From a virus: DNA of 25,642 nt. Within the stretch, counting starts at the first letter, position 1. The number at the start of each line of letters is the position of its first letter. Of this stretch, positions 1-25,642 are shown one piece after another. A model generated the notes under the pieces. The model saw nothing but the letters and a program-made list of their open reading frames with translations. It was not told the origin of the DNA and did not search any database. Both the position numbers and the translations under genes were made by a program. The DNA is taken from positions 1 through 25,642 of the IMG/VR virus record IMGVR_UViG_3300030117_002244, one strand, 5' to 3'.

Positions 1-255
1 GGCAAGTTTAAACTTGTTTGTATTGAGTGGGAGGACGCACAAGACCACGAGACAGGCTGGAGCAGTTTAAGAAAAGCACAAAAGCACGAGACAGCTCCAG
101 TAATAAGTGTTGGCTGGATTGTTCAAGAAACGGATAAAAAATTTGTCCTGGCTGGTGATTTTATCCTGGAAGATTTAGAAACTAGCAGAATTACATCAAT
201 ACCAAAAGACTGGTGTCAAAAGATAACGCAACTTAATTTAGAAAATGATAGTTGA
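1..255 (+). CDS. Small phage protein, 5' end missing (hypothetical)
   Basis: Frame 1 is open from the first base to a TGA at 253-255, giving 84 residues with no start in the window, so the gene begins upstream. The visible part carries I-E-W-E-D-A near its start, then a region G-W-S-S-L, and V-G-W-I followed by a short acidic stretch. This layout (a W-E-D-A strand, a Trp-containing helix, then a V-G-[WF] strand) is like many short uncharacterised podovirus early proteins. I know no function for them. The last 11 bases overlap the next gene, which fits translational coupling. Confidence is in the gene being real, not in any role. Confidence 0.7.
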   Translation, partial: GKFKLVCIEWEDAQDHETGWSSLRKAQKHETAPVISVGWIVQETDKKFVLAGDFILEDLETSRITSIPKDWCQKITQLNLENDS

Positions 256-739
256 TTTAAACTGGCACGAATACTATGCAGCTGCCTGTGTTGGTATGTT
301 GCGTAAAACACAAAGCATACACAAAAAACACCAGGACGGCCACGGGGCTATCATGTCCAGCAAGCCTGTCTATGATTCTGGCTGGGCCGTTGTATCTGCA
401 GCCTCAGAGCTTGCAGCTGCAAAAGCATTGGGCCGCTATTGGGATTTTAGCGTCAACACGTACCAGCAATCAGACCTGCACGAGCTAGAAGTAAAATGCC
501 AGATGCATTACACACAAGACCCTGCAAAGGATGCAAACTATTTAATTATTAGACCAGGATACAGTGACCTGCAAAAATACTTGCTTGTGATTTGTCATAG
601 TCACACCAGGTACGAGCTTGCAGGATACATACACGGATCAGACGCTAAGCGTGATGAATGGCTTACACGGGTTGGCAGCAGGCCCTGGTTTTACAAAGTG
701 GCAATAGACCAGCTTAGACCTGCAGCGGAGCTGTTATGA
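245..739 (+). CDS. Phage hypothetical protein, PD-(D/E)XK nuclease-like candidate
   Basis: This 164-residue protein starts with an ATG inside the end of the preceding gene. What is visible: a helical N-terminus, an S-E-L-A-A-A-K-A-L helix with Glu55, then S-D-L-H-E-L-E-V-K-C with Asp77, Glu82 and Lys84, and later strands (N-Y-L-I-I-R, Y-L-L-V-I-C) ending in G-Y-I-H-G-S-D-A-K-R-D-E-W-L. A helix Glu, then Asp and E-x-K on a hairpin, is the spacing of the restriction-endonuclease-like fold. The G-x-I-x-G-x-D-A..DEWL ending also occurs in related phage proteins from memory. Inference: a DNA-processing or DNA-protecting enzyme of the early region. It could equally be a catalytically dead relative, since no homology search was possible. 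Confidence 0.6.
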   Translation: MIVDLNWHEYYAAACVGMLRKTQSIHKKHQDGHGAIMSSKPVYDSGWAVVSAASELAAAKALGRYWDFSVNTYQQSDLHELEVKCQMHYTQDPAKDANYLIIRPGYSDLQKYLLVICHSHTRYELAGYIHGSDAKRDEWLTRVGSRPWFYKVAIDQLRPAAELL

Positions 740-984
740 CACAGGTGGGTGACTTATACAAGCAGGGCAAGTGTGAGGATTGCTCAATTCCCTTGTTTGG
801 TTATACAGACATACAGCGTAAAAAATGCGGTGATTGTCAGCTAAAAGAAACAAACTACACAGTAAGTTTTATAGAAAAAAAACCAAAATGCGTGGTGTGC
901 GGAGAAAAATTAAACATTGTCCACGGATCACAAAGATACTCAAAAAAATATTGCAGCTACGACTGCCAAAAACAGAATGAATAA
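736..984 (+). CDS. Small double zinc-knuckle protein
   Basis: This 82-residue protein has an ATGA overlap with the preceding stop. Eight cysteines form two four-Cys sets: C13-x2-C16 with C31-x2-C34, and C52-x2-C55 with C73-x3-C77. The spacing matches two tandem zinc ribbons or treble clefs, and the intervening residues are basic and aromatic. Such short zinc proteins in phage early operons usually bind nucleic acid or a host protein, but no specific family is recognised. The overlap on both sides places it firmly in the early operon. The zinc-binding call is well supported; the role is unknown. Confidence 0.7.
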   Translation: MTQVGDLYKQGKCEDCSIPLFGYTDIQRKKCGDCQLKETNYTVSFIEKKPKCVVCGEKLNIVHGSQRYSKKYCSYDCQKQNE

Positions 985-1147
985 ACTTATATTATTTTTA
1001 TTATTGTTGGTGTTTGCTATCACGTCTTACAACTTGCTTGTGTACACAAAACACCATGACAGCAACTACTGCGCAGCTGAGATTGACTATGTTAAACACG
1101 GTATCGGTGAGCTGCTGGATCACCACGGGCTAGACCATCTTGACTAA
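977..1147 (+). CDS. Small single-pass membrane peptide
   Basis: The gene encodes 56 residues. The open frame extends upstream to 917, but the ATG at 977 is preferred because it gives the usual short overlap (8 bases) with the preceding stop and places a hydrophobic segment right at the N-terminus. Residues about 4-22 are strongly hydrophobic (L-I-L-F-L-L-L-L-V-F-A-I) after N-K, which fits a signal-anchor. The rest is a short polar tail rich in His and Asp with one Cys. Membrane location is inferred from composition. The position is not beside lysis genes, so a holin role is not supported; interference with the host envelope or superinfection exclusion is possible but speculative. Confidence 0.55.
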   Translation: MNKLILFLLLLVFAITSYNLLVYTKHHDSNYCAAEIDYVKHGIGELLDHHGLDHLD

Positions 1148-1691
1148 TCATGCTGCAAAATGGGCTATCTTTATTCGTTCTGGTATCAGCCCTAGGGCCA
1201 AGGTCATATACCTCATTCTTTGCGAGTATATGGCAAAGTATGGGCGTGTCTATGTTCGACAAAACACCCTTGCAAAACAACTTAAGTGGTCAAAGCGTAC
1301 TGTCATTAGATCCCTGGACGAATTGGAACAGGCTAAATGGATTACACGTAAACGACTACCCAGCAGCTGCATGTACTTTGTAAAAGAAAACCTGCTGACT
1401 GATGTGTCACCAGTGTCAAATATTAATAGAGTACTAAGTACTAATAACACTACTAATAATACTACTAAGAATACTAAGCTAAAGATGCCAGATATGGCAT
1501 ATCTAGGGAAACGACTCAGCAGGGGGTATAAGAGCAAAGTAATTGAACCCAACACACCTGCAAAGACAACAAAAGCAGAGCAAGACCGCAAAGAAAAGTT
1601 TTTAAACAGCATGGACAAGTATGACCGTGCAAAGTGGTGGGCTGCGTACATGGCAGGAGAAGTTAAACCACCCAAAGGTGTCAAAATATGA
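1140..1691 (+). CDS. Winged-helix replication-initiator candidate (HTH_36-like)
   Basis: This 183-residue protein starts at a TTG in an 8-base overlap with the membrane peptide gene. The next in-frame ATG (residue 31) would cut into the DNA-binding domain, so TTG is chosen despite no clear Shine-Dalgarno. Residues 16-80 look like the HTH_36 winged helix of phage and plasmid replication proteins: S-P-R-A-K-V-I-Y-L-I-L-C-E-Y, then T-L-A-K-Q-L-K-W-S-K-R-T-V-I-R-S-L-D-E-L and a wing T-R-K-R. A Thr/Asn-only linker follows at about 98-113, then a basic C-terminal region with a Trp-Trp helix. The layout (N-terminal origin-binding domain, flexible linker, C-terminal partner-binding segment) resembles lambda O. 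It could instead be a transcription factor; the encoded repeat in the linker favours replication. Confidence 0.6.
   Translation: MTNHAAKWAIFIRSGISPRAKVIYLILCEYMAKYGRVYVRQNTLAKQLKWSKRTVIRSLDELEQAKWITRKRLPSSCMYFVKENLLTDVSPVSNINRVLSTNNTTNNTTKNTKLKMPDMAYLGKRLSRGYKSKVIEPNTPAKTTKAEQDRKEKFLNSMDKYDRAKWWAAYMAGEVKPPKGVKI
1433..1478 (+). repeat. Iteron-like ACTAAK repeats inside the initiator gene
   Basis: The hexamer ACTAA[GT] occurs five times, starting at 1433, 1440, 1452, 1464 and 1473, all on the + strand. Positions 1449-1472 are two tandem 12-mers (ACTACTAATAAT and ACTACTAAGAAT) that differ at one base. The stretch is very AT-rich and encodes the Thr/Asn linker between the winged helix and the C-terminal region. 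Origin iterons within the initiator gene are established for lambdoid phages. Function here is inferred, and a simple codon-slippage repeat is the alternative. Confidence 0.4.
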
Positions 1692-2107
1692 GCATCACCT
1701 CTGTACAAATAATTGACATGTTTGAAACAGCACACGAGGTAGAACAAAAACTACCGCCAGCTGTTCGCAACGGGATGGCTACCATGCGTTTTGATGTGGT
1801 AAATGACAAGACAGAACATGCTGCCTGGCACAAGATAAAACCAAGATTTATAGCAACAGCAAGAGAGATAGAAGTTTACGAATATGTTTTATTTTATCTC
1901 AATCCTTTGATGGGCCAGCAGGAGCGTAAAATGGTTTGGGCCAGGTCAATCAAAGTGCCATGGCATTGGATAGGCAGTCATATACTTAAATGCAGCAGGC
2001 ATACTGCCAAAAAACGTTATATGGAAACAATACGAATGTTGCGTATGCGTATATTAATTAACGATCAGCTGAGAAAAAAAATACCAAAACAATTAAAAAA
2101 CTTGTAA
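1688..2107 (+). CDS. DUF6362-like phage protein with C-terminal HTH
   Basis: This 139-residue protein begins with an ATGA overlap. It contains the order seen in DUF6362 phage proteins: an N-terminal helix ending K-L-P-P-A-V-R, a central segment with a conserved Trp (H-A-A-W), then M-V-W-A-R-S-I-K-V-P-W-H-W-I-G and a C-terminal helical repeat S-R-H-T-A-K-K-R-Y that looks like a sigma-region-4-type recognition helix. The family has no experimentally defined role that I know of; the HTH implies DNA binding. It is the last gene before the phage promoter at 2129, so it ends the early cassette. The family name is from memory of the motif pattern. A regulator or small-terminase-like function would be speculation. 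Confidence 0.6.
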   Translation: MSITSVQIIDMFETAHEVEQKLPPAVRNGMATMRFDVVNDKTEHAAWHKIKPRFIATAREIEVYEYVLFYLNPLMGQQERKMVWARSIKVPWHWIGSHILKCSRHTAKKRYMETIRMLRMRILINDQLRKKIPKQLKNL

Positions 2108-2128
2108 TTTTTTTATTAGACAAATTGT

Positions 2129-2157
2129 ACCGAATAACTTAACAAATATTATATAAT
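2129..2157 (+). promoter_or_regulatory. Phage promoter copy 1 (before terminase operon)
   Basis: A 14-base core ACCGAATAACTTAA (2129-2142) is followed by a TATAAT -10 box at 2152-2157. With the usual 17-base spacer the -35 hexamer would be ACCGAA, far from TTGACA. The same 14-mer, at the same distance from TATAAT, occurs at 21562-21590 in front of the fibre operon, which strongly supports function. It lies in the only gap between the early and packaging cassettes. The predicted transcript start (about 2164) leaves only some six bases before the ATG at 2170. Confidence 0.75.
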
Positions 2158-2169
2158 CAGCAAACCATT

Positions 2170-2496
2170 ATGCCAGGACGACCAAGCAAGAAAGTTTTTT
2201 GCCAGAGCATGACGAGACGCAGCAACTATACTGTACAATGCAAAGCAAAAGGATACTTGATGAAGTCAGGTTATTACCGTTGCAAAAACCATGGAGGATT
2301 TAGTACTGGGCCAACAAGTGATGCAGGCAAACTAAAAGCTATGCGCAACCTGGTCAGTATGAAAAATAAAACCGATGATGAAATTAGAGCAATACTCGGA
2401 CAAGATATTAGAACAGCTGCAGCTGGGAACACCACTGACAAAAATATGCAAACAGAAGGATATGCCAGGACTGACAACAGTCTACAAATGGGCTAG
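2170..2496 (+). CDS. HGG-motif zinc-site small protein upstream of terminase
   Basis: The gene encodes 108 residues. Cys11, Cys24, Cys38 and His41 precede the signature H-G-G-F-S-T-G-P with a following T-S-D-A-G-K-L, a pattern seen in many short phage proteins encoded beside small terminases. A Cys-Cys-Cys-His zinc site is inferred. No function is established to my knowledge. Its last 122 bases overlap the small terminase gene in another frame, and its final 25-30 residues are low-complexity and look unlike the conserved part. The ATG at 2170 has no Shine-Dalgarno and is very close to the predicted transcript start. Met14 is an alternative start but also lacks a ribosome site. Confidence 0.6.
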   Translation: MPGRPSKKVFCQSMTRRSNYTVQCKAKGYLMKSGYYRCKNHGGFSTGPTSDAGKLKAMRNLVSMKNKTDDEIRAILGQDIRTAAAGNTTDKNMQTEGYARTDNSLQMG

Positions 2497-2833
2497 AGAA
2501 GATAAGGAGTTTGCAGCTGACTTACAAGAAGCACGCAAGACAGGTGCAGCAACCTGGCTAGATAGATGCCTGGAGCTGCTAGAGCAAAAGGATATACCAC
2601 CTAATCAGCTTGGGTTCTTACGTGAACAGATGCATCATTATCGTTGGCTTGCCAGTAAACTAATCAGCGTTTACGGTGACAAGTCAGAAGTAAAACAGAC
2701 AGGAGAAAGTACAATCAAGGTTATGTGGGAAGGTGATCTTGCGACTTCTACACAAGAAACGCAGGCTCTCGCACACGGGAAAGGAGTCCAGGAAATCGAG
2801 GAGAAAAAGCAGCTGTCCAACCCAGACCTTTAG
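2375..2833 (+). CDS. terS: Terminase small subunit (Sf6-like)
   Basis: This 152-residue protein is predicted to recognise phage DNA and load the packaging motor. Residues 7-45 show the Sf6-type helix-turn-helix: Y-S-D-K-I-L-E-Q-L, then T-P-L-T-K-I-C-K-Q-K-D-M-P and T-T-V-Y-K-W-A-R-E-D-K-E-F. This is followed by a helical region (A-R-K-T-G-A-A-T-W-L-D-R-C-L-E-L-L) that corresponds to the oligomerisation helices. A segment with Y-R-W-L-A-S-K-L and Y-G-D-K is also typical. The C-terminal 40 residues are polar and probably disordered; they may contact the large subunit. The start at the double ATG (2375/2378) fits the family N-terminus, which supports the long overlap with the upstream gene as real. 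The large subunit lies about 320 bases downstream. Confidence 0.8.
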   Translation: MMKLEQYSDKILEQLQLGTPLTKICKQKDMPGLTTVYKWAREDKEFAADLQEARKTGAATWLDRCLELLEQKDIPPNQLGFLREQMHHYRWLASKLISVYGDKSEVKQTGESTIKVMWEGDLATSTQETQALAHGKGVQEIEEKKQLSNPDL

Positions 2834-2979
2834 CAAGACGCAGTTTTTGTTGTGTAGCCTACAATGTTTGTGGTATTTGTACCCACACACACTTTTTTTT
2901 TGGCGCAAAACCAGGCTCGACCCTCCCAAAACGGGGCTGCCTTTGTTATATATATATAAATAGGACTTTAGTACGGACG
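2834..2979 (+). other. 146-base gap with poly-T run and AT tract
   Basis: No gene is seen here. A 5-bp stem (TGTGG at 2869-2873 with CCACA at 2883-2887, nine-base loop) is followed five bases later by nine T residues at 2893-2901. That is at best a weak terminator. A second weak hairpin (TCCC/GGGG, about 2924-2935) follows. An alternating TA tract at 2947-2958 ends in TATAAATA (2955-2962), but no -35-like box or copy of the ACCGAATAACTTAA core accompanies it. I call no promoter. Confidence 0.4.
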
Positions 2980-3156
2980 ATGACAGACAAACCAGATGTA
3001 AAAGCAGCGGTCTATTTTGATCAACTGCAGCGTAAAGTTGTTGTAGAGATAGGTGTGTTTGAAGATGACGATGATGCCAAAGCTGCGTGCGATTTTATTA
3101 TAAATTTATTAGATTTACATAAAACCAGCATACCGTTTGAGGCAACGGTGCATTAA
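2980..3156 (+). CDS. Small acidic protein preceding terL (hypothetical)
   Basis: This 58-residue protein runs from an ATG at 2980 to a TAA that overlaps the large terminase start (TAATG). It shows alternating strands and helices: A-A-V-Y-F-D, K-V-V-V-E-I-G-V-F, an acidic turn of five Asp/Glu, then a helix A-K-A-A-C-D-F-I-I-N-L-L-D-L. No Shine-Dalgarno closer than GGA at 2975 is obvious. The size, codon use and tight coupling to terL support a real gene. The family is not recognised. A beta-beta-alpha mini-fold is suggested by the pattern only. Confidence 0.6.
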   Translation: MTDKPDVKAAVYFDQLQRKVVVEIGVFEDDDDAKAACDFIINLLDLHKTSIPFEATVH

Positions 3157-4439
3157 TGCAGGTTATAAAGATACCGTATTCTCCAAGGCCTCAGCAGAAA
3201 GTTTTGCATGATGCCTTGCTAAAATACCGATTTGCCGTATGTGTCATGCACAGACGGGGTGGTAAAACTATATTTTCGATTAATCATTTAATCAAAGAAG
3301 CATTAACAACAACGTATAAGGATTTTAGAGGGGCGTTTTTCTGCCCAACCAGAGTCCAGGCAAAGCAAGTTGCCTGGGATTATGTGAAAGAATATTCCAG
3401 GATGATACCTGGCATGAAGTATAACGAAACAGAGCTGCGTGCAGACTTTCCAAACGGAGCAAGAATAACTTTGTTTGGCTCAGAGAATATAGATGCAGCC
3501 CGTGGCTTGCGGCTGGATCTTGTGGTAAACGATGAGTATGCGCAGATGGACAGCAGGATGTTCAGTGAAGTGCAACGTCCAGCTATTGCAGACCGTCAGG
3601 GCAAGGTTATATTTATAGGGACACCAAACGGCATGGATGCTTTCTATCATCTATACGAAGATGCAAAAGCTAATCCTGAATGGTTTACCTGTTTATTTAG
3701 GGCCAGTGAAACAAAACTGTTGCCGCAAGAAGAATTAGACTCTGCAAAAAAACTGATGACAGATGATCAGTACAAGCAAGAGTTTGAAGTGTCATTCACA
3801 GCAAATGTAAGTGGAGCTGTGTATGGTAAATTTATAGAAAAGTTAGAGGAGGACAAACGAATTGGACTATATCCGTATGATGTGGGATACCCTGTTGACG
3901 TATATTTCGACTTGGGCATCTCCGATAAAACGTGTCTTTTATTCACTCAAACAATTGGTAGAGGATTATTCGTCATTGACTGTTATGATAATAGCAATTA
4001 TGGCCTTGATCATTATGCTGCTGTTATAAAAGATAAAAATTATTTAATTAGAAATTATATTTTTCCGCATGACGTTGCTGTACGAGAAATGTCCACAGGA
4101 CATTCTAGGCAAGAGTATGCGTACCAGCTGGGGATGCGTCCTATAAAGATTTGTCCGAAGCTGCCTGTAGAAGATGGATTGCACGCAGGACAGATGTTAT
4201 TGTCAAAAACATACATTGACCGTGAACGTTGCAAACCATTTTTAGATGCAATGAAATGGTATCACCGCAAGTACATGGACAAAGACAAAACGTATTCTAG
4301 GCCCGTGCATGATTGGAGTAGTCACTACGCAGACTGCTGGAGATACGTTGCAGTTGCACACCAGGAATTAGATTTAAACCAATTACGGCCACCGCAGAAA
4401 GAGGCTGCGGGCCTGCACTATAATCCATTAGGAGATTGA
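3156..4439 (+). CDS. terL: Terminase large subunit (packaging ATPase-nuclease)
   Basis: This 427-residue motor protein pumps DNA into the prohead and cuts concatemers. The ATPase domain shows a Walker A H-R-R-G-G-K-T at 32-38, a Walker B L-V-V-N-D-E at 122-127 with catalytic Glu127, and coupling motif G-T-P-N-G at 155-159. The C-terminal RNase H-like nuclease has F-D-L-G-I-S-D (Asp252, Asp257), V-I-D-C at 273-276, and D-W-S-S-H-Y-A-D (Asp386 to Asp393). Length is typical for compact podovirus or Sf6-like terminases. Start: ATG in a TAATG overlap with the preceding small gene. All motifs look intact, so it should be active. The C-terminal 25 residues are polar, as expected for the portal-contacting tail. 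Confidence 0.95.
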   Translation: MQVIKIPYSPRPQQKVLHDALLKYRFAVCVMHRRGGKTIFSINHLIKEALTTTYKDFRGAFFCPTRVQAKQVAWDYVKEYSRMIPGMKYNETELRADFPNGARITLFGSENIDAARGLRLDLVVNDEYAQMDSRMFSEVQRPAIADRQGKVIFIGTPNGMDAFYHLYEDAKANPEWFTCLFRASETKLLPQEELDSAKKLMTDDQYKQEFEVSFTANVSGAVYGKFIEKLEEDKRIGLYPYDVGYPVDVYFDLGISDKTCLLFTQTIGRGLFVIDCYDNSNYGLDHYAAVIKDKNYLIRNYIFPHDVAVREMSTGHSRQEYAYQLGMRPIKICPKLPVEDGLHAGQMLLSKTYIDRERCKPFLDAMKWYHRKYMDKDKTYSRPVHDWSSHYADCWRYVAVAHQELDLNQLRPPQKEAAGLHYNPLGD

Positions 4440-4440
4440 T

Positions 4441-4689
4441 ATGGGATTTTTAAGACCAAAAACTATTGTAATGCCAGCTGCTGCGGCAACACCGCCAAAA
4501 GCTGTAGAACCACCTCCAGCAACAGTTGAGGACACCTACACTGACGCAGAGGGCAACCAAACCACAGCAAAAGCAGAAGCGGCAGAAAAAATTAAAAGAA
4601 AAAAAGCAGGCATGAGTCAAACCATAATGACAGGCCCACAAGGCGTTGTAGACGATGCTGATATATACACACCAACTTTGTTAGGCTGA
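4441..4689 (+). CDS. Small TLLG-tail protein 1
   Basis: The gene encodes 82 residues and begins one base after the terL stop. The start M-G-F-L-R-P-K is followed by an Ala/Pro-rich stretch, an acidic-to-basic helix (K-A-E-A-A-E-K-I-K-R-K-K-A-G), and a C-terminus S-Q-T-I-M-T-G-P-Q-G-V then T-P-T-L-L-G. This pattern (M-G-F-L-x-P-K, charged middle, T-x-x-x-G-x-x-G-V, TLLG end) is recurrent in small proteins between terminase and portal of unrelated podoviruses. The function is not known to me. Five other small proteins in this window end alike. Its stop overlaps the next ATG (TGATG). A virion or assembly role is inferred from position only. Confidence 0.7.
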   Translation: MGFLRPKTIVMPAAAATPPKAVEPPPATVEDTYTDAEGNQTTAKAEAAEKIKRKKAGMSQTIMTGPQGVVDDADIYTPTLLG

Positions 4690-5177
4690 TGGGTAAAGTA
4701 AGAGATCCTAATAAGGAAAACAAAAAAGGCACGAAGTATGCACCAAAACTTGCTGCAGCTATAGCAAAAGCAAACAAGATGCACTTTGATCGCAGCAAGG
4801 CAGGAAGACTACAATCTGCAGCTATAGCTGAAATTCAAAAAGGTGAGGCAAAACAAGTTAAACCAACAGCATCAAGCATAGCCAGTATGGGTAAGAAACT
4901 TGAGGCTGATAGAGGCGGATTGATAAAATCTGCAAAAGATAACAAGTTAAGCAGCACTGGACTAAATGACCTAGCAAACATAAATAGAAAATTAGGTTTT
5001 AATGAAACCTCAGGAATGAATTTAGGACAGTCACTAAAGTATCAAGCAACACGCCCTGAAATGAAAAGAGATTTACAGAAAACAGCAGATAATTTAAGAA
5101 AGCTACCAACGTTTACTAATATTCTTTTACAGGCGTTAGGCAGTGACAATAAGAGCAGTACGCAAAAACTTGATTGA
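4689..5177 (+). CDS. Hypothetical basic helical protein
   Basis: This 162-residue protein starts in a TGATG overlap with the preceding gene. It is rich in Lys, Ala and Ser. The N-terminal third (K-V-R-D-P-N-K-E-N-K-K-G-T-K-Y-A-P-K-L) is basic, followed by helical Ala-rich segments and a region with repeated S-x-L and N-D-L patterns. No recognised domain, signal peptide or membrane segment is visible. The C-terminus (L-P-T-F-T-N-I-L-L-Q-A-L-G) is amphipathic. Its last 35 bases overlap the GNAT-like gene in another frame. Position between terminase and portal suggests a minor virion or assembly protein, an inference without family support. Confidence 0.6.
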   Translation: MGKVRDPNKENKKGTKYAPKLAAAIAKANKMHFDRSKAGRLQSAAIAEIQKGEAKQVKPTASSIASMGKKLEADRGGLIKSAKDNKLSSTGLNDLANINRKLGFNETSGMNLGQSLKYQATRPEMKRDLQKTADNLRKLPTFTNILLQALGSDNKSSTQKLD

Positions 5178-5580
5178 TATTATAGAAACGAATAATTATG
5201 CAGAGCTTTATAATTATTTATTAGAAAATAATTTTAAATATTTGGATGATCATAACGAAATAATTTATTACGCAACAATATATAAATTTATAAACAACAA
5301 CAATACAGCTGGGTACGTTTGGCTGTATGAATTAGAACAACCAAAAGAATATATGGTGCATCTATATATTCACGATGACTACAAAGGCAAAACCTTAACA
5401 CGTTTTGTTGTAAACAAATTCTACGAGATGACATCACGGTATGCTAAAAAACTTTTAGCAGATCCCATAGATAAAAATCTTATTGAATTATACAAACGGA
5501 TTGGATGGCAACAAACGTCAAGCCATTCATCTGAAATAAAATTACCCTATGAATGGAGGAAAAAACATGGGAGCAGTTAA
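5143..5580 (+). CDS. GNAT-like acetyltransferase, terminase-portal interval
   Basis: This 145-residue protein uses a GTG start 35 bases inside the previous gene; no in-frame ATG lies before the conserved region. Residues 73-95 (H-L-Y-I-H-D-D-Y-K-G-K-T-L-T-R-F-V-V-N-K-F) match GNAT motif A, a strand followed by the acetyl-CoA-binding turn and helix. Residues 113-122 (L-I-E-L-Y-K-R-I-G-W) match motif B, the 'N-x-x-x-x-x-Y-x-x-x-G' helix. A preceding strand G-Y-V-W-L-Y-E-L completes the core. The Q/R-x-x-G-x-G/A signature is degenerate (D-Y-K-G-K-T), so activity is uncertain. The substrate is unknown; GNAT-like genes near podovirus structural modules are common. It may act on virion proteins or be a non-enzymatic structural relative. 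Confidence 0.6.
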   Translation: MTIRAVRKNLIDIIETNNYAELYNYLLENNFKYLDDHNEIIYYATIYKFINNNNTAGYVWLYELEQPKEYMVHLYIHDDYKGKTLTRFVVNKFYEMTSRYAKKLLADPIDKNLIELYKRIGWQQTSSHSSEIKLPYEWRKKHGSS

Positions 5581-5902
5581 AAAAATATTTAAAAAAGTCG
5601 TGTCAAAAGTGGTAAAACCACCTAGCGTTGTACAACCAGCACCACCACCACCACCAGCACCAGTGGCAGCTGCACCTGCACCTGCTGCGCCAGCTCCAGT
5701 AGCACAAGCACCTGTAGTGACATCTACAGCACCAGCAGCAGCACCAGCAGCAGCACCAGCTAAGCCACAAGGTCAAACTATGGCAACGGCAGCTGAGACA
5801 CAGGTGGCTATGAAGAAGAAAGGCAGAAAACCACTTACAAAAACTTCTGCGCAAGGAGTTTTAGGTGATCCTGTTTTATTCAAGCCAACTCTGTTAGGTT
5901 AA
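5567..5902 (+). CDS. Pro/Ala-rich small TLLG-tail protein 2
   Basis: This 111-residue protein starts at the ATG at 5567, preferred over the upstream ATG at 5549 because GGAGG (5555-5559) lies seven bases before it. The N-terminus is a basic helix (V-K-K-I-F-K-K-V-V-S-K-V-V-K). Residues about 18-68 are a low-complexity Pro/Ala linker encoded by CCA/GCA repeats. Then come a basic patch and the end S-A-Q-G-V-L-G then K-P-T-L-L-G, matching the S-x-x-G-V spacing and TLLG tail of the gene at 4441. The layout of two short conserved ends on a flexible linker suggests a tether or scaffold, but no function is established. Confidence 0.7.
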   Translation: MGAVKKIFKKVVSKVVKPPSVVQPAPPPPPAPVAAAPAPAAPAPVAQAPVVTSTAPAAAPAAAPAKPQGQTMATAAETQVAMKKKGRKPLTKTSAQGVLGDPVLFKPTLLG

Positions 5903-6081
5903 TGTACCAATCCAACAGCATGCTGTCAGCACCATTTAACAATGTAAAGATACAGGCGGCAACAGACATGACAAAATCTATGAGGCCCAAAAAAAAACAA
6001 GGTAGAATTTTTACAGAGATGAATAATCTTATGGGCCTAAACCCAATGCGCCAGGGTAAAAAAACTTTGATAGGATATTAA
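5902..6081 (+). CDS. Small TLLG-tail-like protein 3 (ends TLIGY)
   Basis: This 59-residue protein runs from an ATG in a TAATG overlap with the previous gene to a TAA one base before the connector start. It is basic and Met/Asn-rich, with K-S-M-R-P-K-K-K-Q-G-R in the middle and M-G-L-N-P-M-R-Q-G-K-K-T-L-I-G-Y at the end. The terminal K-K-T-L-I-G resembles the TLLG tails, but with one extra Tyr. No domain is recognised. It fills the only space between the preceding gene and the connector with tight coupling at both ends, which supports it being real. Likely a minor head or connector-associated protein, inferred from position. Confidence 0.6.
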   Translation: MYQSNSMLSAPFNNVKIQAATDMTKSMRPKKKQGRIFTEMNNLMGLNPMRQGKKTLIGY

Positions 6082-6082
6082 T

Positions 6083-7672
6083 ATGAAAGCAACTGAGCTT
6101 GTTAAACAATTTGATAAATTAAAATCTTCAAGAGCAAACTGGGAAAGCCACTGGCAAGAGGTGGCCGACTATTGTTTGCCACGAAGGGCCGATGTAACAA
6201 AATCAAGAAGCAAGGGAGATAAACGTACAGAATTTATTTTTGATGGAACAGCTTTACACGCACTTGAATTGTTATCATCATCCTTACACAGCATGCTGAC
6301 AAACTCAGCATCACCATGGTTTGATATGCGATTTAAAGATGAGTCATTTAGATCAGACGAGCAAGCCTTGGAATGGTTAGAAACCTCAACACGCACTATG
6401 TATATGGCGTTTGCACGTTCTAACTTTCAACAAGAAGTACATGAGATATACTGTGATTTAGTTGCGTTTGGCACAGCCTGCATGATGATAGAGCCAGACG
6501 ATGAAAACATATTAAGATTTAACACAAGGCATATTAAAGAAGTTTATATTGCAGAAAATCACAAGGGCATTGTAGACACTGTACACAGAGAATTTAAGAT
6601 GACAGCTCTTGCTGCTTTTCAAAAGTTTGGTGATGCTTTGCCAAAAGTTATACTTAAAAAGGTTAATGATCATCCATACGAAGAAGTCACACTGCATCAT
6701 TGTGTAAAGCCTAATGATAATTTTAATAAATTTAAACTTGATAATAAATCGATGGCTTTTGCGTCAATATATTATCATAAAGACGAAAACCATATCATTT
6801 CTGTAAGTGGATATAATGAGTTTCCATACATCGTACCTAGATTTTTAAAATCTCCAAGTGAGGTTTACGGACGTTCACCGTCTATGACAGCTCTGCCTGA
6901 CATTAAAATGTTAAATAAAATGGCAGAAACAACAATCAAAGCTGCACAAAAAATGGTAGATCCACCACTATTAGTGCCAGACGATAGTTTTATTTTACCT
7001 GTAAGAACACAGCCAGGAGGATTAAATTTTTATAGATCAGGGTCAAGAGATCGTATTGAGCCATTAAACATAGGAGCAAACACTCCTGTTGGATTAAATT
7101 TAGAAGAACAAAGACGTAGGTCAATACAACAAGTTTATTTTATTGATCAATTAATATCAGAACAAAACCAACGAATGACAGCAACAGAAGTCATGCAGCG
7201 TAATGAAGAAAAAATGAGACTGCTTGCTCCAGTGCTGGGTAGACTTCAAGCAGAGATGTTGCGTCCATTGATTGATCGAGTATTTAATATTTTATTAAGA
7301 GATAAAAAATTACCTGAGCCGCCAAAACAATTACAAGGTGAAACCATAGACATAGAATATGTATCACCTCTTGCACGTTCACAAAGACAAGGTGATGTTC
7401 AGGCCATATTGAGAACAATGGAAATGATAGCTCCGTTAAGTGACAGACTGCCTGTTATGGATCATATAGATCCTGACATGTTAGTTAAACATGTCACAGA
7501 TGTTTTAGGTGTTCCTCGCAAAGTGTTGCGTTCAGACGAAGAAATAGCAACAATTAGAATCAACAGAGCAAAAGCTGAAATGGAAGCTGCACAACAGCAA
7601 GCTATAATGCAAGAAGCTCAAGCAACAGGACAACTAGCCCCAATGGCTAAGGTTCTACAAGAAGGAGAATAA
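6083..7672 (+). CDS. Head-to-tail connector (portal), T7 gp8-like
   Basis: This 529-residue portal forms the dodecameric channel through which DNA enters and leaves the head. N-terminal hallmarks of the podovirus connector family are present: R-A-N-W-E-S-H-W-Q-E-V-A-D-Y-C-L-P-R at 17-35, then F-D-G-T-A-L-H-A-L-E-L-L-S-S-S-L-H-S-M-L at about 53-72 and S-P-W-F-D-M. Central stem and wing regions follow (M-T-A-T-E-V-M-Q-R near residue 370; L-A-P-V-L-G-R-L-Q-A-E-M-L-R-P). The C-terminus is a Gln/Ala-rich helix. Length fits T7 gp8 (about 535). It is preceded by TAATATG spacing and followed at once by the Bbp19-like gene. No sign of truncation. Confidence 0.93.
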   Translation: MKATELVKQFDKLKSSRANWESHWQEVADYCLPRRADVTKSRSKGDKRTEFIFDGTALHALELLSSSLHSMLTNSASPWFDMRFKDESFRSDEQALEWLETSTRTMYMAFARSNFQQEVHEIYCDLVAFGTACMMIEPDDENILRFNTRHIKEVYIAENHKGIVDTVHREFKMTALAAFQKFGDALPKVILKKVNDHPYEEVTLHHCVKPNDNFNKFKLDNKSMAFASIYYHKDENHIISVSGYNEFPYIVPRFLKSPSEVYGRSPSMTALPDIKMLNKMAETTIKAAQKMVDPPLLVPDDSFILPVRTQPGGLNFYRSGSRDRIEPLNIGANTPVGLNLEEQRRRSIQQVYFIDQLISEQNQRMTATEVMQRNEEKMRLLAPVLGRLQAEMLRPLIDRVFNILLRDKKLPEPPKQLQGETIDIEYVSPLARSQRQGDVQAILRTMEMIAPLSDRLPVMDHIDPDMLVKHVTDVLGVPRKVLRSDEEIATIRINRAKAEMEAAQQQAIMQEAQATGQLAPMAKVLQEGE

Positions 7673-7897
7673 ATGGATGAAAAAGAAAAAGCCAAAATAC
7701 TAAAACAAATTATAAGTGATTATAAAATAGTTTTTGAGTCCGAGCAGGGCCAACGTGTCCTAGAGGATTTAAAAAGAAGATGTCATTTTTACGCAACAAC
7801 AAACGTAAAAGGTGATAGCCATGAGTCAGCTTTTTATGAAGGACAGAGAGCTGCCGTACTATGGATTGATAATGTCCTCAAACAAAAGGAGAAATAA
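7673..7897 (+). CDS. Bbp19-like small phage protein
   Basis: This 74-residue protein starts directly after the connector stop, with AAGGAG (7662-7667) inside the connector gene as its ribosome site. The pattern D-Y-K-I-V-F-E-S-E-Q-G-Q-R-V-L-E-D-L-K-R-R-C, then H-E-S-A-F-Y-E-G-Q-R-A-A-V-L-W-I, matches the Bbp19-like domain first noted in Bordetella phage BPP-1: an N-terminal helix, then F-x-x-x-x-G-x-x-V-L-x-D-L, then a helix starting around E-G-x-R. These proteins are consistently encoded between portal and scaffold in podoviruses, but their biochemical role is not established as far as I know. A minor head-assembly role is inferred. Confidence 0.7.
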   Translation: MDEKEKAKILKQIISDYKIVFESEQGQRVLEDLKRRCHFYATTNVKGDSHESAFYEGQRAAVLWIDNVLKQKEK

Positions 7898-8752
7898 ATG
7901 TCAGAAGAATTACAGACAACTGCAGCGGAGGAGCAACAAACTCCTACGCAATCTGCAACGACACCTGAAGAAGCTCCTGCTAGATTTGTTGATAGTCTAG
8001 CAGAAGATATAAGAAACGAACCGTCTTTGCAAAACATACAAGACTTAGATCAACTTGCAAAAGGCTATGTTCATGCACAACGTATGGTAGGTGCAGATAA
8101 GATTGCACTGCCAAACAAACACGCAACAGAAGATGACTGGAATCAATTTTATGGTAAATTAGGTAGACCAGATTCACCTGATGCGTACGAAGTAAATTAT
8201 ACGCCACCAGCAGAGGGCTATGAGGCAACAAACCTTCCTGGTTTTCAAGATGCTGCTTTTAGAGCTGGATTAAATTCAGATCAAGCACAGCTTTTATTGG
8301 ACTGGTATTCTGAATTAGAAACAGAAACTATACAATCAAATGAGGCATCTTCAGAAACACACAGACTATCAGCTGAACAAGATTTAAGGCAAGAATATGG
8401 ACTTGCTTATGACAAAAAATTAGCTGAAGCAAATGGTGTTTTTTTAAAATTTTTTGGTAGTGATATGGCGCAAGTGACCTTAGAAGACGGATCACTGCTA
8501 GGCAACAACGCACAGTTTATAAAAGCGTTGACAAACCTAGCAAGTAATTTTTCTGAGGATACAATAACTGCAGACCAAACAGCTACAGGTGCTATGACAC
8601 CACAGGAGGCACAATCAGAAATAAACAAACTGACTGCGCCAGGCACTGCATACTGGGATAAATTACATCCTAATCATCAGGCAGCTGTGGATGAAGTCTT
8701 TGCATTGAGACAAATGGCACACCCAGATTTAACGGAACAATCCAAATACTAG
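7898..8752 (+). CDS. Capsid assembly scaffolding protein
   Basis: This 284-residue acidic protein has a good AAGGAG ribosome site nine bases upstream. The N-terminus is Glu/Thr/Ala-rich and disordered. A conserved core starts with F-V-D-S-L-A-E-D-I-R-N-E-P-S-L-Q at about 30-45, then L-A-K-G-Y-V-H-A-Q-R-M-V-G and W-N-Q-F-Y-G-K-L-G-R-P-D-S-P-D-A-Y, which is typical of podovirus scaffolds. A long helical middle and a C-terminal segment (Y-W-D-K-L-H-P-N-H-Q-A-A-V-D-E-V) follow. Position directly before the major capsid gene matches T7 gp9. It should guide procapsid assembly and then leave. No protease motif is seen. Confidence 0.88.
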   Translation: MSEELQTTAAEEQQTPTQSATTPEEAPARFVDSLAEDIRNEPSLQNIQDLDQLAKGYVHAQRMVGADKIALPNKHATEDDWNQFYGKLGRPDSPDAYEVNYTPPAEGYEATNLPGFQDAAFRAGLNSDQAQLLLDWYSELETETIQSNEASSETHRLSAEQDLRQEYGLAYDKKLAEANGVFLKFFGSDMAQVTLEDGSLLGNNAQFIKALTNLASNFSEDTITADQTATGAMTPQEAQSEINKLTAPGTAYWDKLHPNHQAAVDEVFALRQMAHPDLTEQSKY

Positions 8753-8872
8753 GACTCTGTTTGACAGCTGAGTATAGATCAGCCGATGAGCAATCGTAAA
8801 ATGTAAGAGAACCCGTAAGGATAATTTTCTGATTTTTTTTAACTTAACATTGTAATTAAAAAGGAGGACTTT
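8753..8872 (+). promoter_or_regulatory. 120-base leader before the major capsid gene
   Basis: This noncoding gap ends in a strong AAGGAGG (8861-8867) five bases before the capsid ATG, as expected for the most abundant protein. An imperfect hairpin (AGAGAA with TTTTCT, inner CC/GG, about 8809-8830) precedes eight T residues at 8833-8840, which could act as a weak terminator or RNA-processing site. TTGACA at 8761-8766 has no -10 at a usable distance. The fragment TAACTTAACA (8840-8849) matches part of the phage promoter core but lacks the rest. Elements are noted at low confidence, except the ribosome site. Confidence 0.45.
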
Positions 8873-9745
8873 ATGAGTTCACAAATTACAACTGCATTTG
8901 TCGAGCAGTATTCTGCTAACGTTCAAATGCTGTCACAACAAATGGGTTCGCAATTGCGTTCTGCTGTGGATGTTGAGAGTATAACAGGTAAAAATGCGTT
9001 TTTTGAACAAGTTGGCTCACGAGCTGCTATTAAGAAAACGTCAAGACATGCTGATACTCCACAATTAGACACACCACACGCAAGAAGACGTGTAAGTCTC
9101 GAAGACTACGTTTGGGCGGATCTAATTGATGACGTTGACAAAGTTAGAATGTTAATCGATCCAACTAGCTCTTACGCAAAAGCAGCAGCAGCTGCAATGA
9201 ACAGAGCTATTGATGACGAGATCATTTCAGCTTTGGGCGGCACTGCATTTACTGGCACGTCTGGCGGTACATCAACTGTACTACCAACAGCAAGTAAATT
9301 TGCAACATCAGACCAATCAGATGGTTTAACTATTGCTAAGTTATTAGCGGCTAAAAAACGTTTTGACTTACAAAGTGTTGATCCATCGATCCCTAGATAT
9401 ATCGTATGTGGGCCACAACAAATTTCTGATTTGTTGGCGACTACAGAAATTAAATCTAGTGATTTTAACACAGTTAAAGCTCTTGCTCAGGGTGATGTTG
9501 ACTCTTTCTTAGGGTTCAAGTTTATCACTTCTAACAGATTGAGCTTTGACGCAACAAACACGGATGACAGGCTTTGCTTTGCCTTCACTCAAGACGCTAT
9601 CAAACTTGCTATTGGCAAGGACATCACAGCTAAAATTGATGAGAGAAACGACAAAAACTACTCTACTCAAGTTTACTATTGTATGTCAGTTGGTGCGACT
9701 AGAATGGAAGAAGTAAAAGTTTTCCAAATTCCGTGCAACGAATAA
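8873..9745 (+). CDS. Major capsid protein
   Basis: This 290-residue protein forms the icosahedral shell. The ribosome site AAGGAGG is the strongest in the head module. Family features: an N-terminal helix F-V-E-Q-Y-S-A-N-V-Q-M-L-S-Q-Q, then R-A-A-I-K-K and a loop with D-T-P-Q-L-D-T-P-H-A-R-R-R-V corresponding to the E-loop region, followed by the spine helix D-D-V-D-K-V-R-M-L-I-D-P-T-S-S-Y, A-M-N-R-A-I-D-D-E-I-I-S-A-L-G-G, and late strands F-I-T-S-N-R-L. This is the HK97-fold capsid family annotated as 'phage capsid protein' in many marine podoviruses. Length is shorter than T7 gp10 (about 345) but normal for this group. It lies between scaffold and decoration genes. Confidence 0.92.
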   Translation: MSSQITTAFVEQYSANVQMLSQQMGSQLRSAVDVESITGKNAFFEQVGSRAAIKKTSRHADTPQLDTPHARRRVSLEDYVWADLIDDVDKVRMLIDPTSSYAKAAAAAMNRAIDDEIISALGGTAFTGTSGGTSTVLPTASKFATSDQSDGLTIAKLLAAKKRFDLQSVDPSIPRYIVCGPQQISDLLATTEIKSSDFNTVKALAQGDVDSFLGFKFITSNRLSFDATNTDDRLCFAFTQDAIKLAIGKDITAKIDERNDKNYSTQVYYCMSVGATRMEEVKVFQIPCNE

Positions 9746-9761
9746 TAGATAGGAGATAATT

Positions 9762-10241
9762 ATGGGTACTAAAAATTCAGACCTAATTGCTAATTTCGAA
9801 GCAACTCCATCAGTTAAGAGTAGTGCTGCATTGCTAAGCGGAGTAGTCCGTGTAGCTCAAGGCACTGTTTCTCTTGCTACTGGAGATAGTGATGACAATG
9901 ACATTGTTATGCTTGCACCGATTCCTAGCAACGCTGTTGTATCTCAACTATTTATTGGTTCAGACACACTAGGCGGCTCGTGTACTTTCAACGTTGGAAT
10001 TTACACGTCTGCTGGAGTTGTAAAAGACGAAGACGTTTTTGCTTCTGCTGTAGCTGATGAGGCTGCAATGGCTGACGTTCGTTTTGAGGCTGCTGATATA
10101 AACACAGCTGGCCAACAACTTTGGCAACTTGCTGGAGACAGTGAAGATCCAGGCGGATATTTCTATATTGCTGCAACTATGGCAGCAGCTGGAGGTACTG
10201 CTGGTGACATGTCTTTCAACATTCACTATGTTATAAACTAG
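9762..10241 (+). CDS. Putative capsid decoration / minor head protein
   Basis: This 159-residue protein follows the capsid gene after 16 bases, with AGGAG upstream. It is predicted mostly beta: V-V-R-V-A-Q-G-T-V-S-L, D-N-D-I-V-M-L-A-P-I-P-S-N-A-V-V-S-Q-L-F-I, C-T-F-N-V-G-I-Y, and G-Y-F-Y-I-A-A-T-M. It is acidic and rich in Ala, Gly and Asp. Proteins of this size and composition directly after the capsid gene are commonly virion proteins in marine podoviruses, and the beta-sandwich pattern fits a surface decoration protein. No specific fold is proven. The downstream hairpin ends the head module here. Confidence 0.65.
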   Translation: MGTKNSDLIANFEATPSVKSSAALLSGVVRVAQGTVSLATGDSDDNDIVMLAPIPSNAVVSQLFIGSDTLGGSCTFNVGIYTSAGVVKDEDVFASAVADEAAMADVRFEAADINTAGQQLWQLAGDSEDPGGYFYIAATMAAAGGTAGDMSFNIHYVIN

Positions 10242-10251
10242 CAACAACAAG

Positions 10252-10272
10252 GGCGGCCTTCGGGCCGCCTTT
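10252..10272 (+). terminator. UUCG hairpin ending the head module
   Basis: GGCGGCC (10252-10258), loop TTCG, and GGCCGCC (10263-10269) form a perfect 7-bp GC stem with the very stable UUCG tetraloop. Only TTTA then CTTAATT follows, so the U-tract is weak. It begins 11 bases after the decoration gene stop. Partial termination, lowering transcription of downstream tail genes relative to capsid, is the expected effect; 3'-end protection of the capsid transcript is the alternative. Confidence 0.75.
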
Positions 10273-10290
10273 ACTTAATTAGGAGATTAT

Positions 10291-10479
10291 ATGCCAAAAC
10301 ACACACACAAAACAAAAGATGGTAGAACAGTGAAAAAAGGTTTGTATTATTATATGAACAGAAGAAAAGCCGCAGGCACAAGCCGTAAAGGTAAAGGCAC
10401 TGTGACTGAAAAAGCACTTGCTCGTTCTGCTAAAACTGCTTACGACCCAAGCAAAAAAAAGAAAACAATGGTAGGTTAG
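10291..10479 (+). CDS. Small basic TLLG-tail protein 4 (ends TMVG)
   Basis: This 62-residue, strongly basic protein has TTAGGAG eight bases upstream. The start M-P-K-H-T-H-K-T-K-D-G-R-T-V-K-K-G-L-Y-Y-Y-M-N-R-R-K-A-A-G-T-S is a pattern I recognise from short marine phage proteins, function unknown. The middle contains K-G-K-G-T-V and A-R-S-A-K-T-A; the end is K-K-K-K-T-M-V-G. Its composition suggests nucleic-acid contact or packing inside the capsid. It is the first of three consecutive small basic genes between the head hairpin and the tail adaptor, all with the same kind of C-terminus. Confidence 0.7.
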   Translation: MPKHTHKTKDGRTVKKGLYYYMNRRKAAGTSRKGKGTVTEKALARSAKTAYDPSKKKKTMVG

Positions 10480-10488
10480 GAGATAAAT

Positions 10489-10641
10489 ATGCCTGGACAC
10501 GTTGACAAAAAAAACAAAAAAAACAAAAACAAAAACAAAAGCCTAGCAGCTATGTATGGTGATCCAAACCAAGTCACTAGAGGTGACGTTATTGCTGCAG
10601 CTATAAAAAACAAGAAAAAGAAAAATACGTTGGTTGGCTAA
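10489..10641 (+). CDS. Small Lys/Asn-rich TLLG-tail protein 5 (ends TLVG)
   Basis: This 50-residue protein runs from an ATG at 10489 (GGAG eight bases upstream, within the previous gene's stop region) to a TAA overlapping the next ATG. The start M-P-G-H-V-D is followed by an almost pure Lys/Asn run (residues 7-17) encoded by long A tracts, then S-L-A-A-M-Y-G-D-P-N-Q-V-T-R-G-D-V-I-A-A-A-I and K-K-K-K-N-T-L-V-G. The M-P-G-H-x-x-K-K start recurs in short phage proteins from memory. The function is not known. The A tracts make this gene prone to slippage or sequencing error, but the frame is intact here. Confidence 0.7.
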   Translation: MPGHVDKKNKKNKNKNKSLAAMYGDPNQVTRGDVIAAAIKNKKKKNTLVG

Positions 10642-10913
10642 TGGCACGTAAAGAACACCAGAATCCATCTGGGGGTCTTAACGCAAAAGGCAGAAAATTT
10701 TACGGTGTAAAAGCTCCTGTCAGCAAAGGCACAAACCCAAGAAGGGTGAGCTTTGCTGCAAGATTTTCTGGCATGAAAGGCCCATTAGAAAAAGACGGTA
10801 AACCAACAAGACTAAAACTTGCACTTAAAAAATGGGGCTTTGGCAGCAAAGAGGCAGCTGCTAAGTTTGCCGCAAACAATAAGGCATCAAACAAAAAAAC
10901 ATTAGTAGGTTAA
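10641..10913 (+). CDS. DUF6321-like basic phage protein (TLLG-tail protein 6)
   Basis: This 90-residue protein starts in a TAATG overlap. It matches the DUF6321-type pattern: N-P-S-G-G-L-N-A-K-G-R-K-F-Y-G at 8-22, L/V-K-A-P-V-S-K-G-T-N-P-R-R-V-S-F-A-A-R-F-S-G-M-K-G-P at 23-48, K-P-T-R-L-K-L-A-L-K-K-W at about 54-65. It then ends N-K-K-T-L-V-G. The usual family Cys in 'S-F-C-A-R-M' is Ala here. These proteins are widespread in phages that have no shared name for their role; they are small, basic and probably virion-associated or DNA-binding. The family assignment is from motif memory. Confidence 0.75.
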   Translation: MARKEHQNPSGGLNAKGRKFYGVKAPVSKGTNPRRVSFAARFSGMKGPLEKDGKPTRLKLALKKWGFGSKEAAAKFAANNKASNKKTLVG

Positions 10914-10914
10914 T

Positions 10915-11502
10915 ATGACATCAGTAGTAGAAATTTGTAATTCAGCACTTAACAGTTTAGGCGCAGCAAACATAACAGCACTAACAGAAGATTCACGTAA
11001 TGCACGATTATGCAATCAAAGATATGAACCTGTACGTGATGCAATCTTTAGAAGTCATTATTGGAATTGTTTAATTAAAAGAGTAGAGCTTGCAGCTGAT
11101 ACCGCAGCTCCTGCATACGAATACGACAAACAATATACTTTGCCAGCAGACTGCATACGAGTTTTGCAAATAGGTGGATTTCATAACGGATCATCCTCTA
11201 TGCTTAGCGGTGGACAAACGTACAAGATTGAGGGCAAAAAGGTAATCACAGACGAGGAAGAAATATTTTTGACTTACGTTGCAAAAATAACCGATCCTCA
11301 AGAATATGACACTTTGCTAGTTGAAACTATTGCAGCTAGATTAGCTGCAGAGCTGGCTTATGCTATAACGCAATCTAACACAGTAGCACAATCATTAGAT
11401 GCAGTTTATCAGGAAAAGTTAAGAGAGGCACGTTTTGTTGATGCATCAGAAGGCACACCTTATGACGTTGATGCAAGTACATTTATTAATGCGAGGTACT
11501 GA
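10915..11502 (+). CDS. Tail adaptor / tail tubular protein A (T7 gp11-like)
   Basis: This 195-residue adaptor joins the connector to the nozzle and acts as part of the gate holding DNA in the head. Features: I-C-N-S-A-L-N-S-L-G-A near the start, then E-D-S-R-N-A-R-L-C-N-Q-R-Y-E-P-V-R-D-A at 25-43 followed by H-Y-W-N-C, and Y-D-K-Q-Y-T-L-P-A-D-C-I-R-V-L. The helix L-L-V-E-T-I-A-A-R-L-A-A-E-L-A and the ending F-I-N-A-R-Y are typical. Length matches T7 gp11 (196). The stop overlaps the nozzle ATG (TGATG). It lies at the expected place at the head of the tail operon. Confidence 0.9.
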   Translation: MTSVVEICNSALNSLGAANITALTEDSRNARLCNQRYEPVRDAIFRSHYWNCLIKRVELAADTAAPAYEYDKQYTLPADCIRVLQIGGFHNGSSSMLSGGQTYKIEGKKVITDEEEIFLTYVAKITDPQEYDTLLVETIAARLAAELAYAITQSNTVAQSLDAVYQEKLREARFVDASEGTPYDVDASTFINARY

Positions 11503-14024
11503 TGGCTAAAACAACTTTTGCCTTTTCAAGTTTTACATCAGGAGAGCTGTCACCTAGGCTTGATGGACGTATTGATCTTGAAAAATATTTTAGTGGTACA
11601 AAAACCTTAGAAAATATGGTTATACACCCGCACGGTGGAGCATCGAGAAGACCTGGCACAAAATTTATAAGTGAAGTTAAAACCTCAGCAAACACAACAA
11701 GACTGATACCTTTTGAATTTTCTACAACACAAACTTACATCATGGAGTTTGGCAACGAGTATATTAGGTTTTTTAAAGATAACGGTATAATTACTGAGGC
11801 TGCAAAAACTATATCAGGTATTACAAAAGCAAACCCAGGTGTAGTCACAGCAAGCTCACACGGATACTCTAACGGTGATTATGTTATTATATCCAGCGTT
11901 GTTGGAATGACAGAGTTAAATGGTAGACAGTTTAAGGTTGCTGGAGTCACGACAAATACATTTCAACTGCAAGATATGGACGGCAACAATTTTGATACAT
12001 CATCACTTACAACTTACGCCTCTGCAGGTTCTGCATTTAAAATTTATCAAATAACCTCCCCTTACACAACTGCACAACTGTTTGATATAAAGTTTGCTCA
12101 ATCAGCTGACGTGATGTATTTAGTTCATCCTGATGTTGATATAAGAAAACTTACAAGAACAGGACATACTTCTTGGACACTAGCCACTGTATCAATCAGT
12201 GGTAGCCCTAGTCCTGGACTAAGCGGCTCAGATGACAGGCCCAGCTCTGTGACATTTTTTGAGCAAAGATTAGTTTTTGCTGGAACAAACAACAATCCTC
12301 AATCTTTATGGTTTAGTAAAGCTGGTGCTTATGAAAATTTTACTACAGGCACAAATGCGACTGACGCTATGATTTATACAATTGCAAGTAATCAGGTCAA
12401 CGCTATTAGATTTATGTCAAACCAAACAGAATTACTTATTGGCACAACAGGTGGTGAATTTATTGCAACTTCTGGTACAAACAGTGAGCCTATTACACCA
12501 ACAAACATACAAATAACCAGACAAACAAACTACGGAGCTGCAAACGTTGATGCAATACAAATTGCAAACGTAACGATGTTTTTGCAACGTGCAAAAAGAA
12601 AAGTGAGAGAAATGGTTTATAATTACGAAGTAGATGGTTTTATTGCACCTGATATGACTATTTTAGCAGAACATATAACTGAGGGAGGGCTTACTTCTTT
12701 TGCTTATCAACAAGAACCAGACAGTATTTTATGGGCCACAAGGGCTGACGGCACGCTGCTTGGCCTAACATACCAAAGAAACGAAAAAGTTGTTGGCTGG
12801 CACAGACATATTCTAGGCGGCTTTAGTGATAGCGGTAAAAGTATTGTACGGTCATTCAAAAGTTTTACAGCAAATTCAACAAACGTTAGTACAACAAACA
12901 ACACTATTACAATCAGCTCACATGGTTTTAGCACTGGTGATCCTGTCTATTATTTTACAGAAAGCAACGCCATAGGAGGCATCACTACAGACCTTCTGTA
13001 TTTTGCTATTGCAACAGACAGCAATACCTTAAAACTTGCAACAACTTCTGCAAACGCAACAGCTGGCACAGCGGTTGATCTTACAACAGCTCCAGGATCA
13101 GATACTACACAATACATTGTCAAAGGAGTAAATTTAGCAACTAATGTAGTGTATTCTGCATCACACGGACTTGCTACTGGCGATCATTTCTATTACGAAT
13201 TAGGAGGAACAGGTCTTAATAATATAACTGATAAACAAAAATATTTTGTAAAAAAGATAGATAAAAATCAATTTAAAATAGCAGCAGATAGAAAAATTAA
13301 AACTTTTGTAGATTTGACTTATGATTTTACAGTCACTACAGCAAGAACAGATAAAATTTTATTAGACGCTGCTGTTGAGTCTGTGGCTGTCATACCAAGT
13401 GATCAAGACGAATATCAATTATATCTTTTAGTCAAAAGATACGTGAACGGATCAACAAGAAGATTTGTTGAATTTTTAACAAACTTTGAGTTTGGAGAGG
13501 CCCAGGACAATGCTTTTTTTGTAGACAGTGGACTGACATACGATGACGTTCCAACATCGACAATATCAGGATTAGATCATTTAGAGGGTGAAACTGTATC
13601 AATATTAGCAGATGGCGCAACGCACGCTGACAAAACTGTAAGTGGAGGTAATATAACATTAGATAGAACAGCACAAAAAGTACACGTAGGATTGAATTAC
13701 AATTCAATATTGCAAACCTTACGTATCGAGGCTGGATCACAGCAGGGTGTTGCACAATCTAAAATAAAAAGAATAAACGAAATAACTGTAAGATTACACA
13801 AAACGTTAGGTGTTGAAGTTGGCGGAGATTTAGACAACATGGAAAACATACCTTTTAGATCAAGTGCAGCTATCATGGGTTCACCAATAGATTTATTTTC
13901 TGGTGATAAAAAAATTGAGCTGCGGGATGATTACAACACAGACGGACATGTATTTGTACGACAATCACAACCTTTACCATTAACAGTGTTATCGATCTAT
14001 CCTGAAATAACAGTATATGATTAA
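11502..14024 (+). CDS. Tail nozzle / tail tubular protein B (T7 gp12-like) with inserted repeats
   Basis: This 840-residue tail nozzle has the diagnostic N-terminus F-T-S-G-E-L-S-P-R-L-D-G-R-I-D at 11-25, then K-T-L-E-N-M-V-I-H-P-H-G-G-A-S-R-R-P-G-T at 34-53 and the beta-propeller strand F-E-Q-R-L-V-F-A-G at 253-261. Three copies of a small beta module with the motif S-H-G-[YFL]-x-x-G-D start near residues 119, 473 and 554; this resembles the so-called FCCH-type repeats annotated in phage tail proteins. The modules are probably surface-exposed insertions in the nozzle and may contact receptors or gp13-position proteins. Length is close to T7 gp12 (794) plus insertions. The last eight bases overlap the next gene. 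Confidence 0.88.
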   Translation: MAKTTFAFSSFTSGELSPRLDGRIDLEKYFSGTKTLENMVIHPHGGASRRPGTKFISEVKTSANTTRLIPFEFSTTQTYIMEFGNEYIRFFKDNGIITEAAKTISGITKANPGVVTASSHGYSNGDYVIISSVVGMTELNGRQFKVAGVTTNTFQLQDMDGNNFDTSSLTTYASAGSAFKIYQITSPYTTAQLFDIKFAQSADVMYLVHPDVDIRKLTRTGHTSWTLATVSISGSPSPGLSGSDDRPSSVTFFEQRLVFAGTNNNPQSLWFSKAGAYENFTTGTNATDAMIYTIASNQVNAIRFMSNQTELLIGTTGGEFIATSGTNSEPITPTNIQITRQTNYGAANVDAIQIANVTMFLQRAKRKVREMVYNYEVDGFIAPDMTILAEHITEGGLTSFAYQQEPDSILWATRADGTLLGLTYQRNEKVVGWHRHILGGFSDSGKSIVRSFKSFTANSTNVSTTNNTITISSHGFSTGDPVYYFTESNAIGGITTDLLYFAIATDSNTLKLATTSANATAGTAVDLTTAPGSDTTQYIVKGVNLATNVVYSASHGLATGDHFYYELGGTGLNNITDKQKYFVKKIDKNQFKIAADRKIKTFVDLTYDFTVTTARTDKILLDAAVESVAVIPSDQDEYQLYLLVKRYVNGSTRRFVEFLTNFEFGEAQDNAFFVDSGLTYDDVPTSTISGLDHLEGETVSILADGATHADKTVSGGNITLDRTAQKVHVGLNYNSILQTLRIEAGSQQGVAQSKIKRINEITVRLHKTLGVEVGGDLDNMENIPFRSSAAIMGSPIDLFSGDKKIELRDDYNTDGHVFVRQSQPLPLTVLSIYPEITVYD

Positions 14025-14457
14025 AATTGTACCGTTCTCATTTGAACATGCAAAGTACATAGCGTATAACGAAATGAACGCAGAAATAGTTAATGTAAAA
14101 GAAAGATACATGTCAAACCTTGAGCAGCTTGTAAAACCTGAAACTAGCTGGACAGGTATGATTGACGATAAAATCATTGCATCAGGAGGCATGGTGCAAT
14201 TGTGGGATAATGTTTATGAAGGCTGGATTATGGCAACGGCTGACATAAAAAAACATCCAATAAGCACAGCAAGAATAATAAAAAAAATTTTTGCAGAGGT
14301 CATGGAAAAGCATGACGTGCATCGACTGCAAACAACTGTAAAAGCAGATTACGAAATAGGACACAAGTTTGCAAAATGGCTTGGCTTAGAAAAAGAGGGA
14401 TTGATGAAAAAATATTTAGACGACAATGATTATTATTTATATTCGAGGATTTATTAA
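14017..14457 (+). CDS. GNAT-like protein at the T7 gp13 position (DUF2833-like)
   Basis: This 146-residue protein overlaps the nozzle gene by eight bases. Visible elements: an N-terminal strand and helix typical of GNAT folds (V-P-F-S-F-E-H-A-K-Y-I-A), G-M-I-D-D-K-I-I-A-S-G-G-M as the beta2-beta3 hairpin at 47-59, a substrate-side strand Y-E-G-W-I-M-A-T-A, a helix, then H-R-L-Q-T-T-V and G-H-K-F-A-K-W-L-G-L-E-K-E-G-L-M-K-K-Y at 115-133, the classic C-terminal GNAT arm. T7 gp13 (DUF2833) lies at the same place and is needed for virion maturation. The acetyl-CoA loop is poorly conserved, so the role may be structural. Stop and next ATG overlap (TAATG). Confidence 0.75.
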   Translation: MIKIVPFSFEHAKYIAYNEMNAEIVNVKERYMSNLEQLVKPETSWTGMIDDKIIASGGMVQLWDNVYEGWIMATADIKKHPISTARIIKKIFAEVMEKHDVHRLQTTVKADYEIGHKFAKWLGLEKEGLMKKYLDDNDYYLYSRIY

Positions 14458-14948
14458 TGGCTAGTTCAATATTAAGTGCAGGAGCATCAGTTTTAGGCGG
14501 CAGAGCTGCTGAAGACGAAGGTGCTTTTAATAGACAAATAGAGCAGCGTAATGCAGCTAAATTAAAACAAGATGCAGAAACAGCTATCAAATTAGGTGAG
14601 AGAGACGTAAAAATATTTCAGCGTAGATTTGATAATTTACAAGCACAAACAGAAATGGCCTTTTTAAAATCTGGCGTTAGATTAGAAGGCACAGCTCTCG
14701 AAGTACTAGAAAACAACTATGCTTTGGCAGAGCTGGAAAAAGAAACGATACGATACAACGCAAAAGTTTTATCTGCTGATAAAATTGAGATGAGTGTCAT
14801 ATCAGAAATGCAGGGTGAAGCTGCCTACGCTAGAGGCAAAAATCAGAAAAAATCTTCATACTTGCAAGCTGGCAGCACGCTACTTGGAGGTGGCGCAGAA
14901 GCATCAGCTCAAAAATCAAGTGGTAATAAATATTGGTGGTTAGCATAA
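14457..14948 (+). CDS. Internal virion protein, T7 gp14-like
   Basis: This 163-residue ejection protein has a Gly/Ala-rich, membrane-active-looking N-terminus (I-L-S-A-G-A-S-V-L-G-G), followed by a long helix with the family pattern N-R-Q-I-E-Q-R-N-A-A and F-L-K-S-G-V-R-L-E-G-T-A-L-E-V-L-E at 69-85, then A-L-A-E-L-E-K-E-T-I. The 'S-G-V-x-L-x-G-[ST]' turn between two helices is the hallmark of gp14-type proteins. It should be ejected first and form the outer-membrane pore. A second Gly/Ala-rich patch (A-G-S-T-L-L-G-G-G) lies near the C-terminus. Length is near T7 gp14 (196). It is coupled by TAATG overlaps at both ends. Confidence 0.82.
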   Translation: MASSILSAGASVLGGRAAEDEGAFNRQIEQRNAAKLKQDAETAIKLGERDVKIFQRRFDNLQAQTEMAFLKSGVRLEGTALEVLENNYALAELEKETIRYNAKVLSADKIEMSVISEMQGEAAYARGKNQKKSSYLQAGSTLLGGGAEASAQKSSGNKYWWLA

Positions 14949-16804
14949 TGGTTAAAATTCCTACATACGAAACACAAACACAAGCAATTGCTCCTATAAG
15001 CAGAACAAGACCTCAGTTAGATTCTGGTGCGTCCAGAGTTTTTGACGACCTGGCTAGATTTGCAGATGCAGCGGGTGATGCTGCTATGACAATTAGTGAG
15101 AAACACACAAAAATAAGACAGGACACTGAATTTTATAATAGTATAGAAAAATTACAAAAAGGTGATCCTGACAACAATCAGCCAGGAGTAAATGAATATT
15201 TTATTACAGCCTCACAAAGTAATGATTTTCCAAACGCATTAGGTGATTTTAATAATTCATCAAAAACCTGGATGACAACAATTGCAGAGGGTATTGATGA
15301 TGATGTCGTGCGGCAAAGGTTTTTAATAAAAGGTGGTGAGTATATAACAAACAATTATTTGCAGGCAGAAAAAAATATTTTTGTAAATGCAAGAGAATCG
15401 TACAACACCACTATTAAAGAACAAATAAATACAGAAATAAGCAATTATATAAACGCAACTAACGCAGACGACAGTTTGGGAGCTGCTATGGCACACGATG
15501 CGTTGTTTGGCAAAAAAGACGCAGCTGGTAATATTACTGCAATGTCAATGGGTGAAAGACTAGATGACAGAGGCATGTTGCCGCCAGGTATAACCGCTGA
15601 TCAATTTGATGCACAAACTGAGGCATCGTTAGAAGCTGTGTTTGCTGCAGACTTGATTGAAAACAATCCAGGTGAATTTATTAGACTAGACGGTGAAGGG
15701 TTTTTTGACAAAATAGATGCATCAAAACTTAACCCTTTACGAGCCAAGGCTAAAGCTAATCTTACTGCACAAACTATAAACAGATTAATTACATACTACC
15801 CTATAAACGGTGACGCAAGTTTTGAAGACTCACAAAAACTATTTGAGGAAGCTACAGCTGGCAGTTTTGGTGGTGACGAAATTTTTCAAAATTTATACAA
15901 CACTCTTGATCAGGAAGGTAAAAATCTTTTTCAGGATGCAATCAGTCAACGTCATAATCAACAAAAATCTGAAATACAAGCAACAAGAAACAATCAACAA
16001 TTCCGTGAACAAGAAGCAAACAAAGAAATGTTTATGGAAGCCATGCAAACAATAAACTCAACTTTGAGTATTAATGATATTGAAAATACTCAATGGATTG
16101 GCGTTGAGGGTGAAAGAATGAAACAATCTTTAATTGATTTAGTTGTAAAACGTGAAAGCGGAGAGCTGCCATCAGATGCTAATTTAAGATTGTATGACGC
16201 AATATTTGACAGAGTTGCAAACAAACAAATAACTTCATTGTATGATCAATTTACTTTGCCTGGAGAAACAGAAGCTAAAAGCATAGCAGAACGTACAGGC
16301 GGCCCTGGTGGATTAGGTTTTAATCAATTTAACACTTTTGCAAGTTTGATAAGCAATAGAAACAATGACGAAGTAATACAAAACGAGCAAGATTTCCAAC
16401 TATTTTTAAAAGCATACGAAGGACAAATATTAGGCAGCCCTGCTATGACACAAGGCAATGTCAAAGCAGAACAGCGTTATTTTGATTTTGTATTAGAAAT
16501 GAGAGCTTTTTTTGACAAAGGCATAGCAGAGGGAAAAACGGCAACTCAACTTTTATCATCAGCAAGTCCTGATTTTATTTTAAAAGATATATTATCTAAT
16601 TACATTGTTAATAATGAAGTTTTGATGAAAGAGATGCTAGAATCTTTTATACCACCTGAACAAGCAGATGTAAGCCCTGACAGACAAAATTGGTTAAATC
16701 GTGCTGAGGAATTTAATCCAAATGGCTTACCTTTTGAGGAATGGATTACAACACCTGAGTATCAAGAATGGAAAAAGTTAGAACCTAAATTACAAGCAGA
16801 ATGA
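14948..16804 (+). CDS. Internal virion protein, T7 gp15-like position
   Basis: The gene encodes 618 residues. The ATG at 14948 in a TAATG overlap is chosen over the in-frame TTG at 14933. The N-terminus M-V-K-I-P-T-Y-E is familiar from marine podovirus gp15-position proteins. The body is almost wholly alpha-helical with many Asn/Gln/Glu, including L-D-D-R-G-M-L-P-P-G-I-T-A-D-Q-F and A-R-A/K-A-N-L-T-A-Q type segments; no catalytic motif stands out. By position, size (T7 gp15 is 747) and helical content it should form the periplasmic channel during DNA ejection. Sequence similarity to T7 itself is not visible to me. The last four bases overlap the next gene (ATGA). Confidence 0.75.
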   Translation: MVKIPTYETQTQAIAPISRTRPQLDSGASRVFDDLARFADAAGDAAMTISEKHTKIRQDTEFYNSIEKLQKGDPDNNQPGVNEYFITASQSNDFPNALGDFNNSSKTWMTTIAEGIDDDVVRQRFLIKGGEYITNNYLQAEKNIFVNARESYNTTIKEQINTEISNYINATNADDSLGAAMAHDALFGKKDAAGNITAMSMGERLDDRGMLPPGITADQFDAQTEASLEAVFAADLIENNPGEFIRLDGEGFFDKIDASKLNPLRAKAKANLTAQTINRLITYYPINGDASFEDSQKLFEEATAGSFGGDEIFQNLYNTLDQEGKNLFQDAISQRHNQQKSEIQATRNNQQFREQEANKEMFMEAMQTINSTLSINDIENTQWIGVEGERMKQSLIDLVVKRESGELPSDANLRLYDAIFDRVANKQITSLYDQFTLPGETEAKSIAERTGGPGGLGFNQFNTFASLISNRNNDEVIQNEQDFQLFLKAYEGQILGSPAMTQGNVKAEQRYFDFVLEMRAFFDKGIAEGKTATQLLSSASPDFILKDILSNYIVNNEVLMKEMLESFIPPEQADVSPDRQNWLNRAEEFNPNGLPFEEWITTPEYQEWKKLEPKLQAE

Positions 16805-19800
16805 CAATATTTACTGATATAGAAGAAATGCAGGCCCTAGGTGCATCTGAGCAAGAAATACTTTTGTACAGGCAAAATAAAATACAAGAGATGCGTGCAA
16901 TAGGAGCAACAGATGAAGAAATATCTATACAGCTAGGCACGCCTAAAATAGATAACACAACACAAAAAAAATATTGGCAAGATTTAGAAGAAACAAGACC
17001 ACTGACTTCTACAGAAGAAGCAGAACAAAAATGGCTGCAAAAAAACAATTCAAAACAAAATTTTATACCTGAGGTAAGTTATCAGCCTGGCGGGCCTGTT
17101 CTTGATCCTGTATCACAAATGATTGTTGAAAAACAAGAACAAAGTCCGATAGATAACAAATTTGAGTTTGGCAGATATTTTAAGAGAGGACTTGGCATGT
17201 CAAATGCTAACCTTATGTTTCAATATTTTACTGACGGATCTTTACCGCAAGGATACAGCCTTGATCAAACACAACCCTCAAGATTTGAAAGAGTCACAGA
17301 ACAAGTAGCAAACATCCTTGCTGATTTACCTATTTATGCTTCAACAGCTTATTTGGCTGGTAGAGTTGAAAGAGGCAAAACTGGCGGTTTAGCTCCTTTA
17401 TATGCTGCAGGTTTTGTAAATGGAGCAATAAGAGAAAGTTTTATACAAGCACTAGAAAGAGGAGACGTTGATACCTGGGGTGAGTGGTGGGATATTTTTA
17501 CACATGAATCAATAGCTGCTGGAAACAAAGAAGGTCTTACACTAGCTGGTTCAATCGGTATGGGTAAAGTTGCTAAAACCCTTGCAACAAAAGCGTTGGC
17601 AACACCAACAGCAAAGAAATACGGTTTACCTAGAGAGCTGGCAGCAATACCTGAATACTTAGCAACAGTAGGTGGTTTTAACATTATAGGTGGATTGTTA
17701 GAAGGTGAAATGCCAACCAAGCAAGAGGTTATAGATTCTTTTTTTGTTGTTGGTATTCTTATGGGTGGTGCAAGAGCTACACAATATGGTGTTGAAAAAT
17801 ACAAACAAAAAATAAGAGAATCGGAAAAACCACCACACGAAACAATACTTGATATTGAAAAAAGCAAAATTACAAAAGAAGATATTGCAAGTAAAAACAA
17901 TACAGACAGAACAAACGGGTATATTTTAACGCAGGAACGTTTAAATAATTTAAGAAAAAAGTTTGATGAAGGGCCACTTGAATACAGAGAATCTAAAGAA
18001 TTAAAATTTTTAGAGGAAGCACAACGTAATCAAGAAATACCTGGTCAAAGAGATGCACAGCTTACACCTGATACAGTCAACTCTATTCCATTAAGAGATT
18101 TGTTGAATGAAAATTTATATAACAAAAGAAAAGTACGCAGCATACTTGAAGATCCAATAATTGAAAAACATCCTGAATTAATTAAGTTAGAGGCAGAAGC
18201 CAATAGAATAAAGTCTACAGAAAAAATAGCTGAGGAAGCAGGACTATATACACGTGAAACAGGATTTGCTGAGGCCTGGCAAAAACAAAATAACTGGAAA
18301 ACTGTAATTGAAGATTTGTCAAACTCAGAAATATCTTTTAACAATAGAAAAGCAATTTTATTATTAGGTGGCGCAGCTACAGGTAAATCAAGTTATGCAA
18401 ATAGAATAAATCAAGGTAAAGAAAAATATCAAACTGTTGACCCTGATATGGTAAAAGAACATCCTCAGTTTAAAGAAACCTATCAGGGCGGCAAAGGAGC
18501 AAATGCTTTACATTTAGAAAGCAAAGCAATAGCTGCAAAAATATTAAGCAATCTAGTTAATCAGGGCAAAAACATAATATACCCAATGGTAGGCTCTGGC
18601 GGCACAGGAAAAATACAACAAGTCGTAGATGCTTTACAAAAAAAAGGGTATGAAATAAGCGTTGCATATTTAGAAATACCTAGGTCAGAAGCCATTTACA
18701 GGGCAACAAAAAGGGCCTTGGAAAATGGAAGATATGTACCACTTGACTATGTTAAAAATGCAAGTAAAAATTCGGAGATAAGTTATGAATACGCAAAAAC
18801 AGCAAAAGAAGTCGTTGAATCAAAAAGAATCGACAACAGCGGCAGCAGACCAAAAATTACAGAACAATCAACAAAGTCTGGTAGAGACGATGTTGGAGCA
18901 AGACGAGATGGGGATAGACCTGGTGATAAAGGAGCTGAACCAGTCACCATCCAAGACAGGATAAGTTTTGAGCCGCCTCCTGATCCAAAATTTAGTTTTA
19001 CAAAATTTAGAAACGATTTAGTTAAAGACTACATAGATAAACTTCATCCTATTTTATTAGCTGTTCGCAGAACAGAACAAGGTAAAATACAGGGTGGTGA
19101 GCTAAACGCATATGAACAATTAAGAATACAGCCAGGCATGGTAGGCCGTGCTGAACATTTTATTAATACAGGTACATTAAAATTTTCTGATTTATCAATA
19201 GTTGGTAAAGGCTTGTTTGATATTTTATCTCCACTGAAAAACGCAACTGAATATAAGGCGTTTGCAGAATATGCAGTAGCAAAGAGAGTTGTTGAATTAT
19301 CACAAAGAAAAATAGAAACAGGCGTAGATATTGCAAAAGCAAAAGAAGTTATACAAAAAGGCAAAGAAAAATACGAAACAATATTTAGAGAAATTAATAA
19401 GTACAATGTTGATTTATTAACATATCTAAAAGATGCAGGTATAATTACTGAAAAAGCATACAAAGTTATGCTTGAGGCCAACAAAGATTACGTTCCGTTT
19501 GGTAGAGTTATGCAAGAAGGCTCAGAGGGTGGCAGCATAGGAAAAACTGTAAGCAACCCAATCAAACAAATGAAAGGTAGTGAAAGAGTTATTATTGACC
19601 CGTTAGAAAGTATTTTTAAAAATACATATCATTTTATTACACTTGCCGAACGAAATATTGCAAACAAAAAATTTATTGATTTTACACAAAAGCACAAAAC
19701 AGATTTTCCTGAGGTATTTCAGGTTAAAGGTAGAGCAAAAGCGTTGCAAATAAAAAAAGGTGAGTTAGACAATGTATTAAGTGATGCTGCAAAAGCTGAT

Positions 19801-21546
19801 ATTGCAACACTCGAAAACTTAACAATATTTAGACGAGACGGTGTAAAGGCAGGTGAAACACAAATAGTTGTTTTTAGAAATGGTAAAAAAGAAGTATGGG
19901 AAGTTGGCAGAGATTTTGCTGAGGCTATTAATGGTCTTAATGCCTCCGCATCTAGTGGATTAATTAATTTTCTATCTATGCCTGCACGATGGCTGCGATC
20001 TGGTTCAACACTTGCACCAGACTTTTTTCTACGAAACCTTTTACGAGATACAGGTACAGCTGCTATTTTTAGTAAATCTGGCAGGGGTATTGGTGGATTA
20101 CCGATAATTACTACGTTTCGTGGATTAATACACATGTATCGTGGTAGAGACAAAAAAGTTGCAGACAGCATTGTCAGAGATTTTGAAAAGTCAGGTGCTA
20201 TGCAATCAATGCTAGTTAGCTTTGATAGAAAATATTTTGACAAAAAAATTCTGAATGAGTTGTACAACACTCCTGTACGTAATTTAATAAAAAGCCCATT
20301 AGAAACTCTTAGGATTTTTTCTGAATTAGCAGAACAAACAACCAGGGTAGCTGAATTTAATACTGCATACAAAAAAGCAAAAGCAGAGGGATTATCAGAA
20401 AAAGCAGCATTAGAACGAGCTGGTTTTGAAGGACGAGATATTACAATTGATTTTGCAAAAATCGGTGCAAAAATGCAAGCTGTAAATAGGATTGTGGCTT
20501 TTATAAACGCAAGAGTGCAAGGCTATGCAAAATTGTATGAGTCTTTTAGAGATCAACCAATGCGTACTTCTGCAAGAATATTTGCACAAATTATGCTGCC
20601 GTCAGCACTTCTTTGGTATGTAAACAAAGATGACCCTGTTTATAAGGCTTTACCTAGATGGCAAAAAGACCTGTTTTACATAGTTATTGTTGGAGAGGGA
20701 GATGACGCAACGGTTTACAGAATACCAAAACCGTTTGAATTAGGAGTGGTTTTTGGCACAGGTACAGAAAAATTATTGGATTTTGTCACTGACAGAAGCA
20801 GTGACGATGATCTAAAAAAGTTTGTTGGAGATTTATTAGAAGATAACACAAAAGGCTTGATGCCTATACCACAGTTTTTAATGCCGTTTGTAGAAAATTA
20901 TTTCAATAAAAGTTTGTTTACAGGACAACCTATTATACCAAGAGGCACAGAGGGTATTTTACCAGAATACCAACACAGTCCATATAATAGTGAGGTATCC
21001 AAAGCACTTGGCACTATTATAGCTGAAATAGACAAAGAAACCTTAGCTGCGTCACCAGCAAGAATTGATTCATTAATTAGGGGATGGACAGGTACACTAG
21101 GTCAGTATGCTTTAGCCATTGCCGATAAAGCATTGATTGCATCTGGTATTATTGATGATCCTGTAAAACCAGAAGCCACTCTTGCCGACATTCCTATTAT
21201 AAAGGCATTTGTTGTACGTAATCCGTCAGCTGGTTCATCTTATGTTGAAAAATTTTATGATTATTATGGGCCAGTAGCACAGGCTTTTGCAACACTAAAT
21301 AAAGTTGATGATCCGTTAGAAAAGCAAAAAATATTAGAAGATATTAACGAAAGAATAGGTTTTGATTCTTTAGTCTTGGAGGGTTTTGCTAACACGCTGT
21401 CAGCTCAGAGAAAATTCGTAAATCTTGTTTACAATAATAAAGGGATTTCACCGCAAGAAAAAAGGGAGCAAATAGACGATACTTATAGGATGATGATAGA
21501 GGTGGCTAAAATAGCCGTAGAAATGTTTGAAAAAAACAAACAATAA
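16801..21546 (+). CDS. Giant ejection/polyvalent protein (T7 gp16 position) with zeta-toxin-like kinase and LPD38-like region
   Basis: This 1581-residue protein starts in an ATGA overlap. By position it corresponds to T7 gp16 (1318), the last ejection protein. Order: helical N-terminus with two similar short motifs (A-L-G-A-S-E-Q-E-I and A-I-G-A-T-D-E-E-I at 12-40); Gly/Ala-rich hydrophobic stretches at about 190-330; a zeta-toxin-like kinase at about 517-665 with Walker A G-G-A-A-T-G-K-S (523-530), V-D-P-D (546-549) before H-P-Q-F, L-H-L-E-S-K, and R-x-x-x-R-A-L-E-N-G-R-Y-V-P (634-647); a charged linker at 670-720; a helical region; and an LPD38-like segment from about 1040 to 1330 with A-P-D-F-F-L-R-N-L-L-R-D at 1071-1082. 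No lytic transglycosylase motif is seen, unlike T7 gp16. Delivery of the kinase into the host is inferred. Confidence 0.8.
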   Translation: MTIFTDIEEMQALGASEQEILLYRQNKIQEMRAIGATDEEISIQLGTPKIDNTTQKKYWQDLEETRPLTSTEEAEQKWLQKNNSKQNFIPEVSYQPGGPVLDPVSQMIVEKQEQSPIDNKFEFGRYFKRGLGMSNANLMFQYFTDGSLPQGYSLDQTQPSRFERVTEQVANILADLPIYASTAYLAGRVERGKTGGLAPLYAAGFVNGAIRESFIQALERGDVDTWGEWWDIFTHESIAAGNKEGLTLAGSIGMGKVAKTLATKALATPTAKKYGLPRELAAIPEYLATVGGFNIIGGLLEGEMPTKQEVIDSFFVVGILMGGARATQYGVEKYKQKIRESEKPPHETILDIEKSKITKEDIASKNNTDRTNGYILTQERLNNLRKKFDEGPLEYRESKELKFLEEAQRNQEIPGQRDAQLTPDTVNSIPLRDLLNENLYNKRKVRSILEDPIIEKHPELIKLEAEANRIKSTEKIAEEAGLYTRETGFAEAWQKQNNWKTVIEDLSNSEISFNNRKAILLLGGAATGKSSYANRINQGKEKYQTVDPDMVKEHPQFKETYQGGKGANALHLESKAIAAKILSNLVNQGKNIIYPMVGSGGTGKIQQVVDALQKKGYEISVAYLEIPRSEAIYRATKRALENGRYVPLDYVKNASKNSEISYEYAKTAKEVVESKRIDNSGSRPKITEQSTKSGRDDVGARRDGDRPGDKGAEPVTIQDRISFEPPPDPKFSFTKFRNDLVKDYIDKLHPILLAVRRTEQGKIQGGELNAYEQLRIQPGMVGRAEHFINTGTLKFSDLSIVGKGLFDILSPLKNATEYKAFAEYAVAKRVVELSQRKIETGVDIAKAKEVIQKGKEKYETIFREINKYNVDLLTYLKDAGIITEKAYKVMLEANKDYVPFGRVMQEGSEGGSIGKTVSNPIKQMKGSERVIIDPLESIFKNTYHFITLAERNIANKKFIDFTQKHKTDFPEVFQVKGRAKALQIKKGELDNVLSDAAKADIATLENLTIFRRDGVKAGETQIVVFRNGKKEVWEVGRDFAEAINGLNASASSGLINFLSMPARWLRSGSTLAPDFFLRNLLRDTGTAAIFSKSGRGIGGLPIITTFRGLIHMYRGRDKKVADSIVRDFEKSGAMQSMLVSFDRKYFDKKILNELYNTPVRNLIKSPLETLRIFSELAEQTTRVAEFNTAYKKAKAEGLSEKAALERAGFEGRDITIDFAKIGAKMQAVNRIVAFINARVQGYAKLYESFRDQPMRTSARIFAQIMLPSALLWYVNKDDPVYKALPRWQKDLFYIVIVGEGDDATVYRIPKPFELGVVFGTGTEKLLDFVTDRSSDDDLKKFVGDLLEDNTKGLMPIPQFLMPFVENYFNKSLFTGQPIIPRGTEGILPEYQHSPYNSEVSKALGTIIAEIDKETLAASPARIDSLIRGWTGTLGQYALAIADKALIASGIIDDPVKPEATLADIPIIKAFVVRNPSAGSSYVEKFYDYYGPVAQAFATLNKVDDPLEKQKILEDINERIGFDSLVLEGFANTLSAQRKFVNLVYNNKGISPQEKREQIDDTYRMMIEVAKIAVEMFEKNKQ

Positions 21547-21561
21547 ATTTTGACATATTTG

Positions 21562-21590
21562 ACCGAATAACTTAAAAAAAAATATATAAT
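21562..21590 (+). promoter_or_regulatory. Phage promoter copy 2 (before fibre operon)
   Basis: ACCGAATAACTTAA (21562-21575) is identical to the copy at 2129-2142, and TATAAT (21585-21590) lies at exactly the same distance. The intervening bases are A-rich in both. The -35 position for a 17-base spacer is again ACCGAA. It begins 15 bases after the giant ejection gene stop and drives the adhesion module. TTGACA (21550-21555) upstream is too far from TATAAT to be its -35. Confidence 0.78.
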
Positions 21591-21616
21591 TTCACAAATA
21601 TGTCTGTATTTTAACC

Positions 21617-21639
21617 AACCGCCAAAAGGCGGTTTTTTT
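21617..21639 (+). terminator. Intrinsic terminator between promoter 2 and fibre gene
   Basis: AACCGCC (21617-21623), loop AAAA, and GGCGGTT (21628-21634) form a 7-bp stem; a run of seven T residues (21633-21639) overlaps its end. This is a canonical rho-independent terminator. It can end the long structural transcript, but it also sits about 20 bases after the predicted start of transcripts from promoter 2, making it a possible attenuator of the fibre operon. Confidence 0.9.
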
Positions 21640-21650
21640 ATAGGATAATT

Positions 21651-23480
21651 ATGACACTAAGCACAACAACAGTAAAAAACAGCTACTCTGGTAATGGCAG
21701 TACTACGGCCTTTACGTATAACTTTGCAATCAATTCAACATCTGAGTTAGTTGTAATTATACGTAGCTCGACAGGTACTGAAACAGTTAAATCAATTACA
21801 ACGCACTATACTGTAGCTGATGCAGGCGCAGCTGGCGGAACAGTCACTATGGGATCAGCTCCAGCGTCAGGTGAAACTCTTGTGTTGATAAGAGATACCT
21901 CACTTACACAAGAAACAGATTATGTTGCAAATGACCCTTTTCCAGCTGAAACACATGAGTCTGCACTTGATAAATTGCAAATGCAAATACAAGAGGTGCA
22001 GGAGGAAGTTGACCGTTCTTTGAAAATATCAAGAACAAACACAATGACCTCAACGTCATTTACAAATGATGCTACAAGCCGTGCGTCAAAAGTATTATCT
22101 TTTGACAGCTCTGGTGAGCTTGCTGTCACAAACGAAATAGGTAACTTTAAAGGCAACTGGGCTACATCGACAGCCTTTGTGTTGCGTGATATTGTTATTC
22201 AAAACTCAACATCAGACTCAGGAACATACAAAAACGTTTATATTTGTACAACAGCTCACACAAGTACAGGGTCTTATTTAACACAAAATGATACGTCAAA
22301 CTGGGCTGTATTAGTAGAAGTAGCTGCTTTTGATACACTAGCTGAGTTAGGTGATACAAATATATCAAGTTTGTCTTCTGGTCATGTTCTTGTTTATGAC
22401 GGCTCAGATAGCTTTGACAACGTTGCTATTAGTGGTGACGCAACCTTAGCTGCAAATGGTGCATTAACTATTGCAAGTGGTGCTGTAGAAACAGCTATGA
22501 TTGCAGCTGATGCTATTACAGGAGCAAAGATTGCAGATGACGCAATCAACAGTGAACACTTTACAGATGGGTCAATTGACACAGCTCACATTGCAGACTC
22601 ACAAGTTACCACAGCTAAGATAGCTGCTGATGCAGTTACTCAAGCCAAGATTGCTGATGACGCTGTAGGAGCTGACCAGTTAGCAGCTAACGCAGTGGTC
22701 AATGCAAGCATTGCATCCAGTGCAGCTATAGCAGACAGTAAACTAGCAACCATAAGTACAGCAGGTAAAGTAGATATTGGTGCATTAGAAATTGATGGTG
22801 CAACTGAGATGGGTGCAGCTCTTGCTGATGCTGACCTATTGATTGTAGATGACGGAGCTGGTGGTACAGAAAAATCTATGTTGGCATCCAGGATACCAAC
22901 GTATGTGTTTGCTAAAGTTAGTGGTGATGCAACTGTAGCATCTAACGGTGCGTTGACTATTGCAGCTCAAGCTGTTGAAAATTCTATGTTGGCAGACGAT
23001 GCTGTTGGAGCTGATGAGTTAGCTGCTAATGCAGTCGTTACGGCATCTATAGTTGATGATAATGTGACCCAGGCTAAAATTGCAGATGATGCTGTCGGAG
23101 CAGATCAGCTTGCAGCTAATGCTGTAGTTACAGCGTCTATTGTTGATGACAATGTAACACAAGCAAAGATAGCAGATGATGCTGTTGGAGCAGATCAACT
23201 AGCAGCCAATGCAGTTGTCAACGCAAGTATAGCTTCTAGTGCTGCAATAGCTGACAGCAAATTAGCAACAATATCTACTGCAGACAAAGTGAGTATAGCA
23301 GCTCTTGATATAGATGGAGCAACAGAGTTAGGTGCTGACATTGTAGATGCAGATGTATTTATAATTGACGATGGCGCAGGAGGCACAAATAGAAAAGTCC
23401 TGGCATCAAGAATAAAATCTTACGCAGCAAGCAGCGGAGCTACAGCAGGCTTTGCAGTTGCTATGGCAATAGCTTTATAA
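21651..23480 (+). CDS. Tail fibre, T7-type N-terminal domain plus repeated shaft
   Basis: This 609-residue fibre has a T7-type virion-anchoring N-terminus: Y-S-G-N-G-S-T-T-A-F-T-Y-N-F at 12-25, I-T-T-H-Y-T-V-A, G-G-T-V-T-M, L-V-L-I-R-D-T, and a helix E-S-A-L-D-K-L-Q-M-Q-I-Q-E-V at about 104-117. From about residue 260 it becomes a repeat-rich shaft of A-K-I-A-D-D-A-V-G-A-D-Q-L-A-A-N-A units and D-G-A-[TG]-E segments, the pattern of trimeric fibre shafts in marine phages. The C-terminus is short and hydrophobic, with no S74 chaperone domain. TAGGA lies five bases before the ATG, just after the terminator. Role: first host contact, receptor unknown. Confidence 0.85.
   Translation: MTLSTTTVKNSYSGNGSTTAFTYNFAINSTSELVVIIRSSTGTETVKSITTHYTVADAGAAGGTVTMGSAPASGETLVLIRDTSLTQETDYVANDPFPAETHESALDKLQMQIQEVQEEVDRSLKISRTNTMTSTSFTNDATSRASKVLSFDSSGELAVTNEIGNFKGNWATSTAFVLRDIVIQNSTSDSGTYKNVYICTTAHTSTGSYLTQNDTSNWAVLVEVAAFDTLAELGDTNISSLSSGHVLVYDGSDSFDNVAISGDATLAANGALTIASGAVETAMIAADAITGAKIADDAINSEHFTDGSIDTAHIADSQVTTAKIAADAVTQAKIADDAVGADQLAANAVVNASIASSAAIADSKLATISTAGKVDIGALEIDGATEMGAALADADLLIVDDGAGGTEKSMLASRIPTYVFAKVSGDATVASNGALTIAAQAVENSMLADDAVGADELAANAVVTASIVDDNVTQAKIADDAVGADQLAANAVVTASIVDDNVTQAKIADDAVGADQLAANAVVNASIASSAAIADSKLATISTADKVSIAALDIDGATELGADIVDADVFIIDDGAGGTNRKVLASRIKSYAASSGATAGFAVAMAIAL
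23034..23213 (+). repeat. Two tandem 90-base fibre shaft repeats, recoded
   Basis: Two adjacent 90-base units (23034-23123 and 23124-23213) encode the same 30 residues, beginning V-V-T-A-S-I-V-D-D-N and ending A-D-Q-L-A-A-N-A. By hand count, 16 of 30 codons differ and every difference is synonymous. A longer 42-residue segment is likewise repeated between 22638-22763 and 23157-23282, with 26 of 42 codons differing, again all synonymous. Confidence 0.9.
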
Positions 23481-23489
23481 GGAGGGCAA

Positions 23490-23822
23490 ATGGCACAAGA
23501 CTTTGAATCAAATGGGGCAAGAATTACAAACTCTGCCACAACCATATTTACAGCTGATAGTGATGATGCTGTTGTAGGTTTACGGTTTGCAAACATTTTA
23601 ACAACCACAGATACACTTGACGTATTTATTACGGATGCTGGTGACAGTAACAACGCCAGGTATCTAATAAAAGGTGTAAGCGTTCCTGCTTCATCATCTA
23701 TAGAAGTAGTACAAGGTGGTTCTAAAATTGTCATGCAAAACGGTGATGTTTTAAAAGCTCAAAGTGGCACAGCTAATGGTTTTGACTGTTGGGTGAGCCG
23801 AGTTGACTCAATTAGTACATAA
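23490..23822 (+). CDS. Putative fibre-associated structural protein
   Basis: This 110-residue protein has AAGGAGG (23480-23486) three bases before the ATG. The start M-A-Q-D-F-E-S-N-G-A-R-I-T-N is followed by predicted beta strands: T-T-I-F-T-A, V-G-L-R-F-A-N-I-L, T-L-D-V-F-I-T-D-A, R-Y-L-I-K-G-V-S-V-P, S-I-E-V-V-Q-G-G-S-K-I-V-M-Q-N-G-D-V-L-K-A. This strand order suggests a small beta-sandwich of the kind found in virion proteins that sit between fibre parts. No family is named with confidence. Genes of this size between fibre genes in marine podoviruses are commonly structural. Confidence 0.65.
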   Translation: MAQDFESNGARITNSATTIFTADSDDAVVGLRFANILTTTDTLDVFITDAGDSNNARYLIKGVSVPASSSIEVVQGGSKIVMQNGDVLKAQSGTANGFDCWVSRVDSIST

Positions 23823-23831
23823 GGAGATATT

Positions 23832-24008
23832 ATGGCACAACAAGAAGTAGGAGGCCCACTATTTGTAGGATCAGGGCCTGCATCAGAACAGATACCTGAA
23901 CACGATGCTACAATAGATGAAAATCAAGTAGTTGGTCATGCGGTATTAGCAGGGCCAGTAACATTTAACGCAGTGGTCACGGTCACTGGCGTATTGGTGG
24001 TGATGTAA
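23832..24008 (+). CDS. 58-residue mini beta-strand protein of the fibre operon
   Basis: The gene runs from an ATG with AAGGAGA upstream (23821-23827) to a TAA overlapping the next fibre ATG (TAATG), giving 58 residues. The N-terminal half is polar, with P-L-F-V-G-S-G-P; the C-terminal half is a run of alternating small and hydrophobic residues (A-V-L-A-G-P-V-T-F-N-A-V-V-T-V-T-G-V-L-V-V-M), like a single turn of the triple beta-helix seen in fibre proteins. The good ribosome site and TAATG coupling make it credible. It may be an adaptor that trimerises with the S74 fibre; this is inference. Confidence 0.6.
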   Translation: MAQQEVGGPLFVGSGPASEQIPEHDATIDENQVVGHAVLAGPVTFNAVVTVTGVLVVM

Positions 24009-25258
24009 TGGCTGGAGTACAAATAGACGGAGTCAATAACAAGATTGACTTTGATGATGATGCAGATACATCAATTTCAAGCTCGACAGATGATACGCTA
24101 TTAATAGAATCTGGCGGTGCAAACATAGCATCTATTACAGCAGGAGAGTTTGCAATAAACGATGGTTCAGCAGACATAGACTTTCGAGTAGAAACAAATG
24201 GTGAAGATCACATGTTATTCGTAGACGGTGGTAATAATGCAGTTTCAATTAATTCTTCTTTTTCCTCAAGCTATCCTGATTCTGGTAGTGATAAATTACA
24301 AGTACATGCTGGACAATTAGCTGTTTCAAATTATTCTGCTGGAGCTACTGGGGCTACTATGAATTTTATTAAATCAAGAGGGACTAGCGTTGGTGGTGCT
24401 GCTGGTACAGCAATTAATCAAAATGACGTATGTGCCGCAATAGTGGCTTATGGTGACGATAGTAACTCTTTTGAAGTAGCTGGTAAATTACAATTTATGG
24501 CTGGTGAGAACTGGGCTAATGGAGATTGTGCTGGACAGTTTGAGCTTTATTTAACACCTGATGGATCAACAACAACAGACCTTAAAATAAGAATGTTAAA
24601 TGATGGTAGAATGGGTGTTGGAGTTTATCCTGAGGCAAGCGGTGATGCTAGAGGACTACCTGTAAGTGGAAGACTACATGCTACAGAAGATTTTGCTGGT
24701 TATCAGTGCGTGTACGCCACAACAACAGCAGGAAGTGGCAACATATACGGTATGCACGTTCAACATCATGGACAAGACCCTGATAATAACACATCAAGAT
24801 TTTATTCTGGTGGAGCTGCAGCAGGTAATAGATATATTGTTTATTCAGATGGTGACGTGGTAAATCATGATAATTCTTATGGTGCTATTTCTGATGAAAG
24901 AATTAAACAAGACATTGTAGATTGCAATGAGCAATGGGATGATATTAAAGCACTAAAAATTAGAAACTACAAAAAGAAAGATGATGTAGAAAAGTATGGG
25001 GATGATGCCTGGGTACAACTTGGAGTGATAGCTCAAGAGTTAGAAGAAGCAGGTATGGACAAATGTGTAAAACAAGAATCTTTTTATGATGATACAGATT
25101 CTGAAGTTACTCAAGGTAAAGCAAATGCGGGTGATATTAAAGAATACAAATCAGTCAAGTATTCTATTCTTTACATGAAAGCTATCAAAGCATTGCAAGA
25201 AGCTATGGCAAAAATAGAAACACTTGAAACAAAAGTAAAAGCATTGGAGGACGCATAA
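24008..25258 (+). CDS. Tail fibre/spike with S74 intramolecular chaperone
   Basis: This 416-residue protein starts in a TAATG overlap. The N-terminus (V-Q-I-D-G-V-N-N-K-I-D-F-D-D-D-A-D-T-S-I) and following beta repeats fit a trimeric fibre. The C-terminal 120 residues are a peptidase S74 intramolecular chaperone: Y-G-A-I-S-D-E-R-I-K-Q-D-I with the cleavage Ser295 and Lys300 dyad, then W-V-Q-L-G-V-I-A-Q-E-L-E-E-A and K-S-V-K-Y-S-I-L-Y-M-K-A-I-K-A-L-Q-E-A, and a coiled coil at about 390-416. The chaperone assembles the trimer and then cleaves itself off before Ser295. All key residues are present. It sits in the adhesion module, next to another fibre gene. Confidence 0.88.
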   Translation: MAGVQIDGVNNKIDFDDDADTSISSSTDDTLLIESGGANIASITAGEFAINDGSADIDFRVETNGEDHMLFVDGGNNAVSINSSFSSSYPDSGSDKLQVHAGQLAVSNYSAGATGATMNFIKSRGTSVGGAAGTAINQNDVCAAIVAYGDDSNSFEVAGKLQFMAGENWANGDCAGQFELYLTPDGSTTTDLKIRMLNDGRMGVGVYPEASGDARGLPVSGRLHATEDFAGYQCVYATTTAGSGNIYGMHVQHHGQDPDNNTSRFYSGGAAAGNRYIVYSDGDVVNHDNSYGAISDERIKQDIVDCNEQWDDIKALKIRNYKKKDDVEKYGDDAWVQLGVIAQELEEAGMDKCVKQESFYDDTDSEVTQGKANAGDIKEYKSVKYSILYMKAIKALQEAMAKIETLETKVKALEDA

Positions 25259-25259
25259 G

Positions 25260-25642
25260 ATGACAAGTGAAATTAAAGTAGACACTATTAGTGAACAAAC
25301 CAGTGCAAATGGTGTAACTATAGACAGTCTTGATATTAAAGATGGCAAGGTAACAAACCTAATGAATGCAACATTAAGTGCCGCTGACTTAGGAGCTGGT
25401 ATACATATTAAAGTTGCGGATAGTGGTGCTAGTGTAAATGCAAATAGAGATGAGTTAGTTTTAGAAAATTCTGGTCATTGTGGAATGACAATTTTATCAG
25501 GCACGAGTAGCGTTGGTGGAATTGGGTTTGGAGATAGTGATGGCAACTTACAAGGTTTGATGCAATATAATCACGCTACAGATAATATAGAATTCAACAC
25601 AAACAGTTCTGCAAACCCATTAATATTAAACGACACAGGAAA
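25260..25642 (+). CDS. Fibre protein, 3' end missing
   Basis: An open frame from the ATG at 25260 runs off the window after 127 complete codons. The start M-T-S-E-I-K-V-D-T-I-S-E-Q-T-S-A-N-G-V-T-I-D is the common opening of marine phage fibres that begin with a short trimerising beta segment. It is followed by S-G-H-C-G-M-T-I-L-S-G-T-S-S-V-G-G-I-G-F-G-D-S-D-G and Y-N-H-A-T-D-N-I-E-F-N-T-N, which resemble the beta-helical shaft just before S74 domains. An S74 domain is therefore expected beyond the window, as inference. It starts one base after the preceding stop region, with GGAGG (25247-25251) nearby. Confidence 0.75.
   Translation, partial: MTSEIKVDTISEQTSANGVTIDSLDIKDGKVTNLMNATLSAADLGAGIHIKVADSGASVNANRDELVLENSGHCGMTILSGTSSVGGIGFGDSDGNLQGLMQYNHATDNIEFNTNSSANPLILNDTG

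What the first reader, a model, noticed from the sequence alone, without database searches (positions are those of the whole stretch)
18349..18795. Zeta-toxin-like kinase embedded in an ejection protein
Residues about 517-665 of the gp16-position protein show a P-loop (G-G-A-A-T-G-K-S), V-D-P-D-M-V-K-E-H-P-Q-F like the zeta I-D-N-D-T-F-K-Q-Q-H-P-N-F block, L-H-L-E-S-K, and R-x(3)-R-x(4)-G-R-Y-V-P. Zeta toxins phosphorylate UDP-N-acetylglucosamine and poison wall synthesis. In a protein that enters the cell with the DNA, this would act at time zero, against the wall, a defence system or a rival phage. The usual [ED]-G-T motif is replaced by P-M-V-G, so specificity may differ.
Basis: partly seen in the sequence, partly recalled or inferred. 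Interest (0 to 1): 0.76.

Follow-up and report, generated by a model that had tools for sequence, protein, structure and literature searches.

The report
Zeta-type kinase inside pelagiphage ejection protein
A marine phage related to those that infect SAR11 bacteria carries, in the middle of a protein it probably injects with its DNA, an extra enzyme module of the zeta-toxin kinase family; a key substrate-binding residue of that module is replaced, so it is probably an injected kinase with a different target from the classical cell-wall poison.

Summary
Residues 513-675 of the 1581-aa ORF (window 16801-21546) match Pfam Zeta_toxin (E 2e-15, 57 bits, cut-off 22). Zeta (1gvn) and PezT are the best PDB profile matches and top the Foldseek list, though the models are weak (pLDDT 53). 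The ORF sits in the gp16 (ejection protein) slot of an HTVC010P-like pelagiphage and ends in LPD38, a phage polyvalent-protein domain. The zeta module is a discrete cassette: present in five near-kin contigs (window included) under purifying selection (dN/dS 0.11-0.18 between lineages), one clade, found in no other related ejection protein examined. Its 3' edge coincides with an apparent recombination breakpoint. Of the zeta residues essential by mutation, K46, D67, R158 and R171 have equivalents (K529, D549, R638, R644). E116, which contacts UDP-GlcNAc, is Pro595 in all five; other phage zeta domains have Asp there. I read it as an injected zeta-superfamily kinase whose substrate is probably not UDP-GlcNAc. 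Zeta kinases in injected phage proteins were already proposed (Iyer 2017), and cyanophage PSS2 has MuF+zeta, so this is a new variant of a known kind. Injection, activity and substrate are inferred, not shown.

The parts
16801..21546 (+). 1581-aa LPD38 ejection-type protein (gp16 slot) holding the zeta-type kinase
   Evidence: ORF. Synteny tail tube B - GNAT-like protein - internal virion protein B - 623 aa - this gene - tail fibre, as in HTVC034P, Lederberg and (with an HNH insertion) HTVC204P. Homologous over most of its length to their proteins.
16801..17985 (+). N-terminal region (aa 1-395), shared with zeta-less relatives; contains a hydrophobic block at aa 161-330
   Evidence: Alignments; hydropathy
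17986..19005 (+). Inserted cassette (aa about 396-735): lead-in region, zeta kinase, G/P-rich linker
   Evidence: Absent from L005-L007 and not recognisable in HTVC034P, Lederberg, HTVC204P, L022 or L079
18337..18825 (+). Zeta-type P-loop kinase domain (aa 513-675)
   Evidence: PF06414 E 2.1e-15; PDB profile match to 1gvn/2p5t; Foldseek top hits zeta/PezT; dN/dS 0.11-0.18 between lineages
18367..18390 (+). Walker A / P-loop GGAATGKS (K529 = zeta K46)
   Evidence: GGAATGK invariant in the five relatives; aligned to zeta
18436..18447 (+). VDPD (aa 546-549); D549 = catalytic base D67 of zeta
   Evidence: D549 invariant in all eight phage zeta domains aligned; aligned to 1gvn
18511..18522 (+). HLES (aa 571-574), the HxES motif shared with DAC16 and PSS2 zeta domains
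18580..18594 (+). YPMVG (aa 594-598); P595 stands where zeta has E116 and other phage homologues have D
18700..18741 (+). R634-x3-R638-x4-GRYVP; R638 = zeta R158, R644 = zeta R171 (the latter across a gap)
   Evidence: numbering checked
18841..19005 (+). G/P-rich hydrophilic linker (aa 681-735), with the L003 mosaic breakpoint close to its 3' end (about 18950-19050)
19006..21543 (+). Conserved C-terminal half (aa 736-1581), shared with pelagiphages and Vibrio, Shewanella, Bacillus and E. coli phages
20632..21201 (+). LPD38 (large polyvalent protein associated domain 38), aa 1278-1467
   Evidence: PF18857 E 3.2e-38

Best explanation
The ORF is a polyvalent ejection protein of an HTVC010P-like pelagiphage into which a zeta-superfamily P-loop kinase module has been spliced. 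By analogy with T7 gp16, the protein is packaged in the head, ejected with the DNA, and exposes its central part to the cytoplasm. There the kinase would transfer phosphate from ATP to a host molecule, using K529 for ATP, D549 as base, and R638/R644 to hold phosphates. Because the substrate-contacting Glu of zeta (E116) is Pro595, and T118 is not kept in the ungapped alignment, the substrate is probably not UDP-N-acetylglucosamine but another nucleotide-like or sugar-nucleotide metabolite, or another host component. The effect would be immediate host takeover or counter-defence before viral transcription. Shown: domain, conservation, cassette behaviour, gene position. Inferred: packaging, injection, catalysis, substrate, purpose.
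For: Zeta_toxin Pfam E 2e-15. PDB profile matches to zeta and PezT. Zeta/PezT rank first in Foldseek with two separate models. hhalign to phage zeta domains of DAC16, HCTV-1 and PSS2 at probability 99%, E 8e-18. K46, D67, R158 and R171 equivalents invariant in the window lineage, and these residues are essential in zeta (PMC6356619). Purifying selection on the domain at dS about 0.8. gp16-slot synteny. [quoted passage not shown] T7 gp16 topology places the part between its two hydrophobic regions in the cytoplasm (PMC8954989), and the window's kinase lies between hydrophobic stretches at 161-330 and about 1433-1451. Other phages carry zeta in or next to virion-type proteins: PSS2 MuF+zeta, halovirus zeta beside gpF.
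Against: Models are low confidence (mean pLDDT 53, TM by query 0.44-0.49), and VIA-align ranks polynucleotide kinases (Z 9.8, 104 aa) slightly above PezT (Z 8.3, 148 aa), so the fold alone does not pick zeta. In zeta, E116A abolishes both toxicity and ATPase, so the Pro could mean an inactive enzyme. No proteomic evidence of packaging was available. The hydrophobic stretches are weak (KD 1.1-1.3).
Confidence: 0.52

Rival explanations
1. It is a working UDP-N-acetylglucosamine kinase despite the altered motif, and poisons or weakens wall synthesis on entry, as Iyer et al. proposed for zeta domains in polyvalent proteins.
For: Family membership. The same role was proposed for zeta in polyvalent proteins and MuF fusions (PMC5512222 section 25). 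K46, D67, R158 and R171 equivalents kept. Some zeta toxins (ng_zeta1) phosphorylate the C4'-OH instead of the C3'-OH of the sugar (PMC6356619), so pocket changes are tolerated.
Against: E116 is Pro595 in all five relatives, and E116A abolishes zeta toxicity and ATPase. The T118 position is Val in the ungapped alignment. A lytic phage would seem to gain little by poisoning its host's wall at time zero (inference).
Confidence: 0.18
2. It is a nucleic-acid or nucleotide kinase of the wider PNK/AAA_33 group, for example healing 5'-OH ends of tRNAs cut by a defence nuclease, or salvaging nucleotides.
For: VIA-align puts Pnkp1 and T4 Pnk at Z 9.5-9.8 against 8.3 for PezT. phmmer finds Pnkp1 second, weakly (E 0.07). 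AAA_33 is the runner-up kinase model in Pfam.
Against: Sequence profiles prefer zeta by a wide margin (57 against 20 bits; 1gvn E 1.2e-6). No phosphatase or RNA ligase partner turned up in the family scans of this ORF and of the other window ORFs scanned. PNK alignments cover less of the domain.
Confidence: 0.14
3. The module is a degenerate zeta domain kept as an ATP-binding or structural spacer, without phosphotransfer, perhaps aiding refolding or DNA translocation.
For: Loss of E116, whose mutation kills even the ATPase of zeta (PMC6356619); relatives without the module keep the rest of the protein.
Against: P-loop Lys, catalytic Asp, HxES and the Arg residues are invariant across five contigs whose lineages differ at dS about 0.8, and dN/dS is 0.11-0.18. 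A spacer would not be expected to keep the active site.
Confidence: 0.13

Closest known systems
Polyvalent proteins with a zeta-toxin-like kinase (Iyer et al. 2017, PMC5512222)
   Same: Large multidomain proteins presumed injected with the DNA; zeta kinase listed among their domains (conjugative elements, and MuF fusions in phages); LPD38 listed as phage-only.
   Different: Here zeta is joined to LPD38 in a podovirus gp16-slot protein, and the UNAG-contact Glu is Pro; the passages read describe zeta in MuF fusions and conjugative elements, not with LPD38 (their full architecture tables were not available).
Cyanophage PSS2 'minor head protein' (GQ334450, MuF + zeta)
   Same: Marine phage virion-type protein with an embedded zeta domain (E 1e-21) and similar HxES, R and GR motifs.
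   Different: MuF carrier instead of LPD38; keeps D-G-T at the E116-T118 position; about 24% identical.
Haloarcula tailed viruses HCTV-1/HVTV-1 zeta proteins
   Same: Zeta domain in a 1210-aa protein encoded beside gpF (HCTV-1); about 22-24% identical.
   Different: Archaeal hosts; D-K-V at the E116 position (HCTV-1); different carrier protein.
Bacteroides phage DAC16 gene 76 product
   Same: Closest sequence found in the phage records (31% identity, E 7e-10); same DPD, HxES and GRY[VI]P motifs.
   Different: 281-aa protein in which the kinase is the only recognised domain; D-K-V at the E116 position.
Zeta / PezT toxins (1gvn, 3q8x, 2p5t)
   Same: P-loop kinase; K46, D67, R158 and R171 equivalents.
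   Different: Stand-alone TA toxins with an epsilon/PezA antitoxin and with E116, T118 for UDP-GlcNAc; no antitoxin found and no E116 here.
Ejection-slot proteins of HTVC034P, Lederberg, HTVC204P and HTVC010P
   Same: C-terminal half homologous in all, N-terminal region too where full length was compared (34-38% identity in the matching parts); same gene slot.
   Different: No zeta cassette recognised.

Membership tests
Zeta_toxin domain family (PF06414) | Score above the curated Pfam cut-off | tested here: met
   57.2 bits against 22.3; relatives also above
Zeta_toxin domain family (PF06414) | Walker A Lys and catalytic Asp (zeta K46, D67) | tested here: met
   K529, D549; alignment to 1gvn, invariant in A1 and A5
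Zeta_toxin domain family (PF06414) | Phosphate-binding arginines R158, R171 | tested here: met
   R638 placed by extending the alignment a few residues past its printed end, R644 by the GR motif; R638 invariant in A5. The R171 match crosses a gap and is less sure.
Zeta_toxin domain family (PF06414) | Zeta-type fold | tested here: inconclusive
   Foldseek top hits zeta/PezT, but pLDDT 53 and VIA-align does not separate zeta from polynucleotide kinases
UDP-GlcNAc kinase toxins (zeta/PezT proper) | Substrate-contact Glu116 and Thr118 | tested here: not met
   P595 and V597 in the ungapped alignment; a gapped alignment could put S599 at T118, but none seen restores E116
UDP-GlcNAc kinase toxins (zeta/PezT proper) | Adjacent epsilon/PezA-type antitoxin | tested here: not met
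   Domain lies inside one ORF; no antitoxin family hit among the neighbours scanned. The contig is a fragment.
UDP-GlcNAc kinase toxins (zeta/PezT proper) | Phosphorylates UDP-GlcNAc | not testable with these tools
   Needs an enzyme assay
Polyvalent proteins (Iyer 2017) | Large protein joining unrelated domains, including a polyvalent-associated (LPD) domain | tested here: met
   Zeta_toxin plus LPD38 in 1581 aa
Polyvalent proteins (Iyer 2017) | Carried into the host with the DNA | not testable with these tools
   Inferred from the gp16 slot only
T7 gp16-type ejection protein | Gene slot after gp14/gp15-like proteins and before the tail fibre | tested here: met
T7 gp16-type ejection protein | N-terminal lytic transglycosylase domain | tested here: not met
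   No such Pfam match in the ORF; the domain is also lacking in P22-like gp16 (PMC8954989)
T7 gp16-type ejection protein | Sequence homology to T7 gp16 | tested here: inconclusive
   PHROG hits to the C-terminal half are families of unknown function

The most novel reading that the evidence does not exclude
A SAR11-type phage injects, with its genome, a zeta-derived kinase whose acceptor pocket has been re-tooled (E116 to Pro) for a new host metabolite or defence signal: a virion-borne kinase effector acting before any viral gene is expressed, swapped in as a cassette.
Probability: 0.3. Interest if true: 0.7.

Novelty: new variant of a known kind. Interest (0 to 1): 0.42.

Why it matters
Zeta kinases in injected phage proteins are predictions from 2017, and I found no experimental test of one. 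This case places one in the ejection-slot protein of a phage group that infects SAR11, among the most abundant ocean bacteria, with a natural single-lineage gain and zeta-less sister phages for comparison. Its Pro595 makes a sharp biochemical question: which molecule does a zeta kinase phosphorylate when the UDP-GlcNAc contact is gone? It also marks the middle of this ejection protein as a site where cargo is gained; HTVC010P is reported to have a hypervariable region that includes an internal virion protein (PMC10504331).

Tried and rejected
Chance motif match: rejected by Pfam and profile E-values. Opposite-strand feature in the stretch: nothing coherent in the frame translated. Recent foreign insert by composition: not supported; GC, GC3 and codon usage of the zeta part match the rest of the gene. 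Stand-alone zeta gene or TA module: rejected; one uninterrupted ORF, no antitoxin hit. Zeta as a general feature of LPD38 ejection proteins: rejected; of 72 loci (L019-L090) only the four near-kin contigs have it, and ten N-terminal regions scanned, large ones included, gave no Pfam enzyme. More distant zeta relatives in IMG/VR: none found by A1, A3 or the DAC16 query; the scan uses short peptide patterns, so this is weak evidence of absence. Cellular relatives in genome contigs and plasmids: none at the thresholds used. A second AF2 run on a trimmed domain did not raise confidence. The genome search with PF06414 rings in all 14 control genomes, so that family hit alone was not used as evidence in genomes.

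Full report
What was checked. Window 18349-18795 encodes aa 517-665 of a single 1581-aa ORF, 16801-21546 on the + strand. The opposite strand is riddled with stops in the frame translated.

Domain identity. Pfam assigns aa 513-675 to Zeta_toxin (E 2.1e-15; 57 bits, cut-off 22.3), with AAA_33 a distant second for this stretch (20 bits), and aa 1278-1467 to LPD38 (E 3e-38). Against the PDB, phmmer finds zeta first (1gvn, E 3e-4), and a five-sequence profile finds zeta (E 1.2e-6) and PezT (E 1e-3). AlphaFold models are weak (mean pLDDT 53), but both give zeta/PezT as the top Foldseek hits (best E 1e-6 and 7e-6). The fold therefore says 'P-loop kinase' and the sequence says 'zeta branch'.

The carrier protein. 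The contig is a virus record. Its capsid protein is 63-70% identical to those of HTVC010P-type pelagiphages. The gene order tail tube B, GNAT-like protein, internal virion protein B, 623-aa protein, this ORF, tail fibre matches HTVC034P, Lederberg and HTVC204P. This is the slot of T7 gp16. In T7, gp16 crosses the inner membrane and the region between its two membrane segments is thought to lie in the cytoplasm (PMC8954989). The window protein has moderately hydrophobic stretches at aa 161-330 and about 1433-1451, with the kinase between them. That the kinase reaches the cytoplasm is an inference from this analogy.

A cassette. Four IMG/VR contigs (L001-L004, 75-98% identical) carry the same zeta region. 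Relatives at about 35% (L005-L007) align on both sides but lack about 300 residues where it sits. Pairwise alignments with L022, L079, HTVC034P, Lederberg and HTVC204P show the same. An HMM of phage zeta domains finds no other copy in 72 related loci. In a tree of the C-terminal core the five zeta-bearing proteins form one group (100/100 support, one change), which fits a single gain; an older gain with losses elsewhere is less economical. L003 is mostly 95-100% identical to L002 from about position 10800 through the zeta domain, and then switches to mostly 86-96% identity with the window from about 18950-19050, just past the zeta module. This suggests recombination at the cassette edge, though a chimeric metagenome contig is not excluded. 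Base composition and codon usage of the cassette match the gene, so it does not look like a very recent import from a different genome type.

Selection. Between lineages (dS about 0.8) the zeta part has dN/dS 0.11-0.18, similar to the rest of the protein. The active-site residues are invariant in all five. The domain is being kept for a function.

Active site. Mutational work on zeta shows K46, D67, E116, R158 and R171 to be essential and E100, T128 partly dispensable (PMC6356619). D66 of PezT (= D67) is the base, and T118 contacts the substrate phosphate (PMC3062530). In the window the matching residues are K529, D549, R638 and R644. E116 aligns with P595, invariant in the five relatives. The other phage homologues aligned all have Asp at that place: D-K-V in DAC16 and HCTV-1, D-G-T in PSS2, D-T-T in an uncultured phage, D-S-G in Lbo-JY46. 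The loss of the acid is thus special to this lineage among the sequences compared. The claim that it acts on UDP-GlcNAc is not supported.

Prior knowledge. Iyer et al. 2017 (PMC5512222) described polyvalent proteins. They listed the zeta-toxin-like kinase in those of conjugative elements and in MuF fusions of phages, suggested that it weakens the wall during entry, and listed LPD38 as phage-only. Cyanophage PSS2 (MuF plus zeta) and haloviruses (zeta protein beside gpF) are concrete precedents. Other LPD38-core proteins carry a methyltransferase (Shewanella X14) or helicase and methyltransferase (Vibrio D274) upstream. Domain swapping in ejection proteins is a known theme (PMC8954989), and a hypervariable region with an internal virion protein is reported in HTVC010P (PMC10504331). 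The searches run here turned up no paper, by title and abstract, on a zeta kinase in a pelagiphage ejection protein; the library is open-access only.

Judgement. The biological reading (injected effector) is plausible and matches a published concept, so the kind is known. The variant appears new in carrier (LPD38 podovirus ejection protein) and in pocket (E116 to Pro). Substrate and purpose remain open; the assays listed would settle them.

Noticed in passing
L003 about 9531-13766 against window 16801-21037: L003 is a mosaic: L002-like up to just past the zeta module, window-like afterwards. Either recombination at the cassette edge or a chimeric contig.
   Followed up: partly
window 14017-14457: Small gene annotated 'acetyltransferase' (GNAT) in pelagiphage relatives, with a PHROG match to internal virion protein (phrog_308). 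A GNAT-like protein sits in the internal virion gene block across this phage group; it may itself be virion-borne.
   Followed up: no
window 18841-19005: The linker after zeta has low synonymous divergence (dS 0.3-0.5 against about 0.8-2 elsewhere) but relaxed dN/dS (0.4-0.6), and higher GC (0.436).
   Followed up: no
L074 5724-10502, L080 5778-10352, L077 6126-10385, L072 2623-6972, L090 4578-9857: Related ejection proteins with large N-terminal regions (600-1140 aa upstream of the core) that match nothing in Pfam; possible unknown cargo domains.
   Followed up: partly
L105 10868-17813, L106 11167-17335: HTVC203P and HTVC035P, among the closest to the window by capsid protein, have a different ejection gene set (three annotated proteins between internal virion protein B and tail fibre).
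   Followed up: no
window 9800-10400: The region just after the capsid gene drops to about 56-62% DNA identity against L002-L004, while the stretch before it is 86-92%: a second variable spot.
   Followed up: no
window 24008-25258: Tail-fibre gene with a Peptidase_S74 intramolecular chaperone domain (PF13884, E 1.5e-10).
   Followed up: no
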